Shown in pieces: positions 1-64,000 of a DNA stretch of 64,000 nucleotides. Origin of the DNA: Mycobacteroides abscessus ATCC 19977 (GTDB lineage Bacteria; Actinomycetota; Actinomycetes; Mycobacteriales; Mycobacteriaceae); the NCBI RefSeq assembly GCF_000069185.1, contig NC_010397.1, forward strand, positions 496,001-560,000. The letters run 5' to 3'. The notes beneath the pieces were generated by a model. The model made no database searches, had not been told where the DNA came from, and saw only the letters and a program-made list of their open reading frames with translations. The position numbers and the translations under genes are program-made. Position 1 is the first letter of the stretch. Every line of letters starts with the position of its first letter.

Positions 1-275
1 TGGCGGCAGTCGGCTCCTTGCTGTTCGGTTTCTGGCATATCGCCACCTCGCTGGGGCTGACGACCGGCAATGTCGGCCTTACCCGACTGCTCGGCGTGGG
101 ATTGTGGGCGCAGATCGCGGGTGTGGCCGGGGCGGTGGTCGCCACCGCGATCGCCGGATTTGTCTTTACCTGGTTGCGCAGGCGTAGCGGCAGCCTCTTG
201 GCGCCCATCGCGCTGCATTGGTCGCTGAATGGCATGGGTGTGCTGGCCGCCGTCCTGGTCTGGCACTTGATCTAG
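1..275 (+). CDS. CPBP-family intramembrane protease, C-terminal part (cut by window edge)
   Basis: Only the last 91 or so codons are present; the reading frame is open to the window's left edge, so the start lies outside. The visible part has the two His-containing motifs typical of CPBP (Abi/Rce1-like) membrane proteases: FWHI near the left end and HWSLNG near the C-terminus, both beside hydrophobic segments. Such proteins are multi-pass membrane endopeptidases; the substrate here is unknown. The stop codon overlaps the stop of the convergent DoxX gene by 4 bp. Confidence 0.75.
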   Translation, partial: AAVGSLLFGFWHIATSLGLTTGNVGLTRLLGVGLWAQIAGVAGAVVATAIAGFVFTWLRRRSGSLLAPIALHWSLNGMGVLAAVLVWHLI

Positions 276-706
276 CCGCATGCGGCGGTTGCCGCCGCCG
301 CGAGGAAGAGCAATTGCTCAAGGGTCCTCCATCCCAGCGGAGTCGACAGCGGATTGGACCGCTGGCTCGCGGCATACACATTGGCGGGAAACATCGCCAC
401 CAACAGGGCGGCCAGACTCGCCGCCGCCACCACTCTGGTTGCGGGAATCAGCACGCCGGCCGCGCCGAGCAGCTCAAGAGCCCCTGTCAGCGCCACCAAG
501 AACCCGGGCGCCGGGATCCGCGGCGGCACTATCGCGATCATGGCATCACGCATCTTCGGCACGAAATGCGCGATACCGGTCAGCGTGAACATGGCGGCGA
601 GACCGACTGCCACGGCGGCGGGCCAGGAGTCGGCGGGTGCGAGTCCCAGAATGCCGGCTAGCCGCGCCGACAGGGTTCCGACCACAAGGGCGATGAGCGG
701 AGCCAT
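272..706 (-). CDS. DoxX-family membrane protein
   Basis: A 144-residue protein with four hydrophobic helices (about 5-22, 30-50, 70-115 and 128-143). The pattern around residues 35-50 (LTGIAHF) and the ALE segment near residue 78 are typical of DoxX/DoxD-like small membrane proteins, which are tied to redox or thiol stress membrane complexes in mycobacteria. It starts at an ATG and is divergently transcribed from a TetR gene across a perfect palindrome, so that TetR protein probably represses it. No catalytic function can be assigned. Confidence 0.75.
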   Translation of the reverse strand: MAPLIALVVGTLSARLAGILGLAPADSWPAAVAVGLAAMFTLTGIAHFVPKMRDAMIAIVPPRIPAPGFLVALTGALELLGAAGVLIPATRVVAAASLAALLVAMFPANVYAASQRSNPLSTPLGWRTLEQLLFLAAAATAACG

Positions 707-718
707 GATTGCCCTCCG

Positions 719-770
719 ATCTTGACAGTGGCTAGATTGACGGTACTCGATATCTAGCCACTGTCAAGAT
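719..770. promoter_or_regulatory. Perfect 19-bp inverted repeat: probable TetR operator between divergent doxX and tetR
   Basis: ATCTTGACAGTGGCTAGAT (719-737) is repeated exactly in inverted orientation at 752-770 with a 14-bp spacer. Each arm carries a TTGACA hexamer (722-727 on plus, 762-767 on minus), so the -35 elements of both divergent promoters may sit inside the repeat. A regulator bound here would block both genes. The TetR start codon is 19 bp beyond the right arm. Confidence 0.8.
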
Positions 771-788
771 TCTGGTTATGCTGGTGCT

Positions 789-1349
789 GTGTCGTATCAC
801 CATGGCGATCTGCGAGCAGCGATACTGACGAGCGCCGCCGACATGGTGGCCCGGCGCGGCGCCACCGAGTTGTCCCTGCGGGAGTTGGCCCGCGAAGCGG
901 GTGTCTCGCATGCCGCACCCGCGCACCACTTTGGCGACCGCCGCGGGTTGTTCACGGCATTGGCCGCCGATGGGTTCACGCGACTGGCCGATGCGCTCGA
1001 TGGCGCCCATCCCGACTTTCATGCCGCGGCCCTGGCCTACGTTGAGTTCGCATTGGCCAATCCGGGCCACTATTCCGTGATGTTCGAACCGGCGCTGCTG
1101 GATTTGGCCGATGGACGGCTGGCCGAGGCGCGCGACCGTGCCGCCGCCGCCCTGGACTCCGGGATCGCGACACTGACACCGCAGCAGACATCGGCCGACA
1201 GGATCACCGCCGCGCGTGCGGCGTGGTCCTTGGTGCATGGGTTCGTATCGTTGTGGACCACGGGGGCGCTTGCTGATTCACGCGATGACGCCGATCCGCT
1301 GCGCATCGCGTCGCAGATCGCTTACGTGTTGTTTCCCGAGGCTGGTTAG
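789..1349 (+). CDS. TetR/AcrR-family transcriptional regulator
   Basis: A 186-residue regulator starting at GTG. The N-terminal helix-turn-helix covers about residues 8-52 (ILTSAADMVARRGA, then LSLRELAREAGVSHAAPAHHFGDRRGL). The C-terminal ligand domain contains an FEPALLDLA segment as in the WHG/TetR_C_33-type proteins. It lies beside the perfect 719-770 palindrome and faces doxX, the usual layout of an autoregulated TetR with an adjacent target. The ligand is unknown. The stop overlaps the stop of the convergent lipoprotein gene by 4 bp. Confidence 0.88.
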   Translation: MSYHHGDLRAAILTSAADMVARRGATELSLRELAREAGVSHAAPAHHFGDRRGLFTALAADGFTRLADALDGAHPDFHAAALAYVEFALANPGHYSVMFEPALLDLADGRLAEARDRAAAALDSGIATLTPQQTSADRITAARAAWSLVHGFVSLWTTGALADSRDDADPLRIASQIAYVLFPEAG

Positions 1350-1909
1350 CCCAGAACGACTTTCGCTCCCTTGGAGCTGTAGCCGCTGTGTAGATCGATT
1401 TCCTTGGGCACAGTGCCCCGCGGCACGTCGTAGACGAGCACCGACCTTTTCTGCGCGCCAGGTCCTAGTTCGGCTCCCGGCTCGAGCTGTTCGGCGTTGC
1501 GGGCCAAGATGTTCGCCATGCTGTCGGGCGTGTACTCCTTGCCCGTCGCGTCCTTGAGCTTCTGTTCGTCGCCGAGGAACGAGCGTGTTGCCTGCCCGAG
1601 GTTGAGCACCTCAAGATGTACGACGACGAATGTCCCGGTCGCCGTTGCCTGCAGCGCCGGATTCGCCACGTCGCCGACGGTTCCGGCGTCGCTTACCCGG
1701 GTGACGACGAAGGCCAGATCGCCGTCGTGTACCTGTTGTCCCACCGCGCCGGGTTTACCGTCCTCCGCCGTTACCACCTTGGTCTCGGCGCCTCCCCCGG
1801 TGCCGCCGACATGGATGAGGGTCGGATGGCTTTCCGATGGGCCGCTGCCTCCGCAGGCGCTGACGAGAGTGCCGATAAGTGCAAGGGGAGTAAGGTATTT
1901 CGTGATCAT
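1346..1909 (-). CDS. Lipoprotein with DUF4352-like domain
   Basis: A 187-residue protein with a lipoprotein signal peptide: MITKYLTPLALIG, then lipobox LVSAC with Cys at about residue 19. The mature part (about 55-187) has the immunoglobulin-like DUF4352 pattern (GDLAFVVTRV, then FVVVHLEVLN, then PGAQKRSVLVYDVP). These are surface-exposed lipoproteins of unknown binding role. The ATG overlaps the TGA of the upstream CocE gene as ATGA, so the two are probably translationally coupled. Confidence 0.8.
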   Translation of the reverse strand: MITKYLTPLALIGTLVSACGGSGPSESHPTLIHVGGTGGGAETKVVTAEDGKPGAVGQQVHDGDLAFVVTRVSDAGTVGDVANPALQATATGTFVVVHLEVLNLGQATRSFLGDEQKLKDATGKEYTPDSMANILARNAEQLEPGAELGPGAQKRSVLVYDVPRGTVPKEIDLHSGYSSKGAKVVLG

Positions 1910-3582
1910 GAAGAGTGCATCACCGGAAGTGTCACCGAGGAGGGGTGTTCCTTGTCGTGGCGCACCTCGAAGTGGATCGGAACGATTCGGCTGGCGGTGG
2001 CCAGTGGCTCGCCCGATCCGGTGTTGCGGGCGTGATTCGGAAATCCGCCACCGCTGACCTGTAACCGCAGACGGTGTCCACGGGCGAAGCGGTAGCCGGT
2101 GGGGTGCATGATCACCTGAATCGGGGCGTCCGTGACGCCGTCTAATTTGATTATCCCGTCCGTGACATTGTGAGACCGTCCCTTACGGTCGACGTCGCAG
2201 AGTCTGACGAAGAGATCGCCCTGGCCGCTGTCGGTGGTCGCGTAGATGGAGGCTGAGACGGGGCCGATGAGGTCCAGGTCGCTGGTCAACGGCTGGGATG
2301 TGAACACCAGGACATCGGGCCGCTTCTCGATAGCGGAATTGTCGCGTTGGCCGGCGGCCCGGGTGTCCAGCAGTGGCCCGCCGACCGTCGGGGTGGGGTC
2401 CTTGGGGTCGTAGGTAAAGTTGTCGGCAGAGCTATCGCCCTGTGGCGCTTCCCAATCCAATGCGCGATCCGCGTGCAGGTATAGCGCGGTGGATGTGGAT
2501 TGCCGGGGAGGCCAGTGGTCGAAGTCCAGCCATTGACCGGCTTTCTGTAGATAGATACGGACTTGAGCCCGGTGCGTCGCCGAGGCGTCACCGTGCAGGT
2601 GGGCCGCAAGCCACGAGAAGCTATCACCGATCACCGCCTTGAGGGACTTCATGTGGTCCCACGGGCCTATGGTGATCCGTCGCGGGCAGTCCGTCTTCTG
2701 CAGTTCCTCGTAATCGCGTAACTGTCCGACCAGAAGCAGGTCCCACCAGCCGGTCACCATGCTCACCGGTGTGTTGAGGGTCGCGAGGGCCGGCGTGTGA
2801 TTGATCTCGTCCCAGTGGTCGTCTTCGGTGTGATCGATTACTGTGCGCCAGAAAGGTTCTGGCTTCCCGATGGCGATATTGTCGGCATTGCCTAGGGGTA
2901 GGTGATCCATGGCCCGGCGTACTCGCTTGGCGATTGCGCCGGCCCGCAGCAGACGGGTCAGCTGGGAGGTTTCCGGTGAACCGATCGACGACGACCACGT
3001 CAGCAGGTTGTGCAGATTGAATGACCCGCCCGGATAGAAGAGCTCTCTGAAGTTACTGGTGGTGATGGCGGGGCACATGGCGGCCAGGGGCGGCTCGATA
3101 TACGGCGCCACCGCCCATTGGGTGTGCCCGAGGTATGAAGGCCCGGCGGTTGCCAGGGTGCCATCGCACCACGGCTGCTCGCGAACCCATGCCGCCGTGG
3201 CCAGGCCGTCCGCCCGCTCCTGCCGAAACGCGTCGAATTTGCCCTGGGATCCGTACTGGCCTCGGGTGTCTTGCACGATCACCTGAAACCCCTGACGCGC
3301 CAACAGCATTGCCCACAGTTGGCTCACCATGCCGCGCTTGTCGTATGGGGTGCGAAAGATGACGGCCGGCAGCGGGTGCTGACCGGGTGGGCGGAAGTGG
3401 TCGGTGGAGAGTCGCACCCCGTCGGGCATCCGCACCGTGATGTCCCGCTGCGTCTGTATATCGGTGGTGAGTGGTTCGGGCAGGTCGAGTAGCTTCTCGA
3501 GGACGGGTGCGGACAGTCGTCCGGTCCACGTCAAAGCCAGTTCTTCGAGCATGGCGCCCAATCTACCGGGGGGCGAGCGCAC
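1906..3582 (-). CDS. CocE/NonD-family hydrolase (X-Pro dipeptidyl-peptidase S15 fold)
   Basis: An alpha/beta hydrolase of up to 558 residues from the GTG at 3582; an ATG at 3552 (548 residues) would avoid the 20-bp overlap with the upstream gene. The nucleophile motif GPSYLGH puts Ser at about residue 149. GWWD supplies the likely acid and GPWDH the catalytic His, followed by a C-terminal jelly-roll domain (HPTGYRFARGHRLRLQVSGG). The family contains cocaine esterase, acyltransferases and S15 peptidases; the substrate cannot be told. It lies between a membrane protein and a lipoprotein in a tightly packed minus-strand operon. Confidence 0.85.
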   Translation of the reverse strand: MRSPPGRLGAMLEELALTWTGRLSAPVLEKLLDLPEPLTTDIQTQRDITVRMPDGVRLSTDHFRPPGQHPLPAVIFRTPYDKRGMVSQLWAMLLARQGFQVIVQDTRGQYGSQGKFDAFRQERADGLATAAWVREQPWCDGTLATAGPSYLGHTQWAVAPYIEPPLAAMCPAITTSNFRELFYPGGSFNLHNLLTWSSSIGSPETSQLTRLLRAGAIAKRVRRAMDHLPLGNADNIAIGKPEPFWRTVIDHTEDDHWDEINHTPALATLNTPVSMVTGWWDLLLVGQLRDYEELQKTDCPRRITIGPWDHMKSLKAVIGDSFSWLAAHLHGDASATHRAQVRIYLQKAGQWLDFDHWPPRQSTSTALYLHADRALDWEAPQGDSSADNFTYDPKDPTPTVGGPLLDTRAAGQRDNSAIEKRPDVLVFTSQPLTSDLDLIGPVSASIYATTDSGQGDLFVRLCDVDRKGRSHNVTDGIIKLDGVTDAPIQVIMHPTGYRFARGHRLRLQVSGGGFPNHARNTGSGEPLATASRIVPIHFEVRHDKEHPSSVTLPVMHSS

Positions 3583-5353
3583 CTACCGGCCCGACGGCGA
3601 CGCACAGCGACAATGACTGTGTAATAGGTTGCAGGATAATCGCATTCCCTGAACCTGGGAGTCTGATGAAGACCCGGTTGAGCCCGGGGCGCACCGGGAC
3701 CCTGACCTTCGGGCCATTGGTGAACGATGCCCACACGGCCCCCTCGGTATTGGCCAGGTAGTTCAGCTCGACAATCCAGTCCGCGGGTAGCAGCGGACCG
3801 TTCAACGGCAGGGTTTGTGTGGACTGCACCAGGTATCCGCATCCGGATACCGGCCCCTCGGTGATAGCACGAACCCATGTCACCTGGGCGTCCAGCAGGT
3901 GGCCGTTGCGGTCGAGCATCCGTAACTGTGTTGTGGTGGAACCGATCTCCGGCCTGGGGTGCACCAGCGCGAACATGTGGCTGAGCAGATTCTCCGGCCG
4001 AACCACATTCTGCAGAACCAGCGGGTCGACCTCCTGGTCGAGTACCGCAGGCCCGGTCGCCACCGCGGCAAGGGATGCTTTCACGGTTGCGATGTAGGAC
4101 GAGGCGGGGTTGTTGCGCCAGCTGCGCAGGTAAGCGACCGTCGAGACCAGGCTGCTCGCCACGAATAACGCCAGCACCAATGCCACCGCTGTGGTGCGCT
4201 TGGCCGAGCTGTCCAGCCGTCCACTGCCCGGCCGGTTCGGCGCGGTGAGGCCCACCGCGGCCAGTAGCGCCGCGACCACCACCAGGTCCGGCAGATATCG
4301 CAGTGTCTGTGCGAGCAATAGCGCAGTAAATGCCGATGCGCGCATCAGGTAGATCGGCACCTCGCTGGCCACCAGGTAGCCGAGCAGTGTCACCCACACC
4401 AGACCAAGCCGCTGCTTGCGGTAGCAGGTCAGCAGGATGGTCGTGCCGAGGGCGAGCGCACCCAGTCCGATCACGAACGACGACGGTTCGGCCCAAGGCG
4501 AGCTCGGCACCCAGCGATCCCAGCGCCACGGCCCACCCACCAAACCGGGCAGCACCCCATGCGTGAACGAGCGTTGCAGCAGCGACCATGTCATGGACAG
4601 ATCGGTGCTCCACCGTTTCTGATCGACCACCACCAGGTAGAGGACAATCCACGCCCCGGTGAGTGCTCCGGCCGGGATCCAGACCAACGCGCCCCGCCGC
4701 CACGTTCGGGTCAGTGACGACCACCCGTGCCCACGTAAGTAGGCCAGCAGGGCCAGCACGGCGAACGCCACGAAGGGGATGACCACGGACTTCTCGAAAA
4801 ACAGCAGTCCGGCGAGGAACACGCCCATGGCTGCTGCGGCATATCTGCGGTCGCCGGTGCGATCCAGCAGGACCACGTCGGCCACGAACCAGCACATCGC
4901 GGCCAGCATCGGCAGTGAGTTCAGCGCCGCTGCCCACCACGTAAACCCGGGCACCGCCAGGGGTGTGAACAGCGTGAAGGTTAGTGGGACCACGAGCACC
5001 GGCCGCCAGCCGAGGATTGCCCATAGCGCCCGCAGCAGTGCCAGCGACGCCAGTGCCTGCAAAACCACCAGGCTTACCGCGGGCCAGAACCAATTGAGGG
5101 GGGCGAACTTGGTGATCATGCCCGCGAGCAGGAAGGCCGCAGGCATGACGTGCCCGTCATGGTCATCGAACAGATACGACGGCGCGAACAGGTCCTGTGT
5201 TCCGGCGCGGCCCACCAGAATCAGGTCGTCCCAGTAAAAATCTCCCCCGAACGCCAACACGCCCCGAACCGCTAGCTGCGCCACGATGAGAGCTGCCGCG
5301 GCGGCGGCAACGGGGTTCAGGTGGGGGAGTCGGGCTCGCACTGCAGAAGGCAT
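3563..5353 (-). CDS. Multi-pass membrane protein, GT-C glycosyltransferase-like (Rv3635 orthologue by context)
   Basis: A 596-residue protein with about eleven to thirteen hydrophobic segments. After the first membrane helix comes FGGDFYWDDL (about residues 35-44), an acidic first-loop motif like that of GT-C enzymes that use polyprenyl-phosphate sugars. The last 200 residues form a soluble domain. It is divergent from galE1, as Rv3635 is in M. tuberculosis, and sits near the PpgS/DUF2304 pair that makes a polyprenyl-phosphate sugar. Transfer of such a sugar is therefore a reasonable inference, not a demonstrated function. Confidence 0.7.
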   Translation of the reverse strand: MPSAVRARLPHLNPVAAAAAALIVAQLAVRGVLAFGGDFYWDDLILVGRAGTQDLFAPSYLFDDHDGHVMPAAFLLAGMITKFAPLNWFWPAVSLVVLQALASLALLRALWAILGWRPVLVVPLTFTLFTPLAVPGFTWWAAALNSLPMLAAMCWFVADVVLLDRTGDRRYAAAAMGVFLAGLLFFEKSVVIPFVAFAVLALLAYLRGHGWSSLTRTWRRGALVWIPAGALTGAWIVLYLVVVDQKRWSTDLSMTWSLLQRSFTHGVLPGLVGGPWRWDRWVPSSPWAEPSSFVIGLGALALGTTILLTCYRKQRLGLVWVTLLGYLVASEVPIYLMRASAFTALLLAQTLRYLPDLVVVAALLAAVGLTAPNRPGSGRLDSSAKRTTAVALVLALFVASSLVSTVAYLRSWRNNPASSYIATVKASLAAVATGPAVLDQEVDPLVLQNVVRPENLLSHMFALVHPRPEIGSTTTQLRMLDRNGHLLDAQVTWVRAITEGPVSGCGYLVQSTQTLPLNGPLLPADWIVELNYLANTEGAVWASFTNGPKVRVPVRPGLNRVFIRLPGSGNAIILQPITQSLSLCVAVGPVGALAPR

Positions 5354-5375
5354 TTGGGCCCGACCCTATCTGTAG

Positions 5376-6706
<1,331 letters not shown>

Positions 6707-6710
<4 letters not shown>

Positions 6711-7405
6711 GGCAACCTCCGGCGGAATGCGGTGTCGAACATGATGTTGACCCCGTTGATCAGCGACTGGCCCTTGGCCATCGAATACTCGGTGTACAGG
6801 ATGTCGACCGGTTGTTCTGCTACCCGCCAATGGTTTTCGGAGATCATCGCGATGAACTCGCTGGCGTGACCCATGCCGTTCATGGTGATGTTGAGGCCAT
6901 TGGCGACCGTTCGGTTGAACACGCGCAGACCGTTGTGGGCGTCGGTCAGGTTGAGGCGCCGGGTCCGGGGGCTCAGCAACACAACGGTTTTCAGCACTAT
7001 GCGTTTGATAAGAGGCACATGTCCGGGACCCGAGCCCGCGCCGAAACGAGTGCCGACGATGATATCGAGGGGCTCCAGACGCAGTCTGTCCACCATGGCC
7101 ACCACGTCTTTGACTTGGTGCTGGCCGTCGGCATCGAATGTCACGAAGATCTGCGCACCCGGCTGCGCGCGGGCGTACTCCACGCCGGTTTGGATCGCCG
7201 CGCCCTGCCCGAGATTGACCGGATGCCGGACCACATGCGCGCCGGCGCCATGCGCGAGCGCGGCGGTCCGGTCGACGCTGCCGTCGTCCACGCAGACGAT
7301 ATTGGGGAAGGTGCCGAGTGCCGCGGCGATGACGTCGGCGATGACTGGTCCCTCGTTATAGGCGGGGATGACCAGCCAGACGTCGGTGTTACCGGTGTTG
7401 CTCAC
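6707..7405 (-). CDS. ppgS: Family 2 glycosyltransferase, polyprenyl-phosphate GalNAc synthase-like (PpgS)
   Basis: From GTG 7405 this is a 232-residue GT2 enzyme; a longer open frame reaches 7483 without better support. It begins WLVIPAYNEG, has VCVDDGS and the metal-binding FDADGQHQ, and lacks C-terminal membrane helices. That fits the soluble, DUF2304-dependent dolichol-phosphate-mannose-synthase-like group. Orthology to Rv3631 is supported by coupling to DUF2304 and closeness to galE1. It would charge decaprenyl phosphate with a GalNAc-type sugar used to decorate arabinogalactan with galactosamine. The exact sugar is inferred from the family. Confidence 0.8.
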
Positions 7406-7542
7406 TGGGATCAAGGTAGCACCGGGACCGGCTGTGCGACTGCTGTGCCAGTCCTGTGCCGGTTCTACCGGCGTGACTGACACCCAGGACCGCCAGGATT
7501 TGGCGGAGATTTGGCGGGCTCATCTGCTTCTTTGTCAAGGGT

Positions 7543-7751
7543 ATGTGGCAAAAGGGCCTCACCCTGGCCGGAGTGTGGTTGGTGCTCAACATCGTGTGCG
7601 CAGTGGTGGACCTTCCCCATGGGGCCGTGCAGGGCGCCAGTGTCGGCGTCGCGGCGGCAACGATGAGCGTCGCCAACTATGCCCACTACCTGCACTACGT
7701 CAGGGCAGCCAGTCGTGGAATCTGTTCGAGGGCTACGGCAAGTGGCGCTGA
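7543..7751 (+). pseudogene. Small membrane protein with a probable -1 frameshift near 7710
   Basis: An ATG frame from 7543 reads as a small hydrophobic protein (MWQKGLTLAGVWLVLNIVCA, then VGVAAATMSVANYAHYLHYV) with high-GC third positions up to about 7710. After that the same frame has poor third-position GC and runs on to 7842. The -1 frame from the CAG at 7710 has strong codon bias and ends SWNLFEGYGKWR at a TGA (7749-7751). The composite would be about 69 residues. Loss of one C in the GCAGCCAG stretch would explain this; a sequencing error or programmed shift cannot be excluded. No function is recognised. Confidence 0.5.
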
Positions 7752-7820
7752 TCAGATCGAGATCCAACGGTTCGTCGCATTCCTCACAGCGGGAATGCGG
7801 TCGGGGCTAGTGTTTCCGCC

Positions 7821-9206
7821 ATGCAACGGCTGTCTGGGGTAGATGCGGCGTTCTGGCACGCCGAAACGGCGGGCTGGCATATGCATATTGGGGGACTGTC
7901 GATTTACGACCCCACCGATGCGCCGGACTACAGCTTTGAGCGGGTACGCGCCCTCATCGTGGAACGTCTGCCGTCCATGCCGCAACTGCGCTGGCGGGTC
8001 ACCGATGTTCCGCTGGGACTGGACCGGCCGTGGTTCGTCGAAGACGAGGAGCTCGACCCCGACTTTCACATCCGGCGGATCGGCGTACCCGCCCCTGGTG
8101 GCCGCAAGGAGCTGGAAGAGCTTGCCGGACGGCTGATGTCGTACAAACTCGACCGGTCGCGGCCGCTGTGGGAGCTATGGGTCATCGAGGGTGTCGAGGG
8201 CGGGCGGGTGGCCACGCTGACCAAGATGCATCATGCGATCGTCGATGGGGTGTCCGGTGCGGGCCTGGGCGAGATCCTGCTCGATATCGCACCCGAACCG
8301 CGTCCCGCCCCGGACGACACCGTCGGGTCATTGGTGGGGCTCGGGCTACCGAGTCGCGAGCGCATCCTGCTGAGCGCGCTGGTGAATGTCGGTGTCAAGA
8401 CGCCCTATCGCGTGGCCCGGTTGGTCCAACAGACGGTCCGTCAGCAGCTGGCGGTCTTTGGTATGGAGCGTAAATCGCCCGGGTACTTCGAGGCGCCGCA
8501 TACCCGATTCAATGCGCCGGTCTCGCCGCACCGGCGCATTTCCGGGGCACGGCTGGACCTTGCGCGCGTCAAGGCACTCAAGGACGCATTCGGTGTCAAG
8601 GTCAACGATGTGGTACTGGCGATAGTCGCGGGTGCCGTCCGCGACTACCTGGCCAAGCGCGACGAATTCCCGGACAAACCACTTATCGTGCAGATTCCGG
8701 TCTCGGTGCGTACCGAGGAAACCGATGGCGTGGTCGGCAATCAGGTCAGTTCGATGACTGTCTCACTGGCCACTGATATCGACGACCCAGCTGAGCGGAT
8801 CCAGGCGATCTACGAGGGCACCCAGGGTGCCAAGGAAATGGCGCGTGCTATGTCAGCACACCAAATCATGGGGCTGACCGATACCACGCCGCCGGGGCTG
8901 CTGCAGTTGGCGGCACGCGCCTACACCGCCAGCGGATTGTCCCGGAACCTGGCGCCCATCAACCTGGTGCTGTCCAATGTTCCCGGCCCGTCGTTCCCGC
9001 TCTACATGGCCGGAGCGCGGCTGGAGTCGATGATCCCGCTCGGCCCACCGGTCATGGACGTGGCGCTGAACATCACCTGCTTCTCCTACCTGGAGCACAT
9101 GGATTTCGGATTTGTCACCACACCGGAGGTGGCCGCTGATATCGATGAGATGGCCGACGGTCTGGAAGCCGCACTCGTGGAGTTGGAGCACGCCGTGGGG
9201 ATCTGA
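7821..9206 (+). CDS. Wax ester synthase/diacylglycerol acyltransferase (WS/DGAT)
   Basis: A 461-residue protein beginning [12 protein letters not shown], the usual start of this family. The catalytic motif HHxxxDG is at 137-143 (MHHAIVDG). The conserved [11 protein letters not shown] and [10 protein letters not shown] blocks lie in the second half. These enzymes use acyl-CoA to make triacylglycerols or wax esters and are numerous in mycobacteria. The gene lies on the opposite strand between the PpgS and flippase genes, which are adjacent in M. tuberculosis (Rv3630-Rv3631), so it looks like an insertion into that group. Confidence 0.92.
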
Positions 9207-9213
9207 GTGCCGA

Positions 9214-10512
9214 TCAGTCAAAGATGTCTTCGGCGAGCTGTGGATCCCGCCAGAACGCGAGCGCGATCAGGTGCACCACTATCCCGACGACGGGTCCGCC
9301 GAGCAATGCGATCACCGTGCGTTCTTCCAGTCCCAGCGGCAGCAGTAACAGCAGCGCGGAAACCACAGTCGCGCCAACCCATCCCGCGGAGTACGCACGG
9401 TGGCGGGCGTGTGCCACGGTGGCCGCTCCGGTGAGTGTCAACAGCGCGATCATGACCGCACCGGCGGTCAGCCAGCCCAGGAGTGGGCCGCCTGCCTGGT
9501 ATGCGGGATCGAACACCGTTCGCAGCAGCCAGGGGCCGATCGACGCCGCCAGGGCGATACCCGCAGCGCCGACACCTAGGATGATCGCGGCGGGGGTGGC
9601 CAGGGCGCGCAGGCGCCGGTCCTGCTCATCCACGAAGTGAGCGATGAGGTTGCCTTGCAATGCTGTTAGCGGCACCAAAAGGGGTGCGCGGGTCAGTGTG
9701 ACTGCCAGGATCACCACACCGCCGGTGGTGCCCAGGTCGCCCGCCGTCGATTGCAACAGCACCGGGAAGCCCATCACCAGGACCGCGCTGGCCGCTGCCG
9801 CCGCGATCGAATGCCGGGCGCCGCGCAGGAACTCCATGGTGTCCACGAGTGCCGGCACCTTGAGCGCGTCGCGGGTTGGTTTCGAGACCAATGTGAGCAG
9901 CAACCAGGACATCGAGCCTGACACGGTCGCCCACAAGTATCCGACGAGTCCGAGGGTGGCTGCGAAGGTGACGATGGCGACCACCAACCGGATGCCCGCA
10001 TCGGTCACCATGAGAACGCCGTACTGCGTCCAGCGACTTGACCCGGCCAGTGCGCCCAGAGTGGTGGCGTGCATGCAGAAGCCGGCGAGTCCTCCTGCCA
10101 GTAATGCCACACTCAGCCAACGGAACTCGGTGAATACATGCGATGCCCACAGCGGTGCGGTGCCGACGATCAGGACGGCGGAGGCGATCGCGAAAGCGGA
10201 CGCGATCCTTACCGGCAAGGTGGTGGCCAGCGGGGAACGGTCCCGCTGCGCCAGCGACAGCCGCACTTCGCGCGTGGTCTCCTGCAGCAGCCCGTTGGCG
10301 GCACCCGTCACCAAACCGAATGCGCCCCAGAAGACGCCGAATACCGAGAACAACGCGGGACCCAGCTCGCGGGCTGCCAGGTACAGCACGGCGTATCCGC
10401 AGATCGCGCTGACGGCGGTGGCGGCACCGATGCGCGCGACGCTGGAGCGGGTGCTGGGACCGGCGTCGGTCACTTCCGGTCCAAGGGCGGGAGCTGCTTC
10501 TCGTAGAGCCAT
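9214..10512 (-). CDS. MATE/polysaccharide-flippase-like membrane protein (Rv3630-like)
   Basis: A 432-residue protein from the ATG at 10512 (an alternative start lies at 10521), with about twelve hydrophobic helices spread evenly along its length, as in Wzx/MurJ/MATE-type lipid-linked sugar flippases. The N-terminal 28 residues are polar. The start lies about 43 bp inside the end of the M1 peptidase gene, so the two are co-transcribed. By synteny it corresponds to Rv3630, beside ppgS, which suggests flipping of a polyprenyl-phosphate sugar. Because it is also downstream of the NRPS, a role in exporting that product is an alternative. Confidence 0.68.
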   Translation of the reverse strand: MALREAAPALGPEVTDAGPSTRSSVARIGAATAVSAICGYAVLYLAARELGPALFSVFGVFWGAFGLVTGAANGLLQETTREVRLSLAQRDRSPLATTLPVRIASAFAIASAVLIVGTAPLWASHVFTEFRWLSVALLAGGLAGFCMHATTLGALAGSSRWTQYGVLMVTDAGIRLVVAIVTFAATLGLVGYLWATVSGSMSWLLLTLVSKPTRDALKVPALVDTMEFLRGARHSIAAAAASAVLVMGFPVLLQSTAGDLGTTGGVVILAVTLTRAPLLVPLTALQGNLIAHFVDEQDRRLRALATPAAIILGVGAAGIALAASIGPWLLRTVFDPAYQAGGPLLGWLTAGAVMIALLTLTGAATVAHARHRAYSAGWVGATVVSALLLLLPLGLEERTVIALLGGPVVGIVVHLIALAFWRDPQLAEDIFD

Positions 10513-11822
10513 GCCGTCCACAGCGGGCGCAGGGATTCATCGGAGTACCCGGCGGCCAGGCCGGTGAAGTCGTCGGTAATGACGGTGCTGTGCCGATATC
10601 GGGTGGTCCAGTCCTGCAGCAGTGCAAAGAATTTCGTATCACCGAGGCGCAATCGCAGGGCGTGCAATGTCAGTGCTCCGCGCTTGTATACGCGATCGTC
10701 GAACATCAGTTGTGGGCCGGGATCGGCCAGAATCAGGTCTTGCGGTAGATCTTTCAGCTTTTGATGGTAGTGGCGGGCGCGCGCGTCGGCGGTCGGCCCG
10801 CCGGATTCCTCGGACCACAGCCATTCGGCGTAACAGGCAAATCCTTCGTGCAACCAGATGTCGCGCCAGCGGCGCGCGGTAACGCTGTTGCCGAACCACT
10901 GATGGGCCAGCTCGTGCGCCACGAGTCGTTCTGAATGCCGGGAACCGTCGCAATGGTTGGCGCCGAATACCGAAATTCCCTGTGCCTCCAGTGGGATATC
11001 GAGGTCATCATCGGTCACCACCACGGTGTATCCCGCGGCGAACGGATAGGGACCGAACTGTTTGATGAACAGCTTCATCATCTGCGGCTGTCGGCCGAAG
11101 TCGTGCTCGAACCTATCGCGTAGCCGTGATGGCAGCGCAGCGTTCATCGAGATGGGGTTCTTGGCAAGCTTGACCAGCTGGTAGTCGCCGATCTGTAGTG
11201 TCGCCAGATACGGCGCCATGGGCTCGGGCTGTTCGTACGTCCAGGTGGTATGGGCGGCCCGGACGCGTCGGGATATCAACTCTCCATTGGAGATAACGCA
11301 ATATGGGCTGTCGCTGGTGATGACAAACCGATAGCTCGCCTTGGAGCTGGGGTGGTCGTCGCAGGGGAACCAGGATGCCGCACCGTTGGGCTGTCCGGCC
11401 ACCAGCACCCCGTTGGACAGCTCCTCAAATCCGACATCACCCCACATGCTGTTGATCGGGCGTGGTGACCCGCCATAACGAATCACGATGGTCATCGCGG
11501 CACCCGCCGGGATCGCGGATGCCAGTTTTATGGTGATCTTTCCGGCGCGATGACCGAAATGTGTCGGACGTCGACCGTTCACTGTCACCTTCGCGACACC
11601 GAGGGTGTCGGCGAGGTCGAGGGTGAACTCCTTGATGGTGGCCAGGGTGACGGCGGTGATGTTCGCGGTGCCGGTCAGCCGGTTGATGGCCACCTTGTAT
11701 TCGAGGTCCAGCTCGTAGCGGGACACCCGGTACCCGTAGTTGCCGTTTTGGGGCAGATAGGGATCGATGACCGGAGGCCGCGGGGGGAGCCGTTTGGCTG
11801 CCTTTTTGCCGGGTTTGGTCAT
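10470..11822 (-). CDS. M1-family zinc metallopeptidase
   Basis: From ATG 11822 (450 residues) the N-terminal beta-sandwich domain covers about 20-205, then the gluzincin domain. The zinc site is HELAHQW (His303, Glu304, His307) with the third ligand Glu326 in LHEGFA. The usual GAMEN exopeptidase motif is replaced by PLEAQGISVFG. It is shorter than full aminopeptidase N and lacks the large C-terminal domain. The ATG overlaps the TGA of the Pls/PosA synthetase (ATGA), so the two are made together. In epsilon-polylysine producers an M1 peptidase degrades the polymer, so a linked role here is plausible but inferred. Confidence 0.88.
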   Translation of the reverse strand: MTKPGKKAAKRLPPRPPVIDPYLPQNGNYGYRVSRYELDLEYKVAINRLTGTANITAVTLATIKEFTLDLADTLGVAKVTVNGRRPTHFGHRAGKITIKLASAIPAGAAMTIVIRYGGSPRPINSMWGDVGFEELSNGVLVAGQPNGAASWFPCDDHPSSKASYRFVITSDSPYCVISNGELISRRVRAAHTTWTYEQPEPMAPYLATLQIGDYQLVKLAKNPISMNAALPSRLRDRFEHDFGRQPQMMKLFIKQFGPYPFAAGYTVVVTDDDLDIPLEAQGISVFGANHCDGSRHSERLVAHELAHQWFGNSVTARRWRDIWLHEGFACYAEWLWSEESGGPTADARARHYHQKLKDLPQDLILADPGPQLMFDDRVYKRGALTLHALRLRLGDTKFFALLQDWTTRYRHSTVITDDFTGLAAGYSDESLRPLWTAWLYEKQLPPLDRK

Positions 11823-14800
11823 GCGGCCCCGGAATTCTTGTTTGGGGAGACCTTGCCGCTCTTGGGCTTCTTCGGTGCCATCGGATCCAGCTTGCCCCAT
11901 GGCGAAATGGGATTGCCCTGCCACCTGGTGGACGGGGGTACCACGTCACCGCGCACCACCAGGGACGCGGGGCCCACGGTGGCGCCGGCACCGAGCTCGG
12001 CCGCGGGTAGCGCCACGCAGTGCGGCCCCAGCGTGGCGCCTTCGCCCAGGACCACGGTGTCCATCCGCATGATCCGGTCGTGGAACAGATGTGTCTGCAC
12101 CACGCAGCCGCGATTCACGGTCGCGCCCCTGCCCAAGGTCACCAGGTCGGCCTCGGGCAGCCAGTACGTCTCGCACCACACGCCCCGGCCGATCTTGGCG
12201 CCCAGCCCGCGTAGCCACCAGTTCTGCATGATCGTTCCCGACGCGGCACGTGCGAACCAGACGGCGGCAACGGTTTCCACGAAGGTGTCGGCAACCTCGT
12301 TGCGCCAGACGAACGAGGACCAAAGCGGCTTCTCGACGGCCTTGGTGCGGCCCACCACCAACCATTTGGCCACCACACTGACAACACCTGCCACGGCGCC
12401 GGCAATCAGCAGCACCACACCGCTCAGCGCCCCGGCCACCCAGAAATTGAACCCAATGGCGATGTTTTGCAGTGTCAGCAGCACGCCGACGCCGATACCG
12501 AAGGTCACGATGATAGGGATGATGCGGCAGGTCTCCACGATGCCGCGCATCACCTTGAGGCGGAACGGCGGCTCGAAGGTGAGCGTAGAGTCTGCGCCAT
12601 CAGCCTTGCGTCGCAACCGCTTTGGTGGGCTCCCGATCCATGAGGAGCCCGACTTAGCCTTATGTGGAGTCGCGGACAGGACGGCGACCAAGGCGTCGTT
12701 GGGCACTTTGCGTCCGGGCTGGGTGATTCCTGAGTTGCCCAGAAACGCGCGCTTGCCGATCCGGGCCTTGGCGATGTGGATCCAGCCGCCGCCCAATTCG
12801 TAGGAGGCCACCATCGTGTCGTCGGCCAAGAACGCGCCATCGTCGACCTCGGTGAACTTCGGCACCAGCAATGCTGTCGAAATCTCGGTGTCCTTGCCGA
12901 TCTTCGCGCCCAGAATGCGCAGCCACCAAGGCGTGAGCTGGCTGGCATAGATGGGGAACAGGTAGTTGCGCGCGGCGTCCATCAGGCGTTCGGTGGCCCA
13001 CAGCTGCCAACCCTGTCGGCTGCGGACAGGGTGGTAGCCCTCGTGGACGCCGAGTGAGAGCAGTCGCACCAGGACAACGGTGATGGCGGCGTACACGACA
13101 ACACTGACCAGCGCCGCCGCGGGCGTCCACATGAGGGCGGGTACAACGGCTCCGCAGATCGTCGCGGCATCGCGGATGCCGTATGCGACCACGGCCAAGC
13201 CCGCTGCGAGGGCCAGCAGCGGAAGCCCGCCCAGCAGAATCGATGTCAACCCATAGATGGGCACCCATTGTCCCGCGCGGGGCGGTCGGTAGTCGGGCCA
13301 GGGATGACGGGCTTTACCGGATTTGACGGCCGGTGAGCCCTTCCAATACTGGCCGTTCTTGACCCGCCCGACGACCCCGGAAGCCGGTGCGACGTCGGCG
13401 TTCTTGCCGACGACCGCGCCCGGCAGCAGGGTGGTGCGGGCGCCGACGGTGGCGTCGTCGCCGATGACGATGGGGCCGACGTGGAACTTATCGCCATCAA
13501 CCCAATGCCCGGAGAGATCGACCTCTGGTTCGACGGAACTGCGGTCTCCCAGCTCCAACCAGCCGGTGACCGGTGGTGAAGAATGCAGATCGACGCCATT
13601 GCCGACGCGCGCCCCCAGCGCGCGGGCGTAGTAAACCATCCACGGTGCGCCGGAAAGGTTCTCGGCACCACTGGCGGTGGCGAGACGGTCGGCGATCCAC
13701 ACTCGCAGGTGCACGCTGCCGCCGCGCTCATAGGTGCCGGGCTTGACGCCCGACAGTAGCAATCGTGCACCGATGACGGTGATACTCATGCGCCCCACGG
13801 GGGTAATGAACAAGACGAAGGCTGCCAGCAGTACCCACCAGTTGACGGTTACCAACCATGGCACCCCGCTGAATGTCGCGAACACATTGTTGGCCAGGGC
13901 AAGCCATGTCGCCCATTGCAGGCCCGTGAGAGTGGTGAGCGGAATGGTCGCCACCAACTGAGCCAGCTCGGCAAGCCGTGGTACAGGTTTGACGACGCGG
14001 GGCTCCACCTCGATGGGAGGTGCCAGCTCATCGAGATAGGTGGCCAACGATCCGAGTCGCGGCTGGTCGTACAGGTTGGCGACGGTTACCTGCGGATAAC
14101 GTTGCCGCAGCGCCGCAACCAGCTGAGCGGCGGACAACGACCCGCCGCCCAGCGCAAAGAAATCGGCCTCCGGTCCGTCGACGGGGGCGGCCAGGATGTC
14201 CCGCCATAGACCGGCGAGCCACCCCATGGTGCCGCCCAGTTCGGGTGCTTCGTCATCGGCCCCGGCTCCCGGTGGCGGCCAGGGCAGGGCGTTGCGATCG
14301 ACCTTTCCGGATGTGCGCGTGGGCAGCTCATCGAGTTTGACCAGTCGCGGTACCAGCGCGGCCGGAAGCGACTCGGCCAGGCTCGCGCGGGCTGCGGCGA
14401 TATCGAAGTTCGGATCCGCGCTGGCGATATAGCCGACCAGCAACGGGGTGCCGCTGGCGGTCTTGCGCACCGCGGCCGCACCTGCGCTCACACCGGGCAG
14501 GTTGACCAGCGCGGCATCCACCTCGCCCAGTTCGATGCGGCGGCCACCGACTTTCACCTGGTCGTCGGCGCGGCCCTGGAAGTACAACCCGTCCGGTTCC
14601 AGGCGTACCAGATCTCCGCTTCGGTAGGCTCTCGACCAACCCAAAGTATCGAGCGGAGCGTACTTTTCGGCATCCTTTTCTGGGTCCAGGTACTTGGCCA
14701 GGCCGATACCGCCGATGACCAGTTCGCCGACCTCGCCGTAGCCGACCTGGTTGCCGTGAGGGTCCACGACCGCCAGATCCCAACCGGGCAGCGGCAATCC

Positions 14801-15847
14801 GATGCTGACGGGACTCACTCCGTCGAGCCTGGCCGCGCATGCCACCACGGTCGCCTCGGTGGGCCCGTAGGTGTTCCAGACCTCGCGTGTGGCACCGTCC
14901 TCGCCGGTGGCCAGCCGTTCGGCCAGGTCGGGTGGGCACGCCTCGCCACCGAAGATCAGCAGTCGCACCGCCTCCAGCGCCTCGGCCGGCCACAGCGCGG
15001 CCAGAGTGGGCACCGTCGAGACCACGGTGACATCGCGCGAAACCAGCCATGGACCCAGATCCATGCCGCTGCGCACCAGTGAACGGGGCGCCGGAACCAG
15101 GCAAGCGCCGTACCGCCACGCCAACCACATCTCCTCGCACGAGGCGTCGAAGGCCACGGACAGTCCGGCAAGTACCCGATCGTCCGGACCGATCGGGTTG
15201 TCCTGCAAGAACATCTGTGCTTCAGCATCGACAAACGCGGCTGCGTTGCGATGAGTCACCGCCACCCCCTTGGGGGTGCCGGTGGAACCCGAGGTGAAGA
15301 TGATCCATGCGTCGTCGCGGGGCGTCGGTTTGGCGGCCCGCCACCCACGCGACGATCCGGGTCCGCGAACCAGTCCGTCGGGAGTGATCACGGCGGCCAC
15401 CTGTGCCTCGCCGAACACCAGCGCGGCGCGCTCGTCGGGGTCGTCGGCATCGACGGGCACGTAGGCGGCGCCCGCTGCCAGGGTCGCGAGGATCGCCACA
15501 TACAGCGAGTAGCTGCCCGACGGCATCCGGATACCGACGCGGTCACCACGCCCGATGCCGCGGGCGCCGAGCCATTCGACGCTCGCTTCCATGTCGACGA
15601 TCAGCTCCGAATAGGTGAGCTGAATGGTGCCGTCGTCGATGGCCGGCGCATCGGGATTCTCCGCGGCGGTGGCGTAGAGGATGTCGATCAGAGTCCGCGC
15701 CGCGGGCGCCGACCTACCGAGCAGATATTGCGGGGGTACCGGGTGCGCCGGGGCTTGCTGGGCGACGGGTTGAGCCGCGTGCTCAGGCGCCGAATCCGGT
15801 GCCTCTTGGTGCGCGCGGCTCATGGGTGACTCGTCGGGGCCGGTCAC
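11819..15847 (-). CDS. Pls/PosA-type single-module non-ribosomal peptide synthetase with membrane C-terminal half
   Basis: A 1342-residue protein from GTG 15847, chosen because GAGGAG lies six bases upstream. The adenylation domain (about 50-520) has IIFTSGSTGTPKG (182-194), NTYGPTE (325-331), YRSGDL (408-413) and the SGKVDRNA lysine (515). A carrier domain follows with LGGGS (Ser570). There is no condensation or thioesterase domain. The second half has about six hydrophobic helices alternating with three hexapeptide-like left-handed beta-helix regions (around 750-850, 985-1060 and 1215-1320). This is the layout of epsilon-poly-L-lysine synthetase (Pls), whose tandem C-terminal domains make isopeptide bonds. 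The amino acid used cannot be read reliably. Confidence 0.9.
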   Translation of the reverse strand: MTGPDESPMSRAHQEAPDSAPEHAAQPVAQQAPAHPVPPQYLLGRSAPAARTLIDILYATAAENPDAPAIDDGTIQLTYSELIVDMEASVEWLGARGIGRGDRVGIRMPSGSYSLYVAILATLAAGAAYVPVDADDPDERAALVFGEAQVAAVITPDGLVRGPGSSRGWRAAKPTPRDDAWIIFTSGSTGTPKGVAVTHRNAAAFVDAEAQMFLQDNPIGPDDRVLAGLSVAFDASCEEMWLAWRYGACLVPAPRSLVRSGMDLGPWLVSRDVTVVSTVPTLAALWPAEALEAVRLLIFGGEACPPDLAERLATGEDGATREVWNTYGPTEATVVACAARLDGVSPVSIGLPLPGWDLAVVDPHGNQVGYGEVGELVIGGIGLAKYLDPEKDAEKYAPLDTLGWSRAYRSGDLVRLEPDGLYFQGRADDQVKVGGRRIELGEVDAALVNLPGVSAGAAAVRKTASGTPLLVGYIASADPNFDIAAARASLAESLPAALVPRLVKLDELPTRTSGKVDRNALPWPPPGAGADDEAPELGGTMGWLAGLWRDILAAPVDGPEADFFALGGGSLSAAQLVAALRQRYPQVTVANLYDQPRLGSLATYLDELAPPIEVEPRVVKPVPRLAELAQLVATIPLTTLTGLQWATWLALANNVFATFSGVPWLVTVNWWVLLAAFVLFITPVGRMSITVIGARLLLSGVKPGTYERGGSVHLRVWIADRLATASGAENLSGAPWMVYYARALGARVGNGVDLHSSPPVTGWLELGDRSSVEPEVDLSGHWVDGDKFHVGPIVIGDDATVGARTTLLPGAVVGKNADVAPASGVVGRVKNGQYWKGSPAVKSGKARHPWPDYRPPRAGQWVPIYGLTSILLGGLPLLALAAGLAVVAYGIRDAATICGAVVPALMWTPAAALVSVVVYAAITVVLVRLLSLGVHEGYHPVRSRQGWQLWATERLMDAARNYLFPIYASQLTPWWLRILGAKIGKDTEISTALLVPKFTEVDDGAFLADDTMVASYELGGGWIHIAKARIGKRAFLGNSGITQPGRKVPNDALVAVLSATPHKAKSGSSWIGSPPKRLRRKADGADSTLTFEPPFRLKVMRGIVETCRIIPIIVTFGIGVGVLLTLQNIAIGFNFWVAGALSGVVLLIAGAVAGVVSVVAKWLVVGRTKAVEKPLWSSFVWRNEVADTFVETVAAVWFARAASGTIMQNWWLRGLGAKIGRGVWCETYWLPEADLVTLGRGATVNRGCVVQTHLFHDRIMRMDTVVLGEGATLGPHCVALPAAELGAGATVGPASLVVRGDVVPPSTRWQGNPISPWGKLDPMAPKKPKSGKVSPNKNSGAA

Positions 15848-16015
15848 GCTGCTCCTCGTAGTTTCCGCGATCGGATGGGCTGCCGCAGCGAAGCCTATCG
15901 GTCCGGCCCCAGCGAGGCTCGTCGCCGCGCGGATGTGGGGTCATGGTCGGGGACGCCCCTCGCGCGATCGAGTTTGCGGTCGATGTGTTGGGCCTGCTGA
16001 GGGCTGTGGGGACGC

Positions 16016-16981
16016 CTATGGAGCCGTGCGCCGGGTCTTGTACAAGCTAGCGACCGTGGTGACGAGCAGGGTCACCACGATCACCGCAAGGCTTGCCAGC
16101 GTGGGAATCTCGGGCACGTGTACCGGCTCGCCGCCGTTGATGAACGGCAGTTCATTTTCGTGCAACGCGTGCAGGATCAGTTTGACGCCGATGAAGAACA
16201 AGATGAACGCCAACCCCTGCGATAGGTACACCAGACGCTTAAGCATGTCGCCGAGCAGGAAGTACAGCTGACGCAGACCCATGAGAGCGAACACATTGGC
16301 CGTGAATACCAGGTATGGCTCTTTGGTGAGCCCGTAGATGGCGGGGATCGAGTCGAGGGCGAAGAGCAGGTCGGTGGTACCCAGTGCGACGATCACCAAA
16401 AACATCGGTGTCATCAGTCGCGTTCCGTTTTCCCGCACCCACAAGCGCAGACCGTCCCACTTATCGGTGGTCCGCAGGTGCTTGCGGGCGAACTGCACTA
16501 CGGCATTGTCGGCGTCGTCGTCGTGTTCGGTATCGCGCGCGAGGTTGATGGCGGTGTACACCAGGAACGCGCCAAAAAGGTAGAAGATCCAGGAGAACTG
16601 GTTGATGGCCACCGCGCCCAGGGCAATGAAGATGCCGCGGAAGATCAGGGCCAGGATGATGCCGACCAGCAGGGCTTCTTGCTGATAGACCCGGGGCACT
16701 TTGAAGCTGGCCATGATGATCAGGAAGATGAACAGGTTGTCCACCGACAGGCTGTACTCGGTGAGCCAGCCCGCGTAGAACTCCAGCCCGTACTGGCTCC
16801 CGTGGAAGAACCACACCCACAGGCCGAAGGCCACCGCAAGCCCTACGTAGATGCTGAGAGCGGTCGCGGTTTCGCGTGTCGAGGGCTCGTGGGGTTGTCG
16901 GCCGATCACGATGACGTCGACCAACAGGATCGCGACCGTGACGGCCAGGGTGATGATCCACTCGAGCTGGGACACCTGCAT
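16016..16981 (-). CDS. TerC-family integral membrane protein (probable Mn2+ exporter)
   Basis: From ATG 16981, with GGAGG eight bases upstream, this is a 321-residue protein with about nine membrane helices. The TerC signatures YSLSVDNLFIF and LLFALDSIPAIYGLT carry the conserved membrane aspartates. Alx and YceF-type TerC proteins export manganese and are commonly controlled by the yybP-ykoY Mn2+ riboswitch; a candidate for that element with its SD-masking hairpin lies directly upstream. Residues upstream of this ATG in a longer open frame overlap the riboswitch and are unlikely to be translated. Confidence 0.9.
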   Translation of the reverse strand: MQVSQLEWIITLAVTVAILLVDVIVIGRQPHEPSTRETATALSIYVGLAVAFGLWVWFFHGSQYGLEFYAGWLTEYSLSVDNLFIFLIIMASFKVPRVYQQEALLVGIILALIFRGIFIALGAVAINQFSWIFYLFGAFLVYTAINLARDTEHDDDADNAVVQFARKHLRTTDKWDGLRLWVRENGTRLMTPMFLVIVALGTTDLLFALDSIPAIYGLTKEPYLVFTANVFALMGLRQLYFLLGDMLKRLVYLSQGLAFILFFIGVKLILHALHENELPFINGGEPVHVPEIPTLASLAVIVVTLLVTTVASLYKTRRTAP

Positions 16982-16983
16982 TT

Positions 16984-17112
16984 CAGAACCTCCGGTCGTC
17001 AAAACGCCGGAGGTCTCTTCCGCCGGCAGATGGCCGGCCCGCGGCACCGACCGGACCGCCAATGGCCGATGTGATGACGACACCGCAGCGAAGGAATACT
17101 CCCCTCCAGTAG
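16984..17112 (-). ncRNA. Candidate yybP-ykoY (Mn2+) riboswitch upstream of terC
   Basis: On the minus strand the hallmark GGGGAGTA lies at 17104-17097, about 120 nt before the terC ATG. A GTCATCAC stretch follows at the place where the second metal-binding loop is expected. The 3' end holds a perfect 8-bp hairpin: ACCTCCGG (17014-17007), an 11-nt loop, then CCGGAGGT (16995-16988), which contains and hides the terC ribosome binding site. The TerC-family target is a known yybP-ykoY client. The boundaries are approximate. Confidence 0.72.
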
Positions 17113-17235
17113 TCAGTGTGCCCTACAGGCGTGGGTCATCGGAAATCGGGCCGGACGGCCGAGCTGACGTTGCGGGTTTGAATCATCGTGCGCAAGGCGG
17201 TTGACGGTGGCGGGGGCCGACGGGCACACTGCCGT

Positions 17236-17326
17236 CAGGTCATGAGAACCAGCGACAAGCCCTGGCTAGCTGGTCGGCAACCCTCCACCACGGTGGGGTG
17301 CTCCAGGTGACGACCTGGCCGCGCTC
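17236..17326 (+). ncRNA. SAM-IV riboswitch
   Basis: The sequence starting GGTCATGAGAACCAGCG at 17238, then GCTGGTCGGCAACCCTCC, CGGTGGGGTGC and closing GGTGACGACCTGG, matches the actinobacterial SAM-IV aptamer in order and spacing. The ends pair as CAGGTCATGA with TGACGACCTGG. It precedes the class V aminotransferase gene on the same strand, a sulfur-metabolism target, so S-adenosylmethionine probably shuts that gene off. The expression platform was not resolved. Confidence 0.88.
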
Positions 17327-17382
17327 AACCGTGCGTGGCAAGCGTGGACTCGCCGGGCGGGTCCGGTGAGATGGGATGTCAC

Positions 17383-18678
17383 ATGTCAGTGTCCACACAA
17401 GCGGTGTCCGGGCAGCCATTCGCGCGGGTGGTCGGAGCCGACACCAAAGTTCCTTTGGCTCACGGAGGCTGGGTCAGATACGCAAACTTTGATTACGCTG
17501 CCAGCGCGCCCGCACTCTGCGATGTCGCGGACCGGGTCACCGAACTGCTGCCGTATTACGCCAGCGTGCATCGCGGCGCGGGCTACGCCTCACGGGTCTG
17601 CACCCGGCTCTATGAGGGGGCGCGGGAAACCGTCGGCCGTTTTGTCGGCGCCCGCGCCGACCACCACGTGATCTTTACCCGCAACACCACGGATTCGCTC
17701 AATCTGCTGGCGTCTGCGGTGCCAGGCGAGGTAGTTGTGCTCGATATAGAACACCACGCAAACCTGTTGACCTGGCAGCGATATGGCGCCCGGGTAGTGG
17801 CGCACCGAACGACCGTGCCGGATACCGTTGCCGCGTTGGACGAGGAGCTGGCGCGCCGGCCGACCGCGCTGCTGGCCGTCACCGGCGCGTCCAACGTCAC
17901 CGGTGAGGTACTTCCGCTCGGCGAACTCGCGGCGGCAGCCCACCGGAACGGAGCGCGGATCGCCGTCGACGGTGCGCAACTGGCTCCGCACCGACGAATT
18001 GACCTGGCAGCAGCCGGGATTGACTACTTGGCGTTCTCCGGGCACAAGCTGTACGCACCGTTCGGTGCAGGAGTCCTTGTGGGGCAAGCTGACTGGCTTG
18101 ACACGGCGCGGCCCTATCTGGCCGGTGGAGGCGCTGTCCGCAATGTGGATATCGATGAGGCGCAATGGTTCACCGGCCCGCAGCGGCATGAGGCGGGTAC
18201 GCCCAATGTGGTCGGGGTCGCAGCGATTGCTGCCGCGTGTGAGGCGCTGACCGTCCTCGGCGACCTAGGTCACGCCGAGGACGCGCTCACCGTGCAACTG
18301 CGTGATGGGCTCGAGGCGATTGAAGGCGTTGATACGCTGCGTATTTGGGAGGGCGATCGCGACGTACTGGGCATCGTGTCTTTTACGGTCGCCGGGTATG
18401 CGCCGTCGGTTGTCGCCGCCTACCTGTCAGCCGAGCACGGTATCGGGCTGCGTGACGGACGATTCTGCGCGCACCCGCTGTTGGCCAGACTCGGCGCGCC
18501 GGGTGGTGCGCTACGGGCGAGTATCGGGCTGGGCACCACGGCCGGCGACATCGCGCGCCTGCTCGGCGCGATCAACGAACTCGTCCGGCGCGGACCGGGC
18601 TTGGCCTACATCGAGCGTGACGGTCAGATCGGACCGGTGGACGATCCGCGCCCGCTCCCGGATTTCCTGGCGGCCTGA
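17383..18678 (+). CDS. Class V aminotransferase, cysteine desulfurase-like
   Basis: From ATG 17383 this gives 431 residues; a GTG at 17335 is also in frame but falls almost against the riboswitch. The PLP lysine is in SGHK (Lys222), with VDGAQ (Asp196) contacting the pyridine ring. HHANLL and the C-terminal LRDGRFCAHPLL provide a Cys at the position used by SufS/CsdA-type desulfurases. Control by a SAM-IV riboswitch fits a role in sulfur or methionine metabolism. It could be a desulfurase, a selenocysteine lyase or a related C-S lyase; the sequence does not decide. Confidence 0.85.
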   Translation: MSVSTQAVSGQPFARVVGADTKVPLAHGGWVRYANFDYAASAPALCDVADRVTELLPYYASVHRGAGYASRVCTRLYEGARETVGRFVGARADHHVIFTRNTTDSLNLLASAVPGEVVVLDIEHHANLLTWQRYGARVVAHRTTVPDTVAALDEELARRPTALLAVTGASNVTGEVLPLGELAAAAHRNGARIAVDGAQLAPHRRIDLAAAGIDYLAFSGHKLYAPFGAGVLVGQADWLDTARPYLAGGGAVRNVDIDEAQWFTGPQRHEAGTPNVVGVAAIAAACEALTVLGDLGHAEDALTVQLRDGLEAIEGVDTLRIWEGDRDVLGIVSFTVAGYAPSVVAAYLSAEHGIGLRDGRFCAHPLLARLGAPGGALRASIGLGTTAGDIARLLGAINELVRRGPGLAYIERDGQIGPVDDPRPLPDFLAA

Positions 18679-18761
18679 ATCCGCAATCCACATATCCGTA
18701 ACTATTAATACGTGGTACTTTCAGTTCGACACATAACGGGTCGGACTGACAAGGACGTCTA

Positions 18762-20351
18762 ATGACTAGTGCGCGTGTGCGGGACGGCGAAGCCCGCGGG
18801 CTTCGCCAGGGTGTTCCCGACCATGAGGTCGTGATCATCGGCGCCGGCTTCGGGGGTATCGGTGCCGGAGTCGAATTGACCAAAAGGGGGGTCCACGACT
18901 TTGTGATCTTGGAGAAATGGGGGGCTGCCGGCGGCACCTGGCACGCCAACAAATACCCAGGCGTCGCAGTCGACATACCGACTTTCATCTACAGCTTCTC
19001 CTACGACCAGAAGACGACCTGGTCGAAGTTCTTCACACCCGGAGACGAGCTAGAGCAGTACGCCAACGAACTCGTCGACAAGCATGAGCTGCGCGGCAAG
19101 ATTCGATTCAACACACGGGTGGTGCGCCAGGATTTCGATGAGTCCCAGAATATCTGGGTGCTCACACTGGAGGGCGGCGGCGTGGTCACCGGCCGGCACG
19201 TCATCGCAGCCACCGGAGGGCTGGAGCAACCCAAGCTCCCGGAGATAGACGGTATCGACTCCTACAAGGGCGTGCTTATGCATACAGCGCTGTGGGACAA
19301 GGATATTGAGCTCGCTGGAAAGCGAGTAGCCGTCATCGGGACCGGTGCCACGTCGCTACAGATGGTTCCGGAGATCGCGCCACAGGTGGGTCATCTGACG
19401 GTGTTTCAGCGCACACCTATCTACGTGGGGCCCAAACCGGACTGGCGATACAACGGGTTCTGGCGGGCACTGTTCGGCTTCCCGGGCGTGGCCAAGGCCA
19501 TTCGGCACGCCATCAATCTCAGCACCGCATACATTCCGGATGCCGTTTTCAAGCTTGATTCCAAATATGCCGAATCCGTATCGATGGCGCTGGCAAACAG
19601 GATTCGGGCGTGGATGCGTACCCAGGTCGACGATCCGGTGACTCGGGAAAAGTTGTTGCCCTACTACGGATTCGGATGCAAGCGGCCCTCGTTCTCCAAT
19701 ACCTATCTCAAAACCTTCAACCGTCCCAATGTGGCACTGGTGACCGAACCGATCCAGCGGATCACCGAGAAGGGACTGCTGACAGCAGATGGTGTCGAAC
19801 ATGAAGTGGACGTGCTGATCTGTGCCACCGGATTCGCCATCTGGGATCACATGCCCGCCTTCCCCACCACGGGGCGGGGCGGCAAGGATCTGAAGCAGTT
19901 CTTCCAAACCAATCGTTACCAGGCGTACCAGGGCGTTTCGATTCCCGACTACCCCAACTTCTTCCTCGTTCTGGGGCCGTACGGATACGTTTTCGGGCCG
20001 TATCACATGCTCATCGAGTCGACGACGACGCACGCGGCCCGCGTTATCGCAGAGACCAAGAAACGTGGTGCGACCACCGCCGAAGTCAAGCAGGACGTGC
20101 ACGACGCGTACTTCCATAAGATGCACGAGCGCAACAAAAACCACCTGTGGCTTTCTCCTGCCTGCTCGACCGCCAATACGTATTACATCGACAATCACGG
20201 TGATTCCCCGTTCCGTCCTGGCGGTTTCGGCGAGATGTACTTCCACAACAAGTATTTCCGGCTGGACAACTACCGTTACGGCACCGAGACGATCGCGCCG
20301 GCGGTAGAGTCCGCGCCAAAGCGTAAGCGCAACAAGGAGGTTGTGAGATGA
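18762..20351 (+). CDS. Flavin-containing monooxygenase, Baeyer-Villiger type
   Basis: A 529-residue protein starting at ATG. The FAD-binding GAGFGG is at 27-32, GGTWHANKYPGVAVD at 57-71, and a BVMO-like fingerprint YKGVLMHTALWD at about 168-179. The NADPH-binding VIGTGATS is at about 191-198. The substrate is unknown; ketones or steroid-like compounds are usual in the family. TGA overlaps the ATG of the following short-chain dehydrogenase as ATGA. A BVMO paired with an alcohol dehydrogenase suggests sequential oxidation of an alcohol to a ketone to an ester. Confidence 0.9.
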   Translation: MTSARVRDGEARGLRQGVPDHEVVIIGAGFGGIGAGVELTKRGVHDFVILEKWGAAGGTWHANKYPGVAVDIPTFIYSFSYDQKTTWSKFFTPGDELEQYANELVDKHELRGKIRFNTRVVRQDFDESQNIWVLTLEGGGVVTGRHVIAATGGLEQPKLPEIDGIDSYKGVLMHTALWDKDIELAGKRVAVIGTGATSLQMVPEIAPQVGHLTVFQRTPIYVGPKPDWRYNGFWRALFGFPGVAKAIRHAINLSTAYIPDAVFKLDSKYAESVSMALANRIRAWMRTQVDDPVTREKLLPYYGFGCKRPSFSNTYLKTFNRPNVALVTEPIQRITEKGLLTADGVEHEVDVLICATGFAIWDHMPAFPTTGRGGKDLKQFFQTNRYQAYQGVSIPDYPNFFLVLGPYGYVFGPYHMLIESTTTHAARVIAETKKRGATTAEVKQDVHDAYFHKMHERNKNHLWLSPACSTANTYYIDNHGDSPFRPGGFGEMYFHNKYFRLDNYRYGTETIAPAVESAPKRKRNKEVVR

Positions 20352-21313
20352 GGCTGCTACCCGCACCCAAACCAGGACTTGTGGTGGTGACCGGCGCCGG
20401 CAGCGGCATCGGCCGAGCCATCGCGATCCAATTCGCCAAGGGCGGGGCGGAGGTGGTGGCCTCCGATGTCGACCTGACGACGGCCCAGGAGACAGCGCAG
20501 ATCATCCATGGGAAGGGGCACCGGGCGGTGGCCTTCCAGCTCGATGTCACCGATCCGGCCGCATGGGAACGGTTCGCTGAGCAGGTGCGGGCCGAGTACG
20601 GCGTGCCCGATGTTCTGGTGAACAACGCGGGCATCATGGTCGGCGGGCGTTTCTTTGATCTGGAACAGGAGCACTGGGAAAAACAGTTCCGGGTCAATGT
20701 CTTTGGTGTTGCTTATGGCGGCCGTGTGTTCGGTAAGCAGATGGCTGAACGTGGCCGTGGGGGCCAAATCGTCAACATCGCCTCGGCGGGAGCCATCACC
20801 CCGACGCCGCTGTTTCCCGCTTACTCGGCGTCGAAGGCTGCCGTCAAGATGTTGAGCGAGTGCATGCGGATGGAGCTGGGCCCCAAGGGGATAGGTGTAT
20901 CTGCGGTATGTCCGGGTTTCATCAACACCAATATCGGTGTCAATGCCACCGTGGCCGGTCTTGATGTTCGCGACGATGTGCGTGAGCGGGCCAACAACAT
21001 GATGAGGGCCTTCCAGTCCTCTGCCCCGATGCGGGTCCTCGACCAGTTGATCGGTCCTCCCCAGGTGGCGCGCGCGGCGGTCCGTGCGGCGCGATACAAC
21101 TTCGCGGTGGCCCCGGTGCGCCCCGAGGCGTGGCTGGGTTACTTCCTGAGCAGGCTCCTGCCCGGACTGAATCGGCACTTCATGTATCCGATTCCGTATT
21201 GGCTCGGGCTGGATATCGACACGCTCATACCGAGGCTGCAGCGCCTGATCGATAACGTGGCCGAGCGCACCCCGACACCCCGGCTGACCGAGACCGAGCA
21301 GTCGCCCGTCTGA
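20348..21313 (+). CDS. Short-chain dehydrogenase/reductase (SDR)
   Basis: A 321-residue classical SDR. The cofactor motif TGAGSGIG is at 15-22, NNAG at 92-95, catalytic Ser146, and YSASK with Tyr159 and Lys163. It carries a C-terminal extension of about 60 residues with a hydrophobic patch, common in mycobacterial SDRs that act on lipid-like substrates. Aspartate after the second strand (SDVD, residues 39-42) suggests NAD preference. It is translationally coupled to the BVMO by an ATGA overlap, so the two probably act on one substrate. Confidence 0.9.
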   Translation: MRLLPAPKPGLVVVTGAGSGIGRAIAIQFAKGGAEVVASDVDLTTAQETAQIIHGKGHRAVAFQLDVTDPAAWERFAEQVRAEYGVPDVLVNNAGIMVGGRFFDLEQEHWEKQFRVNVFGVAYGGRVFGKQMAERGRGGQIVNIASAGAITPTPLFPAYSASKAAVKMLSECMRMELGPKGIGVSAVCPGFINTNIGVNATVAGLDVRDDVRERANNMMRAFQSSAPMRVLDQLIGPPQVARAAVRAARYNFAVAPVRPEAWLGYFLSRLLPGLNRHFMYPIPYWLGLDIDTLIPRLQRLIDNVAERTPTPRLTETEQSPV

Positions 21314-21364
21314 TCGAGACTGATCCGCTCACCGGGAATTCAACGATGGCCCCGGCCGGCCCGC

Positions 21365-21802
21365 GTGGGTACCGTTGCGTCTGTGTCGACACAACATCAA
21401 ACGTTTCGGGTCTTCACTGACGATGCCGCCGGATGGCTGGAACTGACCGGCGGAACGGGTGTCACCGCGCGTGTCAACGCCCCGGACCTCAAGCAGGCAC
21501 AACGGGCCCGGCATTCCCTGCGAACCTCGCGTAAGGACGCCCCTGCCGTCATTTTGGACGTGTACGTGCATGTTGAGGCCGATTCACGGTCGGCGCGCAA
21601 GCATTTCGCGAGCCTGAGGGTACCGGCCGCGGTGTCGTATGCGGGCACACCGGAAGGGTTGGCGGGTCTGATCGCGGACATCTATCTGGCTGGGGTGGCC
21701 GATGGGGTCACGCTGATCCCGGTGTCGCCCACCACAGACATCGGATGTGCCGCTCGCCGGGTGCTGGCACTGTTACCGCAGCGCATCCCGCTGGCTGCCT
21801 AG
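21365..21802 (+). CDS. Small protein resembling the C-terminal end of an LLM-type flavin oxidoreductase
   Basis: A 145-residue frame from GTG 21365; GTG 21383 is an equally possible start. The segment GTPEGLAGLIADIYLAGVAD, followed by GVTLIP, resembles the C-terminal substrate-domain block of luciferase-like monooxygenases, where GTPE...GADGF is usual. The N-terminal 90 residues show no flavin-site features, so this is not a complete LLM enzyme. It may be a decayed or non-catalytic relative. It is downstream of the BVMO/SDR pair on the same strand. Confidence 0.55.
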   Translation: MGTVASVSTQHQTFRVFTDDAAGWLELTGGTGVTARVNAPDLKQAQRARHSLRTSRKDAPAVILDVYVHVEADSRSARKHFASLRVPAAVSYAGTPEGLAGLIADIYLAGVADGVTLIPVSPTTDIGCAARRVLALLPQRIPLAA

Positions 21803-21836
21803 GGGCGCGTTGTCGGGGGTCCCGATCACCACTCGA

Positions 21837-22358
21837 TCACCAGTTGTCGTAACCGCCCTCGGGGCCGAGCATGCGTTCCAGCCGCGTGCGGTTGATCTTC
21901 GCAAGTTCATTGCGGGTCACCTTGCGTTCGGTGTCCGCGTCGTGATGCATGCGATCGGAGATGGCCCGCAATACCGATGCACCGTCCTGTCCGCACATAT
22001 GCATGACGAAACGATGGCCGAAGTGATGTTCGTACCGATGGGCGGCGGCCCGTAACGCAGCCATCATGCCCGGTGTCTCATCGCGGATCGCGCACTGCTC
22101 GGCGTGTGAACGCACGCTTCCCGGCCGTTTGCCCAGCGGCGGATAGGCGGTCAGCATCTCGTTCAGCGATTCCTCTGAGAGCGCGAACAGTTCGTTGTCT
22201 GCGCATCGGAACAGCGCATCGTGGTCGGCGAATGGACGAGTCGCTGCGACCTTCCTGGCCCATGTCACGCTGCCACAACACTCGTACAGCGCATGCACGG
22301 CTCGGGTATCGGGCATCTGATTGAACGTGTCGCGGCCGATGCCCTGATGCATCAACAT
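21837..22358 (-). CDS. OHCU decarboxylase-like protein (URAD fold) with altered catalytic motif
   Basis: A 173-residue helical protein. FNQMPDTRAVHALYECCGSVTWARKVAATRPF and the RSHAEQ motif (conserved SxxEQ) match 2-oxo-4-hydroxy-4-carboxy-5-ureidoimidazoline decarboxylase of purine breakdown. FGHRFVMHMCG near residue 120 matches the FGxxFvic block. The usual HPRIG-type motif reads YPPLG here, so the expected catalytic His is Tyr (codon TAT). No other ureide-pathway gene (urate oxidase, transthyretin-like hydrolase) is next to it. It may have lost or changed activity. Confidence 0.75.
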   Translation of the reverse strand: MLMHQGIGRDTFNQMPDTRAVHALYECCGSVTWARKVAATRPFADHDALFRCADNELFALSEESLNEMLTAYPPLGKRPGSVRSHAEQCAIRDETPGMMAALRAAAHRYEHHFGHRFVMHMCGQDGASVLRAISDRMHHDADTERKVTRNELAKINRTRLERMLGPEGGYDNW

Positions 22359-22472
22359 GTGACCATGATTCGACGGGTGACCTCTGTTCGCTAGAGGGTG
22401 ACCGCCAATTTTGCAGGAGCTTAACGCGACGTAACATTGCGGCGAGCAATGCTGGGGAAGGAGCGGGGGACA

Positions 22473-23153
22473 GTGACGGATCCGGCCTGGCAGCAGTACC
22501 CGCAGGAACAGTGGCCCGTCGACGAGCCCATCCCTTATCCCGAGGATCCGAAGCCTCCGAAATGGCCGTGGATAGTCGCCGGTATCAGCGTTCTGGCGGT
22601 GCTGGCGATAGCGTTGACGTCGATCCTCGTCATCACCCGCCGCACCGAGGTGGCGGCGCCGACCACAGTGACCGTTACCCCGTCCACAACATGGACCGGG
22701 CCCAATGACGTCCCGCTACCGTCCATAACGACGACAGAGCCGCCGCCGCCCTCGCCACCTCCGCCGAATCCCAGCACCGGGGTGGAGACGCCGACAACCA
22801 CCGAGGCGCCTCCGGTACCCACCACGACGGAAGCGCCCCAGCCGGTGCCGACGACAGGCCAGGGGCCGGGCGGTTCGGGACACGGCAGCAAGAGTGTCAC
22901 CTACAGCGTCGGCGGCTCCGGCAGCCAGGTCAACGTCGCCTACATGACGGACACGGAGTACGTGCGGGTCGCGAACATCTCACAGCCCTGGGCGGTGACG
23001 GTGACGCGGACTCAGCGGGACAAGCCGCTCATCATGAATGTCACCATGGTGGGCGAGGGGACGATCAGCTGTTCGATCACCGTCGACGGAGTGACCGTGA
23101 CGGAAAGCACCGATGTGTTCGCCGTCGTGTGTCAGGCGCCGATGCCGGGTTAG
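22473..23153 (+). CDS. MmpS-like membrane-anchored protein with Pro/Thr-rich linker
   Basis: From GTG 22473 (AAGGAG upstream) this is a 226-residue protein. It has a short proline-rich cytoplasmic tail, one membrane helix (about 35-57), a Thr/Pro-rich linker (about 62-135), and a C-terminal beta domain starting [19 protein letters not shown] and ending with [11 protein letters not shown]. This last block is the MmpS domain, the small partner of MmpL lipid exporters. There is no mmpL nearby, and the long linker is unlike classical MmpS. Its stop overlaps the convergent ppa stop by 4 bp. Confidence 0.72.
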
Positions 23154-23638
23154 TGCCCCTGTGTCTTGAGACGCTCGAATGACGCGAGTACCTCGGCCTC
23201 GGCCTCGGCGCGGCCCACCCAGTCGGCGGCCTCGACGAATTTGCCGGGTTCCAGATCCTTGTAGTGCACGAAGAAGTGCTTGATCGAATCCAGCTCGAAG
23301 CTGGATACATCGCCGATGTCCTGGATGTGGTCCCAGCGTGGGTCGCCCGCGGGCACGCACAACACCTTGTCGTCGCCGCCGCCGTCGTCGACCATCTTGA
23401 ACATGCCGACGGGCCGCGCCTCGACGATCACACCCGGGAAGACGGACTCGGGCAGCAGCACCAGTGCGTCCAGCGGATCGCCGTCCTCGCCCAGCGTGTT
23501 TTCGATGAAGCCGTAATCGGTGGGGTACGCCATAGGGGTGTAGAGGAAGCGGTCCAGACGCACTCGTCCGGTCTCGTGATCGACCTCATACTTGTTGCGC
23601 TGACCCTTGGGGATCTCGATGGTGACGTCGAACTCCAC
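23150..23638 (-). CDS. ppa: Inorganic pyrophosphatase (family I)
   Basis: 162 residues, the length of the M. tuberculosis enzyme. The metal-binding aspartates are in [12 protein letters not shown] (Glu51, Asp52, Asp54, Asp57), with the KYEVDHETG block near residues 16-24 and a second acidic block at [12 protein letters not shown]. It hydrolyses pyrophosphate in the cytoplasm and so pulls DNA, RNA and aminoacyl-tRNA synthesis forward. It is divergent from dacB across a 90-bp spacer, the same arrangement as Rv3628/Rv3627c. Confidence 0.96.
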
Positions 23639-23673
23639 ACCCGCTCCTTGAATGTCGGTGGTACTTGGCAGTC

Positions 23674-23693
23674 GTCTTCGCGCAAGCGCTCAT
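23674..23693. repeat. Single copy of a dispersed short repeat
   Basis: TCTTCGCGCAAGCGCTCAT (from 23675) in the ppa/dacB spacer occurs again, identical, at 57933-57951 and in a near-identical form at about 57903-57920. The core GCGCAAGCGC is nearly palindromic. Its function is unknown. Confidence 0.75.
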
Positions 23694-23728
23694 CCAGCGC
23701 GCACCAGGATAGCGATACCCTGCAGAGC

Positions 23729-25126
23729 ATGGTCACCGCCAGGGCACTTGATCCGCGTCATTGGCGGCGCTCTACCCACGCTCTGCTTGCCGTCGCCGTC
23801 GTATTGGCGATTGCCGCGCTGGTGCTGCTGGCGTCCCTGACCACGGGGGCCTCCACCGCGCATCAGTTGCAGAGCGCCGATCCGGAGCCGGCGCTGATTA
23901 CCCCGGCGCCAGGTGTGGTGCCGGTTTCCGATTCGGCACCGATTCCGACGGCGGATGGTTTGGCTCAGGCGCTGGACAGGGCGTTGTCCGACCCGGCACT
24001 GGGCATGTTCACCGGCCGGGTTACCGACGCGCTGACCGGCCGTGAGTTGTGGCAGCAGGGCTCCACGGTGCCGATGGTGCCGGCCTCGACCAACAAGGTG
24101 TTGACCGCCGCGGCGGCCCTGCTCACTCTCGAACGCGACGCCAAGCTGACCACTTCGGTGGTGGCCGATACTGCCGGGCAACGCGGACTGGTGACACTGG
24201 TTGGTGGCGGCGATCCGATCGTCAGCGCGGCACCGGCAGGCACCGACACCTGGTACCGCGATGCCGCGCGAATCAGCGACCTCGCCGACCAGGTGCGCAA
24301 GTCCGGTGTCGCCGTCACCTCAATCACCGTTGATATCAGCCGATTCGGTGGGCCCTCGATGGCGCCCGGGTGGGACCCGGCCGATATCGAAGGCGGCGAT
24401 GTCGCGCCCATCCAGGCGGTGATGCTCGATGCCGGACGTACGCAGCCGACCGACTATGACTCGCGCCGTTCCACCACTCCCGCCCTGGACGCGGGCCGGG
24501 CGCTCGCCGCCGCGCTCGGTGTGGACCCGGAGGCGGTGCGCCTTGACGCGGCCCCTCCGACGGCGAAATCGATTGCCTCCGTGCAATCGGCGCCGCTGAT
24601 GGAGCGGCTGCGGGAGATGATGAACGCCTCCGACAACGTCATGGCGGAAACCATCGGCCGGGAGGTGGCCCTGGCCACCGGGCGTGCGCAGACCTTCTCC
24701 GGCACGGTGGACGCCGTGACAAGTCAATTGCGCAGTGCGGGGATCGATCTCACGGACCTGACATTGCGTGATTCCAGCGGACTGTCGGTGGACGACCGGG
24801 TTACCGCGCGCACGTTGGACGAGGTGATCGGAGCCGCCGCCGGCCCCGACAAGCCGAAGCTGCGACCACTTCTCGATGTGCTGCCCATCGCCGGTGGCAG
24901 CGGCACCCTGTCCGAGCGCTTTGTCACTCAGAACCAAACCTCGGCGGGGTGGTTGCGGGCCAAGACGGGATCGCTCACCGGTGTGAACACGCTGGCCGGG
25001 GTGGTCACTGACGTCAGCGGGCGGGTACTGACCTTCTCTCTGATGCAGAATCACGCCACCGCGCCCACCGCACGTAACGCGGTGGACAACACGGCTGCCG
25101 TGCTGCGGTCCTGCGGATGTAGCTGA
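23729..25126 (+). CDS. dacB: D-alanyl-D-alanine carboxypeptidase/endopeptidase, PBP4 type (S13)
   Basis: From ATG 23729 the product is 465 residues, close to Rv3627c. A membrane anchor or signal segment lies at about 16-42. Active-site motifs are SxxK with Ser120 and Lys123 (PASTNK), SDN at 301-303 and KTG at 412-414. The long insertion between the first two motifs is typical of PBP4/S13 enzymes. It trims or cuts peptide cross-links of peptidoglycan outside the membrane. The stop overlaps the start of the metalloprotease gene by 1 bp, starting a dacB-metalloprotease-tilS operon. Confidence 0.93.
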   Translation: MVTARALDPRHWRRSTHALLAVAVVLAIAALVLLASLTTGASTAHQLQSADPEPALITPAPGVVPVSDSAPIPTADGLAQALDRALSDPALGMFTGRVTDALTGRELWQQGSTVPMVPASTNKVLTAAAALLTLERDAKLTTSVVADTAGQRGLVTLVGGGDPIVSAAPAGTDTWYRDAARISDLADQVRKSGVAVTSITVDISRFGGPSMAPGWDPADIEGGDVAPIQAVMLDAGRTQPTDYDSRRSTTPALDAGRALAAALGVDPEAVRLDAAPPTAKSIASVQSAPLMERLREMMNASDNVMAETIGREVALATGRAQTFSGTVDAVTSQLRSAGIDLTDLTLRDSSGLSVDDRVTARTLDEVIGAAAGPDKPKLRPLLDVLPIAGGSGTLSERFVTQNQTSAGWLRAKTGSLTGVNTLAGVVTDVSGRVLTFSLMQNHATAPTARNAVDNTAAVLRSCGCS

Positions 25127-26199
25127 TGGCTGAGTCGGGACGGGTCGTGCAGAGCGGCGGCGTTGGAACCAAGAGTCCCGAGTTGACGGTTGGCCGCATG
25201 GTCAACTGGGAATTCGCCGCGACCGTAGGCGTCAAGTTGGCGCGGCCGGCACCGCCCACCACCGAGTACACCCGGCGGCAGGCCATCGCCGAGCTGTCAG
25301 ATGCGGCGCGGCGAGCGGAGACACCAGTACGTGAGGTCACCGGTCTGGCGGACGGGCTGCTCGTGCCCGAGGCACGGGTCATCGATCGCCCGGGCTGGAT
25401 CTCCGCCGCAGCGCAGTCCATGCGATTGATGGCCGGCGGTGGCGAGGGGGCAACCGGGTTCTTGTCGGGCCGTGTCACCGGGGCACAGACCGGTGCCGTG
25501 CTGGCCTTCGTCTCATCGGGGATTCTCGGTCAGTACGACCCCTTCACCGCGGACGGCGCGGGCGCGCTATTGCTGGTGTATCCGAACGTCATAGCCGTCG
25601 AACGCCAACTTCGAGTGGTCCCCAGCGACTTCCGGATGTGGGTGTGTCTGCACGAGGTGACACATCGGGTGCAATTTTCGGCCAACCCGTGGCTGGCCGA
25701 CTACATGTCGGGGACCCTCGCGACACTCGCCCACGAGCAAGAGGAGGACGTGGCCGGCATGCTGGGCAGGCTGGCCGACTTTGTCCGCTCGTCCAGAAGT
25801 CAGGGGCACAACGGCATCGTCGAGCTACTGCGTGCCATGCAGTCCGACAGCGGTCGGGACGCCCTGGACCGTCTGTTGGTATTGGGCACCCTGCTGGAGG
25901 GGCATGCCGATCACGTCATGGATGCGGTGGGCCCGGCCGTGGTCCCGTCGGTGGCGTCCATCAGGTCCCGGTTCGAGGCCCGGCGTTCACGCAAACAGCC
26001 GCCGCTGCAGCGGATCATCCGTGCGCTCATCGGCATGGACGCGAAGATGCGCCAGTACACCCGGGGCAAGAAGTTCGTCGACCACGTGGTCGGAAAGGTC
26101 GGCATGGAGCGCTTCAACACCATCTGGCGCGATCCGCAGACCCTGCCCCAGCCTGCCGAGATCGAGGATCCGGACCAGTGGATCGACCGAGTTCTCTAG
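25126..26199 (+). CDS. Zinc-dependent metalloprotease, DUF2342 (Rv3626c-like)
   Basis: A 357-residue protein. The zinc site HEVTH has His176, Glu177 and His180, and LLEGHADHVMD near residue 260 supplies the probable third ligand. The family is described as a putative hydrolase/coenzyme F420-associated protein restricted to actinobacteria. No signal peptide is visible, so it is probably cytoplasmic. Its ATG overlaps the dacB TGA and its end overlaps the tilS start by 22 bp, so all three genes are expected to be translated from one message. Confidence 0.88.
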   Translation: MAESGRVVQSGGVGTKSPELTVGRMVNWEFAATVGVKLARPAPPTTEYTRRQAIAELSDAARRAETPVREVTGLADGLLVPEARVIDRPGWISAAAQSMRLMAGGGEGATGFLSGRVTGAQTGAVLAFVSSGILGQYDPFTADGAGALLLVYPNVIAVERQLRVVPSDFRMWVCLHEVTHRVQFSANPWLADYMSGTLATLAHEQEEDVAGMLGRLADFVRSSRSQGHNGIVELLRAMQSDSGRDALDRLLVLGTLLEGHADHVMDAVGPAVVPSVASIRSRFEARRSRKQPPLQRIIRALIGMDAKMRQYTRGKKFVDHVVGKVGMERFNTIWRDPQTLPQPAEIEDPDQWIDRVL

Positions 26200-27137
26200 C
26201 GCTGCGCGGGGCAGTCAAAGCATTTGCTGCTCAGTACCTTCCGGACGTGACGGAAGTGGCGGTTGCTCTTTCGGGTGGTGCGGATTCATTGGCCCTGGCG
26301 GCTGCCGCCGTCGCGCGGGCTTGGTCGGTGACGGCCCTTATCGTCGATCATGGTCTGCAGCAGGACTCCGCGCAGGTCGCGGCGCGGGCACGCAGTCAGG
26401 CGCTGGCCTTGGGATGTTCTGACGCGGTTGTTCTTTCCGTGACGGTCGACGGCGTGGGCGGTCTTGAGGCGGCGGCCCGCAGTGCGCGGTATGCGGCGCT
26501 CGAACAGGCCAGGGACGGAAGACCGGTGCTCCTTGCCCACACTCTCGATGACCAGGCCGAGACGGTGCTCTTGGGGCTCGGTCGAGGATCCGGCGCGCGT
26601 TCCATCGCCGGAATGCGCCCCTGGGATGATCCGTGGGGGCGACCATTTCTGGATCGTCGTCGTACCGAGACCCGTTCTTACTGTGATGAATTGGCGATCA
26701 CCGCCTGGGAAGACCCACACAATGTGGATTCCCGCTTCGTGCGGGTACGCCTGCGCCACGAGGTGCTACCGCTGCTCGAGGAGGTGCTCGGTGGTGGAGT
26801 GGCCGAGGCGCTTGCTCGTACCGCGCTCTCATTGCAGGACGACGGCGACGCACTTGATGCGCAGGCCCGTGCGGCTTTTCCGGGCGCACAGGGCCTGGCG
26901 ATCTCGGATCTGCGCGGCCTGACACCCGCGGTCCGGCGTCGGGTTATCAGGCTCTGGTTATTGGCCGGCGGTGCACAGGACTTGAACGACAACCAGATTC
27001 GGGCGGTGGACGCGTTGGTCACGCAGTGGCGGGGGCAGGGCGGCGTGGCCGTGGGCGCCGATCTGCGCTACCAGCGACTGGTGGCGTCCCGATCCGGGGA
27101 GCAGCTGGTGCTTTCGGTACACGACGTCGCTAGGTGA
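26178..27137 (+). CDS. tilS: tRNA(Ile)-lysidine synthetase
   Basis: From GTG 26178 the product is 319 residues, close to the M. tuberculosis protein. The PP-loop ATP-pyrophosphatase motif LSGGADS is at about 31-37, with VDHGLQQ and the HTLDDQAET block typical of TilS. It changes C34 of the AUA-decoding tRNA-Ile to lysidine. The start overlaps the metalloprotease gene by 22 bp. Its end overlaps the end of the convergent BVMO gene by 8 bp. Confidence 0.95.
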   Translation: MDRPSSLALRGAVKAFAAQYLPDVTEVAVALSGGADSLALAAAAVARAWSVTALIVDHGLQQDSAQVAARARSQALALGCSDAVVLSVTVDGVGGLEAAARSARYAALEQARDGRPVLLAHTLDDQAETVLLGLGRGSGARSIAGMRPWDDPWGRPFLDRRRTETRSYCDELAITAWEDPHNVDSRFVRVRLRHEVLPLLEEVLGGGVAEALARTALSLQDDGDALDAQARAAFPGAQGLAISDLRGLTPAVRRRVIRLWLLAGGAQDLNDNQIRAVDALVTQWRGQGGVAVGADLRYQRLVASRSGEQLVLSVHDVAR

Positions 27138-28626
27138 TCGCGAAGTCGCCGCGTATCGGTGACGTGAGTGTGCGGCGATAGTCCACCGGCGGCCAGGGCC
27201 ACAGTTCTGGCACTCCGTCGGCGCCCAGGTACCAGCTGTCGCATCCGGTGGACCACACGGTGTTGGGCATCGCCCGGCGCATCTGGGTGTTGAACGTCTC
27301 TGCGGCATGCGCCGTCGGAGCGACTGACTGCATTCGACCGGAACGAATTTCGTCTATCCAATGCATCGCGAACTTGACCTGTGTTTCGGCGATCGAGATG
27401 AGCGAGTTGTTGCCGATCGGACTGTTGGGCCCGATCAAGAGGAAGAAGTTCGGGAACCCGGCGAGTCCCACGGCTCGATAGGCGCGGGGTCCGTCGCTCC
27501 ACGCGTCACTGAGCTTGATGCCGTCGCGTCCGAGGACCTCCATCGGGCGTAGGTATGAGTGCGCGTCGAAACCAGTGGCGCACACCAGGATATCCAACTC
27601 GTGTAGGACTCCGTCGTTGGTGATAACACCCTGCGGCACAACGCGGTCGATTCCGCCGGTGAGCACCGAGACATTGGGTCGCTGTACCGCCTTGAAGAAT
27701 GGCACCGACATGACCAATCGCCGGCACAGTGGTTCATAGTCGGGATGCAGCTTTTCGCGCAGTGTCGCGTCGCGGATGAGCAGCCGATGCGACGCTCGTA
27801 CGAAGCCCTGGATGAGCTTGCGACGTGCGCCCGGGATCACCACCGAGCCGCCCACTCCACGTTCGAAGTAGAAGCGCCACAACAGATAGGAGATTCTATT
27901 GAGGACAGGTATGCGTGACCAGATGGATTTCGACAGCGCCGAGTAGGTGAAGTTGGGAACCGGCGCGACCCACTGTGCGGAACGTTGGAACACCGACAAG
28001 TGCTGCACCTGTTCGGCGAGTGCTCCGATGATCTGTACCCCGGAGGAACCGGTCCCAATGAGCCCGACCCGCTTGCCGATGTACGGCACCGAATGATCCC
28101 AGCGTGCGGAGTGAAAGCAGGGTCCGGCGAAACTCTGCAATCCTTCGATTTCAGGGAGGCGCGGCAGATGCAGCACTCCGGTGGCGCCCACCACGACATC
28201 GGCGATATCGCGACCGCCGTCGGAAAGTTCTAGTTCCCAATGGGATTGGCCTGGCTCATCGACCCATTCGGCGCGAGTCACGGCGGTGCCGAAGCGGATA
28301 TTGCGGCGCAGGTCCTGCTGGTCGGTGAATCTCACGAAGTACTGGTGTATCTCCGATCCCGGTGAAAATCCCTTACTCCAGCGGGGGTTCGGGGCGAACG
28401 AATATGAGTAGTAGCGTGAGGGCACATCGCATTGCAGGCCGGGGTAGGTGTTGTCCCGCCAGGTACCGCCGACCTCGTCGGCCTTCTCGTAGACGGTGAA
28501 GTTGGTGATGCCGCGATGCCGGAGGGTGGAGGCCATGCAGAGGCCCGACATGCCCGCGCCGATCACCACCACGCGGATATCGCGGGATCGTGTCTTTTCG
28601 ACCGCTGTGTAAGCGCCATTGCTCAC
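27130..28626 (-). CDS. Flavin-containing Baeyer-Villiger monooxygenase (second copy)
   Basis: From GTG 28626 the product is 498 residues; the longer open frame upstream overlaps the hpt promoter region. GAGMSG is the FAD site, followed by GGTWRDNTYPGLQCD. The BVMO fingerprint FAGPCFHSARWD matches FxGxxxHxxxW well, and LIGTGSSG is the NADPH site. It belongs to the EthA/MymA-like mycobacterial set. It is divergent from hpt and otherwise alone. It is clearly different in sequence from the 18.8-kb BVMO, so it is not a recent duplicate. Confidence 0.9.
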   Translation of the reverse strand: MSNGAYTAVEKTRSRDIRVVVIGAGMSGLCMASTLRHRGITNFTVYEKADEVGGTWRDNTYPGLQCDVPSRYYSYSFAPNPRWSKGFSPGSEIHQYFVRFTDQQDLRRNIRFGTAVTRAEWVDEPGQSHWELELSDGGRDIADVVVGATGVLHLPRLPEIEGLQSFAGPCFHSARWDHSVPYIGKRVGLIGTGSSGVQIIGALAEQVQHLSVFQRSAQWVAPVPNFTYSALSKSIWSRIPVLNRISYLLWRFYFERGVGGSVVIPGARRKLIQGFVRASHRLLIRDATLREKLHPDYEPLCRRLVMSVPFFKAVQRPNVSVLTGGIDRVVPQGVITNDGVLHELDILVCATGFDAHSYLRPMEVLGRDGIKLSDAWSDGPRAYRAVGLAGFPNFFLLIGPNSPIGNNSLISIAETQVKFAMHWIDEIRSGRMQSVAPTAHAAETFNTQMRRAMPNTVWSTGCDSWYLGADGVPELWPWPPVDYRRTLTSPIRGDFAIT

Positions 28627-28749
28627 GTTTCCATAGTGGCCTATTTCGTAAACAAAGTCACTAGGCAATCGGGATGAGCGGCTTGCGCGAGGACAGCCCG
28701 GGGGAGGTCGGCTTGGAGAGCTTGTGTACTCCATGGCACGCTGTCGGTC

Positions 28750-29331
28750 GTGACCTGCGAACAGGATCAGGCATGCGGCGAGCAATACAGCGGCGACGTG
28801 AAATCGGTACTCCTCACCGAGGAGCAGATTCGCGCCAAGACCCAGGAGCTCGGCGCCGCCATCGGCGAGAAGTACCGGGACATCGAGGGTGACCTGCTGC
28901 TGGTGACCGTGCTCAAGGGTGCCGTCATGTTTGTCTCGGATCTGGCACGCGCCATCCCGATCCCCACTCAGATGGAATTCATGGCCGTCAGTTCATACGG
29001 CTCGGCAACCTCGTCCTCCGGCGTGGTACGCATTCTGAAGGACCTGGATCGGGACATCCAGAACCTCGATGTCCTCATCGTCGAGGACATCATCGATTCC
29101 GGACTGACCTTGAGCTGGCTGATGCGCAACCTTGCCTCACGCGGCCCGCGCTCGCTCAACGTGGTCTCGCTGCTGCGCAAGCCCGAGGCCAAGAAGGTCG
29201 ACGTGGACGTGGCCCTCGTCGGATTCGAGATTCCGAACGAGTTCGTCGTCGGTTATGGACTCGATTACGGCGAGCGGTACCGCGATCTGCCCTTTATCGG
29301 CACGCTGCACCCACGGGTCTACACCGACTAG
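28750..29331 (+). CDS. hpt: Hypoxanthine phosphoribosyltransferase
   Basis: A 193-residue protein from GTG 28750. The PRPP-binding motif [14 protein letters not shown] is at about 108-121, the loop VLKGAVMF at 54-61 and the [16 protein letters not shown] block near the C-terminus. It salvages hypoxanthine and guanine with PRPP. The gene order tilS, BVMO, hpt, SIMPL follows the mycobacterial order apart from the inserted BVMO. The stop overlaps that of the convergent SIMPL gene by 4 bp. Confidence 0.95.
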
Positions 29332-29936
29332 TCCAGCTCCCACGCAACGGTGATCGCCGCGCTGACGGCGTGCTGACCGGCCTCGACGGGTGGTCCACTC
29401 GAGGCCCGCAGCATGGCGAACTCGGCCCGCGGATGCGGCGAGGCAGTACCGCCGGTCTCATCGATGCGCAGCACCTTGCCCAGTGTTCTGCCCGCGAGAG
29501 CGGCATACTGCTCGGCCCGGGTCTTGGCATCGGAAAATGCCCGCTCGCGTGCCAGTGCGGCGAGCGCGGTGCTGTCCTGCAGGTCGAAGCTCACTCCGGA
29601 CAGCTGCGCTGCCTCGCCTCCCGCGGTGACGGCCTTGTCCAGCACATCGGAGACCTTCGAGAGGTCCCGGACGATGATCCGCACCGAGTTGTCGGCGGCA
29701 TAGCCCGTGATCCGGTTGCCATCGAACTGTGGGTGCACCGACATCCACGCGGTGCGAACATCGTCGGCGGCCACGCCGGCGTCGATCACCGCGTCGATCA
29801 CCGCGCGCGCCTTGGCCTTCACGTCGGCCATCACCCCGGCGATGCGGCGGGACCGCACCGACACCCCGACGGTCGCCATGAATACGTCGGGACTGCCGCT
29901 GGCCTCGCCATGGCCGACAACCGTGATGTCGCCCAT
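29328..29936 (-). CDS. SIMPL-domain (DUF541) protein without signal peptide
   Basis: A 202-residue protein that begins directly with the domain ([24 protein letters not shown]). The pattern of paired [14 protein letters not shown] and SFDLQDS blocks matches SIMPL/BP26 proteins. It is about half identical by eye to the next gene and looks like a tandem duplicate that lacks the lipoprotein signal, so it may be cytoplasmic. Three bases separate it from lpqG on the same strand. SIMPL proteins form barrel- or channel-like oligomers; no reaction is known. Confidence 0.85.
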
Positions 29937-29939
29937 GGT

Positions 29940-30689
29940 CTAGTCGAGTTCCCAGATGACGCTCACCTGGAAGGACACCGTCTGCTGACCGGGCTCCAGC
30001 GGTGGGGCGAATGACGCGTCGGCTTGCATGGGGGCCCGCTTGCCCATCGGCGGAGGGGGCGGAGGCACCGAACCGTGAGATTCGTCGATGCGTAGCACCT
30101 TGCCCAGCGTGGAGCCCGACAGGGCTGCGTACTGCTCGGCACGGGACTTGGCGTCGTTGAAGGCACGTTCGCGCGCGCCCTTCATCAGGTCGGCGTCGTT
30201 GTCGAGGTCGAAGCTGACACCGGACAGCCGGGCGGCATCGCCGCCGGCCTGCACCGCCTTGTCCAGGACCTCGGAGGCCTTCTTGAGGTCACGGACATTG
30301 ATGCGCACCGAGTTGGTGGCGTTGTAGCCGGTGATACGGGTGGGTCCGCCCGGCGGGTACGTCTGCTCCGGCTGGATAGACAGCTCGTTGGTCTGCACAT
30401 CCTCACGGGCTACTCCGGCGCCGACCACGGCGTCGATCACTGCCTGTGCCTTCTGGTTCGCTTGCGACAGCGCACCGGACACGTCCTTGGCGGTCACGGA
30501 CACGCCGACGTCGGCGCGTAGTACATCCGGTGCGCCTTTGACCTCGCCCTTGCCGACAACGGTCACGTTGCGACTGGATTCCGGCCCGCCGGTGGAATCG
30601 TCACCACAGCCGGCGAGAAGAACCGCCAGCGCGGCGGCACCGGCTATGGCGGTAGTCCGGGTCAGTGCTTTTCGTGCTAGTACCCGCAT
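29940..30689 (-). CDS. lpqG: SIMPL-domain lipoprotein LpqG
   Basis: From ATG 30689 (AGGAAG upstream) the product is 249 residues. Its lipoprotein signal ends in lipobox LLAGC with Cys at about 28, then a SIMPL/DUF541 domain starts at NVTVVGKGEVKGAPDVLRADVGVSV. A PPPPPPMG stretch sits in the C-terminal part. It corresponds to Rv3623 lpqG, next to hpt. It is probably surface-exposed and membrane-anchored. Being last but one in a run of minus-strand genes (ephA, LLM, ADH, lpqG, SIMPL), it may share their transcript. Confidence 0.88.
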   Translation of the reverse strand: MRVLARKALTRTTAIAGAAALAVLLAGCGDDSTGGPESSRNVTVVGKGEVKGAPDVLRADVGVSVTAKDVSGALSQANQKAQAVIDAVVGAGVAREDVQTNELSIQPEQTYPPGGPTRITGYNATNSVRINVRDLKKASEVLDKAVQAGGDAARLSGVSFDLDNDADLMKGARERAFNDAKSRAEQYAALSGSTLGKVLRIDESHGSVPPPPPPMGKRAPMQADASFAPPLEPGQQTVSFQVSVIWELD

Positions 30690-30713
30690 GTCACTTCCTG
30701 TCCTCCCCAACCT

Positions 30714-31745
30714 TCATGGCACCACCAAGATCTTGCAGTGGCGCTCGGGATCGCCGAGATCGGCAAATGCCGAACCGACATCTTCCAGACCTACCTCACC
30801 TGTGACGAGCGGCGCAACATCGATCTCACCGTGCGCGATTCGACGCAGCGTTTCGGAGAACTCGGCGGGCTCGTAGGCGAGCACGAACTGCACCGCAACT
30901 TCCTTGGCGATCCCGAAATAGGGGGTGATGGCATCGGGCTCCATGCAGACGCCCACGACCACCACTCGTGCGCTGCGCGGCGCGTCGCGCAAGACCTCGT
31001 TGAGGATGCCCGGCACTCCAACGGCCTCGAAGATCACGGGCGCACCCGCGCCTATCCGGGACCAGGCGTGGAAGGTGGGCTCGATCTTGGGGTCGACCAC
31101 CTGGTGCGCGCCCATGCGTTGGGCCAGATCGCGCCGGGCAGAGGAGTAGTCGGAGGCGACGATTGGCTCGATGCCCAGGTTGTGCAGGGCGGCGATCACG
31201 GCAATACCGACGGGGCCACAACCGATGACGATTGCTCCGGTGCCCGGCTGGATGGCCGACTTGTTAACGGCATGCAGGCCCACGGCCATGGGTTCGGTCA
31301 GGGCCGCGTGCCGGGGATCGAGGCCGTTGGGGATGGGCAGCAGCAGCGGCGCACTGAGCAGCATCTGTTCGGCATAGCCGCCGAGGGTGGTGTTGCTGTA
31401 GACGATGGGTTCGAGGCCCTTGGCAGACAGGAGGATTGGAATTGAGGTCACCGCGGTTCCGGAGGCGGGTGCTTGCGTCCGCGGCCCGGCCTCGATCACT
31501 TCTGCCGCGAACTCGTGGCCCATGAAAACATCGGTGCTTAAGTCGACGCCATCGGTGAGGCTGGGCATGCCCACCATCTGTTTGGACAGCTCGATGGCCC
31601 GCGCCCCGTGTTTGGCGAAATGCAGGTCGGATCCGCAGATGCCGCAAGCGGACACCTTGACCAGCACCTGTCCCTCGCCCGGTGTAGGGCTGGGCACATC
31701 ATCGCGATAGACCATTGAGCCGTTGCGTAGCACCGACGCCCGCAT
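30714..31745 (-). CDS. Zinc-type alcohol dehydrogenase family protein (MDR)
   Basis: A 343-residue protein with ACGICGSDLHFAKHG (catalytic zinc Cys at about 37), GHEFAAEVIEAG and a Rossmann segment GAIVIGCGPVGIAVIAAL. The four-cysteine lobe that binds structural zinc in classical ADHs is missing; that region reads AVTSIPILLSAKGLEP. It therefore looks like a medium-chain dehydrogenase with one zinc. Its ATG overlaps the TGA of the LLM gene by one base, so it is the third gene of the ephA operon. Confidence 0.88.
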   Translation of the reverse strand: MRASVLRNGSMVYRDDVPSPTPGEGQVLVKVSACGICGSDLHFAKHGARAIELSKQMVGMPSLTDGVDLSTDVFMGHEFAAEVIEAGPRTQAPASGTAVTSIPILLSAKGLEPIVYSNTTLGGYAEQMLLSAPLLLPIPNGLDPRHAALTEPMAVGLHAVNKSAIQPGTGAIVIGCGPVGIAVIAALHNLGIEPIVASDYSSARRDLAQRMGAHQVVDPKIEPTFHAWSRIGAGAPVIFEAVGVPGILNEVLRDAPRSARVVVVGVCMEPDAITPYFGIAKEVAVQFVLAYEPAEFSETLRRIAHGEIDVAPLVTGEVGLEDVGSAFADLGDPERHCKILVVP

Positions 31746-32938
31746 CAGTGCGATGCCTTCTGCGCCACGTGCTCACCGATAGCCTTGGCGACCGCGTCGC
31801 CCGCGCGCCCCAGTAGTTCGCCTCGCTTGGCCTGGGCCCAGTCGTGGGATGCTTGCGCGGCGGTGAGCTGGCCGGTGAAATGTGGAATTACCTTGCGGGC
31901 GAATAGTTCATAAGACTTGAACGTCGCCTCCGGTGCTGCCCAGTCATGCCCGAGCATCAGGAAGGTGCCAAACCCGCCTGACGTGTCGAGTAGGCCCTGG
32001 ATGTATTCGATGGCGTCCTCGGGCGTCCCGATGCAGCAGTTCCCTTCGTCGGCGTAAGCCTTGACGAACTCATGCGGGTCGATAGCGCCATCAGCACCGT
32101 CCGCACTGTTGGCCAGTGGCAATACCCCGACCGCGCCGAAGTAGTGAGCGTAGTCGGGCAGTCCGTAGGTGCAATCCGCGATGGCCTGATCGCGTGTCTC
32201 GGCCAGGTGCATGATGCCGAGGACCCGCCAGCTTGATCGGTCGGGTTCGGGATGGCCGTGGATTTCCGCTTGCTCGCGTACGACTTCCCAGGCGTTCTCC
32301 AGCGCGGCGAACCCGCCCGGGATCGACGCGGACAACGACAGCAGGCCCGCTCCCAGCTTGCCTGCCAGCCGTGGACCAGACGGCGAAAACATGGCGGCGG
32401 TGAGTATTTCCGGATACGGATGGGTGTACGGGCGTAGTTGTAGTTGGGCGTCCCGCAGCGTGAACCAGGACGTTTCGCGGTTGATCCGTTCTTGTGGTGT
32501 CGCGCGCAGTAGCGCGAGGATCGCCTCAAGCGACTCTTCCTGCATGCGTCTTTGGTCTACGGGATCGATGCCCATCATGTACGCGTCGGTGGGTAACGCG
32601 CCGGGGCCGGTACCGAAGATGACGCGGCCACGGGTGATGTGGTCCAACAGAATCCAGCGGTCTACCACCATCAACGGGTGATGGTAGGGCAGCGACACGA
32701 CCCCGGTACCCAGTTTGATGTGCTTGGTGCGTTCGGCAGCGGTGGCGATGAAAACCTCTGGGCAGGAAATTAATTCGTACCCGCCGGAATGATGTTCGCC
32801 AAACCATGCCTCGTGATACCCCAGGCGATCCAGCGCGACCACTCGATCCAGGTCGTATTCCAGTGCCGTGGTGGGATTTTGGCCGACGGGATGAAACGGA
32901 GTGATGAAGGCGCCGAAACGCAGAGGCGGCGCGGACAT
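31745..32938 (-). CDS. LLM-class flavin-dependent monooxygenase (Rv3618-like)
   Basis: A 397-residue luciferase-like protein. The N-terminal FGAFITPFHP, GYHEAWFGEHHSGGYE and TAAERTKHIKLGTGVVSLPYHHPL are hallmark blocks of the bacterial luciferase/alkanal monooxygenase fold. It uses reduced FMN or F420. It corresponds to Rv3618 beside ephA. It overlaps one base with both neighbours (TGATG). With an epoxide hydrolase and an alcohol dehydrogenase it could form a short path that oxygenates, hydrolyses and then oxidises a lipophilic substrate. Confidence 0.9.
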   Translation of the reverse strand: MSAPPLRFGAFITPFHPVGQNPTTALEYDLDRVVALDRLGYHEAWFGEHHSGGYELISCPEVFIATAAERTKHIKLGTGVVSLPYHHPLMVVDRWILLDHITRGRVIFGTGPGALPTDAYMMGIDPVDQRRMQEESLEAILALLRATPQERINRETSWFTLRDAQLQLRPYTHPYPEILTAAMFSPSGPRLAGKLGAGLLSLSASIPGGFAALENAWEVVREQAEIHGHPEPDRSSWRVLGIMHLAETRDQAIADCTYGLPDYAHYFGAVGVLPLANSADGADGAIDPHEFVKAYADEGNCCIGTPEDAIEYIQGLLDTSGGFGTFLMLGHDWAAPEATFKSYELFARKVIPHFTGQLTAAQASHDWAQAKRGELLGRAGDAVAKAIGEHVAQKASH

Positions 32939-33903
32939 CAGTGCACAACCTCGCGCAGGAACGCCAGGAGCGCGGCGTTGACCTCCAACGGCCGCTCTTG
33001 CTGGATCCAGTGCCCGGCCCCATCGATCAGGAGGTCGCCCCGGTTATCGGTCCGGTACTTCGCGCTTCCCGCATGGTCGGTGAATCCGAGTACCGGATCT
33101 GCGGCGCCCGCGATGAAGAGCGAGGGCACTACCACGTTAGCGCCCGCAAGACGCTCGGTGAGAGCCCAATTGCGGTCGAAGTTCCGGTACCAGTTCAGGC
33201 CGCCGGTGAATCCGGTTCGGGCGAATTCGGTGATGTAATGGTCCAACTCGTCCTGGCTCAGCCATTCGGGCAGCTCGCCGGGATCCGGCATGCGCTCAAC
33301 GAATCCCGCGGGCCCGGGTGCGATCATCGTGGCGCCGTCGATGCGGGCCATCCCAGCCATCATGCGGCGCATCGTGGTTGCCGGGTCCCGGTTGAGATCG
33401 GCGTCGGCGACGCCCGGTTCTTGGAAGTACAGGATGTAGAAGAAGTTGTCGCCGAACAGTTTGTTCCACGCCTGTGTGGGCGGGACCTGACTGCGCCGGG
33501 TGAAGGGCACCGAGAGGCCGACCACTCCGGACACGCGTTCGGGGACGGCGAGCGCGGTATGCCAGGTGACCACGGCGCCCCAGTCGTGTCCGACGAATGT
33601 CGCCTTTCCGGCCCCCACGTCATCGAGAATTCCGAGGAGGTCATCCGAGAGCGCCTCGATGTTGTAGTCATCGATGTGCGCGGGCATGCTTGATCTGCCG
33701 TAGCCCCTCTGATCGGGAGCGATGACGTGGTATCCCGCGGCTGCCAGTGCGGGAATCTGATGGCGCCAGGAATATGCCAGCTCGGGGAACCCGTGGGACA
33801 GAATGACTGCCGGTTGGCCGGGCTCGCCTGCCTCGACTATGCGCAGGTGCACCCCATTGGTGGCGATGTCACGTTCCCGGATATCCACAGCGGCATCGGT
33901 CAT
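32938..33903 (-). CDS. ephA: Epoxide hydrolase, alpha/beta fold
   Basis: From ATG 33903 the product is 321 residues, the size of M. tuberculosis EphA. The HGFP oxyanion motif is at 37-40 and the nucleophile elbow GHDWGA has Asp107 in place of Ser, which defines epoxide hydrolases. The C-terminal GAGHWIQQERP supplies the His, and cap-domain tyrosines are present (YYEL-like blocks are weak). It heads an operon with the LLM monooxygenase and ADH. A 10-bp perfect inverted repeat lies 45-77 bp upstream of the start and may be an operator. Confidence 0.9.
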   Translation of the reverse strand: MTDAAVDIRERDIATNGVHLRIVEAGEPGQPAVILSHGFPELAYSWRHQIPALAAAGYHVIAPDQRGYGRSSMPAHIDDYNIEALSDDLLGILDDVGAGKATFVGHDWGAVVTWHTALAVPERVSGVVGLSVPFTRRSQVPPTQAWNKLFGDNFFYILYFQEPGVADADLNRDPATTMRRMMAGMARIDGATMIAPGPAGFVERMPDPGELPEWLSQDELDHYITEFARTGFTGGLNWYRNFDRNWALTERLAGANVVVPSLFIAGAADPVLGFTDHAGSAKYRTDNRGDLLIDGAGHWIQQERPLEVNAALLAFLREVVH

Positions 33904-33947
33904 GAGCGCATTCTCACCTTCCGGGGGCGTCCAACAGCCTTGTCGTC

Positions 33948-33980
33948 GCGCGTTGTGATTGCCACTAAACCACAACGCGC
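33948..33980. promoter_or_regulatory. Perfect 10-bp inverted repeat upstream of ephA
   Basis: GCGCGTTGTG (33948-33957) and CACAACGCGC (33971-33980) are exact inverse copies with a 13-bp spacer. The repeat lies 45-77 bp before the ephA ATG, a usual place for an operator. No regulator gene is adjacent. It could instead form an RNA hairpin in the leader. Confidence 0.5.
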
Positions 33981-34138
33981 ATCCCCCGACCAGGGACCGC
34001 GGCCGTCGGTCATATCGGGCCGCGGAGTTCATCGCCACCGAGACGGTGGCGGTCATGTGGGCTGGCTCGTTGGGGCCGGCCGCCTTCGGTGAGTCGATGA
34101 GTAGTCGAGTTGTTAAGCCGCGCAACGATATCTGACAA

Positions 34139-34271
34139 GCAGAGCACCACTGTCCGGGGCGGCGGTGGTGCTCTGCACCGGGGTCGGGGGGACGATCGCC
34201 CGGTTGACATGGTGTGCGGGTGAATGTCGAGAGGCCGCGCACTACGCCTAATTATGTCGCACACATTTGTA
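34139..34271 (-). ncRNA. Candidate small RNA gene with consensus promoter and terminator-like hairpin
   Basis: The 468-bp gap between ephA and the Coq4-like gene (33904-34371) has no convincing ORF. On the minus strand TTGACA (34305-34300), a 16-bp spacer and TAATAT (34283-34278) make a near-consensus SigA promoter, with a start expected near 34271. About 95 nt downstream a perfect 12-bp hairpin (GCAGAGCACCAC / GTGGTGCTCTGC, 34139-34150 and 34165-34176) could end the transcript; a long U-run is missing, which is common in mycobacteria. Alternatively this is a long structured ephA leader. A smaller perfect hairpin (CGCCACCG/CGGTGGCG) lies at 34033-34051. Confidence 0.45.
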
Positions 34272-34371
34272 CTCGGAATATTAGACACTCCGGCGATCTT
34301 GTCAACCGTCTCGGTGGAGACCGGTCATGCTTGTCTTCGGCGTGGTCGAATTGTGTTGAAGCGGTGGTTGT

Positions 34372-35190
34372 TCAGGCCGCCGCGGGTCCGGCGGCGAGAA
34401 TGCGTTCGTAGTCCCACGGGGCGGGGGGTTTGATGGATGGGGGTGTCCATTCGGTGGTCCACCGACCCTCTGGATGAGCCACCTCGACCGGGCTGACGCC
34501 CAGCATCGATTGTGCCTCTCGGTATGGAAGCTCAAGCAGCTCCTCCCAGGGCGCCGCCATCAGCAGGTCGGCGCGACGTCCACGTTCGACGGCCTGCCGG
34601 TAGTAGCGCAGCTTGAACGGTATGGAGGCGCCGGGCAGGGTGAGGGCTCCGAACAGTCCGAGCTTCCCCAGCGGCCCGGCAGGTTCCATTTGTCCGCAAT
34701 GGAATCCGATATTGGCCACTTCGCCGGCGACGTCGGGGCCATAGCCGCCGATGGTGTGAAACATGTCGTGCAGTGCGGTGCCCCGGATGACCATGTAGTA
34801 GAAGTCGTCATCCCAGTTGTTCTTCTCGGCGATTGGTCTGATGATGCTGGATTCGCCGAACACGCCAGCGTCGAGTTTGTTGGTATTCAGAAACGAGAGG
34901 TACGCGTGCCCCAAGCTGCCGAATGGCAGCGAGCTCAGGTAGTCCACGTCACCGAGCACCGAGAGTAGGTCTGGTTTGTGCTTGAACAGCTTGCGGCCGT
35001 TCGGGTGAGAGCGCACCTGGTAGTAGGCGCGCGCGAAGACGGGCGCCTCCATACCGAGAAATGCCTCGTAGATGTCCCCGTGGTACTTGGCGTCGATGAG
35101 CATTCGCCAGGCTTTGAGCCAGGGGGTCCAGGTCGTGCGGTCGGGCACCACCCCATCGGGATTAGAGTATTTGGCCAGGTCGTTGGGCAT
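34372..35190 (-). CDS. Coq4-family protein (ubiquinone biosynthesis COQ4-like)
   Basis: From ATG 35190 the product is 272 residues. The diagnostic metal motif HDxxHx11E is exact: His141, Asp142, His145 and Glu157 in HDMFHTIGGYGPDVAGE. The flanking GTALHD and PFGSLGHAYLSF blocks also fit. COQ4 acts in ubiquinone ring modification, but mycobacteria use menaquinone, so this protein must do something else, perhaps decarboxylating or oxidising another aromatic compound. The -10 box ends seven bases before the ATG, so the mRNA is probably leaderless. It is divergent from a TetR gene that likely controls it. Confidence 0.82.
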   Translation of the reverse strand: MPNDLAKYSNPDGVVPDRTTWTPWLKAWRMLIDAKYHGDIYEAFLGMEAPVFARAYYQVRSHPNGRKLFKHKPDLLSVLGDVDYLSSLPFGSLGHAYLSFLNTNKLDAGVFGESSIIRPIAEKNNWDDDFYYMVIRGTALHDMFHTIGGYGPDVAGEVANIGFHCGQMEPAGPLGKLGLFGALTLPGASIPFKLRYYRQAVERGRRADLLMAAPWEELLELPYREAQSMLGVSPVEVAHPEGRWTTEWTPPSIKPPAPWDYERILAAGPAAA

Positions 35191-35252
35191 ACGGCTAATA
35201 ATAGACAGATCAACTAAAGTGTCAATATATTGTTTGAGGAGGCGGCGAGAGG
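35191..35252 (-). promoter_or_regulatory. Leaderless promoter of the Coq4-like gene / TetR control region
   Basis: On the minus strand TTGACA (35225-35220), a 16-bp spacer and TATTAT (35203-35198) form a strong SigA-type promoter. The expected transcription start falls on the A of the ATG at 35190, so no leader is made. A loose dyad GACA-N12-TGTC overlaps the -35 to -10 region and is a possible TetR site. On the plus strand GAGGAGG precedes the TetR start. Confidence 0.65.
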
Positions 35253-35915
35253 ATGGCCCGCAAGGCGCAGGGCGAGGACAAGGCTCCCCGCGGCCGCGGC
35301 AGGCCGCCGGGCGGCGGTAATACCGCACAGCAGGCGCAGGAGCAGCTGCTCGATGCCGCCGAACGCCTGTTCATCGCACGCGGATACGCCGCGTCCACGA
35401 TGGAAGCCATTGCGCGGGAAGCCGGATACAGCCGCGCGGTGGTGTATCGGCATTTTCGCAATCGTGACGACTTGATGGACGCCCTGGTGGTTCGCGCGAC
35501 CATGAACGAGATCACCAACATGATCGGACGCCTGATGGCACTGAAGAGCCTCGCCGAGATCATCCCGGAATCACTCGTGATCGTCTCGGTGGAGGTCGGT
35601 GCCAATCCGCTACTGCGGGTGCTGGCCGACCGTGACGATCGCGGCACGGTTGCGTCGCTGATTGTGGACGCCCCCAACCTCATTGATCTGTTGACGGCTA
35701 TGTACGCGGGCGTATTCAGCACCCGGATGGCGGAGGTGCGTCAGGGCGTCCGGCCCGAGGACGCGGCGCGCTACGTACTGTCGGTCGCGTTGTCCCTGCT
35801 GCTGGGGCTGATACCGGGAACCGACGATCCCGAGCAGGTTCGGCGTTACGTAAGGGTCTTCGTCCTGCCCACGCTGCTCGCGGATCCGCCACAACCGGAG
35901 GCGGTCTTCATTTAG
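35253..35915 (+). CDS. TetR/AcrR-family transcriptional regulator
   Basis: 220 residues starting at ATG, with a basic GC-rich N-terminal tail (about 1-25, RGRGRPPGG) and then the HTH at about 30-76 (LLDAAERLFIARGYAASTMEAIAREAGYSRAVVYRHFRNRDDL). The C-terminal ligand domain follows. A strong ribosome binding site GAGGAGG lies about 12 bases upstream. Divergent from the Coq4-like gene with only 62 bp between, it probably controls that gene and itself. The stop overlaps the stop of the convergent VWA gene by 4 bp. Confidence 0.9.
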   Translation: MARKAQGEDKAPRGRGRPPGGGNTAQQAQEQLLDAAERLFIARGYAASTMEAIAREAGYSRAVVYRHFRNRDDLMDALVVRATMNEITNMIGRLMALKSLAEIIPESLVIVSVEVGANPLLRVLADRDDRGTVASLIVDAPNLIDLLTAMYAGVFSTRMAEVRQGVRPEDAARYVLSVALSLLLGLIPGTDDPEQVRRYVRVFVLPTLLADPPQPEAVFI

Positions 35916-37558
35916 CGCGCCGTGGTCCGGGCCTTGATGAGGTCGATCACGATGTTGGGAATCTCATCCGCGTTACGTGCGACTCGGCTGCCGGCACCCG
36001 GTGTGGCGTCCGAAATCTGTTTGAGGACAGTGGCATCGGCATCCTCGGTGATGCCCAGGGTGATCAGGACGACGGGTCGTGCCGGATCCTGCTCCTTCTT
36101 GAGCGTCGCGAGTAGTTGCTCCAGTGAGATGCCGTTGGGATCCTCGTTCGAGCCGTCCGTGATGATCACCACGCTGTTGATGTAGTGGGGGTCGTAGGTC
36201 GACTGCACCTTGCGGAACGCCGCGCGCGCGGTGTCATACAGGCCGGTCCCACCGCCGACCAGTGCGTCCAGGCCGTGGCCTTCATCGGCCAGCAGCTGGC
36301 GTTGAGTCTTGTCGCCGACTTTCTCGCCGAGCGTGCGGATGGGGAGCAGTTCCTTCCAGTCCTGGCCGGGGCCACCCTTGTCGATCGAGAAGGCCCACAG
36401 GCCGATCTGCGCGTTCTCCGGAAACAACGGAAGGCCGTTGTCGATTGCCTGGCTAAGCAGGCCGACACGCGTGGTCGGACCGGCGGAGAATTTCATCGAG
36501 CCGGACACGTCAAGCACGGCAAGCATGCGGGAAGGCAAGGCCAGCACCGCGTATCGGCGCATTGCCGTATCGAATGCCGTCAAGTCGTTGACGGTGAGCG
36601 CTTCCACGGCGCCGACGCCATTGCCCTGCAGTGGTGCGAAATCCGGCCCGCGGAAACCGGCGGCCGCCAAGGCCTCTCTCCCGCGGTCGCCCGAGAGGCG
36701 TTCAGCGAGCACCTCGCCGGAGCGTTTCGCATCGGCATGCCGGTCGTTGGCGGGTTCGGTCACGGCAATCGGATAGTTCAGGGTGGGTGCGCCGGTCGCC
36801 GGAACGAGGGCGGCGAGCGTGGTGTCCGGGTGCTTGGCGTTGTAGTCGAGCAGCTGTTGCTCTGTTGAGACCGCCAGACCGCCGGTTTTGGCCACCTCTT
36901 CGAGCCGTTCCTGCACGCTGCTCTGCTTGGTGTTGGTCAGTTGCGCTTGGGCAACCGGAACGAGCGCTGCGGTGATGGCGTTGGGATCGCTCTTGCCCTG
37001 TTCGGCCTCGGCGAGGGCGCCCAGCACGGGGCCGGCCGAGACGGAGTCTTCCAGCGGATTGCCGATTCGCAGACCCGGCTGCTTCAACACGCTCAACCAC
37101 GAGTCGAAGGTTGGGGTCTGACCCGGTTTGGCCGCCACCACGATCGGGGTTCTGGCCACCGATTGACTTGCCGAGTCCAGTGCTGCGCCGGTGGCACGCA
37201 TCTGCCTGGCCAGCCACAGGGACGAATCGGGGAGCCACAGCGCGGGTGCGCCGCCGGGCTTGCCGATGGTCGCGGCGGTGGTGGCGGAGGGTTTGGCGGT
37301 CACGGTGAATTGTGCGCAGCCCAATTCCTTGGCACCGGCGCCGTCAATCGCCTTCGACACGGCCGGAGTGATCGCCGGGTCGGCGGAGACGGCGACGGTC
37401 CGAACGTCACCGCATCGCTCGGATAACTTCTCATAGGCGAAAAACCCAAGCCCGCCGAGCAGGAGGGCAACGGCGGCCAACGCGATCCACTTGGTCAGGC
37501 CTAAGCCCCCTGAGTGTTGTTGCCTTCTGCGATGGCGTTCACTGTGGCGACCAGGCAT
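35912..37558 (-). CDS. Membrane-anchored protein with substrate-binding-like and von Willebrand A domains
   Basis: From ATG 37558 the product is 548 residues. A basic tail with RRRQQ is followed by one membrane helix (about 24-44). A periplasmic-binding-protein-like domain covers about 55-335 (PALWLPDSSLWLARQM, PIVVAAKPGQTPTF). A C-terminal VWA domain starts at MLAVLDVSGSM, whose DxSxS forms the metal-ion-dependent adhesion site, and includes VVIITDGSNED. The two domains on one chain suggest an extracellular binding or adhesion role. A longer open frame to 37642 would overlap the next, divergent gene. Confidence 0.82.
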   Translation of the reverse strand: MPGRHSERHRRRQQHSGGLGLTKWIALAAVALLLGGLGFFAYEKLSERCGDVRTVAVSADPAITPAVSKAIDGAGAKELGCAQFTVTAKPSATTAATIGKPGGAPALWLPDSSLWLARQMRATGAALDSASQSVARTPIVVAAKPGQTPTFDSWLSVLKQPGLRIGNPLEDSVSAGPVLGALAEAEQGKSDPNAITAALVPVAQAQLTNTKQSSVQERLEEVAKTGGLAVSTEQQLLDYNAKHPDTTLAALVPATGAPTLNYPIAVTEPANDRHADAKRSGEVLAERLSGDRGREALAAAGFRGPDFAPLQGNGVGAVEALTVNDLTAFDTAMRRYAVLALPSRMLAVLDVSGSMKFSAGPTTRVGLLSQAIDNGLPLFPENAQIGLWAFSIDKGGPGQDWKELLPIRTLGEKVGDKTQRQLLADEGHGLDALVGGGTGLYDTARAAFRKVQSTYDPHYINSVVIITDGSNEDPNGISLEQLLATLKKEQDPARPVVLITLGITEDADATVLKQISDATPGAGSRVARNADEIPNIVIDLIKARTTAR

Positions 37559-37688
37559 GACTGGACCTCTTCGTTCTCGGCCGCACGCAGACCTGGTGCC
37601 CGCGTCGTGAGGCTCGGGCGATAGTACCGTGAACAAGATCACTGTCCGAAGGGCTGAGCAGGCGGTTGACCGCTATGGAGGGGGATTG

Positions 37689-38114
37689 ATGCGGGTGCTG
37701 GTCGGGCTGCTGCTGTGCGCGCTGTTAGCTGGGTGTTCTCTGGATTTCGGTCCGACGGATGTCGAGGTACCGGTGGCCGAGGCCCAGGCATTCGGGCGGA
37801 TCGACATCCCTGCAGGGGTACAGGTGCTCAAGGTTCGGATGGATCACGGCATCGACACCATCTACAGGGTCGTAGTGCGGGCCAGCGAGCACCAGGTGGG
37901 CACGATCTTGCGGAACTCGAAGTTCACCGAGCCCTTCCGGCCCGTGCCGGACCCTTCCGCGCTGACGGTCATCGCAGGTCCTCCGTTGTCTGGGGCCGCC
38001 AACGTCACGGAAGCTCAAGACCATGTCGAGAAGCCCTGGGTATACCGCCATATCGTCCAGGACATCAGGTCGCCCGACGAGGTTTACCTGCACATGAGCC
38101 TCTTCAACACCTGA
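37689..38114 (+). CDS. Small lipoprotein of unknown function
   Basis: From ATG 37689, with GGAGGGGG eight bases upstream, the product is 141 residues. The signal peptide MRVLVGLLLCALLAGC has a clear lipobox (LLAGC, Cys16). The mature domain shows alternating strands (VQVLKVRMDHGIDTIYRVVVRAS, then VYLHMSLFNT at the end). I do not recognise the family. It is alone between the VWA gene, divergent from it, and ftsH. A longer frame reaches 37629 but starts before the good ribosome binding site. Confidence 0.75.
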   Translation: MRVLVGLLLCALLAGCSLDFGPTDVEVPVAEAQAFGRIDIPAGVQVLKVRMDHGIDTIYRVVVRASEHQVGTILRNSKFTEPFRPVPDPSALTVIAGPPLSGAANVTEAQDHVEKPWVYRHIVQDIRSPDEVYLHMSLFNT

Positions 38115-38286
38115 CGGCGCGTGCCGCCAGGGGACTACCTCCGTTTCACCCTGGGCGTAGTGCACGCCACAGATGCGAACATGCAGGTGAGGTAGCCTGA
38201 GAGTTCTTGATGAATACCTCTATGGCTTCCTATGGCCTGCCCCATGACTACGGAAGGACCGGGCCGCTGACCGCGGCCGACGCTGT

Positions 38287-40539
38287 ATGAACCGGACAAA
38301 CGTGTTTCGCACCCTGGGCGTCATCGTGGTGGTGCTGCTGCTGGGGTGGTCGTTCTTCTACTTCAGCGACGACACCCGCGGTTACAAGCCCGTGGACACC
38401 ACGGTCGCGATCAAGCAGATCGACACCGACAACGTCAAAAGCGCCCGCATTGACGACCGTGAGCAGCAGCTGCGGCTGGACCTGAAGGCCGCCAACGGTG
38501 ATACCGAAGGTAAGGACAAGGTCATCACCAAGTACCCCACCGGGTACGGGGTGCCATTACTGGAGAAGCTCAACGGCAAGGGCGCGGCCGTCAACACGAC
38601 GGTCAACCAGGGCAGCATCCTGGGATCGCTGCTGCTGTACCTGCTGCCGGTGATCCTGCTGGTGGTGCTGTTCTTCGCGTTCAGCCGGATGCAGTCCGGG
38701 GGCCGGGGCATGGGATTCGGTTTCGGTAAATCGCGTGCCAAGCAGCTGTCCAAGGACATGCCCAAGACCACCTTCGCCGACGTGGCAGGTGTCGACGAGG
38801 CGGTCGAGGAGCTCTACGAGATCAAGGACTTCCTGCAGAACCCGTCGCGGTATCAGGCGCTCGGTGCCAAGATCCCGCGTGGCGTGCTGCTCTATGGCCC
38901 GCCCGGCACCGGTAAGACGCTGTTGGCCCGTGCGGTCGCCGGTGAGGCAGGAGTGCCGTTCTTTACCATCTCCGGCTCCGACTTCGTGGAAATGTTTGTG
39001 GGCGTTGGCGCTTCGCGCGTGCGTGACCTGTTTGAGCAGGCCAAGCAGAACAGTCCCTGCATCATTTTCGTCGACGAGATCGACGCAGTCGGACGGCAGC
39101 GTGGCGCCGGCCTGGGCGGTGGGCACGACGAGCGTGAACAGACCCTGAACCAGCTGTTGGTGGAGATGGATGGCTTCGGTGACCGGCAGGGTGTCATCCT
39201 GATCGCCGCGACCAACCGCCCCGACATCCTGGATCCGGCACTGTTGCGTCCCGGTCGTTTCGACCGGCAGATCCCGGTGTCCAGCCCCGACCTGGCGGGC
39301 CGCAAGGCCGTGCTCAAAGTCCATTCGGCGGGCAAGCCCTTCGGCCCCGATGTCGACTTCGATGGCCTGGCCAAGCGCACCGTCGGCATGTCCGGTGCCG
39401 ACCTTGCCAACGTGATCAACGAGGCGGCGTTGCTCACGGCCCGTGAGAACGGCACCGTGATCACGGCTGCCGCGCTGGAGGAGTCGGTCGACAGGGTCGT
39501 TGGTGGTCCCCGTCGCAAGGGGCGCATCATCAGCGAGCACGAAAAGAAGATCACCGCGTATCACGAGGCCGGCCACACGCTGGCTGCCTGGGCCATGCCC
39601 GATATCGAGCGGGTGTACAAGGTGACCATCTTGGCGCGTGGGCGTACCGGCGGACACGCCATAGCGGTTCCCGAGGATGACAAGGGCCTGGCCACCAGGT
39701 CGGAAATGATCGCGCAGCTGGTCTTCGCGATGGGCGGCCGGGCGGCCGAAGAACTCGTGTTCCGGGAGCCGACCACCGGTGCGGTGTCCGATATCGAACA
39801 GGCCACCAAGAAGGCCCGTGCGATGGTCACCGAGTTCGGGATGAGCGCCAAGCTCGGAGCGGTGCGCTACGGCACTGAACACGGTGATCCGTTCCTGGGC
39901 CGCACGATGGGCACCCAGGCTGATTACTCCCATGAGGTCGCCCGCGAAATCGATGAGGAGGTGCGCAATCTCATCGAGGCGGCGCACACCGAGGCATGGG
40001 CGATCCTCACCGAGTACCGGGATGTGCTGGACACCCTGGCCGGCGCACTGCTGGAGAAGGAAACGGTGGTCCGTAAGGAACTCGAGGAAATCTTCTCCGG
40101 CGTCCAGCGCCGTCCGCGGTTGACCATGTTCGACGACTTTGGCGGTCGTATCCCCTCCGACAAGCCGCCCATCAAGACGCCCGGCGAGCTTGCTATCGAA
40201 CGTGGCGAACCCTGGCCCCCACCGGTCCCGGAGCCCGCGTTCAAGAAGGCCATCGCCGAGCAGGCGGCTGCGGCGGCGCCCGCCAATGGGGTGCCACCGG
40301 CGCCTGCGGGTCCGCATGGACATCTCCCCAACGGCCAAGGTGGACAGCCCGTTCCGCCTGGAGTCAACTATGGGGCTCCCGCCGGCTGGCACGCACCCGG
40401 CTGGCCTCCCCCCGGGCAGGCTCCGCACCCGCAGCCGGGCTATCAGCCATATCCGCCGCAGCCCTACCCGTACCCGGTGCCGACTCCGCATCAGCAGCCG
40501 GGCCCGGCTCCGGACGAGGGCAGCGAGAGCAAGGGCTGA
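38287..40539 (+). CDS. ftsH: ATP-dependent zinc metalloprotease FtsH
   Basis: 750 residues. Two membrane helices (about 8-26 and 112-132) flank an extracytoplasmic loop. The AAA domain has GPPGTGKT at 204-211, [10 protein letters not shown] at 261-270 and the SRH segment [11 protein letters not shown]. The protease site is HEAGH with His426, Glu427 and His430. The last 110 or so residues are rich in Pro, Gly and Gln, as in mycobacterial FtsH. It degrades misfolded and regulatory membrane proteins. There is no good Shine-Dalgarno within ten bases; a 6-bp hairpin (38262-38278) sits just before the ATG. Confidence 0.96.
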
Positions 40540-40540
40540 T

Positions 40541-41155
40541 ATGAACTCGCCCGAGACGGCCGAGTACAACGGCCATCCGACCGGTCACGTCTTCGACCAG
40601 GCACGTGCCGAGGCCGCGGTCCGTGAACTGCTCTATGCGGTGGGTGAAGACCCGGATCGGCATGGCTTGGCGGATACACCGGCCCGCGTCGCGCGTGCGT
40701 ACAGGGAGATTTTCGCCGGGCTCTACACCGATCCGGATACCGTGCTGAACACCACCTTCGACGAGCAGCATGACGAGCTGGTGTTGGTGAAGTCGATACC
40801 GATGTACTCGACGTGTGAACATCACCTGGTGTCGTTCCACGGCGTCGCACATGTCGGATACATCCCCGGCCAGCACGGCCGCGTCACGGGGCTCTCGAAA
40901 ATCGCTCGCTTGGTTGACCTTTACGCGAAACGACCGCAGGTGCAGGAGCGTCTGACAGCGCAGATCGCCGACGCGCTGGTGCGCAAGCTCGAGCCGCGCG
41001 GAGTGATCGTCGTGGTGGAAGCCGAGCATCTGTGCATGGCCATGCGCGGCGTACGCAAGCCCGGTGCGACTACCACGACCTCCGCCGTACGGGGTCAGTT
41101 CAAACGTGACGCCGCTTCCCGGGCCGAGGTTCTTGACTTGATGATGAGGACATGA
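40541..41155 (+). CDS. folE: GTP cyclohydrolase I
   Basis: From ATG 40541, one base after the ftsH stop, the product is 204 residues. [23 protein letters not shown] supplies the zinc Cys/His ligands and substrate pocket. [16 protein letters not shown] carries the second zinc Cys. It makes dihydroneopterin triphosphate from GTP, the first step of folate synthesis. It heads the folE-folP-folB-folK set and overlaps folP by 4 bp (ATGA), so the five-gene set after ftsH is tightly coupled. Confidence 0.96.
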
Positions 41156-42204
41156 TCGCTGGCGTGACGGAAACTCCCGCACTGACCCACATCCTGGGAG
41201 TCGTCAATGTCACCGACGACTCCTTCTCTGACGGTGGACGATTCGTCCGTCAATCGGACGCGGTAGCGCACGGCCTGGCGCTTGCGTCCGCGGGCGCGGA
41301 CATCATCGATGTCGGTGGCCAGTCGACTCGGCCTGGTGCGGCGCCGATCAGGCAGAAGATCGAGATGCAACGTGTCATCCCGGTGATCAAAGAGCTTGCC
41401 AGTCATGGCATCAACATCAGTGTGGACACCATGCGTGCGGAGGTCGCGGCCGCCGCGATCGATGCCGGCGCGAACATGGTCAACGATGTCTCGGGCGGCA
41501 GGTCCGACCCGGAGATGGCGCAGCTGATCGCGCAACGAGGTGTTCCTTGGATTCTGATGCATTGGCGTTCAAAGGATTTCATCCACACACCGGCTACCCG
41601 AAACTATCGCGATGTGGTCGCCGACGTTTCTCGTGAGCTGATGGAGTCGGTGGCGGTGGCGGTCAACGCGGGTGTCTCACCGGACAAGCTCATCCTCGAC
41701 CCGGGCCTGGGCTTCGCCAAAACCGCACACCACAACTGGCTGCTGCTGCAAGCGATCCCGGACCTGCAAGAACTGGGCTACCCGATCTTGATCGGTGCGT
41801 CCCGCAAACGGTTCCTGGGCTCGCTGCTTACCGACCTCAAGGGTGTGGAGCGGCCGCCCGACGGCCGTGAAACCGCGACGGCCGTCATCACCGCGCTGGG
41901 TGCGCTGCACGAGGTGTGGGGGGTACGTGTCCATGACGTGACGGCCTCGATGGACGCGTTGAAGGTGGTGCGCGCCTGGGAGACCGGCGGTGCGGAAACC
42001 GTCGAAGAGGGTGAAGAAGAAGCCCAAGAGGCAGCCGCCCCGGAACCGCCGCCCGCGCCGGAATCCCCGCCCGTGACCATCGCGCAGGATGAGGTCACCA
42101 CCGAGGTGACGGTGCGCACCGCACGGCCCGAGCCCAGTAAGACCGCGGGTGGCAGGTGGCGTCGGGAGGTGGCGCAACGCGGCGCCAAAGGTGAACCGAA
42201 ATGA
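41152..42204 (+). CDS. folP: Dihydropteroate synthase with acidic C-terminal extension
   Basis: 350 residues. [54 protein letters not shown] and [10 protein letters not shown] are in the order expected for DHPS. It joins 4-aminobenzoate to the pterin diphosphate and is the sulfonamide target. M. tuberculosis FolP1 is about 280 residues; the extra 70 here are Glu/Pro/Ala-rich (from about 275) and look disordered. Overlaps both neighbours by 4 bp. Confidence 0.95.
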
Positions 42205-42581
42205 CCGACCGTATCGAGCTGCGTGGGTTGAAAGTATTTGGCTACCACGGAGTTTTTGAGCATGAGCGTCGTGATGGACAGGAGTTTTCGGTCGACATCA
42301 CTGTCTGGCTGGACCTCGATACGGCGGCGGCCACCGATCAGCTGGCCGACACACTTGACTACGGAGACTTGGCTCAGCGCGCGGCCGCGATCGTGTCGGG
42401 GCCGCCGCGCAATCTCATCGAGTCCGTCGCGGGTGCGATCGCCGAGGACGTGATGACCGACTCACGAGTTCACGCGGTGGAGGCGGTGGTGCATAAGCCG
42501 AACGCGCCGATTCCGTTGACGTTCGGCGATGTGGCGGTGGTGGCCCGTCGCTCCCGGCGATCTCGGTCCGGGGCGCGGTAG
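42201..42581 (+). CDS. folB: Dihydroneopterin aldolase
   Basis: 126 residues. [25 protein letters not shown] contains the substrate-binding block with the conserved YHGV...E, and [15 protein letters not shown] holds the catalytic Lys in the KPxAP motif. It forms an octamer and cleaves dihydroneopterin to 6-hydroxymethyl-dihydropterin. The ATG overlaps the folP TGA (ATGA). Two bases separate it from folK. The C-terminal [11 protein letters not shown] tail is basic. Confidence 0.95.
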
Positions 42582-42583
42582 CG

Positions 42584-43102
42584 GTGCGTGCCGTGCTTTC
42601 GATCGGCTCCAATGTCGGTGACAGGCTCGCGCACCTGCAATCGGTGGTGGACGCACTGGGCTCGGACGTGGTCGGCGTCTCGCCGGTGTATCAGACCGCT
42701 CCGTGGGGGCATGTTCCGCAGCCGGACTTCTTCAACGCAATCGTCGTCGCCGACGGACGCGAGCCCCTGGAGTGGCTTGCGGTGGCGCACCGCCTGGAGC
42801 AGTCGGCGCAGCGATTGCGCGACGAGCGTTGGGGTCCAAGGACTCTCGACGTTGATGTGATCAGCTGTCGTCGCCATGATGCTGGTGAGGTCCTTTCCGA
42901 TGACCCGGATCTCACGCTGCCGCATCCGCGTGCGCATCTGCGGGCCTTCGTGCTGGTGCCGTGGCTGGCGCTGGAGCCCGGCGCGGTACTCACCGTCGAC
43001 GGTGTGGTGCGCCCGGTGGCCGACCTGCTGTCCGGACTCGACGCGGCCGAACGCGAGGGTGTGCGGCGGATGGATGCCGCCCTGACCGGTCCGGTGACGT
43101 AG
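42584..43102 (+). CDS. folK: 6-hydroxymethyl-dihydropterin pyrophosphokinase
   Basis: 172 residues from GTG. LSIGSNVGDR, SPVYQTAPWG, PDFFNAIV and RWGPRTLDVDVI match HPPK motifs; the last holds the metal-binding aspartates. LPHPRAHLRAFVLVPW is also conserved. It phosphorylates the pterin with ATP to give the DHPS substrate. It completes the four-step folate set. The stop overlaps the first base of the next GTG. Confidence 0.95.
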   Translation: MRAVLSIGSNVGDRLAHLQSVVDALGSDVVGVSPVYQTAPWGHVPQPDFFNAIVVADGREPLEWLAVAHRLEQSAQRLRDERWGPRTLDVDVISCRRHDAGEVLSDDPDLTLPHPRAHLRAFVLVPWLALEPGAVLTVDGVVRPVADLLSGLDAAEREGVRRMDAALTGPVT

Positions 43103-43569
43103 TGGGAACCACCCGCTTCCGCGATCTGCTGGTCGCGGGCGTCGTCACGGCGATCTTTTGCTATTTCTTTGTTTCGGCGGCTTACGGATCCCTGCCGCCG
43201 ATTCCCCTGCTTGCCGGCGTCTCGCTGCTGGTGCTGGCGGTCGCGGAGGCCGGCTGGGCGTTCTACGTGCGTAACAGGGTCAACGACGGCCAGATCGGCG
43301 TGGGCGCGGGGCGTTTGCCTGCGTTGGCCGTGGCGCGTTCGGTTGTGGTCGCGAAGGCTTCGGCGTGGCTGGGCACGCTGATGACCGGATGGTGGATGGC
43401 GATGCTCGTTTACATCCTGCCGCGGCGCGCACATCTGGCCGCCGCGGCGGCCGACACTCTCGGCGTGGTGATCGCGACCGGATGCGCGTTGGCGCTCGTC
43501 GTCGCCGGGCTGTGGCTTCAGCATTGCTGTAAGTCGCCGCCGGACCCGCCCGCGACCCCCGCGAGATAG
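43102..43569 (+). CDS. DUF3180 membrane protein (Rv3605c-like)
   Basis: A 155-residue protein from GTG 43102 with four membrane helices (about 8-28, 34-52, 80-105, 116-140). DUF3180 proteins are regularly found directly after folK in actinobacteria. No function is known; the constant context hints at a link to folate or cell-envelope growth. The start shares a base with the folK stop. Confidence 0.85.
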   Translation: MGTTRFRDLLVAGVVTAIFCYFFVSAAYGSLPPIPLLAGVSLLVLAVAEAGWAFYVRNRVNDGQIGVGAGRLPALAVARSVVVAKASAWLGTLMTGWWMAMLVYILPRRAHLAAAAADTLGVVIATGCALALVVAGLWLQHCCKSPPDPPATPAR

Positions 43570-43639
43570 CACCCACGCATGTCGAATCGCCGATTCGAGG
43601 TCGGCCAGCACACTGCGCTGTCCAGGTACAGTCACCTCC

Positions 43640-45121
43640 ATGACCATGCCCACCCGAGCGGCTAAGCCCCGGCGTGGCAGCAGGCGTCCCGGCTGGGCGT
43701 TGCTGACCGCGTTGCTGGTGCTCGCGATCGGGTCCGGCATCGCGCTCGTCTTCACCGATAAGGCCATATATTTGCGCGTCGGCCTGTTGCTGGCGCTGTG
43801 GGCGGCTGTCATCGCATCGTTCGCAGCACTGACCTATCGCCGGCAGAGCGATACCGATCAAGCCAAGGTGCGCGATCAGAAACTCGTCTACGACCTGCAG
43901 CTGGAACGGGAGATCTCGGCACGTCGTGAGTACGAGCTGACCGTCGAGAGCCGATTGCGCCAGCAGCTGGCGGGTGAGATCGAGGCACAGGCGGCTGACG
44001 AGATCGCGACGTTGCGGGCCGAGCTCGCCGCATTGCGCACCAACCTGGAGATCCTGTTCAACACCGATCTCAGTGACCGCCCCGCGATCGAGCACGACCC
44101 GATTCGCGCCCTCGGGCCCTGGCCCGGGGCCGAGCCGCAGCCGGTGCCGACGACGAGCACCGCCGCCTTCGCCCACTCCGTTCGCGAGCCGCAGCCCGCT
44201 GTCGCCGACGAGTACCAGGATGTCACCGCCGTCGATGAGGACAGCCGGACATCGGAGTACCCGATCATCGACGTCGCCGAAGACCCCCACCATGTGGACC
44301 AGGAACAGGCGCCCCCGACACCGCCCTATCCCACCCCTCCTTATTACGGGGCGGCTCAACCTCACGAGCCAGAGCCGTACCAGCAGCCGGTGTCCTCCGG
44401 GACGCATTGGCGCCCGCAACCCGAACCGCATGTGGCGCAGCCTCCGGTACCCGGACACGAACAGCAATTCCCGGCCGCCGCCGAGCCCACGCAGCAACCA
44501 TATTGGGCTGCCAGACAAGAGGATTGGGACGCCGCCGCCGACGGTGAGGATTGGGATCCGGTCCCCGCGCCGATGGCACCGCCCGAACAGCCTGCTCCCC
44601 AGCAGGCATGGAACGCGCCGGCGCCGGAATGGCATGTTCCGCAGCCCCCCGCGCCGCCGCCCAGTGCCTGGGCCCCGGCACCGGCGGAAGGTCAGTGGTT
44701 ACCCCCCGGGACTGCAGGCAGCAATTGGGCCTCCAACGAGCCTGTCGCGCCGCCGAGCCCCTATCAGGCAGAACCCGCGGCCGGCGGACGTCACTCCGGC
44801 ACCCCGTCCCGGCATCAGGCCCCTGCCGCAGCCGAGAACACGGGCGGCGGACACTGGGCCCCCGAACCCTCGTACCCACCACCGCCGGCTCCCGAGCAGC
44901 CGAACTATCCGGAGAGCTCGGGTGGGCATCGGGCACCGGAAACCGAGCCGGAGGAGAAGCGCGGAAAGCGCCGGGCTCCCGAACCCGAGGAATCCGAAGA
45001 AACACGTGGTCGGCGTCGCGCGGAGGACACGGGCGGTTTCTCGGTCGCGGACCTGCTGGGACGCATCCAAACCGATTCTTCCGAGTCCGGCGGCGGCCGT
45101 CGGCGCCGCCGTGAGGACTGA
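43640..45121 (+). CDS. DUF6779-type membrane protein with long Pro/Gln-rich tail (Rv3604c-like)
   Basis: A 493-residue protein. Two membrane helices (about 19-37 and 44-66) are followed by a charged, probably coiled-coil segment (about 75-135, DQKLVYDLQLEREISARREYELTVESRLRQ). A low-complexity Pro/Gln/Trp-rich region covers about 145-420. The C-terminal RRRAEDTGGFSVADLLGRIQ block resembles short motifs used for partner binding. By order it matches Rv3604c. The tail suggests an intracellular scaffold at the membrane, but that is inference. Confidence 0.78.
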   Translation: MTMPTRAAKPRRGSRRPGWALLTALLVLAIGSGIALVFTDKAIYLRVGLLLALWAAVIASFAALTYRRQSDTDQAKVRDQKLVYDLQLEREISARREYELTVESRLRQQLAGEIEAQAADEIATLRAELAALRTNLEILFNTDLSDRPAIEHDPIRALGPWPGAEPQPVPTTSTAAFAHSVREPQPAVADEYQDVTAVDEDSRTSEYPIIDVAEDPHHVDQEQAPPTPPYPTPPYYGAAQPHEPEPYQQPVSSGTHWRPQPEPHVAQPPVPGHEQQFPAAAEPTQQPYWAARQEDWDAAADGEDWDPVPAPMAPPEQPAPQQAWNAPAPEWHVPQPPAPPPSAWAPAPAEGQWLPPGTAGSNWASNEPVAPPSPYQAEPAAGGRHSGTPSRHQAPAAAENTGGGHWAPEPSYPPPPAPEQPNYPESSGGHRAPETEPEEKRGKRRAPEPEESEETRGRRRAEDTGGFSVADLLGRIQTDSSESGGGRRRRRED

Positions 45122-45275
45122 TCCGCGGCGATATCGTCACCGTGCGTCAAAGTGAGCAATCTAACGGCTCACGCCTCTGCCGATAGCGCAGCCGGAGGAC
45201 TACTCTGCTGGTGACCGTCCGGTACCTGCAGGGCAGGACTGGAACGTATCTAGTCTGCGAGGTGTCTCGTTCAGC

Positions 45276-46256
45276 ATGCCTGAGGCTTTCCCTGTCGATG
45301 GCCCTGTCGATGGCCCAGTCGACGACCAGTCCGACGGTCCTCTCGACGGCCTGCGGCCGGCCCGGCTGGCCGTCGGAATTATCTCCGCCGGTCGAGTGGG
45401 CACTGCCCTAGGCGTCGCGCTGGAGACGGCGGGTCACTTCGTCGTCGCATGCAGTGCCGTGTCCGAGGCCTCACGCCGACGCGCCGAGCAGCGTCTGCCG
45501 GAAAGCCAGATACTGCCTGCCCAAGAAGTGGCGCCACGCGCTGAACTGCTGATCCTCGCGGTGCCGGATCATGAGTTGGCGGCCCTGGTCGCCGGTCTTG
45601 CCGCCACCGGTTCGGTGCGCCCCGGAACGATCGTGGTGCATACCTCGGGGGCCAACGGCATCGCAGTCCTGGATCCGTTGACCGCTCTGGGGTGTATGCC
45701 GCTGGCCATTCATCCGGCCATGACGTTCGCCGGTGGCGACGAGGATATCGAACGACTTCCCAACTCCTGCTTTGGAATTACCGCAGCAGACGAAATCGGG
45801 TATGCGATTGGCACGGCCTTGGTGCTGGAGATCGGCGGCGAGCCGGTCCGGGTGCGCGAGGATGCCCGCACTCTCTATCACGCCGCCCTGGCTCACGGCA
45901 GCAACCATGTGGTGACGCTGGTACTGGATGCGGTCGAGGCGCTGCGCTCAGCGCTCTGGGGCCAGGAGTTGTTGGGGCAGGAGACAATCGGCGACGGGCC
46001 GGGCGGGCTGCCGGAGCGTGTGCTGGCACCACTGGTGCGTGCTGCGGTCACTAACGCCCTGGACCGCGGCCAGGCGGCACTGACGGGTCCGGTGGCGCGG
46101 GGAGACGGCGCTGCCATCGGACGTCACCTCGACGCACTCATGGAGGCAGACCCGGCGTTGGCCGACGCTTACCGCGCCGACGCGCGCAGAACCGCGCAGC
46201 GCGCGCACGCCCCCCAATCGGTTTTCTCTGCACTGGAACCCCGCGACGCCGGTTAA
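45276..46256 (+). CDS. Rossmann-fold DUF2520 protein (Rv3603c-like)
   Basis: A 326-residue protein. A short repeat-rich N-terminus (PVDGPVDGPVDDQSDGPLDG) precedes a Rossmann domain starting VGIISAGRVGTALGVALETAG. LILAVPDHEL and VVHTSGA lie in the NAD(P) half and MPLAIHPAMTF is conserved. The DUF2520 helical domain follows. The fold resembles 6-phosphogluconate/ketopantoate reductases, and it heads the panC-panD-coaX run, so a reductase role in pantothenate synthesis is possible but unproven. The N-terminal repeats are probably not essential; no internal ATG is clearly better. Confidence 0.82.
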   Translation: MPEAFPVDGPVDGPVDDQSDGPLDGLRPARLAVGIISAGRVGTALGVALETAGHFVVACSAVSEASRRRAEQRLPESQILPAQEVAPRAELLILAVPDHELAALVAGLAATGSVRPGTIVVHTSGANGIAVLDPLTALGCMPLAIHPAMTFAGGDEDIERLPNSCFGITAADEIGYAIGTALVLEIGGEPVRVREDARTLYHAALAHGSNHVVTLVLDAVEALRSALWGQELLGQETIGDGPGGLPERVLAPLVRAAVTNALDRGQAALTGPVARGDGAAIGRHLDALMEADPALADAYRADARRTAQRAHAPQSVFSALEPRDAG

Positions 46257-46291
46257 GGCAAGCTAAGGCAAGGTAAGGCAAGGTAAGGCAC
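46256..46291. repeat. Tandem decamer repeat before panC
   Basis: The 39 bases between the DUF2520 stop and the panC ATG hold about three and a half copies of AAGGCAAGGT or AAGGCAAGCT, one after another. The repeated AAGG units are ribosome-binding-site-like. The copy number could vary between strains and alter panC translation. Confidence 0.8.
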
Positions 46292-46295
46292 TGAG

Positions 46296-47228
46296 ATGAC
46301 GAGTTTGTATGGTCCGAAGGGGCCGAAGGGCTACCTTCGGGGAGAGCTGACCGTTCACCACGACCCCGAGACCATGTACGACGTGTCGAAGGCGTTGCGG
46401 CACACCGGCCGACGGATCGTCTTGGTGCCGACCATGGGTGCGCTGCATGAGGGCCATCTGACGCTGGTCCGGCACGCCCGGAAGGTGCCCGGTGCCGTTG
46501 TCGTGGTGTCCATCTTCGTCAACCCGCTGCAGTTCGGTCCGGGCGAGGATCTCGAGGCGTATCCACGCACACTGGACTCCGATGTCGCGAAGTTGCGCGA
46601 GGAGGGTGTGGAGCTGGTGTTCGCCCCGAATGCGGAGGCGATGTATCCGCATGGCCGGCGCACCACCGTGCAACCCGGTCCGCTAGGTGCTGAGCTCGAA
46701 GGCGCTTCACGTCCAACGCACTTCGCCGGAATGCTCACGGTCGTGCTCAAACTGCTGCAAATCGTGGCGCCTGACCGCGCGTACTTCGGGGAGAAGGATT
46801 ACCAGCAGCTGGTGCTCATCCGACAGATGGTCACCGATCTCAATATCACGACGCGCATCGTTCCCGTGCCGATCGTCCGTGAGGCCGACGGGCTGGCGAT
46901 GTCGTCGCGGAATGTGTACCTGAGCGAAGAGCACCGTGAGCAGGCGGGGGCCCTATCGGCCGCCCTGCTTGCCGGAATCTATTCCGCTTCGGCAGGGGTA
47001 GAGGCAGCCCTGGATGCCGCGCGCGCCGTGCTCGATGAGGTGCCGGCCATCGAGGTCGACTATCTGGAGGTGCGCGGTGCCGATTTGGGTCCGGCACCCG
47101 CGCACGGGCCCGGCCGCATGCTGGTGGCGGCCAAGCTGGGGAGCACCAGGCTGTTGGACAACGTTCCCATCGAGATCGGACCAACGGGGCCGACAGACCC
47201 CGACCACGAGCTTCCCTGGCGAAATTGA
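46296..47228 (+). CDS. panC: Pantothenate synthetase
   Basis: 310 residues. The HIGH-like [13 protein letters not shown] (about 47-59), [30 protein letters not shown] and the KMSKS-like MSSRNVYLS are the PanC signatures. It joins pantoate and beta-alanine using ATP. The start region has an unusual [22 protein letters not shown]; the downstream VHHDPETM region would also align with the M. tuberculosis start. The beta-alanine comes from PanD, the next gene, 12 bases on. Confidence 0.95.
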
Positions 47229-47240
47229 CTGGAGGACATG

Positions 47241-47663
47241 ATGTTCCGCACGATGATGAAGTCGAAGATCCATCGCGCCACGGTGACGCACGCCGACCTG
47301 CATTACGTCGGCTCGGTGACCATCGACCCCGATCTCATGGAGGCCGCTGATCTGTTGGAAGGCGAGCAGGTCACCATCGTCGACATCGACAACGGGGCCC
47401 GGCTGGAGACCTACGCGATTACCGGCACGCGGGGCAGTGGCGTGATCGGAATCAATGGGGCCGCAGCGCATCTAGTGCACCCCGGGGATCTGGTGATCAT
47501 CATCGCCTACGGTGTGATGACTGATGAAGAGGCCCGCGCGTTCACACCGCGGGTGGTGTTCGTCGATTCGGATAACAAGCAGGTAGAACTGGGCGAGCAT
47601 TCCGATGACCCGGCGTACGTGCCCGAGAACTTCGGCCTGGTGTCACCACGCGGTCTGGTGTAA
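47241..47663 (+). CDS. panD: Aspartate 1-decarboxylase
   Basis: From ATG 47241 the product is 140 residues, which puts the self-cleavage site Gly24-Ser25 (HYVGSVT) at its usual number and leaves GGAGG five bases upstream; the ATG at 47238 is closer than usual. The conserved [10 protein letters not shown] at the N-terminus and the pyruvoyl-forming Ser are seen. It makes beta-alanine from aspartate. The C-terminal tail (about 110-140) is the part whose loss is linked to pyrazinamide resistance in M. tuberculosis. Confidence 0.95.
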
Positions 47664-47665
47664 CC

Positions 47666-48481
47666 GTGCTGTTGGCGATCGACGTACGTAATACCCACAC
47701 GGTGCTGGGGCTGGTTTCCGGTACGGGCGAGCACGCCAAGGTGGTTCAGCACTGGCGGATTCGTACCGAAGCGGAGATCACGGCAGACGAACTGGCCCTG
47801 ACGATCGATGGACTCATCGGCGACGACAGCGAGACACTCACCGGGGTCGCGGCGCTTTCCACGGTGCCATCGGTCCTGCACGAAATGCGCGGAATGTTCG
47901 ATCAGTACTGGTCGTCGGTTCCGCAGGTGCTGATCGAGCCCGGTGTACGCACCGGGCTCCCGCTGTTGGTGGACAACCCCAAGGAGGTCGGCGCCGACCG
48001 CATCGTCAATTGCCTTGCGGCCCACCACCGATTCGGCTCGGCGTGCATCGTGGTGGATTTCGGTTCCTCGATCTGTGTGGACGTGGTGTCGGCCAAGGGC
48101 GAATTTCTCGGCGGTGCGATCGCCCCGGGCGTGCAGGTGTCCTCCGATGCCGCCGCCGCCCGTAGCGCCGCGCTGCGCAGAGTCGAGCTGACCAGACCGC
48201 GTTCCGTCGTCGGAAAGAACACGGTCGAGTGCATGCAGTCGGGGGCGGTCTTTGGTTTCGCCGGATTGGTGGACGGGCTCGTGGAACGCGTGCGCCGCGA
48301 TATCGACGGCTTCGGAGCCGCGGGCGTCACGGTGGTGGCCACCGGCCATACCGCGCCGTTGATCCTGCCCGAGACCCACACCGTGGACCGCTATGAGGAA
48401 CACCTGACCCTGGATGGTCTGCGGCTGGTGTACGAGCGCAACCGGGCGGACCAGCGCGGCAAGGCACGCGCGACCAGGTAG
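47666..48481 (+). CDS. coaX: Type III pantothenate kinase
   Basis: 271 residues from [18 protein letters not shown] is the phosphate-binding start. [20 protein letters not shown] and [14 protein letters not shown] are the CoaX signatures, and GGAIAPGV is also conserved. It phosphorylates pantothenate as the first step to coenzyme A. It follows panD by two bases, so pantothenate synthesis and use are in one operon. Confidence 0.94.
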
Positions 48482-48545
48482 AGATCCATGCGTCAGATCG
48501 GCAGCGCAGTTCAGGTGCGGAGCACTACCGCTAAGCTGCCGAGAC

Positions 48546-50048
48546 GTGACTGATCCTGACGCGCAGACCAGCTTGCCGGAACAATTTCGCATCCGGCAGG
48601 CCAAGCGCGAGAAGCTGCTTGCCGAAGGCGTTCAACCGTATCCGGTGGAGGTGCCCAGAACCCATAGCCTCAAGCAGATTCGAGATGCCTACACGGATCT
48701 GGAAACCGATACCAGCACCGGCGACCAGGTAGGTGTCTCGGGCCGGGTCATCTTCTCCCGCAACACCGGCAAGCTGTGTTTCGCGACGCTTCAGGAGGGT
48801 GACGGCACCTCTCTACAGGTGATGATCAGCCTCGCCGGCGTCGGCGAGCAGTCGCTCGCCGACTGGAAGACCGATGTGGACCTAGGCGACATCGTCTTTG
48901 TGCACGGAGAGGTCATCAGCTCGCGCCGGGGCGAGTTGAGCGTGATGGCGGATCGCTGGCAGATGGCATCGAAGTCCCTCCGGCCTCTGCCCGTTGCTCA
49001 CAAGGAGATGTCCGAAGAGACCAGAGTGCGCCAGCGCTACGTGGATCTCATCGTGCGACCCGAGGCGCGCCAGATCGCGCGACAGCGTGTCGCGGTGATG
49101 CGGGCTATTCGTGACGCTATGCACCGCCGTGACTTCTTGGAGTTGGAGACGCCGATCTTGCAGACCCTCGCCGGAGGTGCTGCCGCACGCCCCTTCATTA
49201 CGCATTCGAACGCGCTTGATATCGACCTGTATCTGCGTATTGCGCCGGAACTTTTCCTGAAAAAGGCACTCGTCGGGGGTTTCGACAAGATTTTCGAACT
49301 CAACCGGGTATTCCGAAATGAAGGCGCGGATTCCACACATTCCCCCGAATTCGTGATGTTGGAAACATACGAGACCTACGGCACATACGACACCGCCGCG
49401 ACAATGATCCGTGAGCTCATCCAAGAGGTAGCCGACGACGCAATGGGAACCAGGCAGGTGACGTTGCCCGATGGGTCGACCTACGACTTGGACGGCGAGT
49501 GGACGACCTTGGAAATGTATCCGTCGTTGTCAGAAGCTCTCGGGGAGGAGATCACGCCCGATACGCCGGTTGCCGAGCTATGGAAGATCGCAGATCGGGT
49601 TGGCGCCGAGATTCCTACCGACCGCGGTTATGGGCACGGAAAACTGATCGAGGAACTATGGGAACACCAGGTCGGTGACAAAATGTACGCTCCGACTTTT
49701 GTCAGGGATTTCCCAGTTGAGACGTCCCCGTTGACCCGTCAGCACCGGAGTATTGCGGGTGTCACCGAGAAGTGGGATTTGTATGTCCGTGGCTTTGAAT
49801 TGGCCACCGGGTACTCGGAGCTCATTGACCCGGTCATTCAACGCGAAAGGTTCGTTGACCAGGCCCGATTGGCGGCCGCCGGTGATGATGAGGCGATGAG
49901 TCTGGACGAGGATTTCCTCGGCGCGATGGAGCACGCGATGCCTCCTGCCGCAGGAACGGGGATGGGCATTGACCGGTTGTTGATGGCGCTTACGGGGCTG
50001 GGAATTCGAGAAACGATCTTGTTCCCGATTGTGCGACCCACACTCTGA
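48546..50048 (+). CDS. lysS: Lysyl-tRNA synthetase, class II
   Basis: From GTG 48546 the product is 500 residues. The N-terminal OB-fold binds tRNA (about 55-150, [23 protein letters not shown]). Class II motif 2 is [20 protein letters not shown] and motif 3 [15 protein letters not shown] near the C-terminus. It charges tRNA-Lys. A longer frame upstream runs into coaX and lacks LysRS-like sequence. No second membrane-linked LysX extension is present. Confidence 0.96.
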
Positions 50049-50117
50049 TCTACGCGTCCGAATTTTTGTCACACTTTTCAACTATGAGTGTAGTGAAACG
50101 CTTGCCTTGCGCGGAAC

Positions 50118-50135
50118 ACGCGCAGCCTTGCGCGT
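50118..50135 (+). promoter_or_regulatory. Stem-loop in the lsr2 upstream region
   Basis: ACGCGCA (50118-50124) and TGCGCGT (50129-50135) form a perfect 7-bp stem with a 4-base loop, 77 bp before the lsr2 ATG. The 163-bp lysS-lsr2 spacer (50049-50211) is more AT-rich than its surroundings, in line with known Lsr2 binding to its own AT-rich promoter. Promoter boxes could not be placed with certainty. Confidence 0.4.
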
Positions 50136-50211
50136 ATGTTGAACTTTGCGACAAACCGTGGCATGTTTGAGATGGACCAACGGGGGTTCCGCTTTTGGAA
50201 GGAAAAAAGGA

Positions 50212-50556
50212 ATGGCTAAGAAGGTCACGGTCACGCTTGTCGACGACGTCGACGGCGAAGCGCCTGCCGACGAGACCGTTGAATTCGGTGTTGACGGTGT
50301 GACTTACGAGATCGACCTTTCTTCTAAGAATGCGGAGAAGCTGCGTAATCAGCTCTCTACATGGGTCGAGCACGCGCGTCGTGTGAGCGGACGTCGTCGC
50401 GGGCGGGGGAGTTCGGGCTCGGGTCGTGGCCGTGCCAGCATCGATCGCGAGCAGAGTGCGGCGATCCGCGAGTGGGCACGTAAGAACGGGCACAATGTGT
50501 CCTCGCGTGGCCGCATTCCCGCCGAAGTTGTCGACGCGTTCAACGCGGCCAACTAG
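50212..50556 (+). CDS. lsr2: Nucleoid-associated protein Lsr2
   Basis: 114 residues from ATG 50212, which follows AAGGAAAAAAGGA. The N-terminal dimerisation domain (about 1-55) starts [16 protein letters not shown] Gly/Arg/Ser-rich linker covers about 62-78, and the C-terminal DNA-binding domain has [21 protein letters not shown] with the AT-hook-like RGR. It is an H-NS-like silencer that binds AT-rich DNA; in M. abscessus lsr2 loss is reported to change colony and virulence traits. Confidence 0.96.
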
Positions 50557-50835
50557 TACGTTCCCGGGACAATTTCGCTTAGGGCGAAGCCGGGTCAATA
50601 TCGGAAACGTTTTCACCGCATCTGGCGTTGTTCGGTTGCCTAACAAGCACCGCCGGGTGCGGTGATTTCGTGTAGTGGGGCCATCTCCAGGTATGCGAAC
50701 ACCGCGCCGACTACGGCCGACCACTAGAGTGGCGATTAGGTCCTAGTGCCAGCGGGGATGAGTCGTTTGGGAAGAGCCCCAAGCGGCACCATGAACCGCT
50801 TGCGCAAAGGCCGGACGAGGAAGCGAGGGAGACCG

Positions 50836-53370
<2,535 letters not shown>

Positions 53371-53382
53371 ATCGGTTCTGAT

Positions 53383-53430
53383 CGAACGCCCGGCTGTCGC
53401 ATTATGCGGCGGCCGGGCGTTCGGCTTTTC
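53383..53430 (+). terminator. Intrinsic terminator of clpC1
   Basis: CGAACGCCCGGC (53383-53394) and GCCGGGCGTTCG (53412-53423) form a perfect 12-bp stem, followed by GCTTTTCGG. It starts 13 bases after the clpC1 stop codon. Confidence 0.88.
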
Positions 53431-53506
53431 GGGGAAGCCTTCCGCGCCGACACGCCGCGTTTGGAGCCCGTATCTCGGGCGATGCGTCAAAAACCGTAGT
53501 TTCGCC

Positions 53507-53538
53507 GCGTCGGTACAGGGGCGCGTCGGTACAGGGGC
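53507..53538. repeat. Tandem 16-bp duplication at the 3' end of btuF
   Basis: GCGTCGGTACAGGGGC occurs twice back to back (53507-53522 and 53523-53538), just beyond the btuF stop at 53539. It is exact, so probably recent. No function is evident. Confidence 0.85.
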
Positions 53539-54531
53539 TCAGAATCCCTTGCTGCGCAGGTAGTTCGCCAGGGTGACGATGGCGTCGGGGTTGCGTGGCC
53601 CTTCGACGAGTGCGGCGTAGGGCAGCACGATGAAGTTTTCGTCTCGTACCGCCTGGGTGTGCCGCATCAGCGGTTGCGCCTTGAGCAGGTCGATCTTTGC
53701 CTGTGCGGTGTTGTTGGGCCCCACGCCGTAGTCGCAGACGATGATCACCTGCGGGTCTCGCTGGGCCGCGGTTTCCCAGGCGCTGGTGGTCCAACTGTCG
53801 TTGAGATCGGAGAATATATTGCGGCCGCCTGCCTTCTCGATGATCTGCTGCGGCGCCGCCGTCCTACCCGACGTGAACGGCTCGGCATCACCGCTGTCAT
53901 ATAGGAAGACACGTACGGGTGCCTGCTCGTGCGGGGCGTGGGACTGCACGTCTTCGATGGTCTGGCGGTATGAGGCGATCAGGTCACGCGCCCGGTCCTG
54001 GACCCCGAAGATGATCCCTAAGTTGGTGAGGTCTTCGTAGAGGGCCTCCAGGGGCGCCTTGATTCCGCGTCGCGCGGTGCCGGACTGCCGGCAGGCCTCT
54101 GTCAGCTGATAGGGCACCGCCCCGATGGACCGCACCCAATCCGGGGTCAACCCCGAGGTTTCGCTGAATCCGTAATTCCATCCGGCGAAAACGAGATCGG
54201 GCCGCGCGGTCTGCACGGCCTCACGGGTAAATCCTTGTCCCAGGTTCGTGGTGGACTCGAATTGTGCCTTCCAGGGCGATGTGCTGATGTCCCGATCCTG
54301 CCCGGAGTCCAGAAAGTAGCCTGCCATCCGATCCTGCAGGCCCAGCGCGAATAGCAGCTCGGTAACCCCGGTGTCGTTGCTGACGACCCGGGTTACCGGC
54401 ACCGGAACCTGGAGAGGCGCACCACAATTGTCGACGGACACGTGATCGGTTGCGGTGCTTGCCTCGTCGATCGTTGCGCAGCTCGTCGTGAGCAGCGCCA
54501 GCGCCGCGACCGAGCCGATGAGTGCCTTCAT
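53539..54531 (-). CDS. btuF: Cobalamin-type ABC transporter substrate-binding lipoprotein
   Basis: From ATG 54531 (AGGAG upstream) the product is 330 residues. The signal peptide has lipobox LTTSC with Cys at about 18. The mature part has VTRVVSNDTGVTELLFALGLQDRMAGYF and ARPDLVFAGWNYGF, the pattern of helical-backbone (FecB/BtuF) binding proteins. DAIVTLANYLRSKGF closes it. Control by an upstream cobalamin riboswitch points to B12 or cobinamide rather than a siderophore as ligand. The start overlaps the ATPase stop as ATGA. Confidence 0.82.
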   Translation of the reverse strand: MKALIGSVAALALLTTSCATIDEASTATDHVSVDNCGAPLQVPVPVTRVVSNDTGVTELLFALGLQDRMAGYFLDSGQDRDISTSPWKAQFESTTNLGQGFTREAVQTARPDLVFAGWNYGFSETSGLTPDWVRSIGAVPYQLTEACRQSGTARRGIKAPLEALYEDLTNLGIIFGVQDRARDLIASYRQTIEDVQSHAPHEQAPVRVFLYDSGDAEPFTSGRTAAPQQIIEKAGGRNIFSDLNDSWTTSAWETAAQRDPQVIIVCDYGVGPNNTAQAKIDLLKAQPLMRHTQAVRDENFIVLPYAALVEGPRNPDAIVTLANYLRSKGF

Positions 54532-55313
54532 TGCTTCTCCTGTCGTTCTGGTTCGGCGTAAAAGATGACCTGCGGGACGCCGCTGCGTGGATGTGTGATG
54601 ACGTGGCAGTCGATGCCGAACCACCGGCCGACGGACTCGGCGGTCAGCACCTCGTGCGGTGATCCGGACAGCACCACGTTGCCGTCCGCCATGACATGGA
54701 TCGTGTCGCAGTACTGTGCCGCCAGGTTCAGGTCGTGTAGTGCGGCGATGACCGTAATGCCTAGCGCGCGGGCAGAATTGAGTATCGAGTACTGATGGCG
54801 TACGTCGAGATGGTTGGTCGGCTCGTCGAGTACCAGCACATGTGGCTGTTGGGCCAGGGCACGGGCGATCAATACTCGCTGGCGCTCACCACCCGAAAGT
54901 GAACCGAATGTGCGGCCGCTCAGTGCCGTCACGTCCGCGGTCTCGGTGGCCCGTGCGCAGATCTGCCTGTCCAGCTGGGAAGTGCCACGCAGTGAGGCGC
55001 CGTGTGGCAGCCTGCCGGTGGCGATCACCTCGGCGGCGGTGAAATCGAAATCCAACGACATGTCCTGTGTCAGCGCCGCCACCTGACGAGCGTTCTCCCG
55101 CATGCTGATGGCCCGCACCGATACTCCGTTGACCGCAACGTCGCCGGAAGCGGGAGTCAGCGCACGGTACAGGCAGCGCAGGGTTGTCGACTTACCGCTG
55201 CCGTTGGGGCCGACAATGCCGACGAACCCGCCGGCCGCGACATTCAGATGGATATCCGAAATGATCTGCGCGCCGGCGATGCTGACGGACACGTTCCGAA
55301 AGGTGACATCCAT
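54528..55313 (-). CDS. btuD: ABC transporter ATPase, FecE/BtuD type
   Basis: 261 residues. Walker A GPNGSGKST (about 35-43), signature LSGGERQRV, Walker B VLVLDEPTNHLD and the H-loop AALHDL are all present. It powers the FecCD-type permease encoded just upstream; its ATG shares a base with that stop. The riboswitch in front of the operon supports cobalamin import as the role, though the sequence alone cannot tell B12 from iron-siderophore ATPases. Confidence 0.9.
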   Translation of the reverse strand: MDVTFRNVSVSIAGAQIISDIHLNVAAGGFVGIVGPNGSGKSTTLRCLYRALTPASGDVAVNGVSVRAISMRENARQVAALTQDMSLDFDFTAAEVIATGRLPHGASLRGTSQLDRQICARATETADVTALSGRTFGSLSGGERQRVLIARALAQQPHVLVLDEPTNHLDVRHQYSILNSARALGITVIAALHDLNLAAQYCDTIHVMADGNVVLSGSPHEVLTAESVGRWFGIDCHVITHPRSGVPQVIFYAEPERQEKQ

Positions 55314-56371
55314 CAGCCGACCGCCCCCGCGGACATCGCGCGGCGGCGCATCAATCCGACGAAGACCGGAACCCCGACCGCGGCCGTGATCGCACCGAGC
55401 GGAAGTTCCTGCGGCGGAATCGCGGTCCGCGCGACAAGGTCAGCGGCCACCAGAAAGCACGCGCCCAGCACCGGCGCCACGATCAAGACACGGCGATGAT
55501 CCGCGCCGACCAGCAGCCGCGCGGCATGCGGAATGACCAAACCCACGAATCCGACCGCGCCACAGATGGATACAAAGCATCCTGTCATCGCGGCCGACAA
55601 GATGAACAGTGCCACCCGGAATCGCCCGGCGTCCAGGCCCAGCGACGCGCTCACCTCGTCGCCCATGGCAAGGGCGTTGAGCTGGCGGGCAAGCCCGCCA
55701 GCGCAGAGGATTCCGATCACGGTCGCGGCAAGTGCCACCGGTACCTTGTCCCAGGACGACGCGCCCAGGCTGCCCAGCAGCCAGAACATGACGCTGCGGG
55801 CGGCCTCTCCGTTCGGGGCCAAGAACACCAGGACCGTGGTCACCGCGGACAACCCGTAACCGACCGCTGTGCCTACCAGGACCAGTCGCAGTGGTACCAA
55901 TCCCTGTGGTGTGCGCGCGATCTGGTAGACGACGGCGGTAGCGGCGAGCGCGCCCAGGGACGCCGACAATGAGAGCGCATAGGTGCCCAGGGTACCGAGC
56001 ACGCCGTAGACAACCACTGCGGTCGCGCCCACCGAGGCGCCCGAGGAGATTCCGAGAACGTACGGATCGGCGAGGGCGTTGCGGACCATTGCCTGCACGA
56101 TCACGCCCACCACGCTGAGTCCGGCGCCGACAAGGACCGCCAGCAGCACCCGCGGCAGCCTGGATTCGACCACGATCCGATAGTTCGCGGCGTCGACGGC
56201 GGGCACCGAGCCTCCGCTCGCGCCGGCCCACAAGAAATGCAGACAGTCGCGCCAGGGCACGTCGGCGGTGCCGAAGGCGAGTGCGGTCACCGTCAGTAGC
56301 ACCAGCGCCGCCAGTCCGCCGAGCACCGCAAGGATCAGGGACCGTGTGTGCTGTGCTGTGGGCATCGACAT
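55313..56371 (-). CDS. btuC: ABC transporter permease, FecCD/BtuC type
   Basis: From ATG 56371 the product is 352 residues with about ten membrane helices. ESRLPRVLLAVLVGAGLSVVGVIVQAMVRNALADPYVLGISSGASVGA is the typical FecCD core, with GFVGLVIPHAARLLVG near the C-terminus. It is first in the operon, about 110 bases after the riboswitch aptamer. A longer open frame to 56521 would read through the riboswitch and is not used. Confidence 0.9.
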   Translation of the reverse strand: MSMPTAQHTRSLILAVLGGLAALVLLTVTALAFGTADVPWRDCLHFLWAGASGGSVPAVDAANYRIVVESRLPRVLLAVLVGAGLSVVGVIVQAMVRNALADPYVLGISSGASVGATAVVVYGVLGTLGTYALSLSASLGALAATAVVYQIARTPQGLVPLRLVLVGTAVGYGLSAVTTVLVFLAPNGEAARSVMFWLLGSLGASSWDKVPVALAATVIGILCAGGLARQLNALAMGDEVSASLGLDAGRFRVALFILSAAMTGCFVSICGAVGFVGLVIPHAARLLVGADHRRVLIVAPVLGACFLVAADLVARTAIPPQELPLGAITAAVGVPVFVGLMRRRAMSAGAVG

Positions 56372-56479
56372 TCCTGCGTCGTCGGGTTGCCGCACCAAGA
56401 CATGACGGATACGCGAAAGAGCGCTATCCGCCAGGCGGTCCCTCGGCACCGGCGAATGACCGCACCTGGTGGTACGGCC

Positions 56480-56672
56480 GCGGTGGCAGGTCTTCGGACT
56501 CGTGGACACGAGGCGTCGCACGCCTCACCTACCAGCGGCTGCTTCCCGGGCCTGGGCCCAGTGCAATACGTGCCGCCGTCGTTTCCACTCACCGCTGCGG
56601 GGCAGCTCCGGATTCACACCGGATTCCCTCTTGCGATCCCCGGAAGCATTCCTCGGTGCTTCGGAGAAACCA
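56480..56672 (-). ncRNA. Cobalamin riboswitch controlling btuCDF
   Basis: On the minus strand GGGAATCCGGTGTGAATCCGG is followed by GCTGCCCCGCAGCGGTGAG, then ACTGGGCCC, GGGAAGCAGCC, and the closing CGAGTCCGAAGACCTGCC (about 56500-56484). This is the full order of a classical B12 element, with the conserved B12-box near the end. The 5' boundary is approximate. A hairpin CGGATA...TATCCG (56406-56430) between aptamer and start may be the switching element. Confidence 0.92.
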
Positions 56673-56736
56673 ACGCGGCGCCAAAACTATCACTCGAACG
56701 CGCAGACCAGGCGCGTCGACTAAGCTCAAGGCGTCC

Positions 56737-56835
56737 TTCGACAAGACGGGAACCTGGTGTGATTCCAGGACGGTCGCGCCACTGTGAAAGTCAGACCCCG
56801 CTGTCGAGCAGAACAGATCGGGACGCGGTATCCCG
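56737..56835 (+). ncRNA. Compact cobalamin riboswitch controlling cbtBA
   Basis: On the plus strand GGGAACCTGGTGTGATTCC, AGGACGGTCGCGCCACTGTGA and AAGTCAGACCC (56748-56798) match the core of the B12 aptamer. The outer arms TTCGACA (56737-56743) and TGTCGAG (56802-56808) can pair, making only about 72 nt; the large P6 extension with its second GCCACTG is absent. A hairpin CGGGA/TCCCG (56819-56835) lies just before AAGGAG and the cbtB ATG, so it could control ribosome access. Its short length is unusual. Confidence 0.82.
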
Positions 56836-56847
56836 AAAAGGAGCAAC

Positions 56848-57054
56848 ATGGCACACACAACGTCCGTCAGCCGCCCGGTTGCGGTGTCTATCCCTCAGGC
56901 CGCGCTGTGGCTGAGCCTGACCACTCTCTTCGGGCTGCTGGCCTACTACTTCATCGGCATCGACCAGGGTGCGGTATCGATCTTCGGTAGCGATATGCAC
57001 GTTCACGAGTTCGTGCACGATGCGCGTCACCTGCTGGGCTTCCCCTGCCACTGA
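56848..57054 (+). CDS. cbtB: CbtB-type cobalt transporter subunit
   Basis: 68 residues. One membrane helix (about 17-37) is followed by the His-rich tail HVHEFVHDARHLLGFPCH, the mark of CbtB. CbtAB are predicted cobalt transporters found behind B12 riboswitches. AAGGAG lies five bases before the ATG. cbtA follows after 21 bases. Confidence 0.9.
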   Translation: MAHTTSVSRPVAVSIPQAALWLSLTTLFGLLAYYFIGIDQGAVSIFGSDMHVHEFVHDARHLLGFPCH

Positions 57055-57075
57055 CGGCCAGGGCGAGCGAACCTC

Positions 57076-57864
57076 ATGGAAAAGTCAATAATCCTGCGCG
57101 GCTTGGGCTTCGGCGCAGTTGGTGGGCTGTTGTCTTTCATCTTCGGATGGATATTCGTCGAGCCCGTCATCAATAGGGCGATCGCTTACGAAGACGGGCG
57201 GGGCGAGGTGCAGGCCGCGCTTGACGCGGCGGCCGGAGTCCACGTCCATCACGAGGGCGCGGAACTGTTCAGCCGGTTCGCGCAGGCCAATGCGGGCCTG
57301 GCCCTTGGGGTCATCGGATTCGGAATCGCGATGGGCGCACTGTTCTCGGTGGCCTACGTGGTGGCGATCGGACGGGTGGGCAACCTGAGCCCGCGTGCGT
57401 TGGCGCTCTCGGTGGCCGGTGGCCTGTTTCTGGTGCTGTACGTGGTGCCGTTCCTGAAGTTTCCGGCCAACCCGCCGGCGGCAAGTGCCGAAGGCACCAT
57501 CAAGGAGCGCACCGGATACTTCGTGCTGATGATCCTGGTCGCGGCCATCGCGTTGGCGGCGGCGCTGTGGGTCGGCCGGAAACTCACCGCACGGATGGAC
57601 ACCTGGTCGGCCACGTTGCTGGCGGCCGCGGTGTTCGTGGTGCTGGTGGGACTCGTCATGGCAATCACGCCCGGATTTGTCGAGGCGCCGCAACCACTGC
57701 TGGACGCCGACGGGAAGATCGTCTATCCGGGATTCCCGGCACACGACCTCTACCTGTTCCGGCTGTATTCGTTCACCACCCAGGCAATCATGTGGGCCAC
57801 CATCGGTATCGGCTTCGCGACGGTGATCTCGCGTAAGCCTGTCGACACCCCGGCTGCCGTTTAG
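57076..57864 (+). CDS. cbtA: CbtA-type cobalt transporter
   Basis: 262 residues with about five to six membrane helices (near 6-25, 78-100, 110-130, 150-170, 182-202, 232-252). The N-terminal LLRGLGFGAVGGLLSFIFGWIFVEP-like start is typical of CbtA (reads ILRGLGFGAVGGLLSF here), and a periplasmic HVHHEG could bind cobalt. It forms an operon with cbtB. With btuFDC on the other side, the cell can take up either ready-made B12 or cobalt for making it, both under cobalamin control. Confidence 0.9.
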   Translation: MEKSIILRGLGFGAVGGLLSFIFGWIFVEPVINRAIAYEDGRGEVQAALDAAAGVHVHHEGAELFSRFAQANAGLALGVIGFGIAMGALFSVAYVVAIGRVGNLSPRALALSVAGGLFLVLYVVPFLKFPANPPAASAEGTIKERTGYFVLMILVAAIALAAALWVGRKLTARMDTWSATLLAAAVFVVLVGLVMAITPGFVEAPQPLLDADGKIVYPGFPAHDLYLFRLYSFTTQAIMWATIGIGFATVISRKPVDTPAAV

Positions 57865-57881
57865 CTCGCCGGAGGTGCCGG

Positions 57882-57951
57882 GCGCTCATGGAGTCTGCTG
57901 GTGTTCGCGCAAGCGCTCATGGAGTCGGATGGTCTTCGCGCAAGCGCTCAT
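57882..57951. repeat. 31-bp tandem repeat related to a dispersed element
   Basis: GCGCTCATGGAGTC... starts at 57882 and 57913, and a third, partial copy starts at 57944, giving an exact 31-bp period. Each unit ends in TTCGCGCAA. The last copy covers the lpqF stop codon (57948-57950). The TCTTCGCGCAAGCGCTCAT part is identical to 23675-23693 upstream of dacB. Confidence 0.85.
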
Positions 57952-59288
57952 CCCAGCTTCTTGAAGACGCCCTTGGCCAGGCCGATGACCCATCCGGCCG
58001 CGCCAGGGCCGAAGGCGCGATCCCAATTGAGTTGGAAGCTGACCACATACGGTTGCCGGGTGCGGTCCTCGGCGTACCAGCTGAAGGTCAGGTCACCGGG
58101 TAGGTTGCCGCCCTTGGCGCCGATGTAGCGCCAGTTTTCGCTGTGCAGATCGATGCCGGGTTCCGCGGCCAGGATGTCACGTACCGGTGCTGCCGGGCCG
58201 ACGGCGACCTTCTGCAAGGCCGCGTGCACACGGCAGATGTCTTCGGCGCTGCCGTACCACTCGATGCCGTATTTGGATGCGGGCGTGGTGGTCCGGTCCG
58301 GGTCCAGCTTGTAGTCGTGCGTGTCGGCTTCGGCGAGCATGCGGCCGCGCTGCTCGGGTGTCGTGGCGTCCTTCCACTGTTGACGCACATCGGGGATGCC
58401 CCAGCCGATATTGAACAGCTCGTGCATGGTGGGGAACGGAGTCATCGATGCGGGGTCATGATGCCCGGCATCGGCGAGAGCCTTCTCGATCGCGTGGCGG
58501 CCGACACGGTTGATCAACATGTCGGTGCCCATGTTGTCGCTCACCGAGATCATCTTCTGGGCGGCGGTACGTACCGACACCGTCGATCCCGTCGGGAGTT
58601 TGTCCATCGAGCTGCCGAGCGCCTTGCCGCGGTCGGTGACGGTCAGCTGGTCATCCCATCTGAGTGTGCCGGCGTTGATCGCGGTTCCCGCGGCCAACAG
58701 CACGTAAAGCTTGAAGACCGAAGCCAGGGGCATCGCTTGGGACGTGTTGGTTCCGGCGATCTGCTGGCATTGCCCGTCGACGATCTTGGAGGCCCGGTAG
58801 GAGTACCGGCCGCCGGACGCCGATAACGCGGCATCCACATCGGACCAGTTGGCAATGGTCGGTGGCTGCTGGTACGGCACCAGCCGGTCCACATCGCCCT
58901 TGTCATTGGTGCGTAGTCCGATGTCCACATTGGCGCCGTAGGGCGCGATCAAGTGGACGGTGGAGCTGTTCGCCCCGAGATCCACCGAGCTGACCTTGTA
59001 AGGACGGTCGACCCACAGCTTGGTCATGATCTCGGTGTAGTCGTCGACCTTGTTGGCGGCGGCCATCGTCGCCACACCCTGCTTGCCGATCGGCCAGTTC
59101 GAGTTGAGCATGTCGATCAGCTGTTGCGACCGCAGGCCCGGCGGCGTGCTGGTATCGACATCACCGTGGGGTACCTGGCGCAGCTTGATGCCGCACCCCG
59201 CCGTGCCACCCAGTGCCAGAGTCACCGCGGCCACCGTGCACACGGAAACGGCGCGCGTCATACGCGCGCGTAGCGAACCCTCGTTCAC
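57948..59288 (-). CDS. lpqF: LpqF-like lipoprotein with beta-lactamase/serine hydrolase domain
   Basis: From GTG 59288 the product is 446 residues; an ATG at 59261 is an alternative. The signal peptide ends in GTAGC (Cys32). A DUF/NTF2-like part (about 55-145) precedes a class A beta-lactamase-like domain with SxxK Ser190/Lys193 (ASVFK), SDN at 250-252, and KGG in the place of the KTG triad. Ser and Lys are kept, so it may be an active hydrolase or a penicillin-binding protein. The GTG overlaps the mhuD TGA (GTGA), an order shared with Rv3592-Rv3593. Confidence 0.87.
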   Translation of the reverse strand: MNEGSLRARMTRAVSVCTVAAVTLALGGTAGCGIKLRQVPHGDVDTSTPPGLRSQQLIDMLNSNWPIGKQGVATMAAANKVDDYTEIMTKLWVDRPYKVSSVDLGANSSTVHLIAPYGANVDIGLRTNDKGDVDRLVPYQQPPTIANWSDVDAALSASGGRYSYRASKIVDGQCQQIAGTNTSQAMPLASVFKLYVLLAAGTAINAGTLRWDDQLTVTDRGKALGSSMDKLPTGSTVSVRTAAQKMISVSDNMGTDMLINRVGRHAIEKALADAGHHDPASMTPFPTMHELFNIGWGIPDVRQQWKDATTPEQRGRMLAEADTHDYKLDPDRTTTPASKYGIEWYGSAEDICRVHAALQKVAVGPAAPVRDILAAEPGIDLHSENWRYIGAKGGNLPGDLTFSWYAEDRTRQPYVVSFQLNWDRAFGPGAAGWVIGLAKGVFKKLG

Positions 59289-59602
59289 GCCTTGGCGGCG
59301 GCCCCGGTCACGTCGAGCACAACCTCGAACTCCAACAGGTGAGCGCCCGTGGCCACGGGTTTGGCCTGCTGGCCGGCGTGTGCTTCGACCGCCGGACCGG
59401 TGGCCCAGGCCTGGAAGGCCTCCTCGGACTCCCACTGGGTGACCACGAAGTACCGGTCCTCGCCCTTCACGGGGCGAAGTAGCTGAAAGCCCAGGAATCC
59501 GGGCTGGTTCTCCACAGCCCCGGCCCGGTGAGCGAACCGCTTCTCCAGCTCCGGACCTGCACCTTCGGGGATCTCGATTGCGTTGATCTTCACCACGGAC
59601 AT
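59285..59602 (-). CDS. mhuD: Heme-degrading monooxygenase MhuD
   Basis: 105 residues, the length of the M. tuberculosis enzyme. The key residues are in place: Asn7 (KINAIEI), Trp66 (FQAWATG) and the heme ligand His75 (VEAHAGQ). It is a small ferredoxin-like dimer that opens heme to mycobilin and frees iron without releasing CO. Its presence lets the cell use host heme as an iron source. It is first in a two-gene operon with lpqF and diverges from the hydrolase gene, whose start is 44 bases away. Confidence 0.94.
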   Translation of the reverse strand: MSVVKINAIEIPEGAGPELEKRFAHRAGAVENQPGFLGFQLLRPVKGEDRYFVVTQWESEEAFQAWATGPAVEAHAGQQAKPVATGAHLLEFEVVLDVTGAAAKA

Positions 59603-59645
59603 GGGACAAGGCTACCGGTCCGGCGAAGTGATGGAGGCAGGCATC

Positions 59646-60446
59646 ATGAGTGGCATGCAGCGCGACCACATCACCGATCACGGCGGGCATGCCGACGGCC
59701 CCACGCTGGTGCTGGTGCATGGGCTGATGGGCCGGGGCACCACCTGGTCGCGGCAACTACCGTGGCTACGTGGCCTCGGCCGCGTCTACACCTACGACGC
59801 ACCGTGGCATCGCGGTGGTGACGTCCGTGATGCACAACCGGTTTCGACGGAGCGCTACGTGGACGCGCTGGCCGAGGCGGTGCGGTCGGTGGGTGCACCG
59901 GTGGTGCTCATCGGGCACTCGATGGGTGGGTTGCACTCGTGGTGCCTGGCCGCGCAGCGCCCCGATCTGGTGTCCGCCCTGGTGGTTGAGGATATGGCGC
60001 CGGATTTCGTGGGCGGGACGACCGGCCCGTGGGAGCCCTGGCTGTATTCGTGGCCGGAGGTCTTCACCTCCGCCGGGGAATTCACCGCGCGCTTCGGCGA
60101 GATCGCGGGCCGCTACTTCCGGGAGGCGTTCGATCGCGTTGACGATGGCTGGAGGCTGCACGGGCCCATCGAGGAATGGATATCCACGGCCGCCGAGTGG
60201 GGAGTTCGCGACTTCTGGGACCAGTGGCGAGCGGTTCAGTGCCCGGCGCTGCTGCTGGAGGCCGACGACACGGTGACCCCGGCCGGGCAGATGCAGAAAA
60301 TGTCCGAAATAGGGCGGCGAACAACGTATTTCAAGATCGCCGGCTCGGGACATCTGATGCACGACGATTCACCGAAGCTTTACCGCAGCGCCGTCTCCGA
60401 CTTCCTCGCGGCGCCGGGTGCGCCAGGGGCGTCGGTCGTAGCCTGA
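59646..60446 (+). CDS. Alpha/beta hydrolase (Rv3591c-like)
   Basis: From ATG 59646, with GGAGG about ten bases upstream, the product is 266 residues; a longer open frame would overlap mhuD. LVLVHGLMGRG is the oxyanion block, GHSMGG the nucleophile elbow (Ser92), LLLEADDTV the acid and GSGHLMHDD the His. The substrate is unknown. It lies four bases before the phospholipase C gene, so they are probably cotranscribed. Confidence 0.88.
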   Translation: MSGMQRDHITDHGGHADGPTLVLVHGLMGRGTTWSRQLPWLRGLGRVYTYDAPWHRGGDVRDAQPVSTERYVDALAEAVRSVGAPVVLIGHSMGGLHSWCLAAQRPDLVSALVVEDMAPDFVGGTTGPWEPWLYSWPEVFTSAGEFTARFGEIAGRYFREAFDRVDDGWRLHGPIEEWISTAAEWGVRDFWDQWRAVQCPALLLEADDTVTPAGQMQKMSEIGRRTTYFKIAGSGHLMHDDSPKLYRSAVSDFLAAPGAPGASVVA

Positions 60447-60450
60447 AGCG

Positions 60451-61890
60451 ATGAGCCCGCTGACCCGCCGCCGCCTGCTCACGTCGGCGGCGGGCACCGC
60501 GGCGTTCAGTGCCGCCGTCTCGCTCATGCCCGCCAACCTCCAGCGTGTCCTGGCCCAGCCGGCACCCAGAAGCGGTTCGCTCAGGGACGTCGAGCACGTG
60601 GTGGTCCTCATGATGGAGAACCGGTCCTTCGATCATTACTTCGGCACCCTGTCCGGTGTCAGGGGCTTTGACGACCCGACCGCCGTCACCCTCTCGACAG
60701 GTAAATCCGTCTTCCATCAGCCCGACCCGCAGAACCCCGACGGTTACTTGCTGCCCTTCCACCTCGACACCGCGGTGAACAGCGTGCAGAAGATCCCCAC
60801 GACCAGTCACGCCTGGTCGGTGCAGCACGACTCGTGGAACCACGGGAAGATGGACAACTGGATGGCTGCTCATCGCAAGGCCGACGGTGAGCATTACCCG
60901 TATGTGATGGGCTATTACGAGCGGGCGGACATTCCCTTTCATTTCGCGCTCGCCGAGGCGTTCACCGTCTGCGACAACTTTCACTCCTCGGTGATGGGGC
61001 CCACCTGGCCCAACCGGATGATGTGGATGACCGGCACCATCGATCCCGACGCCGCGCACGGCGGCCCGATCATCCGGAATACCCCCGTGTCCGGTGGCTA
61101 TGGCTGGACCACCTACGCCGAACGGCTGGAGGCCGCCGGTGTGAGTTGGCGCGTGTATGCCGAAGAGGACGACTACGGCGGCTGCAATGTGTTGAAGCTA
61201 TTCAGCCGCTTTCAGCGGAGTAGACCCGGGGAACCCTTATACGACAAGGGGATAGCCCCCGTACGTGCCACGCAGTTCGAAGACGACGCGCGAGCGGGAA
61301 GATTGCCCGCGGTGTCCTGGCTCATCATGACGAGCACCGCGAGTGAACATCCGGACTATCGGCCGGCCGATGGCGCGGCGTACATCGCGAGCAAGATTGA
61401 CGCGATCGCCGCCAACCCCGAGGTGTGGGCCAAGACGGTATTCATCCTCAACTACGACGAGAACGATGGCCTGTTCGACCACGTGGTGCCGCCGACGCCG
61501 CCGCCCGGTACTCCCGGAGAGTGGGTCAAGGGTGTGCCGATAGGCGGCGGATTCCGGGTGCCGGCCATCGTGATTTCGCCGTGGTCGGTCGGCGGGTGGG
61601 TGGCCGGCGAGTCCTTTGACCACACCTCGGTACTGCGATTCCTTGAAGAGTTCACGGGTGTGCGCGAGCCGAACATCTCGGGGTGGAGGCGCAAAACATT
61701 TGGGAATCTGCTCTCGGCCTTCGGGTTCGACAGCCCGGTGCGGCCGGCGCCGGAGTTGCCGGACACCGCTGCGGTGGTTGCGGCCGCCGATCGTACGGAC
61801 ACCCGGCCGCCGCCGGTGATACCGCCAGCGCCGCAGACCAGCCCGGTTCAAGAACCGGGCTCGCGTCCGCGGCGGTACCCACGCCGCTAG
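60451..61890 (+). CDS. plc: Tat-exported phospholipase C
   Basis: 479 residues. The N-terminus TRRRLLTSAAGTAAFSAAVS is a twin-arginine signal. EHVVVLMMENRSFDHYFGTLSGVRGF is the conserved phosphoesterase start with the catalytic/metal Asn, and NYDENDGLFDHVVPP and DHTSVLRFLEEFTG match the rest of the bacterial phospholipase C/acid phosphatase family. It is somewhat shorter than M. tuberculosis PlcA-D. A PLC has been reported to matter in M. abscessus infection of amoebae and macrophages; this looks like that gene, by context. Confidence 0.93.
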   Translation: MSPLTRRRLLTSAAGTAAFSAAVSLMPANLQRVLAQPAPRSGSLRDVEHVVVLMMENRSFDHYFGTLSGVRGFDDPTAVTLSTGKSVFHQPDPQNPDGYLLPFHLDTAVNSVQKIPTTSHAWSVQHDSWNHGKMDNWMAAHRKADGEHYPYVMGYYERADIPFHFALAEAFTVCDNFHSSVMGPTWPNRMMWMTGTIDPDAAHGGPIIRNTPVSGGYGWTTYAERLEAAGVSWRVYAEEDDYGGCNVLKLFSRFQRSRPGEPLYDKGIAPVRATQFEDDARAGRLPAVSWLIMTSTASEHPDYRPADGAAYIASKIDAIAANPEVWAKTVFILNYDENDGLFDHVVPPTPPPGTPGEWVKGVPIGGGFRVPAIVISPWSVGGWVAGESFDHTSVLRFLEEFTGVREPNISGWRRKTFGNLLSAFGFDSPVRPAPELPDTAAVVAAADRTDTRPPPVIPPAPQTSPVQEPGSRPRRYPRR

Positions 61891-62099
61891 TAGCGCGTCC
61901 GGATGGCTTCCATTTCATGCCGTTGCCGCTCCAGATCGCGATCCTCGGCGAACGTGCCACCCATCGGCGCGGCAATCCGGAACTGATCGAGATGAATCCG
62001 GAATGTCTTGTTGCGCCGGGCGATCCAGCTGAGTGCGATCGCCAGGGCGAAGGGCGACAACATGACGAGGGTGGCGGCGATAATGGCCATGGCGCTCAT
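61887..62099 (-). CDS. Small single-helix membrane protein
   Basis: 70 residues from ATG. One membrane helix (about 4-25) is followed by a charged tail (RNKTFRIHLDQFRIAAPMGG, then EDRDLERQRHEMEAIRTRY). No family is recognised, but the codon use is normal and it is short and well bounded: the stop overlaps the plc stop by 4 bp and it diverges from the GlxA gene. Confidence 0.65.
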   Translation of the reverse strand: MSAMAIIAATLVMLSPFALAIALSWIARRNKTFRIHLDQFRIAAPMGGTFAEDRDLERQRHEMEAIRTRY

Positions 62100-62161
62100 T
62101 GTGTTCGGATAAATATCGCGCCAACAGTGGCGGAATTGACGACCTTCGATAATATTCAGCC

Positions 62162-63118
62162 ATGTTGCGTTCGGTTGCCGCGCTGGTGCTCGATCGGGTG
62201 GCCGTATTCGAGTTCGGCGTCATCTGCGAGGTGTTCGGTATCGACCGCGCTCGAGACGGCGTCCCGAACTTCGACTTCCGGGTGTGCGGCGTGGAACCCG
62301 GCGTGCCTTTGCGGACCACCGTCGGAGCGTCATTGATCCCCGATCACGGACTTGAGGGTCTGGCCGATGCGGATCTGGTTGCGCTTCCGGCACGTCCGTT
62401 CACCGAGGGCTATCCGCAGGAGGCGCTTGACGCGGTGCGGGCCGCCTCGGAGCGGGGCGCGACCATCCTGACCGTCTGCTCGGGCGCCTTCATCGCCGGT
62501 GCGGCCGGCCTGTTGGACGGTCGGCGCTGCACCACGCATTGGATGTACACCGACACACTGGCTCGCCAATACCCAACGGCGACAGTGGATCGGGACGTGC
62601 TGTTCGTGGACGACGGTGATCTGATCACCAGCGCCGGGACCGCTGCGGGCATCGATGCCTGTCTGCATTTGGTGCGTCGTGAGCTGGGCAGCGAGATCAC
62701 CAACAGGATCGCGCGCCGCATGGTGGTGCCGCCCCAACGTGCCGGTGGTCAGCGTCAATTCATCCCGCAGCCGGTTCCTGACATGGTGGCCGATGGATTC
62801 GGAGAATTGTGCGACTGGCTGATCGAGAATATCGACCAGTCCCATACGGTGGCGGAACTTGCGGCGCGCGTGCATATGTCGACCCGCACATTTGCGCGCA
62901 AGTTCACCGATCAGACCGGTGTGACGCCGATGCGCTGGATCATCGACCAGCGGGTGCTGCGGGCCCGCCGGCTGCTGGAGGAGACGGGCCTGGACATCGA
63001 TACCGTGGCGGCGCGCAGCGGTTTTGGCACCGCGATCTTGTTGCGCCATCACTTCCGGCGCGGTGTGGGCATCACGCCCACCGATTACCGCAAGGCCTTT
63101 GCGGTAGCCGCGCGCTAG
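62162..63118 (+). CDS. GlxA-type transcriptional regulator (DJ-1/PfpI plus AraC domains)
   Basis: 318 residues. The N-terminal class-I-glutamine-amidotransferase-like domain (about 1-165) has TVCSGAFIAGAAGLLDGRRCTTHW, with the elbow Cys present. The C-terminal AraC double HTH covers about 215-315 (HTVAELAARVHMSTRTFARKFTDQTGVTPMRWIIDQRVLRAR, then GFGTAILLRHHFRRGVGITPTDYRK). Such proteins are often activators of catabolic genes. The nearest divergent target is the small membrane protein. Confidence 0.92.
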   Translation: MLRSVAALVLDRVAVFEFGVICEVFGIDRARDGVPNFDFRVCGVEPGVPLRTTVGASLIPDHGLEGLADADLVALPARPFTEGYPQEALDAVRAASERGATILTVCSGAFIAGAAGLLDGRRCTTHWMYTDTLARQYPTATVDRDVLFVDDGDLITSAGTAAGIDACLHLVRRELGSEITNRIARRMVVPPQRAGGQRQFIPQPVPDMVADGFGELCDWLIENIDQSHTVAELAARVHMSTRTFARKFTDQTGVTPMRWIIDQRVLRARRLLEETGLDIDTVAARSGFGTAILLRHHFRRGVGITPTDYRKAFAVAAR

Positions 63119-63990
63119 CCGCCCTCGCCGGCCAGCGCGAACCGGCCGTCTGCCGTCTGTTCCACCAGCCCGTCGACCAGAAGCGAATCCAGCGCCCGGT
63201 CACGCTGCGTGATATCGGAGAGCCACGCCACGTCGAGTTGGGCCCTCGTCACCGGAATGCTGCTGCCGCGCAGAACATCCAGTAGCCGCCCACGCACCTG
63301 ACGATCGGTACCGGCGTATTTCTGTACGGGGCGTGCCGGGGCATCCAGCGGGGGCTGGCCCGCCTCATGCCATGCGCAAGAGCTCAGCGGACACATCGGG
63401 CATTGCGGGGTGCGGGCCGTGCATACCAGGGCGCCCAACTCCATGAGTGCCGCCGAAAAGCGGGCACCGTTCTCTGTTGGTAATAGTGCCTCGGCGTCGC
63501 GCAGGTCGCGTGCCGAGGGCGCCGAGTCGGCGACGCCGTGCACCACCCTTGCGATGACGCGGCGAACATTGGTGTCCACCACAGGAACTCGCTGTCCGTA
63601 TCCGAAACAGGCGATGGCGCGAGCCGTATAAGCGCCGACGCCGGGGAGTGTCAAGAGGGTCTCTACGTCGCCGGGCACCTGGTCGTCGTAGTCGCGGGCC
63701 AGTACCGTCGCGCACTCGTGCAGACGCATGGCGCGGCGGGGATAGCCGAGCTTTCCCCATGCGCGTAAGACCTCTGCCACAGAGGTTTTCGCCATCGCGG
63801 ACGGAACCGGCCACCGCGCTACCCATTCGCGCCACACCGGCTCGACCCGGGACACGGGCGTTTGCTGCAGCATCACCTCGCTGATGAGGATGTGCCACGG
63901 TGTCGCCTCGGGCCGGCGCCACGGCAGATCCCGTTCGGCAACATCGAACCAGCCCAAAAGTTCCTCAGGGCACAATGTCGGGTATGGCAT
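63115..63990 (-). CDS. mutY: A/G-specific adenine DNA glycosylase
   Basis: 291 residues from ATG 63990. SEVMLQQTPVSRV contains the catalytic Glu, LPGVGAYTARAI is the helix-hairpin-helix GPD region, and VVDTNVRRVI has the catalytic Asp. The iron-sulfur ligands read CTARTPQCPMCPLSSC, with a 6-2-4 spacing. It removes adenine opposite 8-oxoguanine. There is no full C-terminal NUDIX-like domain, only a winged-helix-like tail. The start is close to the window edge but complete. Confidence 0.93.
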   Translation of the reverse strand: MPYPTLCPEELLGWFDVAERDLPWRRPEATPWHILISEVMLQQTPVSRVEPVWREWVARWPVPSAMAKTSVAEVLRAWGKLGYPRRAMRLHECATVLARDYDDQVPGDVETLLTLPGVGAYTARAIACFGYGQRVPVVDTNVRRVIARVVHGVADSAPSARDLRDAEALLPTENGARFSAALMELGALVCTARTPQCPMCPLSSCAWHEAGQPPLDAPARPVQKYAGTDRQVRGRLLDVLRGSSIPVTRAQLDVAWLSDITQRDRALDSLLVDGLVEQTADGRFALAGEGG

Positions 63991-64000
63991 CTGATCCGAA

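Follow-up and report, generated by a model that had tools for sequence, protein, structure and literature searches.

We identify in Mycobacteroides abscessus ATCC 19977 a gene pair that probably makes and degrades epsilon-poly- (or oligo-) L-lysine, located in a window of 64,000 nucleotides, the whole stretch of DNA that was analysed. The synthetase gene pls is followed by the gene of a PldII-like M1 peptidase and then by a flippase-like gene, whose product would be an envelope transporter shared with the neighbouring ppgS locus. The probability of this reading as a whole is put at about 0.8. A first-pass annotation had proposed such a make-and-degrade system, and the lysine-type adenylation code and the co-inherited M1 gene support it; its claim of new biology falls, since the pair has already been published.

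Gene organization of the locus

The three open reading frames named in the first-pass annotation, encoding the synthetase, the M1 peptidase and the flippase-like protein, are all real and lie on the minus strand of positions 9214-15847 (Table 1). The pls gene starts with GTG, with GAGGAG four bases ahead of the start. Its stop codon (11819-11821) overlaps the M1 start at 11822 within ATGA, as had been annotated, which gives an M1 protein of 450 aa compared with 484 aa for the longest reading frame, and the 4-nt GTGA overlap between the M1 and flippase genes, which the first-pass annotation does not mention, likewise gives a flippase of 419 aa. Because the M1 start lies inside the pls stop, production of the peptidase is probably tied to that of the synthetase. 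Classification of the pls-M1 junction by script in 80 named loci yielded 52 with a 4-nt overlap and 14 with TGATG, and two loci in the script class "other" (L040 and L080) showed the 4-nt overlap on inspection. Overlapping start codons are thus present in 68 of the 80 loci, from several genera, the rest being 11 of other type and one without M1 at a contig end. This conserved overlap exceeds chance. The M1 and flippase genes overlap by 4 nt in 27 of 30 loci, a count left as it is despite the mis-scoring of L040. Upstream, terC was located together with pls in 23 named loci and is divergent from it in 21 of them. An aminotransferase-V gene is a further neighbour in the window.

Table 1 Features of the pls-M1-flippase locus and its surroundings (window positions).
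Feature	Coordinates	Strand	Basis
pls, Pls/PosA-family synthetase, 1342 aa, A - T - membrane half	11819..15847	-	TIGR02353
pls adenylation domain, about residues 59-521	14285..15673	-	Pfam PF00501 and NCBIfam stretches
pls pocket residues D234, A235, E238, S277, I298, G300, T326, V334, V335	14843..15148	-	
pls carrier (T) domain, phosphopantetheine Ser570 in LGGGSL	14033..14221	-	PF00550
pls membrane half, residues 629-1314	11906..13963	-	TIGR02353, AlphaFold model, hydropathy, Foldseek
ATGA overlap, pls stop/M1 start	11819..11822	-	
M1 peptidase, PldII-like, 450 aa, HELAH (303-307) and E326	10470..11822	-	Pfam PF01433/PF17900
GTGA overlap, M1 stop/flippase start	10470..10473	-	
Flippase-like transporter of the MOP superfamily, 419 aa	9214..10473	-	Fold comparison
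ppgS, polyprenyl-phospho-N-acetylgalactosaminyl synthase (context)	6707..7483	-	NF058614, 424.2 bits (cut-off 370)
DUF2304 protein gene after ppgS (context)	6312..6830	-	PF10066
TerC-family membrane protein, upstream of pls (context)	16016..17083	-	PF03741

The synthetase and its predicted monomer

By sequence, the 1342-aa product of pls belongs to the Pls/PosA synthetases. It matches TIGR02353 with 737.1 bits (cut-off 423.1) over residues 629-1314, and Pfam and NCBIfam place one AMP-binding and one PP-binding domain ahead of the membrane half, confirming the single adenylation and single carrier domain annotated earlier. As to the annotated three beta-helix blocks, Pfam detects one hexapeptide stretch. 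When the C-terminal 736 aa were modelled with AlphaFold (mean pLDDT 75.5, the first block partly under 50), the long helices formed three pairs, with strand-turn blocks after every pair. In a hydropathy scan, membrane stretches appeared at residues 661-694, 862-935 and 1102-1166, so that five of the six predicted helices pass the threshold, the exception being the opening helix of pair one. The Foldseek matches of this half are hexapeptide acyltransferases, with low TM-scores.

The nearest solved chain to the adenylation domain is the epsilon-polylysine synthetase 7wew (653.6 bits, the next chain reaching 361.3), which we take to be the S. albulus enzyme. The specificity residues, which the first-pass annotation had singled out for comparison with Pls enzymes, form a lysine-type code, DAESIGTVVK (tenth residue K515), identical to that of 7wew as read by eye off the sequence alignment. 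This code occurs in 120 of 122 loci, that is, in all 120 complete relatives, the other two being truncated and agreeing where present. Alanine at code position 2 is described as the lysine residue (PMC10522769). L-lysine is the predicted monomer, because the code is identical to that of 7wew and invariant in the complete relatives. Related synthetases take ornithine, beta-lysine or diaminobutyrate as monomers (PMC10522769), and another cationic or mixed oligomer, or a short envelope-attached isopeptide, could be imagined as the product. Such a product is unlikely given a code that matches the lysine enzyme and differs from the PosA code DMEHNGTVSK (PMC10522769), and given that no aminomutase-like neighbour was seen among the window genes scanned.

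Co-inheritance of the M1 peptidase with pls

The HELAH motif and the downstream glutamate of the M1 zinc site are each conserved in at least 98% of 101 M1 proteins, from which those with stops or ambiguous letters were left out by script. PldII itself is an M1 enzyme, and the sequences support an M1 of the PldII kind that is tightly co-inherited with pls, an assignment based on the M1 family, the zinc site, the adjacency to pls and the overlapping start. Among 198 genomes of the same genus, pls exceeds the cut-off in 149, about three quarters of the sampled species, and M1 lies directly after pls in 147 of the 148 genomes in which pls was placed (compared with the tally of 149); G183 has pls without M1. 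A high-scoring M1 without a full-scoring pls was found in three genomes (G045, G126 and G176), each of which has a partial pls. Outside the genus, M1 lies downstream of pls on the same strand in all 20 chosen loci; five of these, from one large-genome actinomycete family, carry M1 proteins of 50-54% identity behind pls. M1 as a chance neighbour was rejected on the 147 placements. M1 peptidases have a broad substrate range, and the nearest solved relative, the putative zinc metalloprotease 6a8z (140 bits), is no polymer-degrading enzyme, as would suit a general aminopeptidase that stands after pls for historical reasons; the near-strict co-presence and co-absence with pls across the 198 genomes and the overlapping start codons across genera make that very improbable.

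In the proposed pathway, the adenylation domain would activate L-lysine and load it onto Ser570 of the T domain, and the membrane half, with its three helix-pair/beta-helix units, would link the lysines via isopeptide bonds and deliver the chain at the membrane. None of the 101 M1 proteins showed a hydrophobic segment at its N-terminus, and the one in the window has no signal peptide; the metallopeptidase would cut the isopeptide polymer from the cytosolic side, providing self-protection and recycling. In C. variabile, no polymer was detected from the bacterium itself although its gene was active in S. coelicolor (PMC8117764); in mycobacteria, too, the genes may therefore be silent, or their product short. 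Reports on the loss of PldII differ: polymer yield and length are reported as unchanged after inactivation of Pld and PldII (PMC8506220), while pldII repression is reported to have altered the length distribution and reduced tolerance (PMC9223678).

Distribution and possible roles of the flippase

Structure comparison shows a MOP fold, and the flippase-like protein belongs to the MOP superfamily; no Pfam or NCBIfam model matches it. In VIA-align a lipid III flippase ranks best, with Z of 24.9-29.8 for WzxE compared with up to 26.6 for MATE, an overlap that varies with conformation, and the lowest Foldseek E-values are those of MATE. Set A1 comprised 26 of 30 flippases in addition to the window, and set A2 combined the window with 27 pls ends, out of 74 that were usable; the other 6 of the 80 loci had no stop or an internal one. 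Of 14 control genomes, 13 give weak matches to TIGR02353 and NF058614 and one gives matches above the cut-off, and counts therefore include only matches above it.

The flippase is present in 195 of the 198 genomes (E <= 0.001), the weakest being G115 (2.7e-39, five matches), followed by G112 (best match 1.0e-90). Its position was listed for 150 genomes. The first-pass annotation had suggested that it might perhaps serve export, and pls, M1 and flippase could form a three-gene operon that makes, cuts and exports a lysine polymer. In favour of this are the GTGA overlap described above, the retention of the flippase with pls in 48 genomes without a full-scoring ppgS, and its place immediately behind M1 in 99 of the 115 genomes for which both positions were listed. 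The idea is weakened by the near-universal presence of the flippase, including 47 ppgS genomes without a full-scoring pls, three of which (the genomes with partial pls named above) also carry M1. Moreover, in the 16 pls genomes where the flippase lies elsewhere it is beside ppgS and not M1, it was beside pls in none of the 20 loci from outside the genus, and whole searches of 15 other genomes gave no match in 13 and matches of 481 and 27 bits in the other two. Arginine dominates the conserved charges of the predicted helices (8 Arg, 1 Asp, 1 Glu), which seems unlike the cavity expected for a polycation, and excretion of the product has been attributed to Pls itself (PMC8117764). A flippase that exports the polymer is improbable, and the role of dedicated polylysine exporter was rejected.

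Alternatively, as the annotation had also allowed, the flippase may belong to the cell-wall sugar genes, as the polyprenyl-phospho-galactosamine flippase of arabinogalactan decoration (Rv3630-like), with pls-M1 merely upstream. This is a serious possibility, falling somewhat short of even odds. It accords with the lipid III flippase as best VIA-align row and with the adjoining ppgS, which follows downstream at 46-117 nt in all 16 pls genomes whose flippase is relocated, and at less than 200 nt in 31 of 32 listed pls-less genomes. However, WzxE and MATE Z ranges overlap and Foldseek favours MATE, and the 48 genomes with ppgS below the cut-off keep the flippase with pls; the 40 of these with a listed position include, by eye, none of the cases where M1 and flippase are non-adjacent. 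A role as partner of PpgS only was rejected on this retention, and G072, 100% complete by score, has a flippase with neither pls nor ppgS. Neither assignment is complete, because the flippase stays with pls where ppgS is absent.

Our preferred reading is a near-universal envelope transporter, coupled to pls as M1 is and common to the ppgS locus, whose cargo would more likely be a polyprenyl-linked envelope precursor than polylysine. A broader proposal, which we regard as rather unlikely, is that the positive charge of the mycobacterial wall is set by a single envelope module made up of pls, the M1 degradase, the flippase and ppgS, with lysine polymer and galactosamine as alternative cationic decorations and a flippase that serves whichever partner is present. 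Such a module would account for the persistence of the flippase when either pls (47 genomes) or ppgS (48 genomes) is lost, and also for the lack of both partners in two of the three flippase-less genomes. Two genomes are exceptions: the fragmented assembly G015 has pls and a partial ppgS with no flippase found, and G072 has the flippase alone. The absence of pls is associated with the presence of ppgS (Fisher p 7e-5), a pattern only, uncorrected for shared ancestry. In the pls-less loci fetched, terC was found in 3 of 11, adjacent to the flippase.

Implications for mycobacteria

Epsilon-polylysine is an antimicrobial polymer, and because 149 of the 198 genomes carry the synthetase, nearly always with M1, such a polycation or a like envelope polymer may be overlooked in mycobacteria, apparently including the M. 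abscessus group. The synthetase/degradase pair is otherwise described from Streptomyces (PMC4361855) and Corynebacterium (PMC8117764). Since some lineages without pls show an apparently empty site, lineages that naturally have or lack it can be compared to test the role of the synthetase. For the flipping step in the galactosamine decoration of arabinogalactan, the shared flippase is a candidate.

Comparison with known systems

The PpgS/arabinogalactan-galactosamine locus has a flippase-like gene, ppgS and a DUF2304 gene in the same order as here, and it would correspond, by synteny, to the Rv3630-Rv3632 region; it differs in that pls-M1 lies upstream here, terC and flippase being direct neighbours in the three pls-less loci. 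Compared with WzxE lipid III flippase, MurJ and MATE, the flippase has about 14% identity, with WzxE and MATE not clearly separated. PosA, the delta-poly-L-ornithine synthetase of Acinetobacter baumannii, shares the family and domain order and differs in its ornithine code and single-gene operon (PMC10522769).

The closest systems are those of S. albulus and C. variabile. In S. albulus, pls and the adjoining pldII share an operon and overlap by 4 bp (PMC4361855), pldII being described as translationally coupled and self-protective (PMC9223678), and the A-T-membrane architecture, adjacent degradase and adenylation code are like those here. Unlike S. albulus, the host here is mycobacterial and a flippase is the coupled third gene; PldII, called an aminopeptidase, is reported to lie outside the membrane (PMC9223678), whereas the M1 here has no export signal, and the S. 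albulus product is epsilon-poly-L-lysine, whereas the product here is a predicted one. C. variabile is a coryneform relative with a pls-peptidase operon, for which Pls activity was demonstrated in S. coelicolor and a flippase gene is not mentioned in the text available (PMC8117764). In the literature searched, mostly by titles and abstract openings, no description of a mycobacterial Pls was found, and in one search the only paper on this family among those listed was that on PosA; two reports mention mycobacteria merely as a target or in a reference (PMC8506220, PMC4361855). A categorically new operon was rejected, as a pls/degradase pair with a 4-bp overlap is in print (PMC4361855, PMC8117764, PMC9223678). 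The pair itself is of a known kind, and what is new here is its spread in mycobacteria together with a third coupled gene.

Organization of the locus

In the 5.09-Mb genome carrying the window, the ATGA overlap between the pls stop and the M1 start described in the first-pass annotation is present at 11819-11822, and the M1 stop is itself overlapped by the flippase start codon in a GTGA. Both downstream starts thus overlap the preceding stop, an arrangement typical of translationally coupled genes. The window Pls is 96% identical to that of M. franklinii (L075), and the flippase 98% identical to protein cluster P0001, one member of which is named Mycobacteroides abscessus; both values point to a Mycobacteroides species close to M. 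abscessus. Close to pls is a gene for a SufS-like class-V aminotransferase; a relative is found upstream of pls and divergent from it in L082 and in 19 other loci, chiefly of Rhodococcus and Nocardia, making it a possible further partner of the pls-M1 pair. A wax-ester synthase/DGAT gene sits between flippase and ppgS on the opposite strand, shared at this site, among the compared loci, only with the nearest relatives L032 and L075.

Positions of the locus genes and neighbours in the window
Feature	Position	Strand
pls	15847-11819	minus (leftward)
M1 peptidase gene	11822-10470	minus (leftward)
Flippase gene	10473-9214	minus (leftward)
SufS-like aminotransferase gene	17335-18678	plus
Wax-ester synthase/DGAT gene	7821-9206	plus

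A predicted lysine homopolymer synthetase and its putative coupled degradase

The pls product has AMP-binding, PP-binding and TIGR02353 matches (Pfam, NCBIfam), and among solved structures its adenylation domain matches the epsilon-polylysine synthetase 7wew best (653.6 bits; next chain, 361.3 bits). In the comparison of specificity residues proposed in the first-pass annotation, the ten pocket residues are DAESIGTVVK as in 7wew, whose residues were read by eye from the structure-search alignment. Of 122 related loci, 120 carry this code unchanged; the other two are truncated and match where residues are present. For the delta-poly-L-ornithine synthetase PosA, the available text of PMC10522769 describes positions 1 (Asp) and 3 (Glu) as indispensable and position 2 as a size gauge, with Ala for lysine, Met for ornithine and Phe for shorter diamino acids. 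With 7wew as query in a 345-genome class-wide sample, the matches listed form two groups, one of 61-73% identity (>500 bits), which includes the window synthetase, and one of 39-47% (<285 bits). The membrane-half model alternates three strand-turn blocks, the first partly of low confidence, with three long-helix pairs; five of these six helices are also supported by a hydropathy scan, and Foldseek matched hexapeptide acyltransferases with low TM-scores.

The M1 zinc site HELAH (303-307) and E326 are retained in the window protein, each being conserved in 98% or more of a set of 101 proteins, and a hydrophobic N-terminus was found neither in the window protein nor in its relatives in this set. 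By tally, pls exceeds the family cut-off in 149 of 198 genus genomes; in 147 of the 148 that were placed, pls is followed by a co-oriented M1 gene, the exception being genome G183. High-scoring M1 without full-scoring pls occurs in three of the 198: G176, where the end of a contig truncates pls (418.7 bits); G126, an assembly 63% complete; and G045. In 20/20 loci sampled outside the genus (six from the same family, one from the same order and 13 from further families in the class), M1 lies downstream of pls and shares 45-62% identity with the window M1. Among 80 named loci, a script found a 4-nt overlap at the pls-M1 junction in 52 and TGATG in 14; L040 and L080 proved on inspection to have the 4-nt overlap too, giving 68 in all, with another junction in 11 and one locus ending at a contig end without M1. 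The best reading, to which we assign a probability of roughly 0.78, is that pls-M1 encodes a predicted lysine homopolymer synthetase and a coupled, probably cytosolic degradase.

The G045 locus (L130) has a partial pls match with M1 downstream, its pls being apparently incomplete. The lower-scoring pls of G183 (592 bits), where M1 is absent, and a second copy in G030 (694 bits), on a different contig, are possibly paralogues with a different product.

Association of the flippase with pls and ppgS

Co-occurrence in 198 genomes (pls and ppgS counted only above cut-offs; counts ignore shared ancestry)
pls	ppgS	Flippase	Genomes	Remark
+	+	+	99	
+	-	+	48	
+	-	-	1	G015, fragmented, partial ppgS
-	+	+	47	includes G045, G126, G176 (partial pls and M1)
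-	-	+	1	G072
-	-	-	2	G005, 84% complete; G052, 87% complete

The flippase might flip polyprenyl-phospho-galactosamine or, less probably, export the lysine polymer, and it outlasts the loss of either partner, pls or ppgS. In six mycobacterial loci (L042, L045, L046, L047, L051, L104), ppgS is neither nearby nor full-scoring anywhere in the genome. Counted over all predicted helices of the flippase, the conserved charged residues are eight Arg, one Asp and one Glu, a mostly Arg complement that would be more compatible with an anionic, lipid-linked substrate than with a polycation. That the locus forms one envelope-charge module is a bolder reading that we consider improbable.

The M. tuberculosis counterparts are presumably Rv3629c and Rv3630-Rv3632, judging by synteny. 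The available text of PMC6487176 lists Rv3629c, Rv3630, Rv3631 and Rv3633 as Rv3632-associated, and that of PMC8562490 terms Rv3630 a putative drug antiporter. The galactosamine pathway is described in PMC9671496 and PMC7502851, the available portions of which name no flippase for it.

In the six mycobacterial loci without ppgS named above, the flippase is kept after pls-M1 and is followed by a 596-aa membrane protein family. In six other mycobacterial loci (L128, L056, L059, L060, L065, L103), pls-M1 is found at the opposite end, downstream of the 276-aa and 596-aa genes, as if it had moved within the locus.

Gain or loss of pls-M1

Both terC and pls were located in 23 named loci, and in 21 of them the two genes are divergent, with 123-291 nt between matches in 20 and 2039 nt in one; in L032 and L075, the window's two closest relatives, terC has the opposite orientation, as in the window. 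Among 11 pls-less loci fetched, terC was detected in three. In these three (L115, L118 and L120), terC and flippase are divergent, 113-276 nt apart, and what differs at the gene level in the interval between terC and flippase is pls-M1. The order pls-M1-flippase also occurs in records from Williamsia (L074), Speluncibacter (L082) and Dietzia (L109); judged by gene order, this suggests that pls-M1 was there first and was lost later.

Comparison with known pairs

Our search of the literature on Pls generally and on Pls/NAPAA with mycobacteria found no paper on the pair in mycobacteria; poly-lysine synthetases were predicted in Nocardia (PMC4035055). According to the available text of PMC8506220, inactivating both degradases left yield and length unaffected, which counts against a simple length-control role for the degradase. 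The first-pass annotation held that a mycobacterium making such a polymer, with built-in degradation, would be new biology; available passages of three reports place the pair among a known kind: in S. albulus, pldII, the main degradase gene, shares an operon with the adjacent pls and overlaps it by 4 bp (PMC4361855) and is termed translationally coupled and important for self-protection (PMC9223678), and Corynebacterium carries the pair, yielding polymer on expression in S. coelicolor and none in the native strain (PMC8117764).
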